Source: Methylococcaceae bacterium TMED69 (GTDB lineage Bacteria > Pseudomonadota > Gammaproteobacteria > Ga0077536). Taken from it: a stretch of 53,094 nt of DNA. Position 1 is the first letter of the stretch. Every line of letters begins with the position of its first letter. Where the stretch lies: NCBI GenBank assembly GCA_002170535.1, contig NHDW01000008.1, positions 180,549 to 233,642 on the forward strand, given 5' to 3'. The notes under the pieces are model-generated. The model searched no databases. It had not been told where the DNA came from and saw only the letters and a list, made by a program, of their open reading frames with translations. A program made the translations under genes and the position numbers. Positions 1-53,094 of the stretch are shown piece by piece.

Positions 1-651
1 ACAGATGTTATATTTGATTCATAGGGAAAGGGTATCATTTGAAAGTCAAAGAATATTAATGGCGAGGAGCAAATGTAGGATGTTTGGGCCATGACTGCCC
101 CTAAACAGTCTTAGAGATCGTTTAGCAAACACCCCCGCATGGAAACCATTAGAATTATTAAAAATATTTGATATCTCCGTCAGAGATTGGACGATCCGTA
201 CTTGATCCTCTCAATGGTAGTAAAACGACTGATGTAGCATGATTAACGTGGATAAGGAACATTTTGGTATCAACTTCAAAGAATAATTTATCGAAGTCTC
301 TAGGAAGCGTTTTGCTGAGCTGAAGATACCAGCAAAACGATGCTATTTACGGTTTATCTGGAGAGTGCTGGACTAACAATAATCATTTATTATTCAATGT
401 CAACGAAATATAAGCGGAGACTTGACAATTTTCTGCAGCTTTTGGTTTTGTCTATTCAATCGCGAGACTTCTATGGTAGATTAGTGGCAATGGTTAGGTC
501 GAAGTAAGGAAACACGTCGGTTTTGGGTTCTCAGGGAAAAACAACTAAGCCTGCAACTCTGTCAACGGTGAATGAATTATTTAATTTATCCTTTTTCCTT
601 TCAGAATTTAATTTTATAAAATTATTTAGATTTTTCATATAGGCTCTAAAA
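1..651. other. Gene-free flank, possible decayed DNA
   Basis: No open frame of useful length is visible on either strand over these 650 bases. Short stretches, for example around 240-360 and 470-530 on the plus strand, read like protein in one frame for 15-25 codons and are then cut by stops. That could be the remains of a gene, but I could not match it to a family. Immediately before the gene at 652 the DNA becomes AT-rich, which may be its promoter. Confidence 0.3.
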
Positions 652-1134
652 ATGAAGAAAGTTTCTATTTTTGTTGATGTGCAAAACATTTACTACACAA
701 CAAAACAACAATTCAGGGCCAATTTTGACTACAATAAATTCTGGAAGTTAGCAACCTCACAGAGATATGTTGTTGGTGCGTTCGCTTACACAACAAACAG
801 AGGCGACGAGAGACAGATTCAATTTCAAAATATCCTAAGAGCAATCGGTTTTGAGGTTAAACTTAAACCTTACATTAGTAGATCAGATGGTTCTTCAAAA
901 GGAGATTGGGATGTCGGAATAACTATTGATGTATTGGAATATGCCAGTAAGTCAGACATTATAGTTTTAGCATCTGGGGACGGCGATTTTGACATGCTGA
1001 TTCATCGAATAAGGAAACTATATAATAACGAGACAGAAATATATGGAGTGTCAGGTCTGACTGCGAACTCATTGAAAAATGTTACATCTCATTTTTTTCC
1101 GATAGGCCCTGAATTAATATTAAACCAGACGTAA
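652..1134 (+). CDS. NYN-domain (LabA/DUF88-type) putative ribonuclease
   Basis: A 160-residue protein with the hallmarks of the NYN/PIN-like fold. It has an N-terminal acidic strand FVDVQN (D9, N12), a central KGDWDVGITIDVL segment (residues 83-95) and a SGDGDFDML motif (108-116). These conserved acidic residues form the metal site in family members, which are generally thought to cleave RNA. LabA/DUF88 proteins are cytosolic; their targets are mostly unknown. The ATG is preceded by AGG at about 8 nt. The gene stands alone, with the next gene 66 bp downstream on the same strand. The family call is firm, the substrate is unknown. Confidence 0.85.
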   Translation: MKKVSIFVDVQNIYYTTKQQFRANFDYNKFWKLATSQRYVVGAFAYTTNRGDERQIQFQNILRAIGFEVKLKPYISRSDGSSKGDWDVGITIDVLEYASKSDIIVLASGDGDFDMLIHRIRKLYNNETEIYGVSGLTANSLKNVTSHFFPIGPELILNQT

Positions 1135-1200
1135 ATTCTATTGGAAAATTAAAAAGGCCAGTGGGATATTTATATAAAACTAAAAAAATAGGGAGGGATA

Positions 1201-1575
1201 ATGTCAGAAGAAATAAGATGCATTAATTACAGTTTTGCGGTTCCAAAAGAAAGTTCTGAAGAAGTTGAGGTGGTTTTTCGGAAACACGCCGCATGGATGG
1301 AGGAGTTTTATTCAGAGGATAACAATGGACAAAAGCACCTTTTAAATTCATATTTTACGAAGGCACCCGAATTTGTGGACCCAACCGACCACTCAAAAGG
1401 TAAAACCGGAAATATAGTTTTCACAATCAATGAAAGATTTACTTCATTAAAGAGTGTGGTTCGTCATACAGAGTTTGCGATGAAAAATGATTATTTTGAA
1501 GAGATTGCTAATATATTTCAAAATTATGCGAAAGTTTTGAGTAATAGCGGAATTATTTATCACTCAATAAGGTAA
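1201..1575 (+). CDS. Conserved hypothetical protein, 124 aa
   Basis: The ATG follows a strong GGGAGG ribosome-binding site, so translation is likely. The protein is soluble, with no signal peptide or membrane segment. It contains a short RHTEFAMKNDYFEEI helix and alternating strand-like stretches, which loosely suggest a small ferredoxin-like alpha/beta fold such as the dimeric monooxygenase-like proteins. I do not recognise a family and assign no function. It lies 66 bp after the NYN gene on the same strand and could be co-transcribed with it. Confidence 0.6.
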   Translation: MSEEIRCINYSFAVPKESSEEVEVVFRKHAAWMEEFYSEDNNGQKHLLNSYFTKAPEFVDPTDHSKGKTGNIVFTINERFTSLKSVVRHTEFAMKNDYFEEIANIFQNYAKVLSNSGIIYHSIR

Positions 1576-1663
1576 TATATTCAAACAAATAATCTCTTTG
1601 ATACCGATAAAACTTAGGCAAAGATTTGATAACTCTCCAGATACTGCGTTGGGAGGGTAGCCT

Positions 1664-2479
1664 TTAGCAACCTTTATAGTTTTTTGCAATACACTCACGG
1701 GCGAATCTTTGCGCGTCAGATAAGTTACGATCGGTGAGATTCTCTGCGACAATATCTCTAAGTTTGGCCGCTTTCTTGTGTCCAGTTAATGCAGAAAGAT
1801 TTAACCACATATGGGCACGTACTTGATCCTTTGAAACTCCTTGGCCTCTGTTGTGCATAAGACCCAGATTGAACTGGGCAAGAGCATTCCCCTGGCTAGC
1901 AGCAAGGGTGTACCACTTTATTGCAGTCTGGAAATTTTGTGAAACCCCATGTCCGTCGTGGTACATCACACCCAGACGATACTGAATATCTGCGTTCCCT
2001 TGTTTTGCGGCACCAATGTGTGATTTGATGACAGTCTGGTAGTCCTGTGAAACTTTTTGTCTTTTGTCACGCATAACATTCAGATTGAACTGGGCAAGAG
2101 CATTCCCCTGGCTAGCAGCAAGGGTGTACCACTTCATTGCAGTCTGGAAATTTTGTGAAACTCCTTGCCCCTTGCCGTACATCACGCCCAGATTAAACTG
2201 GGCATTTGAATTCCCTTGTTCTGCAGCAAGGGTGTACCACTTTACCGCAGTATGATAATTCTGTGATACTCCATAACCTGCGAAGTACATCGCACCAAGA
2301 GCGTACTGAGCGTCTGCATCTCCCTGTTTTGCAAGAGGGGTCCATTCCTTAATAGCGGTTGAATAATCTCCTTTTTGAGAAGCATCTAAACCTTTTTGAA
2401 AATTATCACTTAAACACGCAGTCGAGGTGATAAGAAGAGCAGTGATCATCAAAGTAAATATTAAAATATCACGGTACAT
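1664..2479 (-). CDS. Sel1-repeat (TPR-like) secreted protein
   Basis: A 271-residue protein with an N-terminal hydrophobic signal sequence ending near C22, so it is probably periplasmic; the lipobox is poor (S-T-A-C). It then has five tandem 36-residue Sel1 repeats of the form A-Q-x-x-L-G-x-M-Y...G-V-S-x-x-x-x-x-A-x-x-W-Y-x-x-A-A-x-Q-G-N, covering about residues 52-235. Such repeats are protein-protein interaction scaffolds. The third repeat is degenerate (NLNVMRDKRQKVSQ), having lost the usual glycine and tyrosine positions. Two repeats are nearly identical at DNA level, indicating recent duplication. Partner and role are unknown. Confidence 0.85.
   Translation of the reverse strand: MYRDILIFTLMITALLITSTACLSDNFQKGLDASQKGDYSTAIKEWTPLAKQGDADAQYALGAMYFAGYGVSQNYHTAVKWYTLAAEQGNSNAQFNLGVMYGKGQGVSQNFQTAMKWYTLAASQGNALAQFNLNVMRDKRQKVSQDYQTVIKSHIGAAKQGNADIQYRLGVMYHDGHGVSQNFQTAIKWYTLAASQGNALAQFNLGLMHNRGQGVSKDQVRAHMWLNLSALTGHKKAAKLRDIVAENLTDRNLSDAQRFARECIAKNYKGC
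1865..2160 (-). repeat. Internal duplication of Sel1 repeat units (216-bp period)
   Basis: Bases 1865-1944 and 2081-2160 match over about 80 bp with one mismatch (t/c near the end of the shared TACCACTT stretch). The offset is 216 bp, exactly two 36-codon Sel1 units. This is a recent in-frame duplication within the gene and a possible site of repeat-number change by recombination. Confidence 0.85.
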
Positions 2480-2595
2480 ATTATATTTTTACCACAGGCC
2501 GGTGTGGGGAGGGAAGTTTTTCTGAGAGGTATTCAGTACCTTATCTTCTTAACGTTTGCCTAGGTTTCACTGTATTTTTTAATAATGGTTCCATC

Positions 2596-2874
2596 TCATT
2601 TATAAAAGCCCCATTGACCCACCATATCTCCACTCTTACAGGTTCCTTCTGAGAAAAACTGTCCATTGTCGTGATACCGGAGCCAATAACCTTCTTTCAT
2701 TTCCTTTTTCGTCGAACCTTGTTCTTTACCATTAACCTTCCCGGTGAACGGGGCATTTGATGGCTTCTCATAATAAAGACTGTCTCGTCTAACTAAGCTA
2801 TCGAACTCTACTCCGGGAAATTAAAAAGGAAATATTAAAAACAGGAGAGAAAGTATTGGGGTGTATTGATTCAC
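2596..2874 (-). pseudogene. MORN-repeat protein (YwqK-like) with in-frame stop
   Basis: Read on the minus strand from a GTG at 2874, the frame begins with a signal-peptide-like stretch (NQYTPILSLLFLIFPF), then meets a TAA stop. The same frame continues without another stop through LYYEK, APFTGKVNGK and GYWLRYHDNGQ to a TGA at 2596-2598. LYYEK...PFTGKV...G-x-W-x-x-Y-H-x-N-G-Q is the typical core of bacterial MORN-type small secreted proteins. Because both halves share one frame, a single base change (TAA for a sense codon such as TTA) explains the break. No good Shine-Dalgarno sequence precedes the GTG. It is either a recent pseudogene or a base-call error. Confidence 0.65.
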
Positions 2875-2923
2875 GTTCAAGTTTTACCATGGGAAGAAAA
2901 GGGAAGAAAGATTATTGTAACTC

Positions 2924-3068
2924 TTAATTTAAAAAAAAGTGGTAAATCAGTAATCCAATTATAATTCCTTTGATAAAAGATATCCAAGCGATGCCGTGGT
3001 CAGACACACCAAGCTTTTTCTTCCACCACTCTATTTGTTTTTTCCCACTCTATATAATTTAATTTCAT
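2924..3068 (-). pseudogene. Small single-TM protein, frameshifted in a poly-A run
   Basis: From the ATG at 3068, preceded by AAGGA, the minus-strand frame reads MKLNYIEWEK and then leaves frame at a run of six A (3038-3043). With one A removed it would continue as QIEWWKKKLGVSDHGIAW, then ISFIKGIIIGLLIYHFFLN and a TAA at 2924. The restored 47-residue product is a charged N-terminus followed by one membrane helix, a pattern I associate with small conserved marine gammaproteobacterial proteins. The break may be real decay or a homopolymer miscount. Confidence 0.55.
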
Positions 3069-3364
3069 AGTTCCTTTTCTAACACAGAACAAGATGTTGG
3101 GAAATTAATTAGCGTTGTTTTCTTTATTAAAAAGAACAATAGGTGAATTCTCAAGTTCCTTTCTGGTCAGTTATTTCTCTTTAGTCTAATTCAATCATTG
3201 AAATACTACGAGGAGTTGTAAGGCAGTGAAAACAAGAATCTAGACGAACGTGTTTTTGTTTTTTTTATTGTTGAGCTTTAGTTTGGCTAGTATACAAAAG
3301 GGAATTAAAAATTAACCGTACGCGGCATCTTCTCTTCGGTAATCGTTAGTATCCTGGGCGTACC

Positions 3365-3613
3365 TTATTTACTACCGAAACGTTTGTTGAATCTGTCAAT
3401 TCTTCCTTCGGTATCTACGAGCTTTTGTTTGCCGGTATAAAAAGGGTGTGAAGCTGAGGAAACATCAAGAGGGCAATATGGATAAGTATTTCCGTCAGTC
3501 CACTTTTTTGTCCCTTCTGTTTGAAGCGTAGATCGAACCAAAAAATATTCATCTACACTAGTGTCATGAAAAAGCACTTCTCTATATTCTTTCGGGTGTA
3601 TATCTTTTTTCAT
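3365..3613 (-). CDS. rpmE2: 50S ribosomal protein L31 type B
   Basis: This 82-residue protein is bL31 of the zinc-free B type. It starts MKKDIHP and has the F-x-D-T-S segment, TLQT, a WTDG-x-x-YP region, [12 protein letters not shown] and a terminal RFN-x-R-F motif. It lacks the CXXC pairs that bind zinc in the A type. In many bacteria type B L31 is made under zinc limitation and replaces the A form on the large ribosomal subunit. It is transcribed alone, divergently from yhbY across a 187-bp gap. Whether a type A copy exists elsewhere cannot be seen from here. Confidence 0.95.
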
Positions 3614-3800
3614 TAGGGGTTTTCCTTAAAATCAACACGATTATACCAGACCATACAAACTTGGCAAATGGCAGGGGCTATTAGCTCCAAGTTTTAGTTT
3701 TAAACTCCGACAAAATGAGGGAAAAATGATATTATAATTTTATTTTCATTATTGTTAACATAAATCGTTTTTCTAATTACCTATTAAACAGGATGTTGTT

Positions 3801-4094
3801 TTGAAAAAAACCTTATTAAATTCCGAAAAAAAGATTTTGCGTGCGCGATCTTATTCATTAAGACCAACTGTAATGATTGGCCACAGAGGAGTTTCGGATG
3901 CGGTTCTGTCCGAGATAGATATCGCTCTTGAAGCGCACGAGTTAATAAAAGTGCGGTTTAGAGGAAGTGGAAAGGAATCTAGAGCTGAATTGACCAAGCT
4001 GATAGTTGAAAACGTGGACGCTGTATTAGTTCATCAAATAGGTGGAGTTGCAGTATTTTTCAGACCACAAGAGCAGAAAAAGATTAAATGTTAA
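3801..4094 (+). CDS. yhbY: YhbY-family RNA-binding protein (CRM domain)
   Basis: A 97-residue single CRM/YhbY domain with a KH-like fold. The conserved LRARSYSLRPTVMIGHRGVSDAVL block (GxxG loop G27-H-R-G) is followed by IDIALEAHELIKVRF and by VHQIGGVAVFFRP. YhbY associates with pre-50S ribosomal particles in E. coli. The best start is the TTG at 3801, with ACAGGA a few bases upstream; the ATG at 3793 is out of frame and soon stops. No partner gene follows on this strand within 400 bp. Confidence 0.92.
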   Translation: MKKTLLNSEKKILRARSYSLRPTVMIGHRGVSDAVLSEIDIALEAHELIKVRFRGSGKESRAELTKLIVENVDAVLVHQIGGVAVFFRPQEQKKIKC

Positions 4095-4506
4095 CTAGTC
4101 TTTTTTTTGGCATTTCTTAGTGACAACAACCTGTACAAGAGATATAGAGTGGTCATGAAAACTACCTTTAAAAAAGCCCAAAGTCAATTTTAGTACGGTA
4201 TAACTGCGATTTTGGTTCAGAAATTAATTTATTTTTTGGACAATCTTCTTCTGATTTTTTGTCTCAAACTGTTATTTAAATAACAGAGCTGATAAAGAAT
4301 TTTGTATTGTGAGGCTCTTAGTATCTCAATTAGCCTACAAAACAGCCGATTTTGGCCACTTTTGAATGTTAATAGTTTATTTTTTCAATTGCATCTCCAT
4401 CTGATTGTTTGGTGAAAAATTTGATTTTTGCGGCTTGTCTCTATTTATGTTTTTATGTAGTTTAGTTTTTTACTTAGCTTTAAACAGAAAATTAGGGGTG
4501 GGTTTT
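4095..4506. other. Intergenic region with an 18-bp perfect palindrome
   Basis: This 412-bp gap between yhbY and the acetyltransferase has no convincing coding frame. A leftward TTG extension of the downstream frame encodes only a hydrophobic stretch that does not belong to the acetyltransferase. The one clear structure is the perfect palindrome CTGTTATTTAAATAACAG at 4269-4286. Ends CTGT...ACAG recall LexA half-sites, but the spacing is 10 rather than the enterobacterial 8, so it may be another regulator's site or a weak hairpin. Confidence 0.5.
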
Positions 4507-4953
4507 ATGATTAATATTAGAGCTGTAGAGTTCGAAGACTTTGAGAATTGGTTGGTTGTTTACCAGCATTATGCTGATCATTATAAAATCGAATTAAATG
4601 ATAAAGGTATAAAAGCTACTTGGAGTTGGTTACTTGCTACAGATCATCCTCTTAAAGGTATAGTAGCCGAGCAAAGCAATACGCTAATTGGGCTTGCTCA
4701 TTATAGGGCTATGCCTAGTCCATTAAGAGGGAAGGATATTGGATTCCTTGACGATTTAATAGTAGTTCCAGAAAGTCGTGGGGGTGATGCCGCAAACATG
4801 CTTTTGAATGAATTGCGGTTAATTGCGGAGCGTGAGTGTTGGGGTGTTATGCGGTGGATCACTAAAGACGATAATTATCGGGCCAGATCACTATATGACC
4901 AATTGGCTCAAAAAACTGATTGGAACATGTATGAAATGTCTGTCAAAGGTTAA
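4507..4953 (+). CDS. GNAT-family N-acetyltransferase
   Basis: A 148-residue GNAT protein. It shows the N-terminal strand MINIRAVEFEDF, a central FLDDLIVVPESRGGDAANMLL segment that is motif A with an R/Q-x-x-G-x-A-like acetyl-CoA loop (residues about 78-98), and a C-terminal DDNYRARSLYDQLA helix typical of motif B. It should move an acetyl group from acetyl-CoA to an amine; the acceptor is unknown. The start is set at 4507 because it follows a GGGGTGGG ribosome-binding region. The leftward extension to 4405 is hydrophobic and unlike the family. Confidence 0.88.
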   Translation: MINIRAVEFEDFENWLVVYQHYADHYKIELNDKGIKATWSWLLATDHPLKGIVAEQSNTLIGLAHYRAMPSPLRGKDIGFLDDLIVVPESRGGDAANMLLNELRLIAERECWGVMRWITKDDNYRARSLYDQLAQKTDWNMYEMSVKG

Positions 4954-5075
4954 AAAAAGAACTTTCTGTTATTTATAAGCGTCTGCTCTGTGATTAAACA
5001 GAGTTAATGCCGACATGATTATACCTTGACGGTTGAGTTGATAGGTGGAGTTTTGACTCATAATAGGTTGCATTT

Positions 5076-5336
5076 TTATCTTTTAAGAACTTTCATCAGT
5101 TCGTCTATCTTGCTATCAAAATCTGGGCCACCATCAAGAGAATTTTTAACGCAACCTCTTAGATGTGTTTGTAGGATTTTTCTTTCAACGGCGCTAATAG
5201 AGTTTTTTATAGCTTTTATTTGATTTAAAATATCAATACAGTAACGTTCTTCCTCGACCATTTTAGCAATACCTTTAACTTGACCTTCTATTCTTTTAAT
5301 ACTTGGTAGCTTGTCTTTATGATTGGGATGATTCAT
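5076..5336 (-). CDS. csoR: CsoR-family metal-sensing repressor
   Basis: An 86-residue all-helical DUF156 protein. It has the family core RIEGQVKGIAKMVEEERYCIDI and the metal ligands C33, H58 and C62. Their spacing (25, then 4) is the same as the Cys-His-Cys Cu(I) site of M. tuberculosis CsoR. FrmR/RcnR relatives have different ligands, so copper(I) sensing is the best guess. Start chosen at 5336, where GAGGA lies 10-12 nt upstream inside the end of the preceding gene; the leftward extension is unrelated to the family. It is the last gene of a four-gene operon, and a matching operator sits at the operon promoter, implying autoregulation. Confidence 0.9.
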   Translation of the reverse strand: MNHPNHKDKLPSIKRIEGQVKGIAKMVEEERYCIDILNQIKAIKNSISAVERKILQTHLRGCVKNSLDGGPDFDSKIDELMKVLKR

Positions 5337-5338
5337 CT

Positions 5339-5713
5339 TTATATGATCCTCGGCAAAACGTAAGTGAATATGGTAGCAAAAATAAAAATAAAAACCGAAA
5401 TTATGTAGATATAAACTGATCTTTTTCTGGTTTGCATGCATTGTTTGCCTAACGTAGGGTCTGCGGGGCAGGGCATATGGTATGTTTTATAATTAAGATA
5501 ACCCGCTAGTGACAGCGTTACGGTTGCTATAATTGAAATTAAAATTTTATTTTTTGACAAAACGATAAAGAAAGGGAAGATAGTAATAAAGTTCGCCAAG
5601 GAAGCACCAGCCCCTAGCAACACTAATAAAGCAGGTAGTGCGCAGCATATTAATGTCGAGGATGATGCTAATAATGCCACGAGGCTTGGCAAATTCTCTT
5701 TTACTCTAATCAT
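5339..5713 (-). CDS. MerT-like heavy-metal transport membrane protein
   Basis: A 124-residue integral inner-membrane protein with about three to four hydrophobic helices (roughly residues 8-40, 42-60, 62-76 and 99-120). The first helix carries a vicinal cysteine pair in SSSTLICCALPALLVLLG (C23-C24), the same arrangement as the CC pair in helix 1 of MerT. A second cysteine pair lies in a loop (PCPADPTLGKQC). In mercury operons MerT passes Hg(II) from the periplasmic HMA protein MerP into the cytosol. Here the partner gene is also an HMA protein but the regulator is CsoR-like, so the metal may be copper. Direction of transport is not evident. It is followed at 2 bp by csoR. Confidence 0.75.
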   Translation of the reverse strand: MIRVKENLPSLVALLASSSTLICCALPALLVLLGAGASLANFITIFPFFIVLSKNKILISIIATVTLSLAGYLNYKTYHMPCPADPTLGKQCMQTRKRSVYIYIISVFIFIFATIFTYVLPRII

Positions 5714-5719
5714 AACTAG

Positions 5720-6124
5720 TTAAATATTAATTATTTCCATATCAACTGCGGTCTGCCCATTTGATTGGATTGTTTTTTTAATTTCTTCAAAATCTATGGT
5801 GGCTGAACTAGTAAAGGCCAAAAGAACTTTACCCTTATCTAGGTCAACATCAACCTTTCTAATTTCATCCCTTTTATTAAATGTCTTTTGAATTCCTCTG
5901 GCGCAAAAATCACAGACCATCCCTTTGACGCTGACAACAGCTACTTTATGGCCTTTTAGGTCAGATACGAAACTATCAAATCTATCTGAATCTAGGTTTT
6001 CGAGTTTTCCATCAACTAATTTTGCATCTGCAGAGTGAGCATGCGGAGTATGACTCGTATTTTCCTTGCTATGACTAAATACTTGAGTTGAACAGAATAT
6101 GATAGTTAATAGTAATATTTTCAT
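5720..6124 (-). CDS. Secreted heavy-metal-associated (HMA) domain protein
   Basis: A 134-residue protein with an N-terminal signal peptide (MKILLLTIIFCSTQVFS), a histidine-rich linker (HSKENTSHTPHAHS) and a C-terminal HMA domain from about residue 60. The metal loop GMVCDFCARGIQK has M69, C71 and C74, the MxCxxC site that binds Cu(I) or Hg(II). It should bind metal in the periplasm and hand it to the MerT-like membrane protein, as MerP does. An AAGGA ribosome-binding site sits upstream. It is the second gene of the CsoR-controlled operon, 13 bp after the outer-membrane protein. Confidence 0.85.
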   Translation of the reverse strand: MKILLLTIIFCSTQVFSHSKENTSHTPHAHSADAKLVDGKLENLDSDRFDSFVSDLKGHKVAVVSVKGMVCDFCARGIQKTFNKRDEIRKVDVDLDKGKVLLAFTSSATIDFEEIKKTIQSNGQTAVDMEIINI

Positions 6125-6137
6125 TTTGAGTCCTTTT

Positions 6138-6743
6138 TTAAAATCTGTACATTAAATGGGTATCCCAGCTCGTTTCCCCGTTGTAACCCAGCTCCAGCAT
6201 AACGTCCCCTTTGAATAGCCTGATTACAGGAAATGTACTCCATTCGTCTGCCACTGAGTTTCTCTTTGTTTTAACCATAATCCAGGTATGTAAATCGCCA
6301 AATTCTCCTAAATAAGGTGCTATCCCAACTTGATAAGATTGGTTGAAATAATCTCTATTCCCAGATTCAATCAGATTTACGTTGAACCCAGCAAATAAAC
6401 GCCTCGTTTCCCAATCACCCTGCAATCCGAAAAAATACGAAGCCCATTGTTTTGAACTAACTCCCGAGCGAAAATATAAGTTTCGTTGTGAATTTTGCAT
6501 ATTTTTACGATTTAATAAGCGAGTGAATCTAAAGTAGGCATAACTGTTATCGAAAATTTTATCTTCAACCATTTCTAGTCCAAGAGAAAATTTATACGTT
6601 GGTGAGAAATGATAATAAATAGAGTTTTTCAGGTTATTTGAGTAGGCCATTAAAGTGGATCCTTGAGTCCAAGATACTGGCCTTGCGTCTACATTTACGA
6701 TAATTACGATAAAAATAACAAAAAGGATTTTGTTTATACCCAT
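6138..6743 (-). CDS. Putative outer-membrane beta-barrel protein of metal operon
   Basis: From the ATG at 6743 this is a 201-residue protein with a signal peptide (MGINKILFVIFIVIIVNVDA). The mature part is rich in alternating aromatic and polar strand stretches such as SIYYHFSPTYKFSLGLEM, NLYFRSGVSS and GVMLEL-like segments. It ends in MYRF, the terminal aromatic typical of outer-membrane barrels. About eight short strands can be imagined, so a small barrel is likely. It is the first gene of the operon with the HMA, MerT-like and CsoR genes, suggesting a role in metal passage or resistance at the outer membrane. No specific family recognised. The 12-residue leftward extension is rejected because the operator and promoter lie there. 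Confidence 0.65.
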   Translation of the reverse strand: MGINKILFVIFIVIIVNVDARPVSWTQGSTLMAYSNNLKNSIYYHFSPTYKFSLGLEMVEDKIFDNSYAYFRFTRLLNRKNMQNSQRNLYFRSGVSSKQWASYFFGLQGDWETRRLFAGFNVNLIESGNRDYFNQSYQVGIAPYLGEFGDLHTWIMVKTKRNSVADEWSTFPVIRLFKGDVMLELGYNGETSWDTHLMYRF

Positions 6744-6752
6744 AGGGGGTAT
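6736..6752 (-). promoter_or_regulatory. CsoR-type operator
   Basis: The inverted repeat ATACCCATAGGGGGTAT (ATACCC / GGGTAT with a 5-nt spacer) closely resembles the B. subtilis copZA CsoR site. It sits between the -10 element and the start codon of the operon's first gene and includes that ATG. With csoR as the last gene of the operon, this is a self-consistent copper-responsive repression circuit. Confidence 0.8.
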
Positions 6753-6779
6753 AGTATTAAATGAAGATGAAACTGTCAA
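6751..6779 (-). promoter_or_regulatory. Sigma-70 promoter of the metal operon, apparently leaderless
   Basis: On the minus strand a perfect -35 TTGACA (6774-6779) is followed by 17 bp and a -10-like TACTAT (6751-6756). The next seven bases lead directly into the ATG at 6743, so transcription would start at or near the A of the start codon. There is no Shine-Dalgarno sequence. The -10 directly abuts and slightly overlaps the CsoR operator, so bound repressor would block RNA polymerase. Confidence 0.65.
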
Positions 6780-6843
6780 ATTTTAATTTTAAATTTTTTG
6801 GATAACCGGATGTTATACTTAAGAAATAAATCAACATGTATCA

Positions 6844-7257
6844 CTAATCCACTAAAATCAGTTCAGGAACTGCTTTAAAATCAATATAAACGATTGCGTT
6901 TTGGCAAAGGCTTATACCAAATTGAATCGCTTTGTTTTTATTTACACCTAAAACTAAAAATCCATATTCAGGAGGCCAGTTGCCTAAAGGATCAGTACTA
7001 ACCGCCTCAAGAAAGCGCAAACTATCTTTGAGGAGTCTGTTTTTAAATCGTCTGTGTTTATCTTTATTTTGAATTTGAATGGTTGGTTGGCTTCTAGGAT
7101 TATAAGCACTAATGAAAGACCCAGTATTAACATTATATTGTTTAAATAGGTTTTCAAAATCTTTGCTATATGCACCAATCTGAAATTTAAATTGTTCTTT
7201 TTCTAAAATAAAGTAATTAGCATTTAGGTAGGCTTTAATGAGTTCAGTGGTTAACAA
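6844..7257 (-). CDS. DUF3293 domain protein
   Basis: A 137-residue soluble protein. It matches the DUF3293 pattern: FISAYNPRSQ near residue 48-57, a QNKDKHRRFKNRLLKDSL helix, then GNWPPEYGFLVLGVNKNKAIQFG. Members are widespread in gammaproteobacteria with no known function. The start is a TTG at 7257; no ATG exists upstream and no clear ribosome-binding site is seen. It is a separate transcription unit between the metal operon and the pirin gene. Confidence 0.8.
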   Translation of the reverse strand: MLTTELIKAYLNANYFILEKEQFKFQIGAYSKDFENLFKQYNVNTGSFISAYNPRSQPTIQIQNKDKHRRFKNRLLKDSLRFLEAVSTDPLGNWPPEYGFLVLGVNKNKAIQFGISLCQNAIVYIDFKAVPELILVD

Positions 7258-7294
7258 AAGTAAATTTTACCTTGCTACTAAAAAAATAGCGGGT

Positions 7295-8101
7295 TTACGT
7301 TCCAAATGTGCCATTTTTGTATTTTTCGATCGCTTCTAAAATTTGGGATTTAGTATTCATTACAAAGGGTCCGTATTTTACAACAGGCTCTTTGAGAGGC
7401 AGAGCGCTTATCACGAGATAGCGAGCGAAGTTCTCGCAGCAAATGGTGGAATTTTTATGTAAGGATATTCCGCACCTAGCTATTAATAAACTATCATCAA
7501 TGATCAACTCCCCTTCGAAGACATACAAAAAATGTTTTTTTTCTTCGTTTAACTTCAGTCTTTGTTCACTTTGAGTTCTTTTGATATCTAGAAAATCTAG
7601 TTTAGTTGTGCCTGAATCAATAGGCCCCATTTTGTCGTTGAATCTGCCGGCAATGACTTTTGTGATCACAGAGTCTTCTTCTGCGGTTGGTATATCATTT
7701 CCTCTTATGTCTAAATATGTCAGATCACAGTATTTATCTTCAGACGGAAGGTTTACCCATAATTGGAACCCCCTCATTAAACCTTTATCTTGAGCGGGCA
7801 TTTCGGAATGGATTATTCCTTTACCCGCAGTCATCCATTGCACATCTCCCGGCCCCAGTTTACCTGAGTTGTTCAAACTGTCTTCATGATACATCGTGCC
7901 GTTAAGCATATACGTTAGAGTTTGGAAACCGCAATGAGGATGATCAGGAAATCCATTAATATAGTCCTCGGAATTTTCTGAAGAGAATTCATCCAGCATT
8001 AATAGTGGGTCATAATCTTCAATCTGTTGAGTTCTTCCAATACTCCTGAAAATTTTTACTCCGGCGCCATCAGAAGTTTCTATAGCTTTGATGAGCTGCA
8101 T
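7295..8101 (-). CDS. Pirin-family protein (possible quercetin dioxygenase)
   Basis: A 268-residue bicupin. The N-terminal cupin carries the pirin metal motif FPDHPHCGFQTLTYMLNG (H57 and H59), followed by GPGDVQWMTAGKGIIHSEMP with the third histidine and glutamate. The C-terminal half contains the second, degenerate cupin (FLYVFEGELIIDD). Pirins bind iron; some cleave quercetin, others act as redox-sensitive binding partners. The start overlaps the stop of the upstream glutathionyl-hydroquinone reductase (TGATG), so the two are translationally coupled. This pairing suggests joint handling of quinones or aromatic compounds (inference). Confidence 0.92.
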   Translation of the reverse strand: MQLIKAIETSDGAGVKIFRSIGRTQQIEDYDPLLMLDEFSSENSEDYINGFPDHPHCGFQTLTYMLNGTMYHEDSLNNSGKLGPGDVQWMTAGKGIIHSEMPAQDKGLMRGFQLWVNLPSEDKYCDLTYLDIRGNDIPTAEEDSVITKVIAGRFNDKMGPIDSGTTKLDFLDIKRTQSEQRLKLNEEKKHFLYVFEGELIIDDSLLIARCGISLHKNSTICCENFARYLVISALPLKEPVVKYGPFVMNTKSQILEAIEKYKNGTFGT

Positions 8102-9036
8102 CACACAAGAGTCCTCGCTGGACCTATAGGCACAAGTCTATATGGATTTAACGTTTCGTGACTGTAATAATAGTGGCGTTTTATATGATCTAAGTCAGTG
8201 GTTAGTTTAATCGCCGGTATTGAGTACAAATCTTGGGTGTATCGAAATAAATTTTTATAATCAACTATACGCTTATAGTTGCATTTAAAGTGCGTGTAGT
8301 AAACTTCGTCAAACCTTAACAAAGTGGGTATAAGTCGTAAATCCGCTTCGGTTAAAACGTCTCCTAAAAGAAATTGGTTTTTTGCTAGGATTGAGTCTAG
8401 TTCATCAAGAGTCTTGAATAGTAGTTTCGCTGATTTTTCGTACGTGTTTTGCGATTTGGCAAACCCACATTTGTAAACTCCATTGTTTATCCCTATGTAA
8501 ATGGTTTCATTCAGATCATCAATCTTTTCAGATAAGGTTTCCGGGTAGTAATTATCATGATTGTTTGTCAATGAATTGAATGCAGAATTCATGATTCTAA
8601 TGATTTGAGAGGACTCATTATTTACAATAGTTTCAGTGTGTTTGTCCCACAAGATCGGAACAGTAACGCTTGTGGTGATTTTTGGATCTGCTTTCTGATA
8701 AATTTGACGTAGAAATTCATAGTCGTAAATTGAATCTTTCGTTGCACCTGGAAAAGATGGATCAAATTTCCATCCATCTTCAAGCATGTCAGGATGAACA
8801 ATATCTACACTAATATGATTTTGAAGTTCTTTAAGTTCACGATAGATTAAGGCGCGGGATGCCCATGGACAAGCAAGACTAGCATAAAGATGATATCTAT
8901 CAGTTTCTGGTTTAAAAACAGCATGATTCTCAGATACTGTCTCTAGGAAGGTTCTAGGTAATCTCTTATATGCCCCAGACTCATCGCTGGTAATGATGCT
9001 TGTTTTGACCCATTCGCCGTTGATTAATTTCCCCAT
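8101..9036 (-). CDS. Glutathionyl-hydroquinone reductase (Xi-class GST, YqjG-like)
   Basis: A 311-residue member of the Xi/omega glutathione transferases. It has the N-terminal GEWV and GAYKRLPRTF segments, the catalytic LYASLACPWASRALI block (CPWA, Cys about residue 57), NNESSQIIRIMNSAFN in the glutathione-binding domain, and a C-terminal helical domain with LLGDVLTEADLRLIPTLLRFD. Such enzymes reduce glutathionyl-hydroquinones using glutathione. An AAGGA sequence lies upstream of the ATG. It is the first gene of a two-gene unit with pirin. Confidence 0.93.
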   Translation of the reverse strand: MGKLINGEWVKTSIITSDESGAYKRLPRTFLETVSENHAVFKPETDRYHLYASLACPWASRALIYRELKELQNHISVDIVHPDMLEDGWKFDPSFPGATKDSIYDYEFLRQIYQKADPKITTSVTVPILWDKHTETIVNNESSQIIRIMNSAFNSLTNNHDNYYPETLSEKIDDLNETIYIGINNGVYKCGFAKSQNTYEKSAKLLFKTLDELDSILAKNQFLLGDVLTEADLRLIPTLLRFDEVYYTHFKCNYKRIVDYKNLFRYTQDLYSIPAIKLTTDLDHIKRHYYYSHETLNPYRLVPIGPARTLV

Positions 9037-9181
9037 ATCTCATCAAGTCCTTTGATTCACTTCAAAAAACTATATCAGATTTTGATGGTGTTATCCTACT
9101 AAATTAAGGCCAAGAATTTGTCTTTTATTTATTGTATTCTATAGTTCTGAAGACTAATAATTTTTGAATAAAAGGGTAATG

Positions 9182-9463
9182 ATGATTATAGATATAATTC
9201 CGGTAGCTAACGATTTATTCGAGGTTACAGTTCATTCAAAAACAAAATCCATACATTCTGTAACTTTGTCGGACGAATATGCAAATAAACTAGTAGCTGA
9301 TAAATTTACTAAAAATCAATTAGTTCGATTTAGTTTTGAATTTTTGTTAGAAAGAGAACCGAATACATCTATATTGAAGTCCTTCGATTTGCGTGAGATT
9401 ACAAATTTTTTTCCCGAGTTTCAGTCATCCGTCAAAAGTTTGGTCAAAAGTTCCACAAGTTAA
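9182..9463 (+). CDS. Conserved hypothetical protein, ~93 aa
   Basis: Small soluble protein with alternating strands (IIPVANDLFEVTVHSKTKS, HSVTLSDEYANKLV) and a conserved-looking motif FEFLLEREPNTSILKSFDLREI. That motif is familiar from uncharacterised proteins of marine gammaproteobacteria. No function can be assigned. AAAGGG lies 5 nt before the ATG at 9182, favouring that start over the TTG at 9164 or the ATG at 9179. It stands alone. Confidence 0.7.
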   Translation: MIIDIIPVANDLFEVTVHSKTKSIHSVTLSDEYANKLVADKFTKNQLVRFSFEFLLEREPNTSILKSFDLREITNFFPEFQSSVKSLVKSSTS

Positions 9464-9603
9464 ATGTAATCTATTAGTATAGTGCTTGCTCGTGATAAGC
9501 GATCGTTTTTTTTAATTAGATGGTTTAAAAAGGCTATATTTGAAAAGAAAGAAGTGCATAAGATGGAAGTTAAAAGTATCACATAGTAGCAAAGTAATTT
9601 GTT

Positions 9604-9783
9604 ATGAGAAAGCGAATTAAATTATGTTTCGAGTGCCAAAAAGAATTTGTCATTCTATACCGCTGTAGAATACTTGGACTTACAAGTTGGATCTTTCTAT
9701 GCCCTTCTTGTCTCAAGATATTCAAATTAAAAGGAGGGAATAAATATTGCTACGGTGGCACGTGGAAGGCGTCTAAAGACTAG
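9604..9783 (+). CDS. Small zinc-ribbon-like protein, 59 aa
   Basis: A 59-residue frame from the ATG at 9604 to a TAG at 9781. It has CFEC near the N-terminus (C8, C11) and CPSC in the middle (C33, C36), with W29-I-F-L before the second pair. Two CxxC pairs about 22 residues apart are the signature of a structural zinc ribbon. The YCYGGTWK ending also looks conserved. Likely a small nucleic-acid or protein-binding factor; function unknown. The codon content and intact cysteine pairs make a chance frame unlikely. Confidence 0.7.
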   Translation: MRKRIKLCFECQKEFVILYRCRILGLTSWIFLCPSCLKIFKLKGGNKYCYGGTWKASKD

Positions 9784-9812
9784 TTTTAATTGGGATGTAT
9801 GTCAATTTGAAA

Positions 9813-10403
9813 CTAGCTCAATTGTTCTATTATATCGCCAAGGCATTTGAAGGAAAAATTGGCAAGACTACAGTTGTCAGTCTCGTTTACATAAATAGTA
9901 TTTATCCCTGCGTTTTGCCCCGATTCGATATCGAGATAGAAGTCTCCGACAATAACGCAATCATCTTTATTTTCTCTCCATTTGCTTAAAATAAGGTTGA
10001 TTCCATCAGAAGAGGGTTTGGGAGTTGCTTCTCTTCTGCCAATTATCGTGTCCCAACTAAAATAAGCTGAAAGTGCAATTTGTTCTAGAGTTCTAATAGC
10101 ATTTTCTTTTGTGTTTCTGGTCAATATTGCGAGAAGAAAGTTTTTTGATTGAAGTAAAGAAAGAAGCTCGGCTGCTCCTGGCGCAATTTTCGTTTCAGAT
10201 ATCATTTCATGCTCTAATACTGCAAGCTTCTCTTGTAACTCATGTGCGACTGTGGCTGGTAGTTGTTTTAAGTGATCAAGGATAAGGATGTTTTTGGGTA
10301 TATTTAATTCGTTTCTGATTCTGTCAAAATCAATGTTATTTTGAGTGAGTGTTCCGTCCAGATCAAAGATCCATTTAGAGAATTTCTTCATAAATATAAT
10401 CAT
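9813..10403 (-). CDS. HAD-superfamily phosphatase
   Basis: About 196 residues with all four HAD motifs in order. Motif I is FDLDGTLT with the nucleophile Asp near residue 14, motif II is AILTRNT near 112-118, a lysine lies in EATPKPSSDG, and motif IV is VIVGDFYLDIESGQNAG. A helical cap lies between motifs I and II. It resembles phosphoglycolate phosphatase-like and other small-metabolite phosphatases; the substrate is not deducible. The ATGs at 10403 and 10391 are both possible starts and neither has a ribosome-binding site. Confidence 0.88.
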   Translation of the reverse strand: MIIFMKKFSKWIFDLDGTLTQNNIDFDRIRNELNIPKNILILDHLKQLPATVAHELQEKLAVLEHEMISETKIAPGAAELLSLLQSKNFLLAILTRNTKENAIRTLEQIALSAYFSWDTIIGRREATPKPSSDGINLILSKWRENKDDCVIVGDFYLDIESGQNAGINTIYVNETDNCSLANFSFKCLGDIIEQLS

Positions 10404-10485
10404 ATCAAATTATATAGTTTTTTATGAAATTTTAATGATAAAATAGAAATTCATATGGGCTCTGCAAGCCTCTAGGGGATCGGTT

Positions 10486-11469
10486 ATGAAATTCGGGGTA
10501 TTTTTATCAGACGGGGATATCGTTGATGGCGATATAAAAAAAGCAATCCAGCGTTCTATTGAACTTGAGGAGGCCGGATATTATTCAGTTTCACTGAATG
10601 ATCATTTTTACTCACCTTTAGGGAATCCGCAATCCAATCAATTAGAATGCCTCACTGCTTATGCTGCAATTGCGCAAGCTACAAAAACAATCAAGCTCGT
10701 ACCAGCGGTGATCTCTGCTTCTTTTAGGCCTCCCGCTATCTTGGCTAAAATGATAGCGATGATTGACCAAATCTCCGGAGGACGATTTATCACTGGGCTT
10801 GGAGCCGGGTGGCAAGATAAAGAATATATTGCCCATGGCTATGAATTCCCTCCATTAAAAACAAGGTTAGAGCAGCTAGAAGAGACTATCCAGGTTATTA
10901 ACGAGATGAGTAGCAAAACAGTCCCGTCTTTCAAAGGAAAACACTTTAAAATAAATCATGCTTATAATAATCCAAGGCCAGTCCAAACTAAAATACCGCT
11001 GATGTTGGGTGGTTCAGGGACCGGTTTGCTTAAGATAGCAGCCCGAGAAGCAGATATCTTAAATATCATTCCACCTACCGGAAATGGAAAGGATTTCATA
11101 AACGACAAAGAAGCTACCCTTAAGTTTACAATGAACGTACTTAAGGAACGAATTGATATACTTCATAGTATGTTAACAAAAGAGGGAAGGGACATTTCAG
11201 AAATTGAGATAGGGGGGCTCATGCTTTTAGGCATATCAAAAAAAAGAAACGACCCAGAATTGGTTGAACTTTCAAAACAGTTAGGGTTTGATGACTTGAA
11301 AAGTGCGCAGCGAGCGCCTGTAGCACTGTTAGGTACGCCAGAAGAGGTGTTGGAGGAGATTCATAACCGACATAGAGACACGGGAATGTCTTATTTTATT
11401 TTTGTTAATGGTACCAAACTGACTGAACAACTTTTTGTAAATGAAGTTATGCCTAGCCTATCAGAATAG
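10486..11469 (+). CDS. Luciferase-like flavin/F420-type monooxygenase
   Basis: A 327-residue LLM-class TIM-barrel protein. Family features are MKFGVFLSDG, EEAGYYSVSLNDHFYSP, KLVPAVISASFRPPAILAKMIAMIDQISGGRFITGLGAGW, and the HYKGKHF-like FKGKHFKINHAYNNPRPVQ segment followed by IPLMLGGSG. The TGL-G-A-G-W phrase is strongly conserved in this superfamily. Substrate is unknown; the cofactor could be reduced FMN or F420, and FMN is more likely in a gammaproteobacterium. The GGGGAT sequence just before the ATG is a good ribosome-binding site. Monocistronic. Confidence 0.92.
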   Translation: MKFGVFLSDGDIVDGDIKKAIQRSIELEEAGYYSVSLNDHFYSPLGNPQSNQLECLTAYAAIAQATKTIKLVPAVISASFRPPAILAKMIAMIDQISGGRFITGLGAGWQDKEYIAHGYEFPPLKTRLEQLEETIQVINEMSSKTVPSFKGKHFKINHAYNNPRPVQTKIPLMLGGSGTGLLKIAAREADILNIIPPTGNGKDFINDKEATLKFTMNVLKERIDILHSMLTKEGRDISEIEIGGLMLLGISKKRNDPELVELSKQLGFDDLKSAQRAPVALLGTPEEVLEEIHNRHRDTGMSYFIFVNGTKLTEQLFVNEVMPSLSE

Positions 11470-11512
11470 TAACTGTTGCTAAGACAAATAAAAAAATCTC
11501 AATTTTTAGTTT

Positions 11513-11887
11513 TTATTTCATAACTGACATTTCGATAGAGGATAAGTTATGAACGACCACGGTGTTGAGATTAATCATTTTGGCTACATTTGGTCTATAT
11601 TCCTCTTGCCACTCGGTACTTTCATAAACTCGTTTATATAGTTTTTCTTTGTGCGCTAAATTTTCGAATCTTCTAATCCAAGTAAATAAATTAGGATTGT
11701 CTACCGTATTCATGACTCTTTCTTTATTTACCTCTGAAAAATGATCAGTACTAAGAACATCAAACGCCCCATGAATGATCATTCCCTTTTGTGTCTGAAA
11801 GGGAATGATTTTGTCGTTAAAATACTTTATCCATTCGTCTTTTTTACCTTCAAAAATCTCATAAACTCTCAATTCGAAAAATGCCAT
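11513..11887 (-). CDS. NIPSNAP-family protein
   Basis: A 124-residue protein beginning MAFFELRVYEIFEGKKDEWIKYF and containing IIHGAFDVL, NPNLFTWIRRFENLAHKEKLYKRVYESTEWQEE. This is the typical NIPSNAP ferredoxin-like fold with its L-R-x-Y and FVWLRxF-like motifs. Function is not established in bacteria. The ATG at 11887 is chosen because the family begins right there; the leftward extension is unrelated. It converges with the monooxygenase at 11469 and has its own promoter region shared with the divergent gene at 12024. Confidence 0.87.
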   Translation of the reverse strand: MAFFELRVYEIFEGKKDEWIKYFNDKIIPFQTQKGMIIHGAFDVLSTDHFSEVNKERVMNTVDNPNLFTWIRRFENLAHKEKLYKRVYESTEWQEEYRPNVAKMINLNTVVVHNLSSIEMSVMK

Positions 11888-12023
11888 CGTTATAATTGAC
11901 TCCATTTTAGTTTTTACGATTATGGCATATAAACAATAGTTTAACATCAAGGTACTCTATTTAATCGGGCAATATGATTATAGAGTTTTATGATCCAAAA
12001 TAATTAAATTGCGTATCGATCCT

Positions 12024-12419
12024 ATGGATACTTTTTTTGATAATCTTCAAAATCTTGGCTGTGGTTTAATAAGCGGATTTATACTCTTCCAATCGGCAAT
12101 AGTAGCTCCTACAATCTTTCAAACCTTACCCGAAAATCAAGCAGGCCCATTCCTGCGTAGTTTATTTCCCAAGCTTTTTAAGCTTTGTGCGACTCTGATG
12201 GGTTTGAATGCATTGATAGCAATTTATTTTGGCGATCTAGTTCCCATCTTTGGATTTATCATGGGGATTCTTTTAATGATCTTTTGTTTGCTTTTGGTGC
12301 CAAAAATAAATACCGCACGTGACCAGCGTAATGAATCGGCCTTTAAGCGCCTACATCTAACTACAGTCTTATCGACTGTAATAGTTCTATTAATGAATCT
12401 TTGGTTTTCTCTGTTTTAA
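12024..12419 (+). CDS. DUF4149/TMEM205-like membrane protein
   Basis: About 131 residues with four predicted membrane helices (roughly residues 12-32, 52-70, 76-95 and 112-130). The conserved features are Q-S-A-I-V-A-P-T-I-F in the first helix and a Q-A-G-P-F-L-R-x-L-F-P segment after it, as in DUF4149 proteins. Function unknown. The ATG at 12024 gives a family-like start; a TTG at 12009 is the alternative. No Shine-Dalgarno sequence is evident. The photolyase-like gene follows 12 bp downstream on the same strand. Confidence 0.75.
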   Translation: MDTFFDNLQNLGCGLISGFILFQSAIVAPTIFQTLPENQAGPFLRSLFPKLFKLCATLMGLNALIAIYFGDLVPIFGFIMGILLMIFCLLLVPKINTARDQRNESAFKRLHLTTVLSTVIVLLMNLWFSLF

Positions 12420-12431
12420 ATCTTTCATTCG

Positions 12432-13589
12432 ATGGGAAATTTTAGAAATCCGGAAACGGATCTACACCAAACAGCTGACCTGGCAGTTGAGTCTTTTTTA
12501 GAAAACGGTATTGCTAACTATACTAAGATGAGAAACTTTGACTTTGGCAGGGGTAAGCATCGAGCAGTTTCACAACTTTCCCTGTATATCAGTCACGGAG
12601 TAATTAATGAATTTGATTTAGTAAAACGAGTTTTAGATCGGTATTCAATCGAACTAGTTGAAAAATACATTCAAGAGTTATTCTGGCGGGTTTATTGGAA
12701 AGGTTGGCTTGAACATCGTCATAGTGTTTATCGCGATCTTGCTCATGACCAGACCGCTAGCAACATTGGCTACGCAAGAGCAATCACTGGTCAAACAGGA
12801 ATTGAGTGTTTTGATGATTGGGTTGATGAGCTAAAATCCGATAATTATCTGCACAATCATTCAAGGATGTGGTTTGCTAGTATCTGGATTTTTACACTTA
12901 AGTTACCTTGGCAGCTTGGTGCAAAGTTTTTCCAAGAGCATTTATACGACGGTGATCCAGCTTCTAATACACTTAGTTGGAGATGGGTTGCAGGTTTACA
13001 AACACAAGGAAAAAATTATCTAGCAAGGTCAACGAATATTCAAAAATTTACTCAAGGAAGGTATGGGGATACAAGTCTGAATGAATCTGCAGCGAGTCTC
13101 GTTGAAAGGGGTGGATATGAAATCGAGACGCCTTTATTTCCTGAAAAAAACAATCCAAATAATAAAAAGTTGTTGGTATTTGACAATCAATTGTCAATTA
13201 ATTCTGAATTCATCATTAAAGGTGATTATGAAGAAATCCTAGTACTTGTTCTCGATAATAATAATAGGCTAATTCAAGTTGATGATAAGGTTATCAACTT
13301 TAAAAGAAAACTGGCGGAAAGTTTTTGTAACCATGTAAAAAGCTCAATACTAATAGACCCAAAGTTATTAGGGGCATATTTAAGTGGTAGCGAAGAGATC
13401 GACGTTCTCTATCCTACCGTTGGAGACAATTTATATTTTATTAATAACCTTGCTCAAGGTGAGGGTTTTACTACAAATTTTCTAGTGCGTAAACTAGATC
13501 GTTTTTGCTGGAATTTTGCTAAAAAAGGCTTTTTCAGTTTTAAAAAAAACATCCCCTCAATAATAGACAAACTGTATTTAGCTAACTAG
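12432..13589 (+). CDS. Photolyase/cryptochrome FAD-binding domain protein with unusual domain order
   Basis: A 385-residue protein whose first ~215 residues are the helical FAD-binding domain of photolyases. It has YTKMRNFDF, SQLSLYISHGVI, ELFWRVYW, HNHSRMWFASIWIF (residues 141-154) and DGDPASNTLSWRWVAGLQ (173-190). Canonical photolyases place an antenna-binding alpha/beta domain before this; here it is absent. Instead residues ~245-385 follow with KLLVFDNQLSINSEF and EEILVLVLD, which resembles the first strand and loop of the photolyase N-terminal domain (WFRRDLRLHD-like). This suggests a permuted arrangement. DNA repair or blue-light sensing are possible roles, but neither is proven. It follows the DUF4149-like gene by 12 bp. 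Confidence 0.8.
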   Translation: MGNFRNPETDLHQTADLAVESFLENGIANYTKMRNFDFGRGKHRAVSQLSLYISHGVINEFDLVKRVLDRYSIELVEKYIQELFWRVYWKGWLEHRHSVYRDLAHDQTASNIGYARAITGQTGIECFDDWVDELKSDNYLHNHSRMWFASIWIFTLKLPWQLGAKFFQEHLYDGDPASNTLSWRWVAGLQTQGKNYLARSTNIQKFTQGRYGDTSLNESAASLVERGGYEIETPLFPEKNNPNNKKLLVFDNQLSINSEFIIKGDYEEILVLVLDNNNRLIQVDDKVINFKRKLAESFCNHVKSSILIDPKLLGAYLSGSEEIDVLYPTVGDNLYFINNLAQGEGFTTNFLVRKLDRFCWNFAKKGFFSFKKNIPSIIDKLYLAN

Positions 13590-13643
13590 TGTTTGGTCGA
13601 TTTATTCGATAAACTAATATTTTTCTAAAGAGGTCGCAGTCTT

Positions 13644-13946
13644 ATGTACATAGCTTTAAACCGATTCAAAGTAAAGCATGGGATGGAGCAAGAATTTGAA
13701 AAAGTATGGAGAAATCGCGAAACGCACCTTGATGAGGTACCAGGGTTTTGTAAATTTAATCTTATAAAAGGGCCTAAGCATGACGACCACTGTATTTACG
13801 CTAGCCATAGTTTGTGGGAGTCGGAAAAACTTTTTATTGCATGGACAAAATCTGAGAATTTTCGCCAAGCTCATAAAAATGCGGGAAAATCAAAGGAATT
13901 TTATTTAGGTCATCCCGTTTTTGAAGGATTTGAAGTTATTATCTGA
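13644..13946 (+). CDS. Antibiotic-biosynthesis-monooxygenase (ABM/HmoA-like) protein
   Basis: A 100-residue ferredoxin-like protein. It starts MYIALNRFKVKHGMEQEFEKVWRNRETHLDEVPGF and ends FYLGHPVFEGFEVII. This is the ABM family, closest in pattern to bacterial heme-degrading monooxygenase-like proteins (W-R-N-R-E-x-H-L, SHSLWES, FRQAH). It may degrade heme or oxidise a small quinol, but the sequence alone does not separate these. AGAGG lies upstream of the ATG. Its TGA overlaps the ATG of the MaoC gene. Confidence 0.88.
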   Translation: MYIALNRFKVKHGMEQEFEKVWRNRETHLDEVPGFCKFNLIKGPKHDDHCIYASHSLWESEKLFIAWTKSENFRQAHKNAGKSKEFYLGHPVFEGFEVII

Positions 13947-14428
13947 TGGAACAGTCCACAAAAGCTTTGCCGGGATCGTTTTTTTTCGACGATTTTCACG
14001 TTTCAATGGTATTTGATGCTGCCCCTGTCCTTATTACTGAAATTGAAATAGTTGAGTTTGCAAAAAAATATGACCCACAGCCATTTCATATAGATTCAAA
14101 AGCTGCTGCCAATGGTCATTTCGGCTCAATCATCGCAAGTGGTTTTATGACTGTCGCAAAGGCATTCACACAGTTTCTCGAACTCGGTCTGATAAAAGAG
14201 TCAAGTATGGGTGGCTGGGGTATTGATGAATTGAGATGGTTCAAGCCAGTTTTCCCAAATGACGTGCTTTCAACGCGTATTGAAGTATTTGATAAAAAAG
14301 TTTCTTCTAAAGGTTTTAAAAGAGGCACTATTAGATTTAAAATTATCGTAAAGAATCAAGTTAACGACAAGGTTCTTCAGTTCATTAGTAATACAATTAT
14401 TCGACAAAGAGTTGATAAAAAGAGCTAA
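13946..14428 (+). CDS. MaoC-like (R)-specific enoyl-CoA hydratase
   Basis: A 160-residue hot-dog-fold protein. The catalytic Asp-His motif is in EFAKKYDPQPFHIDSKAAA (D47 and H52), followed by FGSIIASGFMTVA and the G-W-G-I-D-E-L-R-W-F-K-P-V-F-P-N-D segment. Members hydrate trans-2-enoyl-CoA to (R)-3-hydroxyacyl-CoA. It could supply monomers or act in lipid catabolism. Start overlaps the previous stop by one base, so it is coupled to the ABM gene, and a membrane protein follows 14 bp later. Confidence 0.88.
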   Translation: MEQSTKALPGSFFFDDFHVSMVFDAAPVLITEIEIVEFAKKYDPQPFHIDSKAAANGHFGSIIASGFMTVAKAFTQFLELGLIKESSMGGWGIDELRWFKPVFPNDVLSTRIEVFDKKVSSKGFKRGTIRFKIIVKNQVNDKVLQFISNTIIRQRVDKKS

Positions 14429-14442
14429 GGGAGGATTTGAAT

Positions 14443-14835
14443 TTGGCTTTAAATCACACCTTTGCTTTTTCTATCCCAGGGTTACTTCTTCTATTGGTTT
14501 TTTTTCTTCCCGTTATCTTGGGGGTGATGCTTTTAGGGTGGCAAAAAAGTGTTCGTATTTTGCACCAAGAATCTGGTCTTTCTGGGCATTGTTATTTTGG
14601 TTATTCGTGGACATATTTTTTATTTGGGTTTTTCGTTCCAGTATTTCGCGGAGAGATTCTAATCGGTCTTCTGCACTTTTTTCTTTCAGTGATAACTTTC
14701 GGTATTTTTCAAATTATCATGCCCTTCTTATATAACAAACAGTATTCAGTGAGAAAACTTACCGGAGGCTGGGTGTTAAACGATGACTACGAGAAGAATC
14801 TTGTCGCAAAACAAAAATTTGGTTTTAGTAAGTAA
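14443..14835 (+). CDS. Membrane protein, 130 aa, unknown function
   Basis: This protein has an N-terminal membrane helix (about residues 8-30), then a YSWTYFLFGFFVPVFRGE motif, a second helix pair (LHFFLSVITFGIFQIIMPF) and a short charged tail. The W-T-Y-F-x-F-G-F-F-V-P segment recalls small DUF2628-like proteins. The TTG at 14443 is the preferred start because GGGAGGA lies 7 nt upstream, while the TTG at 14437 is only 1 nt from it. It is the third gene of the ABM–MaoC run and converges with blh. Confidence 0.7.
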   Translation: MALNHTFAFSIPGLLLLLVFFLPVILGVMLLGWQKSVRILHQESGLSGHCYFGYSWTYFLFGFFVPVFRGEILIGLLHFFLSVITFGIFQIIMPFLYNKQYSVRKLTGGWVLNDDYEKNLVAKQKFGFSK

Positions 14836-14845
14836 TGATATAATG

Positions 14846-15670
14846 CTAGGATTGGCGCCTATGAAAAATATTATCGATAAAGATCATATGGGGCACTGTT
14901 AAAGATGCCAGTAAGATAAAAACCGTTCTTGTTAAAGAGTCATTAAATTCAAAATCTTTATAAAAGCTGTAATAAAGTACTAAGCTAGCAACGATTATCA
15001 TGGTAGCGATAAAAAAAGGAATAGTTTTATATATAATGTCGTGAAACTCGTTGCTTGATAGGCAAATGGCTTTAATTGAATTCAGATGGCGTATCGTGTG
15101 AATACCACAAAAATAAAAGGTAAAAAAAATTATTGGGTCTAATAGAAAGCAGCTTATAGTGAGAAGTATAATTTCGTATAGAGGAAATCTTTTTAAAGAG
15201 CACTGAAAAGCTACCAAGCTAAACAGTAGTAAACTAATACACCAAAGCAGAAAAGCGGCCAAAAAAAATGAATAAAAAAAGTATTCAGATCCTCCTAGTA
15301 TGGAGAATATAAAGAATGTTTTTTCCGGATGAAATATAGGGGTTATTATAGTTACCAAACCTCCATGGGAAAAACTTATTATTAATTTTTCAAAATTATT
15401 TAGATTGAAATCTGGGAAATTGCTCCTTAAGTCGCTGAGCCCAAAATGCACAAGACTTATAATTAGAAATATCGATAGTCCGATGTTTGGAAAATACGCC
15501 CAAAAAATCCAAAAGCCAATACCGGCAAAAACGTATAACAAGAGCTGAAGGTTTTGGTTGATCTGGATACTATTTACTTTATTTAGTAAGGGGCCATCGA
15601 TTGCTCCATGGGGTAATCCAATTAATATAATCAGGGCAAGACAAATCGTATCAATCGATGTCAGTTCCAT
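14846..15670 (-). CDS. blh: Blh/Brp beta-carotene 15,15'-dioxygenase
   Basis: A 274-residue integral membrane protein with about eight hydrophobic helices. It carries the Blh signature histidines in GLPHGAIDGP, LVHFGLSDL, SHGG and GIHTIRHLNS. These residues are thought to hold the iron that splits beta-carotene into two retinals. Last gene of the proteorhodopsin operon, with its start overlapping crtY by 20 bp. Retinal produced here is the chromophore of the pump encoded at the front of the operon. Confidence 0.95.
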   Translation of the reverse strand: MELTSIDTICLALIILIGLPHGAIDGPLLNKVNSIQINQNLQLLLYVFAGIGFWIFWAYFPNIGLSIFLIISLVHFGLSDLRSNFPDFNLNNFEKLIISFSHGGLVTIITPIFHPEKTFFIFSILGGSEYFFYSFFLAAFLLWCISLLLFSLVAFQCSLKRFPLYEIILLTISCFLLDPIIFFTFYFCGIHTIRHLNSIKAICLSSNEFHDIIYKTIPFFIATMIIVASLVLYYSFYKDFEFNDSLTRTVFILLASLTVPHMIFIDNIFHRRQS

Positions 15671-16748
15671 GGTATAGCTTAGCCTGTATTGTTTGAAATC
15701 CCGCTTTCAAGAAAGGTATTTTTGGTAAGGCGCAAATTATTTTTAATAGGATGTTAAGACGTGTTTTGCCCGACATGAAACTAGCGAACTCGTCCCCAGT
15801 CAGTCGTTTGCTAATCTTTATAAAGAATTCTGGAGCTTTGTGGGGTTGTCGCTTCAATGCCATTAAAAAAATTGAATCAAGTATAGTCTCAAGCCTTGAA
15901 AAAGCGAAAGGTATCTGTCTTTGTCTGGTAATTGTTTGGCCTGCTGAAATTTGTGCAGCTATCTGCTGTGTCTGGTGCTGAATTGAATTAAATGCATATC
16001 CAGAGCTTTTCCTAAGGCAATTACCATTACTGCCAATACCAAGATAGTTACTGTCATGCTTAACCACGTGCCCCATAGGGATTTTTCCGTATTCTTCTGC
16101 AATTATTCTGTATTCGATGCATTTTAATCTTTCGGTTAGATATTTTTTGATTGCTTCTTTGTAATATTTTGATGGGCAAAGAAACTCACTAATTCGAGTC
16201 GACTCTATGAGTGCACTTGTGGATGAAAAGGGTAAAATATATATGAAATGAGGTCCTTGCCGTTGATCGCAACGAAAATCCATTAAAGTTACGCTTTTTG
16301 GATTAAATAACGGTTTTTTTACCTCAATGGTTTGCCCAACGAATTCCTGAGTCAGTCCGCCGGAAGATGCCCTTGGGTTCCTACTGTCGAATACTAAAGG
16401 TCCAGGTTCGGGAATATTTGGGCTGATAACTAATTTTTCGAATCCGCATAAAGCCAGCCACTCGCGACTATTTATTGTGCAGTATGGAGAGTTTTTTGTT
16501 TTGTGTGTGACTACCGATTCCTCACTTATAATTTCCCATTCATACCATTTTTTTTTAATAGACTGTTCAACAAAGAGATTTACTTGATCACCCCAAAAAC
16601 TCCAATAATTTGGGGTTGCGAAGGCATTTGACTTACGACCATAAAAGTTTATTTTATATGTATTGGTTTTACTATCAATTGATAGATATTTTGCTAGTGA
16701 TAGCCCGGCACAACCAGCTCCAATAATGTGGATTTCCTTTTTTACCAT
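15651..16748 (-). CDS. crtY: Lycopene beta-cyclase
   Basis: A 365-residue CrtY-type flavoprotein. It has the N-terminal dinucleotide fold IHIIGAGCAGLSLAKYL, TPNYWSFWGDQ, and KPLFNPKSVTLMDFRCDQRQGPHFIYILPFS, plus KIPMGHVV and GIGSNGNCLRKSSGYAF. It turns lycopene into beta-carotene by cyclising both ends. It overlaps crtB by 7 bp upstream and blh by 20 bp downstream, so the three are translated as a tight unit. Confidence 0.94.
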   Translation of the reverse strand: MVKKEIHIIGAGCAGLSLAKYLSIDSKTNTYKINFYGRKSNAFATPNYWSFWGDQVNLFVEQSIKKKWYEWEIISEESVVTHKTKNSPYCTINSREWLALCGFEKLVISPNIPEPGPLVFDSRNPRASSGGLTQEFVGQTIEVKKPLFNPKSVTLMDFRCDQRQGPHFIYILPFSSTSALIESTRISEFLCPSKYYKEAIKKYLTERLKCIEYRIIAEEYGKIPMGHVVKHDSNYLGIGSNGNCLRKSSGYAFNSIQHQTQQIAAQISAGQTITRQRQIPFAFSRLETILDSIFLMALKRQPHKAPEFFIKISKRLTGDEFASFMSGKTRLNILLKIICALPKIPFLKAGFQTIQAKLYHGTDID

Positions 16749-17656
16749 GAGCGCTTAAAATCTTTTAAGTGATGGTGGAGTATAGCTGAATGTTTTGGAT
16801 TCGTCTGTCGAACATCCATAAGATATTTAGTTGAAAAGATAGTTGCTAAGATTTTATCGAAAAGAGTGGTATAGGCTCTACTTTTCCCCCAGTCAAAATG
16901 TTTTGACCTAATTTTTTTGCCTATATCCTGATATATATTCGATGCAACTGCAATTCCAAACCTGCTGCGCAAAGGTAAATAAGATAACCCCTGGCGGCCG
17001 CTCTCGTAATATTGTTGAGCTAAATCAAGAAGTCTATGAATAGCAATTCTAATTTTTCGATGGCTATCGCTGTAAGGATGCTGACTGGATTCTCGTATCT
17101 CTCGGGTGGTCATAGAATCTAGCCAAGTGCCAGGTAAGTATCGTCTGTCTAAATTGGAATCCTCGAATACATCTCTCGCTATGTTAGTCATTTGCATCCC
17201 AACGCCAAGGTCTACCGCAAACTTTAACGCTTCCTTTCCCTTACATCCCAATATTGGGCACATGAGTAACCCTACGGTTCCCGCAACTCGATAACAATAT
17301 TCAACTAATTCTTTTTCGTCCTTAATTTGTACTGTTTCTTGATCAGATATTAATCCATCCAGCAAATGCGACGAAACTTCTTTGTTGAGTCCTAGGCTGT
17401 GGTATGCGCTTTGTAGTCTTTTAAAATTATTGGAGCCTTTCTCAGGACGCGTCTCATTGATTATTCTTTCTTTAAAATCCCTTAATAAACGTGAGTTGTT
17501 CTTATCCTTCTCGTCAGCAAGATCGTCAAGTGTTCGACAAAAAAAATAAAGCAAGGAAATTGAATCTCTTTGCTTTCTGGGGAAAAGTTTTGATGCCCAA
17601 TGAAAACTTTTACTGTGTTCGCCCAAAACTTTTTCATGTGCGTTATCTATATTCAT
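16742..17656 (-). CDS. crtB: Phytoene synthase
   Basis: A 304-residue all-helical prenyl synthase. The first acid motif is RTLDDLADE (residues 41-49) and the second is QMTNIARDVFEDSNLDRRYLP, both diagnostic of squalene/phytoene synthases. It joins two geranylgeranyl diphosphates to make phytoene. Typical length. It lies 8 bp after crtI and overlaps crtY, in the standard PR-operon order. Confidence 0.95.
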   Translation of the reverse strand: MNIDNAHEKVLGEHSKSFHWASKLFPRKQRDSISLLYFFCRTLDDLADEKDKNNSRLLRDFKERIINETRPEKGSNNFKRLQSAYHSLGLNKEVSSHLLDGLISDQETVQIKDEKELVEYCYRVAGTVGLLMCPILGCKGKEALKFAVDLGVGMQMTNIARDVFEDSNLDRRYLPGTWLDSMTTREIRESSQHPYSDSHRKIRIAIHRLLDLAQQYYESGRQGLSYLPLRSRFGIAVASNIYQDIGKKIRSKHFDWGKSRAYTTLFDKILATIFSTKYLMDVRQTNPKHSAILHHHLKDFKRSW

Positions 17657-17664
17657 TATATTAA

Positions 17665-19179
17665 TTAATGAATATTTTTATTTATTATTAATTCTTCAAT
17701 AACTTTTGCTGAACATAGCACACCTGGCATACCCGCCCCAGGGTGTGTTCCAGCACCAACTAAAAATAGGTTTTTATATGAGCTATCATGATTGTGGTAT
17801 CTAAACCAGGCCGATTGAGTGAGAGAGGGCGCAATAGAAAATCCCGCTCCATGTGTGGATCTATAGTCTGATCGGAAATCTTCAGGAGTCATAAAAAAAT
17901 CATCAACATAATGCTTAGATAAATCTGGCATAATAGTTTTATCTAAGGCCTCAATTATTCTCTGAGAGAGTTTAGGGCCTTCAACTTTCCAATTTATAGA
18001 TGCAAGCAGGTTGGGTACTGGGCAAAGCACATAAAAGCTATCGTTGCCTTTTGGGGCGAAAGAGGTATCTGTAGCTGTTGGTCTATGCAAATAAAGCGAA
18101 AAGTCGTCAGAAAGGGTTTTATTTTTAAAAATATCTGTTAGTAGAGACTTAAATCTTTTTCCCATCCATATAGTATGGTGTGCGATATTTTCATACCTTT
18201 TTTTTGTCCCGAAGAAAAGCACGAACAATCCCATTGAGTAAGTGGTTAAGCTATCAGGAAGAATTTTATTAAATGGTGATCTTTTATATGGTAAAACTTC
18301 GTCAAATAGAGTGGGCGGATCAATGTTACTAATGAATAAATCAGCCTCATATTTTGTGCCCGTTGAACTAATTGCATACTTTACTATTTTGTCGCTGACC
18401 TCCAGTCTTGCGATATCAGTCTCAAGCACTACATCGATTTGATTTTGACACATTAGTTCATATAAAGATCTTATTAAATTACCTGTTCCTCCCATGCAAA
18501 AATGAACCCCCCATTTTCTTTCTAAGAAATGAATCAATGAATAGATTGATGTAGTACTAAAGGGGTTCCCCCCGACCAGAAGAGGGTGTATTGAAAATGC
18601 TTTTCTCAGAAGTGGATGCTTTAGATAGCTATTTACAAATTGGCTTACCGTTCTATATCCTCCTAGTCTTAAAATATTTGGTGTCTGAAGTATCATGGTG
18701 GATAGGTTATTAAAAGGTTTTGATGATAATTCTGTAAATCCAACGTCAAAAATTTTCTCGGAAGCAGCTAAAAGTCGCAGATAATTTTTGGTATCATCGA
18801 AATTAAATTTCCTAATTTCTTCTAGTGTATCCGGGACTTCCGCTCTATAGTCAAAAGTTTCGCCAGTATGGAAGTAATAGCTGTACCAAGGATCTAAAGC
18901 CCTAAAATCGACATGTTCTTCTCGTGTAGTTCCTAGAAGGGTGAATAATTCATCGAATAAAAAGGGTGCTGTAAGAACGGTTGGGCCTGCATCATGAATG
19001 TAACCATTTTTCTTAAACACCTGGGCTCTTCCGCCTAGGGCACTTAGCCTCTCAATTAATGTTGTTTTATAACCTAGGGCATTTACTCTAATTGCTGCAG
19101 CAATTCCTCCAATGCCCCCACCTATAACAATAGCGTTCCTTTTTGACTTATATTTGTTCGACTTAGAATATTGCAACAT
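17665..19179 (-). CDS. crtI: Phytoene desaturase
   Basis: A 504-residue CrtI-type flavoprotein. It shows the N-terminal FAD motif VIGGGIGGIAAAIRVNALGY, the GGRAQVFKKNGYIHDAGPTV region, GGNPFSTTSIYSLIHFLERKWGVHFCMGGTG and the C-terminal GAGTHPGAGMPGVLCSAK block. It takes phytoene to lycopene through successive desaturations. It is 41 bp downstream of crtE on the minus strand. Confidence 0.96.
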   Translation of the reverse strand: MLQYSKSNKYKSKRNAIVIGGGIGGIAAAIRVNALGYKTTLIERLSALGGRAQVFKKNGYIHDAGPTVLTAPFLFDELFTLLGTTREEHVDFRALDPWYSYYFHTGETFDYRAEVPDTLEEIRKFNFDDTKNYLRLLAASEKIFDVGFTELSSKPFNNLSTMILQTPNILRLGGYRTVSQFVNSYLKHPLLRKAFSIHPLLVGGNPFSTTSIYSLIHFLERKWGVHFCMGGTGNLIRSLYELMCQNQIDVVLETDIARLEVSDKIVKYAISSTGTKYEADLFISNIDPPTLFDEVLPYKRSPFNKILPDSLTTYSMGLFVLFFGTKKRYENIAHHTIWMGKRFKSLLTDIFKNKTLSDDFSLYLHRPTATDTSFAPKGNDSFYVLCPVPNLLASINWKVEGPKLSQRIIEALDKTIMPDLSKHYVDDFFMTPEDFRSDYRSTHGAGFSIAPSLTQSAWFRYHNHDSSYKNLFLVGAGTHPGAGMPGVLCSAKVIEELIINKNIH

Positions 19180-19220
19180 GAATTTTTCTATTTTTTTTAA
19201 ACTGACACCCAGATGTACAG

Positions 19221-20228
19221 TTAAAATTTAATTTGGTTGGCAATTTTAATTTGAGTTTTTATAGAGTTGGTTATATCTTTTAGTTTTTTTGGCAGTGCTT
19301 TTGATTGATCTTCTATTCTGCGATCTATGCTTTCTAAAGCTTTTTTTGTTTCTAGAAGGGCAGAAGAGTGATTAATTTGATTCCTCCAATATTCGACATC
19401 ACAATCAATGAATGAATTAAGCCATTCGTCAAAAGCACCTTTGGTCGATGTGTTAATCGTATCTCTGAATTTAATTATTACTGCGTTAGGAGCTCTTCGG
19501 TGTATGTCAGAAAAAGGAGACAAGGCCCCATCTTCCCCTAAAAAATTTAATATGTCATTTGATATTTGATAATATTTACTTGTCTCTAAAAGCACATTAT
19601 TTAATGGGCCGCAATGACACAAATTGCCAGACAGTTGGAGCATTCCCGAGATTGGAACCGATAATAAAGGTGCTGTCTTGTTCCCAGCAATAGCCAAGTA
19701 TTCACTCCAAGCTGGGTATTTTAGATACGATAAATCCTTTACTTGACCGTTACTAGTAATTTGAAGGGCCTTTGCAAGGCTAGTGATTAAAGAGGTTTCT
19801 TTTGATTCAGATGTGATGATGCTAGCTAATTCAAACGACTTCCCTATTAACCAGTCTCCAAAAGTAAGTGCGACCTCTTCGCCGAACTTTGCGCTGACGT
19901 TCCGGTTACCTCTTCTAATCGAGTCGTGATCACATATATCGTCATGCACTAGAGAAGCATTATGCATTAATTCAACGCTTAGACCCCATAACAAGGACCA
20001 TTCTTTCGAAACTCCAAAAGAGTCTCCGGTGATTAAAGCTAATTTTCCTCTTATGAACTTACCGCGAGCCTTGAAATGATATCTGCTTATCTTGCCAAGG
20101 TGAGTTTCCTTTGGTGGAAGCAGAAGCTCTAGTTCGTTATGTAATTTATTCTCAAGCGACTCATTACCTTTTTTGATAGGCTCAAAAATCCCATCATGTG
20201 ACAGGTCGCTTGCAGGTAAGCTAAGCAT
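19221..20228 (-). CDS. crtE: Geranylgeranyl diphosphate synthase-like protein
   Basis: A 335-residue trans-prenyl transferase. The first aspartate-rich motif is intact (LVHDDICDHDSIRRG), as are FGEEVALTFGDWLIG and GQVKDLSY. The second motif is altered: where DDxxD is usual, the sequence reads ISNDILNFLGED, and the following G-K-x-T region reads SDIHRRAPNAVIIKFRD. This variant may be normal for PR-operon CrtE proteins; it does not rule out activity. It should make C20 diphosphate for crtB. AAGAAGG precedes the ATG. A stem-loop lies just upstream, between this gene and proteorhodopsin. Confidence 0.88.
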   Translation of the reverse strand: MLSLPASDLSHDGIFEPIKKGNESLENKLHNELELLLPPKETHLGKISRYHFKARGKFIRGKLALITGDSFGVSKEWSLLWGLSVELMHNASLVHDDICDHDSIRRGNRNVSAKFGEEVALTFGDWLIGKSFELASIITSESKETSLITSLAKALQITSNGQVKDLSYLKYPAWSEYLAIAGNKTAPLLSVPISGMLQLSGNLCHCGPLNNVLLETSKYYQISNDILNFLGEDGALSPFSDIHRRAPNAVIIKFRDTINTSTKGAFDEWLNSFIDCDVEYWRNQINHSSALLETKKALESIDRRIEDQSKALPKKLKDITNSIKTQIKIANQIKF

Positions 20229-20270
20229 TATTCGCTACCTTCTTGTAAAAGGTTGATTTTTAATTGGGCG

Positions 20271-20300
20271 GGGTATAATTCATAAAAATAAATTATACCC
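20271..20300 (-). promoter_or_regulatory. Stem-loop between proteorhodopsin and crtE
   Basis: GGGTATAATT (20271-20280) and its exact complement AATTATACCC (20291-20300) surround a 10-nt loop. The transcript of the operon would form a 10-bp hairpin here. No run of U follows, so a simple intrinsic terminator is unlikely. It may protect the upstream proteorhodopsin mRNA from decay, or reduce read-through to the carotenoid genes. Confidence 0.65.
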
Positions 20301-20329
20301 ACACACCAAACTTACTGGTTTTTAATCGC

Positions 20330-21082
20330 TTAAGCGTTTGACTCTTTGGTTGCGCAAGCCCAAATCGCTAAGCAAAATGCGATTTTGTTAATGACATCAG
20401 CAACATTATAGATAATATTAAGAGTGTTAGCATCAGCACCACCGGCCAGATAGCCCATAAAATATCCGAGAGGATATATAGCCCAGCCAATAGTAACGAT
20501 TAACCTCATTATATTGAAAGAAGCTTTTACAGACTCTGGTGCGTTCTCTGATGAGACTTTCCCAGCTTCACCCATGAATATTTCATAAAGAATGAATAGC
20601 CAACCCAGCATCCCTATTACAAATCCAGTTGTCACATTGATGAAGCCAGCTTCACCTAAGTAACCACCCATTAGCATTACAACTGTACCTACGAGTAGTC
20701 TCCAAAAAACTCCCAAAGAAATCGCCGTACAAGCTGCAAGTATCAGGTAGAACTCGATCATTTGTAATGGAACTGTAATCAACCAGTCAACATATCTGAA
20801 GACAGTTGGTGATTCACCGGTCGCAACCCAAACATCTCTCATGTAGAAATAGTGAACCGCAGCAACTAATGTTACAAGTGCGCCGACCACCATTGATGTT
20901 CTCCATTTGGATGAAACGTTCAAGGTTTCCATTAAAAAGAAGACCGTTGCAGCTACCATACACATTGAGATAACCCAAAATGAAATTCCGACGGAATCCG
21001 TTGGATCAAGTTGGGCCGCAAAGCCACTAACTGGAGCTAACAATAAGATGGGGGTTAGAAACCCCAATATTCTAGAACCCAT
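20330..21082 (-). CDS. Proteorhodopsin, blue-absorbing type
   Basis: A 250-residue seven-helix light-driven proton pump with an N-terminal signal sequence. Key residues, with eBAC31A08 numbering in brackets, are the Schiff-base lysine K233 (K231) in NVADVINKIAF, the counterion D99 (D97), the proton donor E110 (E108), T103 (T101), and H77 (H75) in AAVHYFYMRDVW. Q107 (Q105) in VPLQMIEF marks the blue-tuned spectral form common in clear open water. The ATG at 21082 has GGGAGG 7 nt upstream; the longer frame from 21151 would run through a promoter-like element. First gene of the retinal operon. Confidence 0.97.
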   Translation of the reverse strand: MGSRILGFLTPILLLAPVSGFAAQLDPTDSVGISFWVISMCMVAATVFFLMETLNVSSKWRTSMVVGALVTLVAAVHYFYMRDVWVATGESPTVFRYVDWLITVPLQMIEFYLILAACTAISLGVFWRLLVGTVVMLMGGYLGEAGFINVTTGFVIGMLGWLFILYEIFMGEAGKVSSENAPESVKASFNIMRLIVTIGWAIYPLGYFMGYLAGGADANTLNIIYNVADVINKIAFCLAIWACATKESNA

Positions 21083-21105
21083 AAAAAAACCTCCCAAGTT
21101 TAGTT

Positions 21106-21135
21106 TTGATATGATGCTCCGAAGCTTTTTGTCAA
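21106..21135 (-). promoter_or_regulatory. Candidate promoter of the proteorhodopsin operon
   Basis: On the minus strand a perfect TTGACA (21130-21135) is followed by 18 bp and TATCAA (21106-21111), giving a leader of roughly 20 nt before the ATG at 21082. The -10 is only a partial match. An alternative farther upstream is TTGGTC, 15 bp, TATACT near 21180-21206, with a better -10 and a poor -35. Confidence 0.4.
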
Positions 21136-21158
21136 AAGATTCTCGCATCACTTTTTAC

Positions 21159-21261
21159 ATCTCTTTTATAAGAGATTAAGTATATTTTAGGCTATTATCG
21201 ACCAAATTTAAACACTATTTTTTATCTTGCTAAAGTATCCGTTTTTATCTTGATGAAGTAT
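21159..21261. repeat. Inverted repeat and paired direct repeats upstream of proteorhodopsin
   Basis: ATCTCTT (21159-21165) and AAGAGAT (21170-21176) form a 7-bp inverted repeat. Further out, two 20-bp direct repeats occur at 21219-21238 and 21242-21261. They share TTTTTATCTTG and AAGTAT ends, with 18 of 20 positions equal and a 23-bp period. Spaced near two helical turns, the direct repeats could be tandem sites for a regulator of the photosystem operon. The rest of the 547-bp gap between proteorhodopsin and the methyltransferase (21083-21629) is AT-rich and shows no gene. Confidence 0.5.
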
Positions 21262-21629
21262 AACGATAATCAATGGATTTTTATTTCGTTTTTTTAAATT
21301 TTCGCCTACTTATATAATTAGTCTGCATATTATTGACCTATGATTGATATAAATCTAAGTATTTTTTATACATTTAGCGTAATTTAATCGATTTTAGTCT
21401 TATTTAATTGCAATTGTATGCGTTTTATATATGTTCAAGATTTCGTGATCCTACTTTTTAACTTTTTGCTATTTTAATGCCTTTTATTCCGCTGAAGTTG
21501 AGAAAATCTAATCACTTGTAATTTTTTAAGAGGATATATTTTCGTTTTCTTGGGTTTTTTGATGTGGCTGAAAAAAATCGTTAAAATATTAGTAAGAGTT
21601 TTGTATTTTAATATTGGTCTTTCTAAATT

Positions 21630-22298
21630 GTGAGTTTCAAAACGGTTCAAGATAAGATAGTCAACACTGTTTTTAACATAAGAACAGCTAATTTATATTC
21701 ATCTAGATTTAAAAAACATGGACCATCGGCACCCAGTGTTCTTTGGTTAAACGAACAGCGGCAGCTGAAAAGGTTTGAAATTATCAGCAACAGTATTTTA
21801 AAAGCTGGCTTTACACCATTGGACACTATAATGGATTTCGGTTGTGGTTATGGTGCTTTTTTGGAATTTTTACATAAACATAGGCAGTTAATGCCTGCAC
21901 ACTACTACGGATTAGACCTCTCTTCAGAGATGATTGAGTTTTGCCAAAGCAAATATAATCTAAAAAAAGCTAGTTTTCTCCATAAAAGCCATTTAGATTT
22001 TGATGTGGGTTTTTCTGTACTATCTGGTACATTTGGCTTAGCCGCGACTTCTGATGTTTCGATGTGGGAAAGTTATGTGTTTTCAAATTTATCAAAAATA
22101 TGGAGTTACACTAAAAACGCCATGATATTTAATTTTCAATACACCGATTCAGGTGTGTCGAAAATTTCTAAAGAGAGGATATATTACATTTGTTTTGATC
22201 GATTATCTTTGTTTTTAGACAGATTAGGGGGAAGTCCCTCATTAATATATGATCAGTCTCTTTCAAAAGATGTTGCCGTTTTGATGAGGCCCTCTTAA
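21630..22298 (+). CDS. Class I SAM-dependent methyltransferase
   Basis: A 222-residue protein with the class I SAM-binding core. Motif I is IMDFGCGYGAFLEF (residues about 67-80) and the acidic strand YYGLDLSSEMIEFC follows at about 92-105. The C-terminal half is less typical, with FNFQYTDSGVS in place of a clear motif IV. Substrate unknown. The start is a GTG at 21630 without an obvious ribosome-binding site. It is followed directly by a small membrane gene. Confidence 0.85.
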   Translation: MSFKTVQDKIVNTVFNIRTANLYSSRFKKHGPSAPSVLWLNEQRQLKRFEIISNSILKAGFTPLDTIMDFGCGYGAFLEFLHKHRQLMPAHYYGLDLSSEMIEFCQSKYNLKKASFLHKSHLDFDVGFSVLSGTFGLAATSDVSMWESYVFSNLSKIWSYTKNAMIFNFQYTDSGVSKISKERIYYICFDRLSLFLDRLGGSPSLIYDQSLSKDVAVLMRPS

Positions 22299-22460
22299 AT
22301 GCGGATTTTTTTATATGCGACTCTCGCTATTATTTTTTTCTTTTCTATTTACATTTTTATCTTCGGAAGAGATAAAGCAAATAAATTACTTAATCATATT
22401 TTTATAGTTGGTATAATCGTGGCTACCATCTATTTTGCAATATTTATGGTGTCTATTTGA
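22299..22460 (+). CDS. Small membrane protein, 53 aa
   Basis: This frame begins at the first base after the methyltransferase stop and encodes two hydrophobic helices (about residues 2-22 and 34-52) joined by a short basic loop GRDKANKLLNH. The immediate junction and intact frame suggest real, coupled translation. No family recognised. Confidence 0.55.
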   Translation: MRIFLYATLAIIFFFSIYIFIFGRDKANKLLNHIFIVGIIVATIYFAIFMVSI

Positions 22461-22495
22461 ATCCGTTGGGTGAATTTATAAATCAAGGAATCGCT

Positions 22496-22930
22496 ATGAA
22501 AAATAAAGTCTTGTCAATTACTATAGAAATTTTAAATAATATACTTAAATATGAGCTGTCAGGTGTGATTAGATATAGCCACTATGCCTTAATGATTGTG
22601 GGGAGGGATAGGTTGACCTTGAAAAAATTTTTTGAGGAACAAGCGACTGAATCTCTTATGCATGCTCAGCAAGCTGGAGATATTCTCACCGGATTAGGTG
22701 GTCACCCGTCCGTAGAAATTTCTATTATTGAAGAAACTAATCAACATGCTGCCATTGAGCTGTTAAGAGAGAGTGCAGAGCATGAAAAAACAGCAGTCAG
22801 TCTTTATAAAGGATTACTTGAGGCAGTAGAAGGAGAATCGATCCTTGTTGAAGAATTTGCAAGAGAAATGATTAAAAGTGAAGAGATTCATAGTATGGAG
22901 CTGTCAAAGATGTTGAAAGATTATAGCTGA
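22496..22930 (+). CDS. Ferritin-like (bacterioferritin-related) protein
   Basis: A 144-residue four-helix-bundle protein. Candidate diiron ligands follow the ferritin/bacterioferritin pattern: E20 in KYELSGVIRYSHY, E52 and H56 in ATESLMHAQQ, E95 in AEHEK, and E129 with H132 in KSEEIH. The second helix reads E-S-L-M-H rather than E-M-K-H as in E. coli Bfr, so the usual heme methionine is not evident. It probably oxidises and stores iron or protects against peroxide. AAGGA sits before the ATG at 22496. Confidence 0.82.
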   Translation: MKNKVLSITIEILNNILKYELSGVIRYSHYALMIVGRDRLTLKKFFEEQATESLMHAQQAGDILTGLGGHPSVEISIIEETNQHAAIELLRESAEHEKTAVSLYKGLLEAVEGESILVEEFAREMIKSEEIHSMELSKMLKDYS

Positions 22931-22938
22931 ATGGCTAT

Positions 22939-23118
22939 ATGAAAATTTTTGAAAAAAAAATTGATTTTAGGGTTTATATTAAAACAAAATGTGGGCTCGA
23001 TACGTTTAATCGGCTTAGAACAAAACGGGGTATAGTAAATCGTCTTCGCTTTATTCAGTTTACAGTTTGTGCTTTAGTCGTTGATACTTTTAAGCGAAAT
23101 CAACGTTTAGATGACTGA
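22939..23118 (+). CDS. Doubtful small ORF, 59 aa
   Basis: An open frame of 59 codons follows the ferritin-like gene by 8 bp. The product is rich in lysine and arginine (TFNRLRTKRGIVNRLRF) and has no recognised motif. There is no clear ribosome-binding site, and a frame of this length could occur by chance. Listed because it is the only content of this gap. Confidence 0.2.
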   Translation: MKIFEKKIDFRVYIKTKCGLDTFNRLRTKRGIVNRLRFIQFTVCALVVDTFKRNQRLDD

Positions 23119-23127
23119 CTGTTACTG

Positions 23128-23601
23128 TCAAGGTTTTGCGTTTAATTTCATATTGTATAGCTTCTTCCACCTTATCATTTTGGCATAGAAGTCCGTCTTG
23201 GATAATGGCTGATTACAGTCCAGTACTCTTACCTTTTCATCAAGTATTTTTACTTTTAAAGAGTTAGTTTTTAGGTTGTATACCATAGTTTCGTTGTTTT
23301 CCTGCCAATAGAGATAGTTGGGACGAGGCACCCTGAACTTAAATTTTCCTGCTTTTTTGAGAATAATATTTTTTTCTGAAGCAATTATAGCTCCTGGCTT
23401 AATAATTTCGTGAAACACAAATTCTTGAACCCAATTTGATTCGAAATAATATAGTTTGGGCTGCTCTTTTTGGCCCGACTTGTCGTTCGATCTGACACAT
23501 ATAAGCCCATTTTCCTCGATCGCCTGCGTGTTATGCACCACGAGATTTATTACGAATAGTTTGAATAAAAAGGCGAATTTTTTCAAATTTGATTTTTTCA
23601 A
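23128..23601 (-). CDS. Secreted hypothetical protein, 157 aa
   Basis: Begins with a basic, hydrophobic signal peptide (KKFAFLFKLFVINLVVHNTQA) and has two cysteines in the mature part, in ICVRSND and LDCNQPL, which may form a disulfide. The middle is strand-rich with PRPNYLYWQENNETMVYNL. Family not recognised; likely periplasmic. The start is a TTG at 23601, as no ATG is available. It faces the ParB-domain gene across about 118 bp of AT-rich DNA. Confidence 0.6.
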   Translation of the reverse strand: MKKSNLKKFAFLFKLFVINLVVHNTQAIEENGLICVRSNDKSGQKEQPKLYYFESNWVQEFVFHEIIKPGAIIASEKNIILKKAGKFKFRVPRPNYLYWQENNETMVYNLKTNSLKVKILDEKVRVLDCNQPLSKTDFYAKMIRWKKLYNMKLNAKP

Positions 23602-23719
23602 TTTTATAACTTTCTAAAAAAATTGAGCGACTACTAGCAATTTGTTCTGTTTTGTGGCATAAACGTCAATATTAATTATAAAAAAGGTTAATTCATACTT
23701 AATTAAAAGTAAATCAATT

Positions 23720-25477
23720 ATGAAAACAAAACTTTTTACGTTAAAGGAACATCCAGAAAACAATCAAATATATGAGCCTCATTGTCTCGAAGATTTGAAA
23801 ACAAGCTTAAGCATTCACGGGCAGATGGAGCCCATAGCAGTGACTAAGTCGGGGGTAATCATATCTGGTCATCGAAGATATAACGCGATGAATTCTTTGG
23901 GTTGGGTGGAATGTGATGTGAGAATCGTCGAACCAGAAAACGAATTGATTGCTTTGATAGAACATAATCGTTATCGCCAAAAAAGTTCATCAGACATTTT
24001 GAAAGAGGCCAGAATTCTTGAAAAGGAATTGCGAAAAAAGATTGGACGGGGAAGGTATGCGTCAAAAAATAGAGAGGGACGTCATCAGGGCGAGAGAATT
24101 ACAATGGTAGTGCAGCTTTCAAAAAAACTAGGGGTAGGAACTTCTAGATTAAAACAACTCTTTTCTATTTCTAATTATAAACCAGAATTAATAGAGGAGA
24201 TTGATAAAGGAGGATTGTCTGTTTCGGCCGCTTACGCGCAAATTAAAGAAGAATTTTTCAATAATGATAGTAATAAAATTCCAAAGTACACGCAGTATAA
24301 AGAACTCGGCAAATGTTTGAAAGCAACTAATTTATCTCTAGATGATATAGAAGAAGTAATAAAAAGAACTCACCCTTATTGTTTAAATAGGACTAATATA
24401 TCCGCTGAAAAAAGAAGGCGACTTACAGATCAACTTTCTTTTCTATCGGAATTATCTAATGATGAGCTAGTAGCTATTCGGAAAAAAGATGAAGTCGAGA
24501 ATACCTATATAGACCCTAAATACCTTAAAAAATTAAAAGAAGTAACACCTAGTTTATTGGAGTTAAAAAATTTTTTTTCGGAAAGTATTGCAATCGATAA
24601 GGTTTGTCTCGACTTAGTTGATAAAAATTATTTCAATCAGAAATTTTGGAGCACTGTGAGAACTCATATTCATAGCATAGATAACAACAAGCAAATCGGG
24701 AGAAGGCTATCAGCATTCGTCGGTTTCCACAATAGTAATGGGTATCGTCTGTTAGGAATCATTTCCTACGGCAGTCCAAGTTATGCCATCAAAGCAAGAG
24801 ATTCACATGTTGGATGGACTAAAGAATTAAGAGAAGAGAAAAGGGACCACCTAGTAAACTTATCCGTATGTTGTCCCACCCAACCTTTTGGTTTCAGTTT
24901 TCTGGGCGGCAAATTTTTGGCTTGTTTTGCAGATCGATTAATCCCATTTTGGGAAAACAAATATCAACAACGGGTCGTCGCAGTGACGTGTACTAGTTTG
25001 GAAGAGGGGTTGTGTCAATATTCAGGGCTTAAAAATTGGAAGAGGCTCGGTAGTACTTCTGGGAGAATGCTATTGAAGCCACTTCGGCAAGAGTGGCAAT
25101 TTTGGCGTAATTGGTACAGAAAAAACTTCAGGGAATTGTATGACAAAACAATAAAAGATAGCTCACCAACTCAATCTACGCTTCGTGAGATTTTTAATAT
25201 ATTAGATATTCCTTCGAAAGAATTTATTCATAATCACAGGCGAGGAATTCATTTTCATCATCTTTATAAGAATTATATCAATTTTCTAAATGGCCATATT
25301 GATGAGCAACATTTGGTCCCAGAAACTTTTGATTGGCAAGGGGCATGGTTTGAAAAAATGAAGTCTCGGGTAGAAAATCAGGCTGATAGGAGTGAGATTA
25401 CGACAGATCATCTAAATTTCAATGAAAGAAACGAGGAAGTGATGTTGGCTTGGTTAGATGCTAAAGGTGTACTTTGA
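23720..25477 (+). CDS. ParB-domain protein fused to a DruA/Mom-like domain
   Basis: A 585-residue cytosolic protein. Residues ~1-100 form a ParB/Srx N-terminal domain (QMEPIAVTKSGVIISGHRRY and the downstream EHNRYRQ), which in relatives binds DNA or hydrolyses CTP. Residues ~105-180 look like the ParB helix-turn-helix (LSKKLGVGTSRLKQLFSIS). Residues ~335-460 carry YRLLGIISYGSPSYAIKARD, an R-x-x-H-L-x-x-L segment and YSGLKNWKRLGSTSGR. This resembles DUF4338, the Druantia protein DruA, and related Mom-like acyltransferase folds. The combination suggests DNA modification or phage defence rather than chromosome partition, since no parA is next to it. Two tiny membrane genes follow. Confidence 0.72.
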   Translation: MKTKLFTLKEHPENNQIYEPHCLEDLKTSLSIHGQMEPIAVTKSGVIISGHRRYNAMNSLGWVECDVRIVEPENELIALIEHNRYRQKSSSDILKEARILEKELRKKIGRGRYASKNREGRHQGERITMVVQLSKKLGVGTSRLKQLFSISNYKPELIEEIDKGGLSVSAAYAQIKEEFFNNDSNKIPKYTQYKELGKCLKATNLSLDDIEEVIKRTHPYCLNRTNISAEKRRRLTDQLSFLSELSNDELVAIRKKDEVENTYIDPKYLKKLKEVTPSLLELKNFFSESIAIDKVCLDLVDKNYFNQKFWSTVRTHIHSIDNNKQIGRRLSAFVGFHNSNGYRLLGIISYGSPSYAIKARDSHVGWTKELREEKRDHLVNLSVCCPTQPFGFSFLGGKFLACFADRLIPFWENKYQQRVVAVTCTSLEEGLCQYSGLKNWKRLGSTSGRMLLKPLRQEWQFWRNWYRKNFRELYDKTIKDSSPTQSTLREIFNILDIPSKEFIHNHRRGIHFHHLYKNYINFLNGHIDEQHLVPETFDWQGAWFEKMKSRVENQADRSEITTDHLNFNERNEEVMLAWLDAKGVL

Positions 25478-25478
25478 C

Positions 25479-25610
25479 GTGAAGAATATAATACTCGTTG
25501 TCGCCTTGGCAGTCATAATAATATTTGTACTATTGATTAGTTTTGCGATTGGTAGAGTCGTTGAGCTTGAAAATAACTTGCGAAATAAAAATAGAGACTG
25601 GATTAAATAA
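25479..25610 (+). CDS. Small single-TM protein, 43 aa
   Basis: This frame starts with GTG one base after the ParB-fusion stop and encodes one membrane helix (residues about 4-25, IILVVALAVIIIFVLLISFA) followed by a short charged tail RVVELENNLRNKNRD that could be a coiled coil. The tight spacing suggests co-translation with the fusion gene. An overlapping GTG at 25467 is an alternative start. Function unknown. Confidence 0.5.
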   Translation: MKNIILVVALAVIIIFVLLISFAIGRVVELENNLRNKNRDWIK

Positions 25611-25623
25611 GAGGAGGTGTACT

Positions 25624-25815
25624 ATGTTTGAGGCTGCGATTTTGATAACTTTTCTTTCGACGTGGATTCTAGCATGGATAATTTTTAGAAAAAAATACAG
25701 ATGGAATCTAGAAATTGAACAAAGCCCTAATTTAAATGGAAAAATTTTTGTATTTTGTGATCCTGTGCCCAATGAAGGTGTCAGGATAAGAATAATAGAT
25801 AAAGAATTTATCTAG
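25624..25815 (+). CDS. Small membrane-anchored protein, 63 aa
   Basis: The ATG at 25624 follows a very strong GAGGAGG ribosome-binding site. It has one N-terminal membrane helix (ILITFLSTWILAWIIF), a basic turn RKKYRW and a soluble strand-rich tail (GKIFVFCDPVP). It lies 13 bp after the previous small gene, so the ParB-fusion gene and these two form one run. Unknown family. Its 3' end overlaps a convergent gene by 8 bp. Confidence 0.65.
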   Translation: MFEAAILITFLSTWILAWIIFRKKYRWNLEIEQSPNLNGKIFVFCDPVPNEGVRIRIIDKEFI

Positions 25816-26056
25816 AGTAACAAGGTGCTGGCATCGGTAGGCCATCGGATTCTTCATAGAATTGTTCGATCGAGTTAGATGTGATTATGAATTTATATCC
25901 ATCTATACAAACCGTTTGTACATTAATAATTTCTTTACCGAATTTTTTTTTTTCAACTTGTAGCTTATGATTTTCAATTACATATGAATCCGCATAGATA
26001 GAAAGTGATAACCAATTAAACAAGACGAAAATAAAAAGGTTTGGCAAATTACGCAT
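25808..26056 (-). CDS. Secreted small protein, 82 aa
   Basis: An N-terminal signal peptide (NLFIFVLFNWLSLSIYA) precedes a 60-residue mature part with two cysteines, one in VQTVCIDGYKF and one in the PCYSR tail. No family recognised. It follows the 62-residue gene upstream by 12 bp on the minus strand, so both are probably one transcript. No clear ribosome-binding site is seen. Confidence 0.55.
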   Translation of the reverse strand: MRNLPNLFIFVLFNWLSLSIYADSYVIENHKLQVEKKKFGKEIINVQTVCIDGYKFIITSNSIEQFYEESDGLPMPAPCYSR

Positions 26057-26068
26057 AAACTGGAATTG

Positions 26069-26257
26069 TTAAACCTTTATATCGACTTTCTCTGGAGAAT
26101 TACTTCCAACAGCCTCGTTTATTGTGGTTTTGCTTTCAACTACTGCGTCTTTCTTTTGAATTTTAAGCTTGTCATCAGCACCTATATTTTGAGTTGCTGC
26201 CCCTTTTTTCACCGGGTTAGCCCTTTGGGCTAATTCTCCATTTATATTTAGTTCCAT
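26069..26257 (-). CDS. Small soluble hypothetical protein, 62 aa
   Basis: The ATG is 7 nt after a GGAGG ribosome-binding site, so the start is well supported. The product begins MELNINGELAQ and is otherwise polar, lysine-rich and probably disordered (KKGAATQNIGADDKLKIQKKD). The L-N-I-N-G start is seen in several small cytosolic proteins, including some flagellar anti-sigma-like ones, but that is too little for a call. First gene of a minus-strand pair. Confidence 0.55.
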   Translation of the reverse strand: MELNINGELAQRANPVKKGAATQNIGADDKLKIQKKDAVVESKTTINEAVGSNSPEKVDIKV

Positions 26258-26386
26258 TTGTGATCCTCCACTTCAGTAAATTACCAGTGCTTAAATATGT
26301 ACCAAATCTCAGAATTTTTCCAGTTTTTTCTCAGACTACTTAAGTATAATTTGATATAATGACGAATTCTGATAGGCTTCAGGATT

Positions 26387-26686
26387 ATGTCAATTTTAAA
26401 AAAACTGCAAATCACATCTTTTCGACAATTCTGTTTAATAAACCTGGTGTTTGCTATAACCGGGAGCTTGGCTGTGTTCATTTCTGGTTATCTTACAGGT
26501 TTTTTAGGCACTAATTTGAGATTGGATTTACCGGCCTTGTATTGGTCACTGAGAGTAGTTGGAATCTTTGTAGTTTATCAAGTGATTTTACTGGCCGTTG
26601 CATTACCTTTCGGCCAATTTCATTATTTTATTAATGTACAAAAAAAGATGCTTCGAAGGTTTAAATTCAAAACACCTGGACACTAA
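26387..26686 (+). CDS. DUF6787-like small membrane protein
   Basis: A 99-residue protein with two membrane helices (about residues 14-38 and 55-78). It has the features I associate with this family: Q-F-x-L-I-N-L-V-F-A-I-T-G-S at the first helix, LYWSLRVVGIFVVYQVILL, and the conserved tail FGQFHYFINVQKKMLRRF. Function unknown. It is 10 bp upstream of a DUF1330 gene and likely co-transcribed with it. Confidence 0.7.
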   Translation: MSILKKLQITSFRQFCLINLVFAITGSLAVFISGYLTGFLGTNLRLDLPALYWSLRVVGIFVVYQVILLAVALPFGQFHYFINVQKKMLRRFKFKTPGH

Positions 26687-26696
26687 GGGGGAAATT

Positions 26697-26978
26697 ATGC
26701 ATGGATATGTGATTGTTAATTTAAATGTATTAGATTCAGAAAAAATGGCAGATTACTCTGCGGTTGCTGGGCCTAGTATCAAGAAATTTGGTGGTGAGGT
26801 TTTGTTTAAAGGTAAGGCTGAAACTCTTTCAGGTAATTCAGAATATGATATGCTTGTTATCGTAAAATTCGAATCGGTCGATAAAGCAAAAGAATGGTAC
26901 AATTCTAACGATTATCAGGCTATTATTCCAACGAGAGAAATGGCAATGGAAGCGATTTTCACGGTAACAGCCGGGTAA
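26697..26978 (+). CDS. DUF1330 family protein
   Basis: A 93-residue ferredoxin-like protein starting MHGYVIVNLNVLDSEKMADYSAVAGPSIKKFGGEVLFKG and ending with YQAIIPTREMAMEAIFTVTAG. This is the typical DUF1330 layout (Y-x-x-x-x-G-P-x-I-x-x-x-G-G). The start at 26697 follows GGGGG by 6 nt; the longer frame from 26598 overlaps the upstream gene and is not family-like. Function unknown. Confidence 0.9.
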   Translation: MHGYVIVNLNVLDSEKMADYSAVAGPSIKKFGGEVLFKGKAETLSGNSEYDMLVIVKFESVDKAKEWYNSNDYQAIIPTREMAMEAIFTVTAG

Positions 26979-26990
26979 TTATTTTAAAGA

Positions 26991-27845
26991 CTATTTGCTT
27001 GCGCTTGCGAGAATTCGATACATTCTCCTAAGTACTGGTTTCTCGATTAATTTTCCATCAATTACAATTAGGCCAGTAGAGGCTCTTTCAAACTCGTTAA
27101 TTATCTTTTGCGCATAATTAAGCTCCTCTTTGCTGGGCATAAAAACCTGATTGATGATTGCGATTTGGCTAGGGTGTATTGCTCCTTTTCCAGTAAACCC
27201 AAGTGCTTTTGCTTTAAGCGCTTCGTGTTTGAGCCCTTTTAAATCTGATAAATCTAAAAACGGGACGTCTAAAACATCTAGTTCTGCCGCAGCTGCCGCG
27301 TGAACCACTCTCGATCGACCGTACGCAAGAGCATCCCAATCAAGGCTGCAGCGAAGTTCGGCCGCCATATCGACTCCTCCAAAGAAAAGCGCATCTGTCC
27401 GATTAGATCTCTGTGCTATTTCAAAAGCTGCCTCCAGACCGTGATTGGTTTCAATAATTATTTGAATACGCGTGGGTACTTCAAAGTCTTCGAACAAATC
27501 GTCTACTAACGCTACCTCTTCTGGGTTATTTATTTTGGGGAACATGATGCTCGCGGGAGGTTTTTTACATTTGAGTAAAACGAGAAGATCTTTCATGCCT
27601 TCAGCGGTATTTATGGGGTTGACTCGAATTACTTGTTCGGGTTCACTCTCAGCATTCCTATTGCTTTCTAAAAACTTTACTACAGCGTCCCGGGCCAGGG
27701 CTTTATCCTGCGGAGCAATTCCGTCTTCTAACTCAAGGCAGATAATATTAGCACCTGTTTTTACAGCCTTTTCGTATAGATCTGTCTTAGTACCAGGTAC
27801 GAATATAAAACTTTTTCTGGGTTTTGAGCGATTAATTCCAGTAAT
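26991..27845 (-). CDS. CitE-like CoA ester lyase (HpcH/HpaI family), ATT start
   Basis: A 284-residue TIM-barrel lyase of the citrate-lyase-beta type. N-terminal KPRKSFIFVPGT, CLELEDGIAPQDK, VIRVNP and the later QIIIETNHGLEAAFEIAQ, FGGVDMAAEL and GFTGKGAIHPSQI all match the family. The conserved N-terminus lies upstream of the first ATG (27596), so the gene must begin earlier. The frame upstream has a TGA and no ATG, GTG or TTG. It has ATT at 27845 placed 7 nt after a strong GGAGGG. The likely reaction is cleavage of a malyl- or methylmalyl-CoA type ester; the substrate is not certain. Confidence 0.85.
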   Translation of the reverse strand: MTGINRSKPRKSFIFVPGTKTDLYEKAVKTGANIICLELEDGIAPQDKALARDAVVKFLESNRNAESEPEQVIRVNPINTAEGMKDLLVLLKCKKPPASIMFPKINNPEEVALVDDLFEDFEVPTRIQIIIETNHGLEAAFEIAQRSNRTDALFFGGVDMAAELRCSLDWDALAYGRSRVVHAAAAAELDVLDVPFLDLSDLKGLKHEALKAKALGFTGKGAIHPSQIAIINQVFMPSKEELNYAQKIINEFERASTGLIVIDGKLIEKPVLRRMYRILASASK

Positions 27846-27923
27846 GGTGTTTCCCTCCAGCCAAAATCAATGTACCCTATATTAAACAAATTTTTAAATT
27901 AAGAATCAATATGCAAATTAGTA

Positions 27924-28418
27924 ATGTTTTCTTTAAAATCAAATAAAACAGCTTATTTTGTGGGACTTAATGTCTTAATAGGGGTAATCTTATTTACAAA
28001 CACACACTACGCTTTCAGTAAGGAGTACGTTGTTAAAGCTGTCGGTATGAAATGGAAACCCGAAATTTTAGTGATAAATAAAGGTGATTCGGTCAAGTTT
28101 ATAGGTATGATGGGGCATGATACCCAATCTATGGTGGAGTTAAGCCCCCAAGGTTATGCTGGCTGGAAATCTAATATGGGTGAAGAGGGGTTCACAGTAA
28201 ATTTCGATGAAAAAGGAGTTTATTTTCATAAGTGTAATCCACATGTTAACGCCGGTATGTTTGGAGCAATATTGGTAAGTAAAGATATCCCACAAGATGA
28301 ATTTGACCGGCTTTCTGCAAACAGTAAAGCACTTGGAATTGGCGGTCCCGCGGTAAGAAAGATTTTTAAGAAAGTAGAATCAAAAATAAATAATCGAATT
28401 GCAGCAAAAGTTAATTAG
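27924..28418 (+). CDS. Pseudoazurin-like cupredoxin
   Basis: A 164-residue periplasmic blue-copper protein with a signal peptide ending near residue 32. The mature part has KWKPEILVINKGDSVKF, the first copper histidine in MGHDTQS, and a C-terminal loop CNPHVNAGMFG giving Cys, His and Met at the pseudoazurin spacing. The tail DRLSANSKALGIGGPA is extended and also seen in pseudoazurin-like proteins. It carries electrons in the periplasm; partner not evident. Convergent with fdhA, overlapping it by 8 bp. Confidence 0.85.
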   Translation: MFSLKSNKTAYFVGLNVLIGVILFTNTHYAFSKEYVVKAVGMKWKPEILVINKGDSVKFIGMMGHDTQSMVELSPQGYAGWKSNMGEEGFTVNFDEKGVYFHKCNPHVNAGMFGAILVSKDIPQDEFDRLSANSKALGIGGPAVRKIFKKVESKINNRIAAKVN

Positions 28419-31161
28419 ATTTTGGGCTCGCAGGAAGAACTTTAGCCGCACAATACTTAAACTCAGGGATTTTACCAAAAGGATCCATCGCCCCATTCGT
28501 TATTAAGTTTGCTGCCGCGTCGGAAAAACAAAAAGCCATAAAAATGGTTTTTCTCTGTACACTTGGGTCTACCCTTAAATTCGCATCAAGTTTCCCTCTT
28601 CTTGAAACTATGGAAACTCTACTCGATTCTTTAATATTTAATTCTTTTATATCTTCAGGATTTAGACTTACCGTTGGCTCTGGTTCTAATTCGTTTAAAA
28701 CTTCTGACCGTGAGGTCATGGAGCCCGTGTGCCAATGTTCAAGATGACGACCTGTTATAAATACAAAAGGAAACTCCGTGTCAGGGAGTTCATTAGCTTC
28801 CTGAAATTTAGCTGGAACGAAAGTCGCTTTACCGCTTTCAGTCGGAAATGATTCCGAAAACAGTATAGGTTCACTTTGTCTACGGTTCGAAGTGTAGGGG
28901 TACGTTACTGAATCTTTCTCGTTGAGCAGATTCCAAGTGATCCCTCCGATTGTTTCGTTAGTCTGTTTTAATTCGTTAAAAACATCCTCTACTGAACTAT
29001 ATTGCCAATTAAGGCCGAGTCGCTTGGCTAATTCCTGAATAATCCATATATCTTGTTTAGCTTCTCCAGGTGGGTTTACGGCTTTTCGACCCAGTTGAAC
29101 GCGTCGGTCGGTATTCGTGAAAGTACCGTCTTTTTCAGCGAACGCAGATGCAGGGAGGATGATATCGGCGAAGCCAGCAGTTTCAGTAAAAAAAATATCT
29201 TGCACCACCATAAAATCCAGTCTTGATAGCGCCTCCCTAGTAAAATTAAGGTTAGGATCTGACATTGCTGGATTTTCCCCCATGATATAAAGACCCTTTA
29301 ATTTTTTTTCAAATGCTTTTTCAGCGATTTCTATAACCGTAAGTCCTACTTCCGAATTAAGTTCTTGGCCCCATAATTTTTCAAACTTTCGTCTAACCTC
29401 AGTATCTGTTACTGGTTGATAGTTGGGGTATACCATTGGTATCAAACCAGAGTCTGATGCGCCCTGAACATTATTTTGTCCGCGTAAAGGGTGGATGCCT
29501 GAGCCTTCTTTACCGATATGGCCGCAAAGTAACGCCAGAGATATGAGGCATCTTGCATTATCTGTTCCATGGGTGTGTTGAGATACGCCCATCCCCCAAA
29601 ATATCAGTGCTCTTTTGGCTTTTCCGTACAGACGAGCAACGTTCTTAATTGTTTCTGCATCAATACCGCAAATCGCTGACACCTTTTCAGGTTCATATTC
29701 TTTTACACATTCTTTTAATTTATCAAATTCTTGAGTTCGTCTTTTAATGAAATTTTTATCGTGAATCTTTTCTTTTATTATCGTGTGCATAATGGCATTC
29801 AAGAGAAGAACGTCAGTATCGGGTCTAAACTGTAGATAATATTTCGAATGGCGGGCTAAGTCAGACCTATAAGGATCCATTAAAATCAAATCAGCTTTAG
29901 AATCTTTGATGACATTCTTTATGAAAGTAGCAGCTACTGGATGGTTTACCGAAGGTTTAGCGCCAATCACAACTATCACTTCTGTATTTTTAACATCAGA
30001 TACTTGGTTAGAAACAGCAGCAGAACCTAGCATTTCCAGCATAGCGGATACGGATGAGGCGTGACACAGTCTTGTGCAGTGGTCAACGTTATTTGTTTTA
30101 AAAGCCGTTCTTATTAGTTTCTGGAATAGATATGCTTCTTCGTTTGAGCCTTTAGCACACCCCAGCCCTGCCAGCGCTTTAGAGCCATATTTGGAGTAAA
30201 TTTCTTTTAAACTTTTAGCTGTAATATTTAAGGCTTCATTCCAAGTCCCAACTCGGAAAGTTTCGTCGATTTCCTCTGGAGTTAATAGTTCTTTGGTTTT
30301 TTTTGCTTCCGGTCTTCTAATCAGCGGAGAGGTTAACCTGTCTTTATGGTGTATATAATCGAACCCATACCGCCCTTTCACGCAAAGTCTACTTTGGTTA
30401 GACGGTCCGTCCCGCCCTGCAACGGAGAAAATTTTATTATTTGAGGTATTGAATGTTAATAAACAGCCTACTCCACAATAAGGGCAGACAGAGTTTGTTT
30501 TTTCTATTTTTTGTTCATCTTTAGTTAACTCCGTTTTTGAAATTAAAGCATTGGTAGGGCAGGCCTGTACACATTCTCCACAACTAACACATGTGCTTGA
30601 GCCCATTTTATCATCTAAATCAAAAACTATTCGAGACTCTTTACCTCGAAATGCAAAACCTATGACGTCATTTGCTTGAGCTTCCCTGCAAGCACGGATA
30701 CAGCGGGTGCACTTTATGCATGCCTCATAATTTACGGCAATTGCTGGATTAGAATCATCAATCCTTTTATCTATATTTGTTGGCAATCGAGCATTTTTAA
30801 CTTCAAGTTTATCGGTCCATTCTTTCAACTCATTATTTTTCTTTGTAGTTTGGTAATTTTCTGTATCTGAGTTAAGCATTTCAAGGACCATTTCTCTACT
30901 AGAAACCGCTCTCTCGGAATGAGTGTAGACTTTCATCCCGTTCTCTGGCCGTCTGCAACAAGACGGCGCTAGGGTTCTTTCACCCTCTACTTCCACCACA
31001 CAGGAGCGACAGTTGCCATCTGGCCGATAATTTGTATTATAACAAAGATGCGGAATTTCTAGCCCTTCTGCTTCAATAAGGTCAAGTAGCCTTGAGCTTG
31101 GTGGCGCTTCTATTTCTCTGTCATTTAGTAAAAACTTAATCGATGTGGTTTCTTTGATCAT
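28411..31161 (-). CDS. NAD-linked formate dehydrogenase, alpha subunit
   Basis: A 916-residue molybdopterin oxidoreductase. Order: N-terminal 2Fe-2S domain (C40, C51, C54, C68), two 4Fe-4S motifs (CIKCTRCIRAC and CVSCGECVQACP), the catalytic-domain cluster CPYCGVGC, then the molybdopterin fold. The Mo ligand position reads DHCTRLCHASSV, so this is a cysteine enzyme, not selenocysteine. Terminal TGRHLEHWHTGSMT is typical of formate dehydrogenases. It oxidises formate to CO2 and passes electrons to the beta subunit encoded just upstream. No fdhD accessory gene is nearby. Confidence 0.93.
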   Translation of the reverse strand: MIKETTSIKFLLNDREIEAPPSSRLLDLIEAEGLEIPHLCYNTNYRPDGNCRSCVVEVEGERTLAPSCCRRPENGMKVYTHSERAVSSREMVLEMLNSDTENYQTTKKNNELKEWTDKLEVKNARLPTNIDKRIDDSNPAIAVNYEACIKCTRCIRACREAQANDVIGFAFRGKESRIVFDLDDKMGSSTCVSCGECVQACPTNALISKTELTKDEQKIEKTNSVCPYCGVGCLLTFNTSNNKIFSVAGRDGPSNQSRLCVKGRYGFDYIHHKDRLTSPLIRRPEAKKTKELLTPEEIDETFRVGTWNEALNITAKSLKEIYSKYGSKALAGLGCAKGSNEEAYLFQKLIRTAFKTNNVDHCTRLCHASSVSAMLEMLGSAAVSNQVSDVKNTEVIVVIGAKPSVNHPVAATFIKNVIKDSKADLILMDPYRSDLARHSKYYLQFRPDTDVLLLNAIMHTIIKEKIHDKNFIKRRTQEFDKLKECVKEYEPEKVSAICGIDAETIKNVARLYGKAKRALIFWGMGVSQHTHGTDNARCLISLALLCGHIGKEGSGIHPLRGQNNVQGASDSGLIPMVYPNYQPVTDTEVRRKFEKLWGQELNSEVGLTVIEIAEKAFEKKLKGLYIMGENPAMSDPNLNFTREALSRLDFMVVQDIFFTETAGFADIILPASAFAEKDGTFTNTDRRVQLGRKAVNPPGEAKQDIWIIQELAKRLGLNWQYSSVEDVFNELKQTNETIGGITWNLLNEKDSVTYPYTSNRRQSEPILFSESFPTESGKATFVPAKFQEANELPDTEFPFVFITGRHLEHWHTGSMTSRSEVLNELEPEPTVSLNPEDIKELNIKESSRVSIVSRRGKLDANLRVDPSVQRKTIFMAFCFSDAAANLITNGAMDPFGKIPEFKYCAAKVLPASPKSN

Positions 31162-32819
31162 TCTATCTCATGTTTAAAAAATTTAAGGATACTGTCTAAT
31201 GGATTGGCAGCCGCTTGACCGAGACCGCAGATTGATGCATCCCTCATCACATTACTTATATCTTTGAGTAACTTTTTATCCCAATTTTCTGACTGCATCA
31301 ACATGGTAGCTTTCTCAGTGCCAACTCTGCAAGGCGTGCATTGACCACAACTTTCCCTGACAAAAAATTTCATTGCATTAAGCGCGTAATCTCTTGCTCT
31401 ATCTTTATCTGAAAGTACTATTATAGCGGCCGATCCAATGAAACAACCTGTTTCATTAAGTGTGCCAAAATCAAGGGCTTCATCCTTATATTTTGCGGAA
31501 AGAATTCCTCCGGATGCTCCACCGGGGAAAAAGCCATAAAGCTTATGACCATCAAGCATGCCTCCGCAATATTCTTCAATTAACTCTACTACCGATATCC
31601 CTGCTGGTGCAAGGTGTACCCCAGGTTTCTTCACTCTTCCACTTACAGAAAAAGAGCGTAGACCTTTACTGCCTCTACGACCGTGACTAGCGAACCAATC
31701 GCTTCCTTTTTCTGTTATATCTCTAACCCAATACAACGTTTCCATGTTATGTGCTAACGTAGGTCTAGAAAATAAACCTCGTTCTGCAATGTAAGGGGGG
31801 CGCTGTCTAGGCATCCCTCGTTTACCTTCAATCGATTCAATCATCGCCGACTCTTCCCCACAAATATAGGCCCCTGCACCTCTTCTTACTTCGATCTTTG
31901 GAAGCTTGCTGCTGAAATATTGAGACAAACTATCGATTTCTGAATGAAGCATATCTAAGCAAGCATGATATTCATCTCTCAGGTAGATATAAATGTGGTC
32001 TGACTTTATGACCCAGCTTGCGATAAGCATTCCTTCTAGAAACGTATGAGGTTTATTCTCTAAATAATATTTATCTTTAAAAGTTCCTGGTTCACCTTCG
32101 TCAATGTTAACTACTAAAAGTGGTTTTTCTTTTTGTCTAGAAACGATCTCCCATTTCAGCCCTGCAGGGAATCCTGCTCCACCTAATCCTCTCAAGTTCG
32201 AATTTTTCAATTCTCTGATAATGTCATTTCGTTTTAACTTATTTGCCAAGCATTTCTTATATGTGGTGTATCCCCCTGACTTTAGATAAAAGTTTAGAGG
32301 CTCCGGATTGATCTTTGCTGGTTTAATATTTTTATTTTTTACAGCGCGATCGACAACTTCGGGTGTTGCATACTCAATAGTATTTTTACCGACGACAGCA
32401 ACAGGGGCTTTATCACATCTGCCCACGCAAGACACGTTATGTGTTGTATAGTCTGACCCGGATAATAAATCTATTTCTTTTTTTAATTGGGCGCTTCCAT
32501 ACATTTGACAGGTCAAAGAGTCACAAACTCTTACTTGAAAGTGAATTTGGTTTTTTTTTTGTCCATTACTCTCAATTATTTCAAAATGATGATAAAAGGA
32601 AGCTGTTTCGTATACCTCGCTCATTGACAGTTTCATTAATTCAGCTAAAGTCGCTATCTGGCTCTTGCTTATGTGACCGTACGTGTCCTGTATGATGTGG
32701 AGATACTCAATAAGCAGGTCTCTTCTCTTTGGATCTGGACCTACCAAATTGGAAAGTATATTTTTTTCGTCTTTGTTAGTCTGTCTACCGCGAGGCTTTA
32801 GCCTTACTTTTTTAGTCAT
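31158..32819 (-). CDS. Formate dehydrogenase NADH-forming subunit, NuoE–NuoF fusion
   Basis: A 553-residue fusion. Residues ~15-165 are NuoE-like with four 2Fe-2S cysteines (CDSLTCQMYG and NVSCVGRCDKAP). Residues ~180-553 are NuoF-like with GLGGAGFPAGLKW (FMN/NADH site), NIDEGEPGTFKD, GAYICGEESAMIESIEG and the C-terminal 4Fe-4S motif ESCGQCTPCRVGT. In Cupriavidus the corresponding FdsG and FdsB are separate; here they are one chain. It takes electrons from the alpha subunit to NAD+. It overlaps the alpha gene by 4 bp (ATGA). Confidence 0.93.
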   Translation of the reverse strand: MTKKVRLKPRGRQTNKDEKNILSNLVGPDPKRRDLLIEYLHIIQDTYGHISKSQIATLAELMKLSMSEVYETASFYHHFEIIESNGQKKNQIHFQVRVCDSLTCQMYGSAQLKKEIDLLSGSDYTTHNVSCVGRCDKAPVAVVGKNTIEYATPEVVDRAVKNKNIKPAKINPEPLNFYLKSGGYTTYKKCLANKLKRNDIIRELKNSNLRGLGGAGFPAGLKWEIVSRQKEKPLLVVNIDEGEPGTFKDKYYLENKPHTFLEGMLIASWVIKSDHIYIYLRDEYHACLDMLHSEIDSLSQYFSSKLPKIEVRRGAGAYICGEESAMIESIEGKRGMPRQRPPYIAERGLFSRPTLAHNMETLYWVRDITEKGSDWFASHGRRGSKGLRSFSVSGRVKKPGVHLAPAGISVVELIEEYCGGMLDGHKLYGFFPGGASGGILSAKYKDEALDFGTLNETGCFIGSAAIIVLSDKDRARDYALNAMKFFVRESCGQCTPCRVGTEKATMLMQSENWDKKLLKDISNVMRDASICGLGQAAANPLDSILKFFKHEIE

Positions 32820-33101
32820 TTCTTTGTCCCAGTTAACACACTTTGGTGGAAGATAGCATAGCGGGCACTTTTAAACTACTTTTGTTAAAGTAATTGTCAA
32901 ATCTAGTTTCCTCAAAAAGTATAAGGCGAATATTTTTGGAATGGATACAGGCTTAATGTGGGGAATAATCGAGTCATATCCCTTGGTGCAGTTTGCGGCC
33001 GTTTTACCCTGAATCCGATAATTTAAATAAAGGATCTTAAAAAATTCAATTTTTTGCTTTCATTAATCGCAAAATATCATAAGAGCTGAAAGGTTTAAGC
33101 G

Positions 33102-34331
33102 CTAGTCCCAGGATAGCGCTCCACCTGTCTGGTATTCTGTCACTCTAGTTTCAAAAAAGTTCTTCTCCTTTTGTAGGTCGATGACTTCGCTCATCCAAGG
33201 AAATGGGTTCGCTGCCCCTGGATACAACTCTGTCAAGCCTATTTGCGAGCATCTTCTATTAGCTATGAAACCTAGGTAGTCTTGAAACATATTTGCGTTT
33301 AGACCCAACACTCCCCGTGGCATCGTATCTCTAGCATATTCGACTTCTATATCTACAGCTTCGGTGATTAATTTTTCGATATCTTTTTGGAATTCTTCTG
33401 TCCAAAGATGTGGATTTTCTAATTTTATTTGGTTTATGACGTCAATACCAAAATTCATATGCATTGACTCGTCTCTCAATATGTATTGAAATTGCTCCGC
33501 TACTCCTGTCATTTTATTTCGTCTTCCCATTGATAAGACTTGCACGAAACCAACATAGAAAAATATACCTTCAAATACTACATAAAACGCTATTAAATCT
33601 CTAAGTAGTCTTTGGTCCGCTTTTTTTGACCCTGTTTGAAACGCTGGGTCACCTAAACTCTTTGTAAATTGCAATGCCCAAGCGGCCTTCTTATGAACAG
33701 AAGGCACTTCCCTATACATGTTAAAAACTTCTGCCTCGTCAAGGCCTAGACTCTCAATACAGTACTGATATGCATGGGTATGCAGTGCTTCTTCGAATGC
33801 TTGCCTCAAGAGATACTGTCTGCACTCTGGATTAGTAATATGCCTGTAGACTGCTAACACTAGATTATTAGCTACTAATGAATCTGCTGTGGAGAAAAAT
33901 CCCAAATTACGCTTAATAACTAATCTTTCGTCTTCCGTTAATCCATCCTTGCTTTTCCATAAACTTATGTCAGCCGTCATGTTTACTTCTTGTGGCATCC
34001 AATGGTTAGCGCAAGCATCTAAATATTTTTGCCATGCCCATTTATATTTGAATGGCACTAGTTGATTTAAGTCTGCTCTGCAGTTGATCATTTTCTTGTC
34101 GTCAACTGCCAATCGTTTTGCTCCAAACTCTAGCTCCTCTAGGCCAGTTGTTCCGTTGTCCTCTGGGTGATTAACTTTTTCCCCAAGTTTAGTGCCCAAT
34201 AAATTTTTTGTAGGGTCTTCATCTTTGCTAACATTGATAGCTGACACTTTTAGACTCGCTTCATTTTGTGAATTTAAGTCGCTATTGTTATTATTTTGAA
34301 CTGAATTTAATGGATCATCCCAATTTAACAT
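33102..34331 (-). CDS. nrdB: Ribonucleotide reductase class Ia, beta subunit
   Basis: A 409-residue R2 protein. It has a variable Asn-rich N-terminus, then the diiron/tyrosyl region: [46 protein letters not shown] (Glu/His ligands) and [18 protein letters not shown]. The terminal [18 protein letters not shown] is the tail that docks to NrdA. The start at 34331 has GAGAGGA upstream; the longer frame overlaps nrdA and is rejected. It lies 13 bp downstream of nrdA on the minus strand, as in an nrdAB operon. Confidence 0.97.
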
Positions 34332-34344
34332 ATTTATTCCTCTC

Positions 34345-37224
34345 TTATTGACATGCTTCGCAATCTGGATCTGTAATTGAGCAAACGCTTTGCTCTTCAG
34401 ATTCGTTTGAATTTTGAACTGCATTTAGTTTGCCGTCTGCTAATGTGCTTTTTTCAACATGTGTAGCTCCCATAGTCCTTAAATAGTAGGTCGTTTTTAA
34501 TCCTCTTACCCAGGCCAACTTATATAGGTTATCTAATTTGGTTCCGTCTGGTTCTGCCATATAAAGATTTAATGATTGGCCCTGATCCAACCATTTTTGT
34601 CTTCTAGAAGCACATTCTACGAGCCACCTCGGGTCAATCTCGAAAGCGGTTTTATACAACTCTTTAAGGTCTTGGGGTATTCGATCTATGCTACTTACAC
34701 TACCATTATAGTATTTTAGATCATTTACCATTACTTCATCCCATAGGCCTCTCTCTTTTAGTGCATCTACTAGTCGCATGTTGATAATCGTGAAGTCTCC
34801 AGATAAATTTGATTTGACGAATAGGTTTTGATACGTGGGCTCTATCGACTGACTGACCCCACAGATATTAGATATTGTCGCCGTTGGCGCTATTGCTAGG
34901 CAATTCGAGTTTCTCATGCCGGAGGTTCTTACTTTTGTTCTTAATGTTTCCCAATCTAGTTTAGTGCTTGTATCGACCTCCACAAATTTCCCTCTTCCTT
35001 TTTCTAGAAGTTCAATAGAATCGATTGGTAATATTCCTTTACTCCAAAGGGAACCTTTAAAGCTTTGGTATGCTCCTCTTTCCGTGGCCAAGTCGGACGA
35101 GGCACTTATTGCATAATAACTTATCTCTTCTGCAGAACTGTCAGCAAACTCAATGGCTTCTTCAGAAGCATACGGTATGTTTAAGAAGTGGAGGGCATCT
35201 TGAAACCCCATTATTCCAAGCCCCACTGGGCGATGTTTGAGGTTCGAAGCCCGTGCTGTGTTGACACTGTAGTAATTATAATCTATTACGTTGTCTAACA
35301 TTCTCATCGCAGTGTTAACTGTCTTTTTTAGTTTTTCACTATCTAGTCCAGTTTCTATTAAATGATTTGCTAAGTTAACTGATCCTAAATTGCATACAGC
35401 TATTTCTCTCTCTGCTTGTGTGTTTAAGGTTATTTCAGTGCACAGATTTGAGCTGTGGATTACACCAGTATGTTGTTGGGGCGATCTTAGATTAGCTGCA
35501 TCCTTAAAAGTGATCCAGGGATGTCCTGTTTCATATAACATTCCAAGCATTTTTCTCCACAGTTCGAGAGCGTTTATCTTTTTGAAGTTTTGTATTTCTC
35601 CCAATTTAACTTTTTCTTCATATTGCAAATAAGTTATCTCAAATTCTTCTCCGTATAATTCATGAAGGTCTGGCACCTCATCAGGTGAGAAAAGAGTCCA
35701 TTCCTCATTTTCTGACACCCTCGTCATAAAAAGATCAGGGATCCAATTTGCTGTATTCATATCATGAGTTCTACGTCTATCATCCCCTGTATTTTTTCTT
35801 AGCTCTAAGAATTCTTCTATATCGAGATGCCAAGTCTCCAAATAAGCGCACATCGCTCCTTTTCTTTTCCCTCCTTGGTTAACCGCTACAGCTGTATCAT
35901 TGGCTACTTTCAAGAATGGAACTACACCCTGTGATTTTCCATTTGTTCCTTTTATTTGCGCCCCCATAGCTCTGACGGGAGTCCAGTCATTACCTAGGCC
36001 GCCTGCATATTTTGATAGCAATGCATCGTCTTTAATTGCATTAAAGATTCCATCTAAATCATCTGGTATCGTCGTTAAATAACAAGAAGAGAGTTGCGGT
36101 CGTAGTGTTCCCGAGTTGAATAAAGTCGGGGTAGAGCTCATAAAATCAAAACTGGATAAAAGATTATAGAATTTTATTGACCACTTTTCCGGATCAATTT
36201 CATTTATGGCTAGCCCCATCGCTACTCGCATAAAAAAAGCCTGAGGTAGTTCTATCCTTTTTTCTAAGTTCTTTATGAAATATCTATCATAAAGAGTTTG
36301 CATGCCCAGATAATTGAAATTGAAATCTCTTTCAGGCTTGATTGCTGCTCCCAATTTTTCTAAATCAAAGTTTCCCAGTCTTGGATCAAGGAGCTCTAGT
36401 TTTATCGATTTTTTTATGAATTGATGAAAGTAATCCGCATACAGATCTGACATCTCCCTTTGAGTGGCCTCGGTTCTGGTGCCGTTTAACTCTGTCAAGG
36501 CCTCGGTTCTTAGGTTATCAAGAAGCAATCTTGCAGCGACGAAAGTATAATTCGGTTCTTTCTCGATGAAAGTTCTTGCGCTCATGGCGACCGCGTTAGC
36601 AACGTCTTTTTCCGCTACCCCTGGAAATAGTGATCGTTTCGTCTCTGCAAAAACGGCTGATGCATCCGTTTCATCGTGTCCCTGACAAGCCTCTTTAATA
36701 ATTGTAAGCAACCTGTTCTCATCGAGCAAGGCTACTTCTCCATTCTCTAAAGTTATTTCGAGTGCTTGGCCTCCTAGACTACTGGCGTCTTCGGTAGTTT
36801 TCTTCGTTTTCCTTTCGACGGCCCTATGTTCTCTGTACAACACGTAAGATCTGGCTATCTTCTGATGACCAGCCCTCATCAAAGCTAGTTCGACATGGTC
36901 TTGGATATCCTCAATATGAATCGCGCCACCGCTTGGCATATTTCTGGTAGTAGCCCCGGTTACTAGCTTGGTTATTTTTTCGACTTCTTCGTGAATTCGT
37001 GATGAAGCAGCAGCATTTTTTCCCTCAACTGCTAGGAAAGCTTTGGTTATGGCTACTTGAATTTTAGAGGCATCAAACCCGGTCACTTTTCCGTTTCTTC
37101 GTATCACTTTGTAGACTTCAGGCGCTGTCGCTTGTAAGTCGGGAGTGCTTCTGGCGCTTGGTTGCTTGTTAGAAACACTCATTTCATTTCCATTGTCTTC
37201 CATACGATTTTGATTCGGATCCAT
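34345..37224 (-). CDS. nrdA: Ribonucleotide reductase class Ia, alpha subunit
   Basis: A 959-residue R1 protein. It has two ATP-cone domains: residues ~38-135 starting [17 protein letters not shown], and ~155-245 with [16 protein letters not shown]. The catalytic barrel follows with [25 protein letters not shown] and [15 protein letters not shown], and the C-terminal redox pair [12 protein letters not shown]. It reduces ribonucleoside diphosphates with the radical from NrdB. The two ATP cones imply allosteric control by dATP. Upstream is a DnaA box. Confidence 0.97.
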
Positions 37225-37375
37225 AGGCCGACTGTTCTCCTAAATTAGAAATAAGATACGTTTGGTGGAGCTTTTAAGCTCACCTGAGTATTATTAGCAC
37301 CACTACAGAGTGTGGTCAATAGGTAATTTTACTACTAGATGGTGTATATTTCTTGTGGAAGTATGGTTGATTGCC

Positions 37376-37384
37376 TGTGGATAA
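37376..37384 (-). promoter_or_regulatory. DnaA box upstream of nrdAB
   Basis: TGTGGATAA on the plus strand is the exact complement of the consensus DnaA box TTATCCACA. It lies about 150 bp upstream of nrdA and about 120 bp before cpdA, in the divergent intergenic region. In E. coli DnaA binds the nrdA promoter and couples dNTP supply to replication start. A single 9-mer can occur by chance, so this is suggestive only. Confidence 0.5.
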
Positions 37385-37501
37385 CTTGATTATAAATATT
37401 TTAGCCCATTAAATCAGTCGTTTAGGAGGGGCGGGGTGATTAGAATAATAGAATAACGGTAGATATCGCAACGAATAAAAATTTATTTTAAAATGTTTGA
37501 T

Positions 37502-38242
37502 ATGAAGCTTTTACAGATTTCAGACACACATATATACAATGACCCGTCTAAAAAGCTTGGTGGAGTATGCACTAGAGACTCCTTGTCAGCGGTTTTGACT
37601 ATCGCCAGAAAAGAACATGAGTTTGATTTAGTTATTGTTACTGGCGACCTGAGTATGGATGGGTCAATTAATTCATATAACTGGCTGAAACTCCAGTTAG
37701 ATTCTCTTGAGACTCCTTATCACGTCTTGCCAGGCAATCACGACAATTTGATAAATTTGAAAGATATCTTTGGTTTAAAAGTTGAACCTTATCCAGATTT
37801 GGTTCAATTCCAACACTGGAATATTTTACTATTAAATACACTTAAAAAAGAATCCGTTCACGGTTCACTAGGAAAACGTCAACTGGCGCTTTTAGCTGAT
37901 TATTTAGAAAGAGGACAGGACCGCAAGACTGCGATCTTTATGCACCATCCTGCGATAGAAGTCGGTAGCAATTGGCTGGACAAGATCAATTTAAAAGAGG
38001 GTAGGGATAATTTCATCGAACTAACCGAGCAATATCATGTGGATTTGGTTGTAGCAGGTCACGTACATCAAGAAAGCGAATCAATACTTAATAGCACCAG
38101 TTTTTTAACTACGCCTTCCACGTGCGCACAATTTAAACCAATGTCTCACGATTTTGCGCTAGACGATGTTGCCCCTGCATTTAGGTTATTTGATTTTACA
38201 AAGAAAAAGTCGTTCTCCTCTTCGGTTATTAGAGTTGATTAA
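37502..38242 (+). CDS. cpdA: CpdA-like metallophosphoesterase
   Basis: A 246-residue calcineurin-like phosphoesterase. Metal motifs in order: LQISDTH (D-x-H), VTGDLSMDGS (GD), LPGNHDN (GNHD), FMHHPA (GHxP-like) and VAGHVHQES (GHxH). The PSTCAQFKP segment near the C-terminus is typical of cyclic-AMP phosphodiesterase CpdA. It should hydrolyse 3',5'-cAMP. The ATG at 37502 best matches family starts; an ATG lies 9 bp upstream. Convergent with tsaB, 12 bp apart. Confidence 0.88.
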   Translation: MKLLQISDTHIYNDPSKKLGGVCTRDSLSAVLTIARKEHEFDLVIVTGDLSMDGSINSYNWLKLQLDSLETPYHVLPGNHDNLINLKDIFGLKVEPYPDLVQFQHWNILLLNTLKKESVHGSLGKRQLALLADYLERGQDRKTAIFMHHPAIEVGSNWLDKINLKEGRDNFIELTEQYHVDLVVAGHVHQESESILNSTSFLTTPSTCAQFKPMSHDFALDDVAPAFRLFDFTKKKSFSSSVIRVD

Positions 38243-38254
38243 TTCGGATGAGAA

Positions 38255-38971
38255 CTAGTTAACAGGGTGGCGCAGATAATTTGGTTGAGTGCTTTTATTT
38301 GCGGGTTCCATTAAAGTTGGATAAGACTGGGACAATGAGATTAGTGTAGAGGGAAGCACGGGATCGATTTTTACTAACGGCATCTTTCTCAGACTCTTTG
38401 GGAATTTCGCTCGATACTTACCCCAAGCGTTCCCAGCAAAACATATAGATTGATTCTTAACCATTATCGGGTTTACTACGTCTTCGGGCCTAACTATAGA
38501 GTCTTCGACTAGGCAGCAAACCCTATTGTTTTTTTTAAACTGATAAACGGCAAAGAAAACTTGCTGTCTCTTAGCATCGTTCGCAAGAAGGACTGTTTCT
38601 GCTTTACTCTTAAGCGATGCCCCATAAGATTGTGCGGCTAGGTCAGATATGGTGAAAATTTTATAAGTATCTTTAAAGTTTAACGCGCTTAAAACGGTAA
38701 GATTTTTCCTGACTCCTGTGAATGAGGAGGGGCCCCTAGAACAGATTATACTTTCAATATTTTTTAATTGGATTTCTGTTCTTTTTAAAATTTGCTCTGT
38801 CAGAGTGAAAAAATCTTCTAATTCGCAATCTTTGCGAGAAATTTCATAGACAATTGATGAATTATTTGGGGACAAGGCTACATGATAGTTTCGAGTACTG
38901 ACATCAATGGCCAGAATGTTTCCTTGATTATTTGTTAACTTTTGTTTCTTTTGGTTTATAATTTCAGACAT
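38255..38971 (-). CDS. tsaB: tRNA t6A synthesis protein TsaB
   Basis: A 238-residue TsaB/YeaZ protein. It has the ASKHA nucleotide-fold start NILAIDVSTRNYHVAL, SRGPSSFTGVRKNL (classical G-P-G-S-F-T-G-L/V-R) and a C-terminal PNYLRHPV (P-x-Y-L-R). TsaB is the scaffold of the TsaBDE complex that makes N6-threonylcarbamoyladenosine at position 37 of ANN-decoding tRNAs. There is a ~15-residue N-terminal extension before the usual start. Its start codon overlaps that of lolC on the opposite strand. Confidence 0.92.
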   Translation of the reverse strand: MSEIINQKKQKLTNNQGNILAIDVSTRNYHVALSPNNSSIVYEISRKDCELEDFFTLTEQILKRTEIQLKNIESIICSRGPSSFTGVRKNLTVLSALNFKDTYKIFTISDLAAQSYGASLKSKAETVLLANDAKRQQVFFAVYQFKKNNRVCCLVEDSIVRPEDVVNPIMVKNQSICFAGNAWGKYRAKFPKSLRKMPLVKIDPVLPSTLISLSQSYPTLMEPANKSTQPNYLRHPVN

Positions 38972-38984
38972 GTTTCAAAATATA
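38957..38984. promoter_or_regulatory. Divergent leaderless-type promoters over overlapping start codons
   Basis: The two start codons overlap as CATG at 38969-38972. On the plus strand a perfect -10 TATAAT (38957-38962) is 7 nt before the lolC ATG. On the minus strand TATATT (38979-38984) is 7 nt before the tsaB ATG. No Shine-Dalgarno sequence is visible for either gene. Both mRNAs would begin at or next to their ATG. Clear -35 boxes are lacking. Confidence 0.5.
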
Positions 38985-40205
38985 ACTGCTTTCGCTGCAG
39001 CACGTTTTTTTTTCACTGGCTCCTCTAGAAATGTTTCTTCTTTAACAGCGGCCTGTGTTTTAGGTATAGCTTTCTCTGTTGCAATTCTTATCTGTATTTT
39101 GAGCATCATGAACGGTTTCGAGGAGGAGGTCAAATCAAGAAGCTTTGGTGCTGATGGTCATATTTCTGTGGAGATACCCGTGATCAAGTCTTTCGAACAA
39201 GAAGCTATAATAAAAGAATTATCCGCTGATGAGGACTTAGTTCATCTGTTTCAGTTTGCAGAAGGAGAGGCGATTGTAACCGCTGAAGGTGCCCATACTT
39301 TAGTGATGGTTAGGGGGATGGATTCTTCCCATCAAAAACTTATTGCAAAATTAAATTCATTTTCTAGATTTCATAGATTTGATCAACTTGATGACAAAAG
39401 TTTCAAGGCAATACTTGGCAGAGAGTTGTTAAACGAACTAGGTTTAGAGGTTGGCGATAGCATTAAACTTTCTTCCCCGAAAATCCAGTTTACGCCAATG
39501 GGTTATTTTTTTCGCTCTCGCTCATTTGAGGTAGTCGACGAGGTAGAATTCAAATATAAGCTTTTAGACAGTAATATTATTTTTTTAAGTTTGGGTGATT
39601 CAAATTCTTTTTTTGGTCCAACAAACTCAAATAAAATGTTTCGCCTTCATTATCAGGAGGGTACAGATATATCCGAAAAAATAAAGTCATTCGCTTCAAA
39701 AAATGTGACCGTGAAAACATGGAAGGATGAAAACGTAGCCTTATATCAGGCCCTACTCTTGGAAAAATTTGTAATGTTTATAACCCTAATGCTTGCTATA
39801 ATCGTGGCTGTTTTGAATGTAACTTCTGTTTTAATAATTGGAATCATCTCGCAGCGTTCTACAGTCGGTATCTTATATATTTTGGGACTGGACAAAGAAC
39901 GAATAAAGAGAATTTTTACCACTTATGGACTATTTGTGGGCTCTTTAGGTCTAACTTTAGGGGTTATATTCGGAGTATTGTTATCTGTATGGATTACCCA
40001 AATAGTGAGTTTCATGGAAAATTTATTTGGCTTTGCAATTTTCCCCGCTGATTTGTACTACATAAGCGCCGTCCCGTCAATTTTAGAGATAGGCGATGTA
40101 ATTTTGGTTCTAGCCTCTTCCATAATTATGCTTTTTATCGCTATTATCGTGTCTTCGACCTTATCTAAAAATGTTGAAATAAACCATGTCTCAAAAAATC
40201 AATAA
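38970..40205 (+). CDS. lolC: Lipoprotein-releasing permease LolC/LolE
   Basis: A 411-residue inner-membrane ABC permease of the LolC/E (MacB-FtsX) type. It has one N-terminal helix (about 22-45), a ~220-residue periplasmic domain, then three helices (about 267-297, 315-345 and 370-400). The start FFFTGSSRNVSSLTAACVLGIAFSV and IMNGFEEEVK segment are typical. With LolD it pulls lipoproteins out of the inner membrane for LolA. Only one permease gene is present here, so it may act as a homodimer (LolF style). It overlaps lolD by 20 bp. Confidence 0.93.
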   Translation: MFQNITAFAAARFFFTGSSRNVSSLTAACVLGIAFSVAILICILSIMNGFEEEVKSRSFGADGHISVEIPVIKSFEQEAIIKELSADEDLVHLFQFAEGEAIVTAEGAHTLVMVRGMDSSHQKLIAKLNSFSRFHRFDQLDDKSFKAILGRELLNELGLEVGDSIKLSSPKIQFTPMGYFFRSRSFEVVDEVEFKYKLLDSNIIFLSLGDSNSFFGPTNSNKMFRLHYQEGTDISEKIKSFASKNVTVKTWKDENVALYQALLLEKFVMFITLMLAIIVAVLNVTSVLIIGIISQRSTVGILYILGLDKERIKRIFTTYGLFVGSLGLTLGVIFGVLLSVWITQIVSFMENLFGFAIFPADLYYISAVPSILEIGDVILVLASSIIMLFIAIIVSSTLSKNVEINHVSKNQ

Positions 40206-40875
40206 ACCTGTGATCAAATGTATAAACATACAAAAATCTTATGAACAGGGTCTGAATGAGTCAGTCTTGAAAGGGATAAATTTGAGGGTAGATCCAGGCA
40301 CTTCGCTCGCGATAACAGGCTCATCTGGAAGCGGTAAAACTACTCTTCTTAACATTATTGCTGGGTTAGACAACCCAGATGCCGGTGAAGTTCATGTTGC
40401 CGATCAGCTATTAGCTAAATTGAATTCTTCAAAATTATGTAAGTTTAGAAACCAAAATATAGGTTTTGTATTTCAATTTCACAGTCTTTTATCAGAATTT
40501 ACAGCAGCTGAAAATATTGCAATGCCTTTGATGATTGCTGGAAATCCTCGCAAACTAGCTATCGAGAGAGCTTGTTCCCTGATGGATAAAATTGGATTGA
40601 ATGGAAAAGCGAATCGACTGCCAGCCAATCTATCGGGTGGTGAGTGCCAAAGAATAGCAGTTTTGCGAGCAATTATTATGAATCCAGCTTGTTTGTTGGC
40701 GGATGAACCGACTGGTAATCTTGATAAAAAAAATGCAGATATTGTGTGTAATTTACTCATTGATTTGTGCTCTGAGTTTGGAACGGCTTTGGTAGTAACG
40801 ACGCATGATTCGTATGTAGCTGATTTTGTGGATAGTAAAATGGGTTTAATTGACGGGAAATTGTCACCTCTGTAG
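40186..40875 (+). CDS. lolD: Lipoprotein-releasing ABC ATPase
   Basis: A 229-residue ABC ATPase. Walker A is GSSGSGKTT, the Q-loop is FVFQFHSLLSEFTAAENIAMPL, the signature is LSGGE, Walker B is CLLADEPTGNLD, and the H-loop is VVTTHD. F-Q-x-H-x-L-L-x-E-F-T is typical of LolD. It powers lipoprotein release by LolC. Start overlaps the upstream gene, so the pair is translationally coupled. Confidence 0.95.
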   Translation: MSQKINKPVIKCINIQKSYEQGLNESVLKGINLRVDPGTSLAITGSSGSGKTTLLNIIAGLDNPDAGEVHVADQLLAKLNSSKLCKFRNQNIGFVFQFHSLLSEFTAAENIAMPLMIAGNPRKLAIERACSLMDKIGLNGKANRLPANLSGGECQRIAVLRAIIMNPACLLADEPTGNLDKKNADIVCNLLIDLCSEFGTALVVTTHDSYVADFVDSKMGLIDGKLSPL

Positions 40876-40976
40876 TATTTAAACCAAATGGAATATGACC
40901 ACGGGGTTGTATGTTTGACTATTTGGTGCTTACAAGACACAACATTCAATCAAATCATGTTTAAAAGGGGTAGTAG

Positions 40977-41570
40977 TTGTTCGAGATATTCGCAATCGGC
41001 GGTATGATGATGTTTCCAATAGCATTTGCTTCTATTATCGGAGTTGCGGTGATAGTTGAAAGACTTCTTTCGTTACGGGTGAGTAAAATAGCACCACAAG
41101 AGCTGAGGAATTTGTACGCTACCGGAGAAACATTCGGAACAACGGATTTCAAAGGATCCGGTGAATTTAGTTCCACGACGTTAGGTGTAATTTACTCGGC
41201 CATAAATCAATATGCTGATTTGGATAAAGATGAATTAAAAGAAAAGGTCGAGGAAATTGCAAAGCATCATATTCACGAGATGTATAGATATTTAGATATC
41301 CTGAGCACTATTTCGGTTGCGACACCTTTATTCGGGCTGTTGGGAACAGTTTTGGGGATGATTGATGTATTTGAACAAATTTATTTAGCTGGTGTGGAAG
41401 ATGCGCCGCTATTAGCGGGTGGTATATCTCAAGCTTTGGTATCAACCGCCGCTGGTTTGTCAGTTGCGATACCAGCCCTTTTATTTCATCGTTTTTTTAG
41501 TGCGAAAATAGAGGGATTAGTGGTTTTGATTGATATTAGCGCTACAAAAATTATTGAATCCCTTCGCTAA
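40977..41570 (+). CDS. exbB: ExbB/TolQ-type proton channel protein
   Basis: A 197-residue MotA/TolQ/ExbB protein with three membrane helices (about 5-25, 107-135 and 152-172). The conserved cores are ATPLFGLLGTVLGMIDVF and GGISQALVSTAAGLSVAIPALLFH. It forms the proton-driven inner-membrane motor with the ExbD homologue next to it. The start is a TTG at 40977 with AAGGGG about 6-7 nt upstream. Here it precedes lipid A genes, an arrangement common in gammaproteobacteria. Confidence 0.92.
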   Translation: MFEIFAIGGMMMFPIAFASIIGVAVIVERLLSLRVSKIAPQELRNLYATGETFGTTDFKGSGEFSSTTLGVIYSAINQYADLDKDELKEKVEEIAKHHIHEMYRYLDILSTISVATPLFGLLGTVLGMIDVFEQIYLAGVEDAPLLAGGISQALVSTAAGLSVAIPALLFHRFFSAKIEGLVVLIDISATKIIESLR

Positions 41571-41575
41571 GTTAA

Positions 41576-41986
41576 ATGAAAATAATGCCGAAAAATAGAA
41601 AAAATGAGGCGGAATTAAACCTTACTCCCCTTATCGATATAGTCTTTTTACTTTTGATTTTCTTTATGGTCTCAACTAGATTTGACACTAACAAAAGACA
41701 GGATATTGATGTACCCCTATCAAGTTATTCTGAGTCTATAACTAAAAATAGTGTATCGATATTTGTGGACATCAATAACATTGTGACTATAGGGCAAAAA
41801 GTCTTTCATCTAGATAAACATGATGAAATAAAAAAAGAGTTGGGTGAGTTAAAAAGCTCGGGCCTTTCCCATGTTACGGTTGTAGCTGATTCTCGACTAA
41901 ACTATCAAACCTTTATTGGTATTATGGAGTCGCTGGCTAATGCTGAGATTAGTAGAGTGTCATTTTCGGTGAAACGGTCAAATTAA
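41576..41986 (+). CDS. exbD: ExbD/TolR-type motor protein
   Basis: A 136-residue protein with a short cytosolic N-terminus, one membrane helix and a periplasmic domain. The essential aspartate lies in LTPLIDIVFLLLIFFMVSTRF, the proton-binding site in this family. It couples proton flow with the ExbB homologue. It follows exbB by 5 bp and precedes lpxK by 5 bp. Confidence 0.93.
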   Translation: MKIMPKNRKNEAELNLTPLIDIVFLLLIFFMVSTRFDTNKRQDIDVPLSSYSESITKNSVSIFVDINNIVTIGQKVFHLDKHDEIKKELGELKSSGLSHVTVVADSRLNYQTFIGIMESLANAEISRVSFSVKRSN

Positions 41987-41991
41987 AAAAA

Positions 41992-43008
41992 GTGAACTTT
42001 TTAATTGTTAACACATTCTTTCGTCTGCATAAAATAAAAAACTATTGGGATAGCAAATCTTTTTTTACGTTCGTACTTTTGCCCTTAAGTTTTTTGTTTT
42101 TGTTTTTTTCGGTGATGAGAAAATTTTTTTATGAAAAGAAAATTTTTCACGCGAAAAAAATCGATTTGCCAGTAATAGTTATTGGTAATATAACTGTGGG
42201 AGGAACGGGAAAAACTTCTGCGGTTATTTGGCTTGCAAACTACTTAAAGGAAAAACGTTTAAAAGTTGGCATATTGTGTTCGGGTTATGGAGCAGATAAT
42301 AACAAATATCCAATTCAAATAACTTCGGATAGCAAGGCTTTCCAAGTCGGTGATGAGGCTGTCCATATTTTTAGAAGAACCGAATGCGTGGTAGTGACTT
42401 GTAAGCATCGTGTTAAATCCGCTCTTTTTTTGGAACAAAATTTTGCTCTTGATGTTTTGATATGCGACGATGGCTTACAACATTACCAGCTAATGCGTGA
42501 TATAGAAATACATGTGACGAACGGAGGAAAACGTTTTGGGAATCAATATTTTCTCCCTGCGGGCCCGTTGAGAGAGCCCATGAGAAGATTGCGAGATATT
42601 GACTTAAAGATATCCAAAGGAGCTCCAAAAAATGGTGAGTACAACTTATCTTATAGGCCTAATTATGTGTATGCTCTTAATATGCCCTCAAAAATCGAGC
42701 CCTTAACTTTTTTTAAAGATAAAAAGGTTGTCGCGGTTGCTGGCATAGCCAATCCTGAGGAATTTTTCAAAATCCTCGAGTCAAAAGGTCTTCACACAGT
42801 TAAAAAGCCCTTTCCAGATCATCATAGATTTAGGGCCGAAGATTTCTACGGTTACGAAAGCTTACCTATTTTAATGACGGAAAAAGACGCAGTAAAATGT
42901 GAGGGAATTGAAGGTTATGATTTTTGGTCAATCAGTTTAGAATATTGTCTACCAAAAGCATTTGGTGAAGCTGTTTTAAAAAAGTTGGAGTATTATAAAC
43001 ATGGATAA
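41992..43008 (+). CDS. lpxK: Tetraacyldisaccharide 4'-kinase
   Basis: A 338-residue membrane-associated kinase. It has an N-terminal hydrophobic helix (about residues 22-40), a P-loop in [20 protein letters not shown], and downstream [29 protein letters not shown] and LPAGPLREP. It phosphorylates the 4' position of the lipid A precursor in the inner membrane. Start is GTG at 41992. It overlaps the Trm112-family gene by 8 bp. Confidence 0.96.
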
Positions 43009-43189
43009 AAGACTTCTGGAGATTCTAGTTTGCCCCGTAGCGAAAGAAAAATTAATATACGATAAGGCGAAGGATGAGTTGATATCAAAATCAGCAAAAT
43101 TAGCCTACCCAATTAAAGAAGGTATTCCGATCATGCTTGAATCAGAAGCAAGAAAGATTTCTGAGGAAGAATTGTCGTCAATTAAATGA
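43001..43189 (+). CDS. Trm112-family protein (YcaR-like)
   Basis: A 62-residue protein with [21 protein letters not shown] and [19 protein letters not shown], the common DUF343/Trm112 pattern. The second cysteine of the usual CPxC motif is replaced by Ala (CPVA), so a zinc site is doubtful. It sits between lpxK and kdsB as in many proteobacteria, overlapping both. Role in bacteria is not established. Confidence 0.93.
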
Positions 43190-43920
43190 GTTTCTTCATA
43201 ATAATACCAGCCCGTTTTGGTTCAACTAGATTGCCGGGAAAACCACTTTTAAAAATAGGAAGCCGGACAATGATTCAGCACGTTTATCAGAATTGTCTTG
43301 ATAGCGGCGCTGAGAGTGTGATTGTTGCTACGGATAATCTGAGGATTAGAACAGAGGTGGAATCTTTCGGTGGAAAAGTTTGTTTGACAGATAGCAGTTT
43401 GGTTTCTGGCTCCGACAGAGTTGCGAGCGCTGTCGAGCATCTTGGTTTTGATGCTGAAGATATAATAGTAAATGTTCAAGGAGATGAACCATTCCTTTCC
43501 GCAGAAGTAATTAGGCAAGTAGGTGTTCAAGTTGAAAATGAAAGAAAATTCGTTGCTACGGTTTCGAAACAACTAAGTCCGAAGACTCCTAATGATGAAA
43601 ACGTAGTAAAAGTAGTAACCAATTGTGATGGTCTTGCATTATATTTTAGTCGCGCCTCAATTCCTTATTTCATGCAAGATAATGGTAATTATACTAAGAG
43701 CCTAAAGAAGCACATTGGAATTTATGGTTATACCGTCGAACAATTACTTAAGTTTGTAGGGCTAGAGCGTCCCGAAATAGAGCGCGAAGAAAGGCTGGAA
43801 CAGCTGCGTTTTCTTTATCATGGAATACAAATTAAAGTGTTAGAGGCTAAAGGTGAAGTGGGAATTGGAGTTGATACAAAAGAAGACTTAGAGAAAGCAA
43901 AAAACTACCTCGCTCGATAA
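43186..43920 (+). CDS. kdsB: CMP-KDO synthetase
   Basis: A 244-residue nucleotidyltransferase. It has the start [61 protein letters not shown] and [12 protein letters not shown], all typical of KdsB. It activates KDO with CTP for lipopolysaccharide core synthesis. Its ATG overlaps the Trm112 stop (ATGA). Its 3' end overlaps infA on the opposite strand by 16 bp. Confidence 0.97.
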
Positions 43921-44123
43921 GTTATCCTGCCCTTTGATAGGTCATACGGGGTTAACTCTACGGTAACTTCGTCTCCTGTTAATATTCTAATATAATTTTT
44001 TCGCATCTTACCTGAAATATGGGCAGTAATGATATGCCCGTTTTCGAGTTCAACTCTAAACATTGTATTTGGGAGAGTATCAACCACCTTGCCCTGCATT
44101 TCAATATGTTCTTCTTTTGACAT
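43905..44123 (-). CDS. infA: Translation initiation factor IF-1
   Basis: A 72-residue S1/OB-fold protein: [52 protein letters not shown] and [16 protein letters not shown]. This is the full-length bacterial IF-1. It binds the ribosomal A site during initiation. It is the last gene downstream of aat on the minus strand, an order often seen in gammaproteobacteria. Confidence 0.98.
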
Positions 44124-44214
44124 TTAAATTATCTTTTTGCCTTAGAGCATTAAACTTGAATGTTTATTGTGCCTTAAAAAAAAAGTTTGAGCAAAATTAA
44201 AATTAGTTGATTTA

Positions 44215-44943
44215 TCAAATATTACAATGACCCAGAACATTCTCTGGCATTTTTTGGCAGTAATAAGCCAACTTTTGTTCAAATTCGAAACGAGAAAAAA
44301 GTACCGCTCCCAAGTTTTTAAGATGAGCACTCTCTATTTGGCAGTCAATTAAATGATATCTTGGTAATGTGTCATAAGTGCATAATGCAAACAAAGCTAA
44401 TTTTGAGGCATCGGCTTGTAAAGAAAACATAGACTCACCAAAAAAAATTTGTCCAATCGAAACTCCATATAAACCGCCAACCATTTGGTTGCCGTTCCAG
44501 CATTCTATTGAGTGAGCATGCCCTGATATGTGTAGGCGGATATAAGCTCGCTTGATAGTTTCTGTAATCCAAGTGTTACTGGAGCGATCTTTGACGGTAG
44601 AGCATTTATTTATTACTTGTTCAAAATCTGTATTTATCGTTATCAACAGTTTAGTATTATTTATCTTTTTACGAAGAGAGCGGTTGATTCTTAAATTTTT
44701 GGGGAGTAGACATAGTCGTTTTGAAGGTGACCACCAGATGATCGGTTGATCTTTGGTAAACCACGGAAAAGCGCCTTTTTTATAATTTGTGATAACTTCC
44801 TCTTCGTCCAGCGAGCCCCCAACCGCTAGTAGTCCATCAGGATCCGTAAGGGCATGTCTGGTATGTGGCAGGGTGTCACTGAACACTGCGAGCTTCGGAC
44901 AGAAATACTTTCTCGGATTTTTAGTTTTACTATCTTCTTTCAT
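44215..44943 (-). CDS. aat: Leucyl/phenylalanyl-tRNA–protein transferase
   Basis: A 242-residue Aat. Family features are GLLAVGGSLDEEEVITNYKKGAFPWF, IIWWSPSKRLCLLPKNLRINRSLRK, SSNTWITETIKRAYIRLHISGHAHSIECW and VGGLYGVSIGQIFFGESMFS. It adds Leu or Phe to N-terminal Lys/Arg of proteins and feeds them to the ClpS/ClpA N-end rule path. It is 11 bp downstream of the FemAB-like gene. Confidence 0.96.
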   Translation of the reverse strand: MKEDSKTKNPRKYFCPKLAVFSDTLPHTRHALTDPDGLLAVGGSLDEEEVITNYKKGAFPWFTKDQPIIWWSPSKRLCLLPKNLRINRSLRKKINNTKLLITINTDFEQVINKCSTVKDRSSNTWITETIKRAYIRLHISGHAHSIECWNGNQMVGGLYGVSIGQIFFGESMFSLQADASKLALFALCTYDTLPRYHLIDCQIESAHLKNLGAVLFSRFEFEQKLAYYCQKMPENVLGHCNI

Positions 44944-44954
44944 TTTAGAATCAA

Positions 44955-46085
44955 CTAAAGAGAATCAATGTAAGCTTCGATTGCCTCTGTTTCCCGCATG
45001 AGAAATTCTGATATCGCTGATCTGAAACCCTCTTCGATTATAAGATGAGCAGAATAGGTTTTTACGGGATGGAAACCTCGTTTAAGCTTATGTTCACCCT
45101 GGGCTCCCGCATCCAACTTGCCTATTTTGTTTTTAATGCAGTATTCAATCGTTTGGTAATAGCAAAGTTCAAAATGCAAATACTCATTAAAGGTCGTTGC
45201 TCCCCAATGTCGCCCATATAGGCATTGCTCTGTGGCCAGGGCAAAAGCCCCTGCGACATACTGATTCCCTTCTTTTGCGAGGAAAAGCACCGGCTTGTAT
45301 TCTTTTGAGTTAGAAATATTAAGAAAGAATTTTTTATTTAATCTTGGTTGGCTCCACTTTTTTTTAAATGTTGAGCAATAGAATGTATAAAAAAGATCCC
45401 AGTGAGATTCCTTGATATCCTTACCTTCGATTATTTCTATTTTGACACCCGAATCAATTATTTTCTTTCGTTCTCTCTTTATTGATTTTCTGCGTTTAGA
45501 ACTCAAAGTAGTCAGAAAAGCTGCAAAGTTTTTGAAATTATGGTTCTCCCAGTGATATTGAACGCCTAGCCTTATTAGTAATCCTTGGCTTTTGTAGAAA
45601 TCGAGGTCTGAGGGTTTAAAAAATAGGGTGTGCCACGATGATAATCCTTTTGTTGAGCATATATCCTGAGCTGCATTAACTAATTTTTTTTTTGCAGCTT
45701 CATAGTCTTCTGCATCTTTGTTGTACAATAAACGTGGCCCGGTAACCGGAGAGAAAGGTGAAGCACTTACCAGTTTGGGGTAATATTTCCCACCAGCTCG
45801 TTCGTAAGCTTCGGCCCAACTCCAATCGAAAACGAATTCTCCATAGGAATTATTTCTCGCATACGTTGGCAAAGCGGCGACCAGCGTATTTTTCTTTCTT
45901 ATAATCAAGTGATAAGAGAACCAACCGTGGGGCTCTAAACATTCTGACGATTCTAAATTGAGTAAGAAATCATGACTTATGAAGGGGTTATCTTGTGTAA
46001 GAGCGTTCCATTCTGACGGTTGCACTGAATTTAGTGAATTTATACATTCAACTTTTAAGTCGGTGTCGTTTTTTGTTTGACTCAA
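44955..46085 (-). CDS. FemAB/GNAT-like (DUF482) protein
   Basis: A 376-residue protein of the peptidogalycan-biosynthesis (DUF482) family. Features: PSEWNALTQDNPFISHDFLLNLE, EFVFDWSWAEAYERAGGKYYPKLVSASPFSPVTGPRLL, SSKRRKSIKRERKK, and the C-terminal GRHWGATTFNEYLHFELCYYQTIEYCI followed by DAGAQGEHKLKRGF. It has the tandem GNAT fold of FemAB proteins, but acceptor and donor are unknown. It overlaps the DUF1820 gene by 4 bp and precedes aat. Confidence 0.92.
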   Translation of the reverse strand: MSQTKNDTDLKVECINSLNSVQPSEWNALTQDNPFISHDFLLNLESSECLEPHGWFSYHLIIRKKNTLVAALPTYARNNSYGEFVFDWSWAEAYERAGGKYYPKLVSASPFSPVTGPRLLYNKDAEDYEAAKKKLVNAAQDICSTKGLSSWHTLFFKPSDLDFYKSQGLLIRLGVQYHWENHNFKNFAAFLTTLSSKRRKSIKRERKKIIDSGVKIEIIEGKDIKESHWDLFYTFYCSTFKKKWSQPRLNKKFFLNISNSKEYKPVLFLAKEGNQYVAGAFALATEQCLYGRHWGATTFNEYLHFELCYYQTIEYCIKNKIGKLDAGAQGEHKLKRGFHPVKTYSAHLIIEEGFRSAISEFLMRETEAIEAYIDSL

Positions 46086-46423
46086 GAGTTTCCAGTTTCG
46101 TGATTGTTAGTTATTACAGGAAAAGGGGTTACTGTGCCAGCTCCACCCTCAGCTTTGGAAACCTTGCTTTGTCCCATTTTTTCAACCTCGTCAATTCGAA
46201 CTATCGAATGCATCGGTATATATGTTCGAGACACGCCCGAGAACTCTGCCTTAAGGGTTTCTTCTGAGGGATCCACAACCACCGAGCTTTTCTCTCCAAA
46301 AACGATTTCTTCCACTTCAATAAAACCGAGAAGTCCGCTTTGATGAACGCCCTTGGCGAAGATATCGTAAATTTTTCCCTGATTTATAAACGAAACTTTG
46401 TAAATTTTTTCTTTAAGGCTCAT
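46082..46423 (-). CDS. DUF1820 family protein
   Basis: A 113-residue soluble protein starting MSLKEKIYKVSFINQGKIYDIFAKGV and containing LLGFIEVEEIVFGE, VVDPSEETLKAEFSGV and RTYIPMHSIVRIDEVEK. This matches DUF1820, a conserved gammaproteobacterial family of unknown function. The ATG at 46423 is family-like; 46441 would add six residues. First gene of the DUF1820–FemAB-like–aat–infA group. Confidence 0.9.
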   Translation of the reverse strand: MSLKEKIYKVSFINQGKIYDIFAKGVHQSGLLGFIEVEEIVFGEKSSVVVDPSEETLKAEFSGVSRTYIPMHSIVRIDEVEKMGQSKVSKAEGGAGTVTPFPVITNNHETGNS

Positions 46424-46665
46424 ATGTTTTCTCTCGCGCAATGCTGTTCAATTAATCACAAGTTTATAACTATACCCTATCTGTTAGTTATACGATAAAA
46501 GTATCTTTGTCGATCCCACTGGTAAGAAATTAGCTTGTCTGACGGAAGGGGTTTGCTGGACGATTGATTTTACGATTGAATATTTGCGCGGCATGTTTGT
46601 AGAACACCGAAAATTTTGTTATATTTCGTAAGGTTACAGTGCAAACTGGAGGTAATATTTTAAAA

Positions 46666-48975
46666 ATGTCTCAAGCAATTCGAAAAGAACGACGGGACAC
46701 TATGAAGGTTCCGCCTTTGGTTGTCAGCAGAATAAGAGAGGGCTTTTTAATAACGCTTATCGGACTGGCAATCTTTTTAATGTTGAGTTTGATAACCCAT
46801 CACCCCGCAGACCAAGGTTGGTCAAGCGTTGATTCAAGTGGTCGCGCAGTTCATAACCTAGCTGGTTTTGTCGGGGCTTGGTTCTCCGACTTTGTAATGT
46901 ACTTGTTCGGTTATTTCTCCTACCTAATACCAGTTTTTGTTGCAGTGCTAGGCTGGGGAATATATCGGGGTTGGGTGTATGACATCATCGAAAATAAGTA
47001 TATTTTAGGATTAAAGTTCGTAGGATTGATAGCCTCTGTATGTAACGGTTGCGGACTCCTGTGGGTTAGAGCAGGTGGATTTCTAGCTATGCCCGGTATT
47101 CACAGCGGAGGGATTTTAGGTAACATCTTTGGTTCGAGTATTTTGTCTTCATTCGGAGATATCGGTGGAACTATACTCATGCTTGCAGGCTTTTTTGCAG
47201 GATTCACTTTTTTAACAGGATGGTCATGGTTAAAAATCATGGATACACTCGGAGCTCTTCTTATAATCGCTTATCGCAGAGTTGTTCAGTCGGTCAGAAA
47301 TCTTGTCATTTTAAGTGTAGAGAAACTTATCGCAATTAAAGAAAAGAAGGATAAGCAAATAGCGACTAATCATTTTTCACGTACTTTGGCTACTGAACCT
47401 CGATTGCTAAAAAATAGAGGAGTTAAAATAACAAAAGAACCGATCATTAGTTCAATCGAGATTGAAAATGAGACTAGATTTGATAAAGAAACTCTTCCTA
47501 ATTTAGACCTACTGAATCATCCAGAAGTTAAAGGTAATGCCCATTCTGATTATGCGTTGAATCTAATGTCTCAGAAAGTTGAAGAAAAATTATTAGATTT
47601 CGGTATAGAAGTAAAGGTTGTCTCCGTTAGGCCAGGCCCTGTTGTTACTAGATTTGAACTACAACCAGAAGCCGGCTTAAAAGCAAGCAGGATCACAAAC
47701 CTTTCCAAGGACCTTGCTCGTTCACTGTCGGCTATAAGTGTTAGAGTTGTAGAAGTGATCCCTGGTAAAACATGTGTTGGACTTGAGATTCCCAATGAAA
47801 GTAGAGAGATGGTGTATTTGAGAGAGATTTTGAATTCTCATTCTTTTCACTCGATTGAATCCTCTTTGCCTATTGCCCTTGGAAAGGATATTAGCGGTAA
47901 TCCGGTAACGGCTGATCTGGCAAAGATGCCTCATTTGTTGGTGGCGGGAACAACTGGTTCAGGCAAATCAGTAGCTTTAAATGCTATGATTCTCAGCTTA
48001 TTGTACAAGTCCACGTCAGCTAACGTTCGGTTCATTATGATAGACCCAAAAATGCTTGAGTTGTCAGTATATGACGATATCCCAAATCTATTAGCCCCAG
48101 TCGTAACTGATATGAAAGATGCCGCTAATGCATTGAGATGGTGTGTTGCAGAAATGGAGCGTAGGTATAAACTAATGTCTCATTTTGGTGTCAGAAATTT
48201 GGACGGCTTCAATAAACTAGTGGCCGATTCGACTAAAAATGGCAAACCTCTTTTAACACCCAGTAATGATGAAGATATGGATTTGAAACAGGAAGTTTTG
48301 TGTGAGGAGCCGAAAATTGTTCTAATTATAGATGAATTGGCAGATTTGATGATGGTGGTAGGAAAAAAAGTTGAGGACCTCATAGCAAGACTGGCTCAGA
48401 AAGCAAGAGCCTCCGGAATCCATTTAATATTGGCAACACAGAGACCTTCTGTTGACGTGATTACCGGTTTGATAAAGGCTAACATCCCCAGTCGGATCTC
48501 ATTTCAAGTTTCTTCTAAGGTCGATTCAAGAACTATATTAGATCAAATTGGGGCGGAGAATTTACTTGGGCATGGTGACATGTTATACCTTCCTCCAGGT
48601 TCTGGATTGCCAAATCGTATTCATGGAGCTTTTGTTTCCGATGATGAGGTTCATAAAGTTGTAAAACGACTCAAGGAAATTGGCGATCCCGAGTATAATG
48701 AACATGTCTTAGCTGGGCACAAAGAGTTGGAGGGTAATCATGTTAGCTATGAAGGCTCCGGGGATTCTGAAAAGGACGAACTTTATGACCGCGCTGTAAG
48801 CATTGTGCTTCAAACAAAAAAGGCTTCAGTTTCAGGAATTCAGCGAAGATTAAAAATCGGGTATAATCGCGCCGCCCGAATGGTTGAGGCAATGGAATCA
48901 GCAGGAATTGTGGGGGAAGTACAAGCTAATGGCGCACGTGAAATACTAGTGCCAACGAACGTAAGTGATTCATAG
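46666..48975 (+). CDS. ftsK: DNA translocase FtsK
   Basis: About 769 residues. N-terminal four-helix membrane domain (about residues 20-200), short linker, then the motor: Walker A in [53 protein letters not shown], and [25 protein letters not shown]. The C-terminal gamma winged helix ([27 protein letters not shown]) reads KOPS sites. It moves chromosome ends through the division septum. The linker is much shorter than in E. coli. GGAGG lies 13 nt before the ATG at 46666. Confidence 0.97.
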
Positions 48976-49609
48976 AACTAAATTAATCATCGTAGTAGCC
49001 GGTTCAGCTTTTATATTTCGCACCATTTCGGGCGTAGGTTTTGATGGAAAAGAATCTGACAGTGCTTTAGTTGATTTATTCAGCATGCGAACAATGAGTG
49101 CGAATTTTTCGCAAGTGGTTTTTGACGCAGAAGATAAGCGGGAAATCTCCTCGAGCGCAGGTACTGTGCTATTCAGAAAGCCTGACTTAGTCAAATGGTC
49201 CTATGACAAACCAATCAATCAAGTTTTTATTAAAAACAAGACATCATTTTCTGTTTATGACAGAGATTTAATGCAACTGTCAAAAATAAACAGATATGTT
49301 GATCAAGATACGCCTATCGATTTTTTAATAAAAGATTATCAGACATTCAAGACGTTTTATGATGTTGACAAATTAAATAACTCAGGCAACTTGTCTTTTG
49401 TTAAACTATCGCCTTTGGTTGAAAAATCAGACTATGAAAAAATAATTATAGTCTTCAAAAACTCGGTAATAAATAAAATTGAAATTTTTTATCGCATTGG
49501 CAGGATAATTGAAATAAAATTTGACATGGTTCAAATAAACTTGGAATTAAATGAGGGTGACTTTGAGCTTGACGCTCCTCCAAATGTTGAAGTCGAAGAA
49601 ATTAATTAA
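48965..49609 (+). CDS. lolA: Outer-membrane lipoprotein carrier LolA
   Basis: A 214-residue periplasmic carrier. It has an N-terminal signal-like stretch ([13 protein letters not shown]), then [43 protein letters not shown] and TPIDFLI, all typical of LolA. It takes lipoproteins from the LolC/D complex. Start is GTG at 48965, overlapping the end of ftsK by 11 bp; ftsK–lolA is a conserved pair. Confidence 0.92.
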
Positions 49610-49630
49610 TCTATTCAGTAAATTAAAATT

Positions 49631-50905
49631 ATGTTAGACCCAAAATTGCTTCGCCAGAATTTAGATGCCGTTGTTTCAGGTCTTAATAAACGTTCGTTTA
49701 GTCTAGACATTAAATTTTGGAAGAGTTCCGAGGAGAAACGTAAATTTTTGCAGCTAGGGACCGAGAAATTAAGGGCCCAACGAAACCAAAAAAGTAAAGA
49801 GATTGGCCTATCCAAGGCGAAAGGTGCGGATACTCAAGTAATGCAAGAGGCTGTGTCTGCTATAAATTTGGAACTAAAGCAAAAAGCAGACGAACTTGAG
49901 TTGCTTTCTGAAAAAATAGAAGAATTTCTTCAAAGAATCCCAAACATTCCACATGAATCCGTGCCTTATGGTAGCTCGGATCAAGACAATAAAGTTATTG
50001 ATTCCTTTGGCGAACCAAGACGGTTTGAATTCGAACCGCGAGGCCATATGGACCTGGGTGGGCTTGAAAGCGATATTGATTTTGTTAATGCTGCGAAGAT
50101 ATCAGGGTCCCGTTTTGTTATTTTAAAGGGGGACATAGCAAAACTTCAGCGTTCGTTAATCCAATTTATGCTAGACCTTCACGTAGAACAGCATGGTTAT
50201 AAAGAGATTTACGTTCCGTTCTTGGTGAATCGAGACGCATTGATTGGCACTGGACAACTTCCAAAATTCAAAGAAGATTTATTTAGTATCGAAAACGACA
50301 GATTTTTTCTTATCCCTACAGCTGAAGTTCCTGTTACAAGTATGCTGATGAATGAAATTGTTGAAGAGTGCTTGCTACCCCTCAAGTTTGCGTGCCACAC
50401 ACCGTGCTTTAGAAGTGAGGCTGGTTCTTATGGCAGGGATGTAAAGGGTATGATTAGACAACATCAATTTGAGAAAGTAGAGCTAGTGCAGTTCGTAAAG
50501 CCTGAAGATTCTTATGGAGCTCTAGAGTCACTTACGAGTCATGCAGAAACAGTTCTGAAAAAGCTAGAGCTTCCGTTTCGCAAGGTCCTACTTTGTTCGG
50601 GAGATATGGGGTTTTCCGCGGCCAAAACGTACGATCTTGAAGTGTGGTTGCCCTCACAGAGCAAGTATAGAGAAATATCGTCGTGCAGTAATTTTGAAAA
50701 CTTCCAGGCTAGACGTCTTAAGGCTAGGATGAGATCGGATAAAGGGGGGATTGAACTGCTTCATACTATTAACGGATCAGGTGTGGCAGCTGGTCGAGCT
50801 CTAATAGCGATTCTAGAAAATAATCAACAAAAAGATGGGAGCGTGTTAGTTCCAAAAGTTCTTCAACCATATATGGGTGGGAAGACACAGATTTTGAATG
50901 TATGA
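49631..50905 (+). CDS. serS: Seryl-tRNA synthetase
   Basis: A 424-residue class II synthetase. The N-terminal coiled-coil arm (residues about 30-105) is followed by GQLPKFKEDLF, LIPTAEVPVTSML, motif 2 FRSEAGSYGRDVKGMIRQHQFEKVELV, and motif 3 NGSGVAAGRALIAILEN. Full length. It charges tRNA-Ser; a tRNA-Ser(UGA) gene lies 1.1 kb downstream. No strong ribosome-binding site. Confidence 0.98.
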   Translation: MLDPKLLRQNLDAVVSGLNKRSFSLDIKFWKSSEEKRKFLQLGTEKLRAQRNQKSKEIGLSKAKGADTQVMQEAVSAINLELKQKADELELLSEKIEEFLQRIPNIPHESVPYGSSDQDNKVIDSFGEPRRFEFEPRGHMDLGGLESDIDFVNAAKISGSRFVILKGDIAKLQRSLIQFMLDLHVEQHGYKEIYVPFLVNRDALIGTGQLPKFKEDLFSIENDRFFLIPTAEVPVTSMLMNEIVEECLLPLKFACHTPCFRSEAGSYGRDVKGMIRQHQFEKVELVQFVKPEDSYGALESLTSHAETVLKKLELPFRKVLLCSGDMGFSAAKTYDLEVWLPSQSKYREISSCSNFENFQARRLKARMRSDKGGIELLHTINGSGVAAGRALIAILENNQQKDGSVLVPKVLQPYMGGKTQILNV

Positions 50906-50939
50906 TTTCTTTGGCCTTTTGAGGTAAGGGTATAAAGTC

Positions 50940-51122
50940 TTAAACAAATTTAGTGAGAATTAGCACGAAAAAGAAGATTCCGCAGATTATAACAGCGAAA
51001 CTTAACCATTCACTTGATGTTCCCTTTCGTGTGTTTGCATATATATTTTTTGCCTGAGGTATAAGAAAGATAAGCATCGCTACTAGTAACGCAGCTGTTC
51101 CAATTTTTGACGCTAACTCCAT
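50940..51122 (-). CDS. Small conserved membrane protein, 60 aa
   Basis: Two hydrophobic helices (about residues 8-24 and 40-58) around a basic loop AKNIYANTRKGTSSEW. The L-I-P-Q-A-K...K-G-T-S-x-x-W pattern recalls small gammaproteobacterial proteins of unknown role; it is too short for a full transporter. AAGGT lies just before the ATG. A hairpin separates it from yccA upstream. Confidence 0.7.
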   Translation of the reverse strand: MELASKIGTAALLVAMLIFLIPQAKNIYANTRKGTSSEWLSFAVIICGIFFFVLILTKFV

Positions 51123-51132
51123 ACCTTCATTT

Positions 51133-51175
51133 CCAGTTTCTCTGGGCGATTGCTTAGCAGTTGCCCAGAGACTGG
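51133..51175 (-). terminator. Hairpin between yccA and the small membrane gene
   Basis: A GC-rich stem pairs 51133-51147 with 51163-51175: CTCTGGGC/GCCCAGAG plus CCAGT/ACTGG with a 2-nt bulge, and a 15-nt loop. On the minus strand it directly follows the yccA stop. It lacks a U run, so it may be an attenuator or mRNA-stabilising structure rather than a classical terminator. Confidence 0.55.
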
Positions 51176-51182
51176 TTTTGAA

Positions 51183-51848
51183 TCACTCGTTACTAGCGAA
51201 GCCAAGTATGTGGAGAAGGCTTGTGAATAGATTTAAAATGGTAACATAAAGACCAATAGTCGCCAGAACATAATTGGTTTCGCCTCCATGAATCATTGCA
51301 CTTGTTTGATAGAGCAAGAATCCACTCATTATCATTATCACAGCTGCAGAAACTGTCAGACTTAACGCTGGAATCCCTAAAAAAATATTTAGAAGGGAGG
51401 CTAGCAGGACTATTATAAACCCCGTGAACAAGAATCCACCGAGATAGCTAAAGTCTTTTTTGGTAGTAAGCGCATATCCGGATAGACCTAGGAAAATTGC
51501 ACCTGTTCCCCCTAATGCTGTCGCAACTATTTGGGGCCCGTTCGGCAGTGAGAGGTACATACTTAGAAGGGGACCTAATCCCAAGCCTAGTAGACCGGTT
51601 GTTGCGAAAACCACGCCAATCCCAGCTGAAGAGTTAGCTGTTCTAGGTAAAACGAACCACATAAGAACAAGTGCGCCACCTGTTGCAATTAAATTAGTAA
51701 TGGGCGGCAACCTCAGGGCAATTGCTAAAGTGGCTGTCACTGCGCTAAATAAAAGAGTCATAGAAAGTAAGATATATGTATTACGAATTAACTTATTTGT
51801 CGCTAATATCGCGCTACTGTCGCGGACGGTAATAGTATTTCCTTGCAT
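51183..51848 (-). CDS. yccA: BAX inhibitor-1 family membrane protein YccA
   Basis: About 221 residues with seven hydrophobic helices. Start NTITVRDSSAILATNKLIRNTYILLSMTLLFSA and the terminal region ALSLTVSAAVIMIMSGFLLYQTSAMIHGGETNYVLATIGLYVTILNLFTSLLHILG are typical of YccA. It modulates the membrane protease FtsH in E. coli. GAGGAGG is 6 nt before the ATG at 51848, which decides the start over 51866. Confidence 0.94.
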   Translation of the reverse strand: MQGNTITVRDSSAILATNKLIRNTYILLSMTLLFSAVTATLAIALRLPPITNLIATGGALVLMWFVLPRTANSSAGIGVVFATTGLLGLGLGPLLSMYLSLPNGPQIVATALGGTGAIFLGLSGYALTTKKDFSYLGGFLFTGFIIVLLASLLNIFLGIPALSLTVSAAVIMIMSGFLLYQTSAMIHGGETNYVLATIGLYVTILNLFTSLLHILGFASNE

Positions 51849-52025
51849 TTTTGCCTCCTCGGGCATTTTCTAATATATATATAGTATAAGTAATAATATA
51901 AAAGAATTACGAAATTTCAATAGTTCTGGATGTTTTTTTTAAAGAAACCGTTTAATTCAGCTGTTATTTAGCTATTGAAGAGGTGATGTATTTCACTAAA
52001 CGTTTTGATACCATGATTACGGCTT

Positions 52026-52115
52026 GGAGAGATGGCAGAGCGGTTGAATGCACTGGTCTTGAAAACCAGCAAGGGTTAACGCCCTTCCAGGGTTCGAATC
52101 CCTGTCTCTCCGCCA
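52026..52115 (+). tRNA. tRNA-Ser (UGA)
   Basis: A 90-nt type II tRNA. The acceptor stem GGAGAGA pairs with TCTCTCC, the anticodon loop CTTGAAA carries TGA (52060-52062), a long variable arm follows, the T-loop is GGTTCGAATCC, and CCA is encoded at 52113-52115. It decodes UCA and related serine codons. Confidence 0.97.
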
Positions 52116-52245
52116 TTTTGTTTTGAGCTCCATGCGAACGTCTTTCTATAGAATGCGGAATATTTTTATCGAATAACAACCAATCATTTTTAAGTTTCAT
52201 AAAACGTCATTGCCTATTTAAAATCATCTGAAGTATCTCTAGCCT

Positions 52246-52273
52246 TTGAAAGCCCTCCCTTTTTTTGTATAAT
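52246..52273 (+). promoter_or_regulatory. Candidate promoter of acnB
   Basis: TTGAAA (52246-52251), 16 bp spacer and a perfect TATAAT (52268-52273). The expected transcription start is near 52280, giving a ~55-nt leader before the acnB ATG. The rest of the 219-bp gap between the tRNA and acnB shows nothing else. Confidence 0.45.
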
Positions 52274-52334
52274 TAATTTATCGAAATAAGACCATTCAAC
52301 AGCAAGGCCAACTTTAGGTTAATAATTCAGAACC

Positions 52335-53094
52335 ATGAGTTTATTTAGTGAGTATTTAAAAGAAATTGAATCTCGAAAAGATTCAGGATTAAACCCTAAA
52401 CCGATTGATAGTGCTAATCTTCTACGTGAGATAATTGCTATAATTGAAAATGATGAGGGTCCTGAAAGAGATTTGGCTCTAAAGTTTTTCATTTTTAACA
52501 CTTTGCCCGGAACTACGAGCGCAGCTGAAGAGAAAGCTAGGTTTCTTAAGCAAGTAATTTTAGAAGAAAAGACAGTTGCTGAAGTATCAACTGATTATGC
52601 TTTTGAAATCTTATCTCATATGAAAGGGGGGCCCTCAATTTGTGTGTTACTTGACTTAATCTTGGCTGGTCGCTCAGCTATCGCTCAAAAAGCTGCTGAT
52701 GTTTTAAAGACCCAAGTTTTTTTATATGATGCAGACCTCGCAAGATTAAAAACAGCTTTTGAGCAAGGCAACCCGCTGGCTAAGGAAGTTCTTGAAAGTT
52801 ACTCGAGAGCGGAATTCTATACTCGTTTGCCAAATATTGATAAGGAGATAAAAGTTGTAACATTTATTGGGACTGAAGGGGATCTTTCAACTGATTTGTT
52901 ATCGCCGGGCCCTCAGGCGCACTCAAGGGCTGATCGAGAACTTCATGGCAAGTGTATGATCTCTGAAGAAGCTCAACTAGAAATTCAACGTCTACAGGCG
53001 CTACATCCTGATAAACAAGTGATGCTAGTTGCAGAGAAAGGAACGATGGGTGTAGGGTCTTCTAGGATGTCGGGAGTGAATAATGTCGCATTGT
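52335..53094 (+). CDS. acnB: Aconitate hydratase B, 5' part
   Basis: The ATG at 52335 begins a frame that runs off the window with 253 codons present. It shows LLREIIAII (HEAT-like domain), LSHMKGGPSICVLLDLILAG, SYSRAEFYTRLPNIDKEI, FIGTEGDLSTDLLSPGPQAHSRADRELHGKCM and KGTMGVGSSRMSGVNNV. These match the N-terminal half of AcnB. It converts citrate to isocitrate in the TCA cycle. The catalytic [4Fe-4S] cysteines lie in the missing part. Confidence 0.96.
   Translation, partial: MSLFSEYLKEIESRKDSGLNPKPIDSANLLREIIAIIENDEGPERDLALKFFIFNTLPGTTSAAEEKARFLKQVILEEKTVAEVSTDYAFEILSHMKGGPSICVLLDLILAGRSAIAQKAADVLKTQVFLYDADLARLKTAFEQGNPLAKEVLESYSRAEFYTRLPNIDKEIKVVTFIGTEGDLSTDLLSPGPQAHSRADRELHGKCMISEEAQLEIQRLQALHPDKQVMLVAEKGTMGVGSSRMSGVNNVAL

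What the first reader, a model, noticed from the sequence alone, without database searches (positions are those of the whole stretch)
23720..25477. ParB-like domain fused to a DruA/Mom-like domain without a parA
The N-terminus is a clear ParB/Srx domain with HTH; the C-terminus (about 335-460) resembles DUF4338/DruA of the Druantia defence system and Mom-type modification enzymes. No parA, partition site or Druantia helicase is nearby. A site-reading ParB clamp joined to a DNA-acting domain could be a new modification or defence module.
Basis: partly seen in the sequence, partly recalled or inferred. Interest (0 to 1): 0.72.

Follow-up and report, generated by a model that had tools for sequence, protein, structure and literature searches.

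The report
ParB domain fused to Mom-like enzyme
A marine bacterium carries, at a stable place in its chromosome, one protein that joins a DNA-reading ParB/helix-turn-helix half to a half related to phage enzymes that attach acyl groups to DNA, so it is probably a self-guided DNA-modifying enzyme rather than a partition protein or a Druantia defence gene.

Summary
The fusion is real. The 585-aa ORF at 23720-25477 has an N-terminal ParB fold plus helix-turn-helix and a C-terminal DruA/DUF4338 domain (Pfam DruA 2e-17; PHROG ParB 2.5e-18). It has syntenic orthologues in both other available genomes of its genus (49% and 44% identity) and dN/dS about 0.16 between two of them. It occurs nowhere else in its order (36 genomes). 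The C-terminal half has a GNAT fold whose best match among 350,000 PDB chains is phage Mu Mom (probability 1.00, E about 1e-3). It groups with proteins of marine T4-like phages, whose genes lie among replication genes, and not with Druantia DruA. The ParB half's closest phage relative is a ParB-DNA methyltransferase fusion, and two actinophage groups encode ParB next to Mom. Most likely it is an orphan, site-directed DNA acyl-type modification enzyme (confidence 0.5). The Mom catalytic serine (S124) is glycine here, so the chemistry need not be momylation. The defence reading has little support: no Druantia helicase was found, there is no adjacent nuclease, and the locus is stable and housekeeping-like. 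ParB folds fused to acetyltransferases and DNA methylases are already published (PMC12704722), so this is a new variant of a known kind.

The parts
23720..25477 (+). ParB-DruA fusion gene, 585 aa, ATG to TGA
   Evidence: orthologues
23720..24049 (+). ParB/Srx nucleotide-binding fold (residues 1-110)
   Evidence: PHROG ParB 2.5e-18, Pfam ParB_N 3e-4; Noc/Spo0J structures matched by sequence
23867..23878 (+). P motif (Box II) G50-H-R-R53, the GxxR of the ParB-CTPase fold
   Evidence: alignment with phage, chromosomal and PDB ParBs
23966..23977 (+). N83-R-Y-R86, divergent equivalent of Box III (ENxQR)
   Evidence: alignment
24092..24259 (+). Helix-turn-helix region of the ParB half (residues 125-180)
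   Evidence: helices at pLDDT 76-89 in the model; aligned with phage ParB-MTase and ParB
24287..24589 (+). Helical linker (residues 190-290), mostly shared with the N-terminal part of the marine phage DruA-like proteins
   Evidence: tblastn matches to viral proteins begin at residue 227-232; model
24590..25324 (+). DruA/DUF4338 domain with GNAT-like fold (residues 291-535)
   Evidence: Pfam DruA 2.2e-17; models at pLDDT about 85; Foldseek top hit Mom 8bv8
24797..24802 (+). R360-D361; R invariant in 27/27, D or N at 361
24881..24913 (+). Q388-P-F-G-F-S-F-L-G-G-K398 loop; Q, P, G391, G396, G397, K398 invariant; G397 occupies the position of Mom catalytic S124
24992..25021 (+). T425-S-L ... Y434; L427 stands where Mom has D149; Y434 (Mom Y159) invariant
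25624..25815 (+). Co-directional 63-codon membrane ORF with a good ribosome-binding site; conserved next to the fusion in all three genomes, not shown to be functionally linked

Best explanation
An orphan, chromosomal, self-guided DNA-modifying enzyme. Inferred working: the ParB fold plus HTH finds a DNA site and acts as an NTP-gated clamp (its GxxR phosphate motif is kept). It places the fused GNAT/DruA catalytic half on DNA, and that half transfers an acyl-type group from a CoA-like donor to an exocyclic amine of a base near the bound site. Shown: the two-domain architecture, its conservation under selection, the GNAT/Mom-like fold, the phage-type DruA branch, and the fact that relatives of each half sit with DNA replication or DNA modification enzymes. 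Inferred: DNA as substrate, acyl-CoA as donor, NTP gating, site specificity, and the biological purpose (more likely a modification mark or regulation of the cell's own or infecting DNA than killing).
For: Fold: best PDB match of both models is Mu Mom 8bv8 (prob 1.00, E 1e-3 to 2e-3), followed by GNATs and Noc/ParB. Profiles: DUF4338 of the transposon type bridges to Mom (95%, E 2e-8) and to this family (97%, E 4e-11); Druantia DruA aligns over full length (E 1e-32). An independent report calls DUF4338 a GNAT (PMC10853773). Guidance: the ParB half's closest phage relative over fold and HTH (E 7e-19) is fused to an N6_N4 DNA methylase; phages Antuna and Wyborn encode ParB directly before a Mom enzyme. 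Phage relatives of the DruA half lie among clamp-loader, sliding-clamp, gp46/47 and RegA genes. Selection: pN 0.0085 against pS 0.053 between AG-453-E14 and AG-365-F14. Published ParB-fold fusions include acetyltransferases and DNA methylases that bind NTPs (PMC12704722).
Against: The Mom catalytic S124 is G397 and Mom D149 is L427 here, so Mom chemistry is not transferable. Direct profile comparison of this DruA branch with Mom is not significant; the link needs the transposon-type bridge or the fold. Foldseek E-values are marginal (1e-3) although probability is 1.00. Box III of the ParB fold is divergent and the ParB half of the model has low confidence. No target site was found near the gene. 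No DUF4338 protein has a demonstrated activity in the literature I could read.
Confidence: 0.5

Rival explanations
1. The GNAT half modifies a protein (for example a nucleoid or replication protein) that the ParB half brings close to DNA; DNA itself is not modified.
For: Most GNATs act on proteins or small molecules; generic GNATs follow Mom in the Foldseek lists; phage relatives lie beside clamp-loader genes; the published ParB-acetyltransferase fusion has no known substrate.
Against: The top structural hit is a DNA-modifying GNAT, and ParB partners known here are DNA methylases and Mom.
Confidence: 0.2
2. A DNA-binding regulator or structural factor: the DruA half has lost catalysis and works as a DNA- or NTP-sensing domain.
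For: Mom catalytic Ser and Asp are absent; ParB with HTH alone can act as regulator or spreader; DruA has no proven catalysis.
Against: R360, Q388, G396-K398, Y434, R508 and N518 are invariant in 27 of 27 divergent homologues, and the same GGK loop is seen in Druantia DruA, which argues for an active site of its own.
Confidence: 0.16
3. A single-gene or cryptic anti-phage defence protein (Druantia-like sensor or phage-derived decoy).
For: DruA belongs to Druantia type I; phage-type DruA half in a host genome could mimic a phage protein; DUF4338 also occurs in DndF-like defence proteins (L025).
Against: No DUF1998/MZB helicase in three genomes, no PADLOC partner beside it, fixed chromosomal site between proteorhodopsin/carotenoid and fdh-nrdAB genes, no mobile-element signs.
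Confidence: 0.09
4. A second partition or nucleoid-occlusion ParB that happens to carry an extra domain.
For: Clear ParB fold and HTH; Noc and Spo0J are its nearest solved structures.
Against: No ParA beside it, no parS near it; the genus has a separate canonical ParB in two genomes and canonical parS in the window's own genome; closest ParB relatives are methylase fusions.
Confidence: 0.05

Closest known systems
ParB-fold fusions of Kaljevic et al. 2025 (PMC12704722): ParB-CTPase fold joined to acetyltransferases, N6_N4 and SAM methyltransferases
   Same: Orphan ParB fold without parA, joined to a transferase domain; GxxR motif kept
   Different: The paper's main text does not name DUF4338, DruA or Mom; its acetyltransferase family is not specified in the text, and many phage fusions lie in prophages whereas this one is at a stable chromosomal locus
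Mom of phage Mu (PDB 8bv8, PF25680) and ParB-Mom gene pairs of Microbacterium/Arthrobacter phages
   Same: GNAT fold, shared H/Y/N/G pattern around Mom H58, Y159, G168; ParB partner encoded next door in phages
   Different: S124 is Gly and D149 is Leu here; no Pfam Mom match; about 100 extra C-terminal residues; partner fused rather than separate
DruA of Druantia type I (PF14236, DUF4338)
   Same: Homologous over the full domain (hhalign E 1e-32), same RD and GGK signatures
   Different: Separate clade (98/94 against 97/97); no DruB-E, no helicase; ParB N-terminus instead of the DruA N-terminus
DUF4338 proteins of marine T4-like phages (HTVC008M, Mosig, cyanophages)
   Same: Closest sequence relatives of residues 227-582 (about 26-35% identity), same clade
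   Different: All viral ORFs checked are 200-458 aa, mostly 350-450, and lack the ParB half (240 loci)
Phage ParB-N6_N4 methylase fusion (MW202554, UOF78520)
   Same: Closest phage relative of the ParB half including HTH (34.5% over 165 aa)
   Different: Catalytic half is a SAM methylase, not a GNAT

Membership tests
DruA/DUF4338 (PF14236) | Pfam profile match above gathering score | tested here: met
   63.6 bits against 27, residues 295-525
DruA/DUF4338 (PF14236) | RD motif and GGK loop | tested here: met
   R360-D361 and G396-G-K398, invariant or nearly so
Druantia defence system | DruE-type helicase with DUF1998/MZB and the other Dru genes | tested here: not met
   No MZB match in the three genus genomes (two only 71-72% complete), none beside the gene
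Druantia defence system | DruA groups with Druantia DruA | tested here: not met
   Groups with marine viral proteins (97/97), Druantia-type DruA separate (98/94)
Mom (PF25680) | Profile match | tested here: not met
   No PF25680 match at E up to 1; direct hhalign not significant
Mom (PF25680) | Fold of Mom | tested here: met
   8bv8 is top of 350,542 chains, prob 1.00, E 1e-3
Mom (PF25680) | Catalytic S124 | tested here: not met
   Aligned to G397 through transposon-type DUF4338
GNAT superfamily | Beta-alpha core with conserved glycine-rich acyl-CoA loop before helix 3 | tested here: met
   Strand/helix order in models, GNATs in Foldseek lists, QPFGxxxxGGK loop; CoA binding itself not testable
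ParABS partition ParB | parA neighbour and parS site | tested here: not met
   No parA among the annotated neighbours, no parS above chance in the window; separate canonical ParB in G001/G002
ParB-CTPase fold | Box I loop and Box II GxxR | tested here: met
   HGQMEPIAV loop and GHRR 50-53
ParB-CTPase fold | Box III ENxQR | tested here: not met
   HNRYR instead; published as often divergent in orphan ParBs
ParB-CTPase fold | NTP binding and hydrolysis | not testable with these tools
   Needs DRaCALA or crystallography

The most novel reading that the evidence does not exclude
An NTP-gated ParB clamp that carries its own DNA-base acyltransferase, writing a new kind of base modification at or around specific sites of a marine bacterial chromosome. 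The enzyme half would be captured from the replication module of marine T4-like phages, which would then carry the same unknown modification.
Probability: 0.3. Interest if true: 0.78.

Novelty: new variant of a known kind. Interest (0 to 1): 0.5.

Why it matters
If true, it gives DUF4338/DruA a testable biochemical activity (DNA acylation), which would bear on Druantia I, on transposon-borne DUF4338 and on hundreds of marine viral contigs that carry the same domain in their replication module. It would also give an enzyme whose target choice is built in through a ParB clamp, a ready model for how orphan ParB folds steer DNA-modifying enzymes.

Tried and rejected
Direct search for close relatives in genome and virus collections with the single protein found nothing; alignments were needed. 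Search for the fusion in viruses: 240 viral loci, all DruA-like ORFs unfused (200-458 aa, mostly 350-450), one contig (L252) with a ParB-like gene several kb away, not counted as evidence. Search for the fusion among 49 DruA loci sampled from class and phylum: none other. Direct profile comparison of phage-type DruA with Mom: not significant. The idea that the fusion replaces a missing chromosomal ParB: the window's genome lacks a canonical ParB in the assembly, but its genus has one and parS sites are present, so incompleteness of the assembly explains it. Shared upstream binding site: the promoter regions of two species share an 11-bp and a 13-bp block but no clear inverted repeat in both. 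Recent horizontal exchange of this gene: low pS against some neighbours, but DUF1330, HpcH and cupredoxin are equally low and the rest is higher, so it is patchy recombination, not specific to this gene.

Full report
What is there. The ORF at 23720-25477 (+) is 585 codons from ATG to TGA; composition shuffles of the same stretch never exceed 226 open codons. Residues 1-180 match ParB profiles (PHROG 2.5e-18 over 8-173; NCBIfam parB_part 6e-8; Pfam ParB_N 3e-4, just below its cut-off) and residues 295-525 match Pfam DruA/DUF4338 at 2.2e-17, well above the cut-off.

Is it a real gene? The only two other genomes of the genus held here, both uncultured single-cell-style assemblies (AG-453-E14 and AG-365-F14), carry it: full length at 49% identity, and residues 192-584 at 44% where a contig ends. 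Neighbours are the same in all three: small secreted protein, 63-residue membrane ORF, 81-residue secreted protein, DUF6787, DUF1330, HpcH, cupredoxin, formate dehydrogenase, NuoF, NrdB. Between the two closer species, silent sites differ by 5.3% and replacement sites by 0.85% (ratio about 0.16). Its divergence from the window (44% over residues 190 onwards) resembles that of neighbouring genes (41-83%). So it is a stable, selected chromosomal gene of this genus. It is absent from the other 33 genomes of the order, which here consists of one family, and from the wider samples.

The DruA half. Two models (full length and C-terminal 395 residues, pLDDT about 85 over the domain) were compared with all PDB chains. 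In both, the best match is phage Mu Mom (8bv8; probability 1.00, E 1.2e-3 to 2.3e-3), followed by GNAT acetyltransferases; the full-length model also finds Noc and ParB. Sequence profiles agree through a bridge: transposon-type DUF4338 aligns with Mom (95%, E 2e-8) and with the window's family (97%, E 4e-11); Druantia-type DruA aligns with the window's family over 300 columns (E 1e-32); the direct comparison with Mom is not significant. A published analysis likewise calls DUF4338 a GNAT (PMC10853773). Mapping residues through the bridge: Mom S124, whose alanine mutant is described as inactive in the PDB title, corresponds to G397; Mom D149 to L427; Mom H58 to H318 (H in 14 of 27); Mom Y159 to invariant Y434. 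The family has its own invariant set: K255, G327, G346, R360, Q388, P389, G391, G396, G397, K398, Y434, R508, N518. So the fold is Mom-like but the chemistry need not be that of Mom.

Where the DruA half comes from. In a tree of 40 sequences the three fusion proteins lie inside a clade of marine viral proteins (97/97), apart from the Druantia type (98/94) and the transposon type (100/100). In IMG/VR at least 560 stretches encode such relatives. In 240 viral loci their commonest neighbours are clamp-loader subunits, DNA polymerase processivity factor, SbcC/SbcD-like gp46/47, RegA, late sigma factor, peptide deformylase and MazG. None of these viral ORFs carries the ParB half. A viral source for the catalytic half is plausible but not proven, because the deep branches of the clade are unresolved.

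The ParB half. It keeps the Box I loop and the Box II GHRR phosphate motif; Box III is replaced by HNRYR. Published work finds Box III often absent or divergent in orphan ParB folds and reports fusions to acetyltransferases, N6_N4 and other methyltransferases, with CTP, ATP or GTP binding; [quoted passage not shown] The closest phage relative over fold and HTH (34.5% over 165 residues, E 7e-19) is fused to an N6_N4 DNA methylase, and several further matches are annotated as DNA methylases. In phages Antuna and Wyborn a ParB gene directly precedes a Mom-family gene with overlapping or abutting ends; six other Mom loci that I opened had no ParB. These pairings support the reading that ParB folds guide DNA-modifying enzymes.

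It is not the partition ParB. Canonical ParB is separate in two genus genomes, and the window's genome has a perfect parS at G000:C3:141512, while its own canonical ParB is missing from the 90%-complete assembly. There is no parA beside the fusion and no parS above chance in the window.

It is not Druantia. No DUF1998/MZB helicase was found in the three genomes, while the same search rang in 8 of 14 control genomes. PADLOC finds no partner among the neighbours, and the DruA half is of another clade.

How it most likely works. The ParB/HTH half binds a DNA site and, with a nucleotide, holds the protein on DNA. The GNAT/DruA half then transfers a group, probably from a CoA-type donor, to a base nearby. 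The architecture, the conservation, the fold and the company of both halves are shown; substrate, donor, gating and purpose are inferred. Rivals: protein acylation near DNA, a non-catalytic regulator, a defence protein, or a second partition protein. Literature on Druantia that I could search discusses helicases and gives DruA no activity.

Novelty. Each half, and the principle of joining a ParB fold to a transferase, is known. The pairing with the DUF4338 branch of the Mom-related GNATs, fixed in a bacterial chromosome, was not found in the papers I could search. I rate it a new variant of a known kind.

Noticed in passing
L040-L279 (IMG/VR), L005-L010 (Pelagibacter and Synechococcus phages): Marine T4-like phages very commonly carry a DUF4338/DruA-type GNAT gene inside the replication module (between clamp-loader genes, beside sliding clamp, gp46/47, RegA). 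At least 560 matching stretches; function unknown, possibly an undescribed DNA modification.
   Followed up: partly
L281:1969-3118 and L282:1908-3061: Microbacterium phage Antuna and Arthrobacter phage Wyborn encode a 176-177 aa ParB directly before a Mom-family enzyme with overlapping or abutting ends, a separate-gene version of the ParB plus Mom-like pairing.
   Followed up: partly
L018, L016, L020, L037 and others (class sample): Transposon-associated DUF4338 proteins are detectably homologous to Mom (hhalign 95%, E 2e-8) and keep the Mom catalytic Ser position (NLAS), unlike DruA and the phage branch (GGK).
   Followed up: partly
L025, L324, L330: Very long DruA-containing ORFs (1077-1297 aa), one with a following P-loop region, similar in layout to the DndF fusions described in PMC10853773.
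   Followed up: no
L303 and L307 (phage HTVC008M), L159: Some viral genomes hold two DUF4338 genes: HTVC008M has them 13 kb apart, and contig L159 has two in tandem.
   Followed up: no
L038/L039: The two single-cell genomes show patchy silent divergence along the shared 10.8 kb (pS 0.03-0.05 in some genes, 0.18-0.26 in others), a sign of recombination tracts.
   Followed up: partly
14846-21151: Proteorhodopsin next to a carotenoid/retinal gene set (polyprenyl synthetase, desaturase-like, beta-carotene dioxygenase Blh type) upstream of the finding.
   Followed up: partly
G000 (whole assembly): The canonical chromosomal ParB is not found in the 90%-complete assembly although parS sites are present on contig C3; most likely an assembly gap.
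   Followed up: partly
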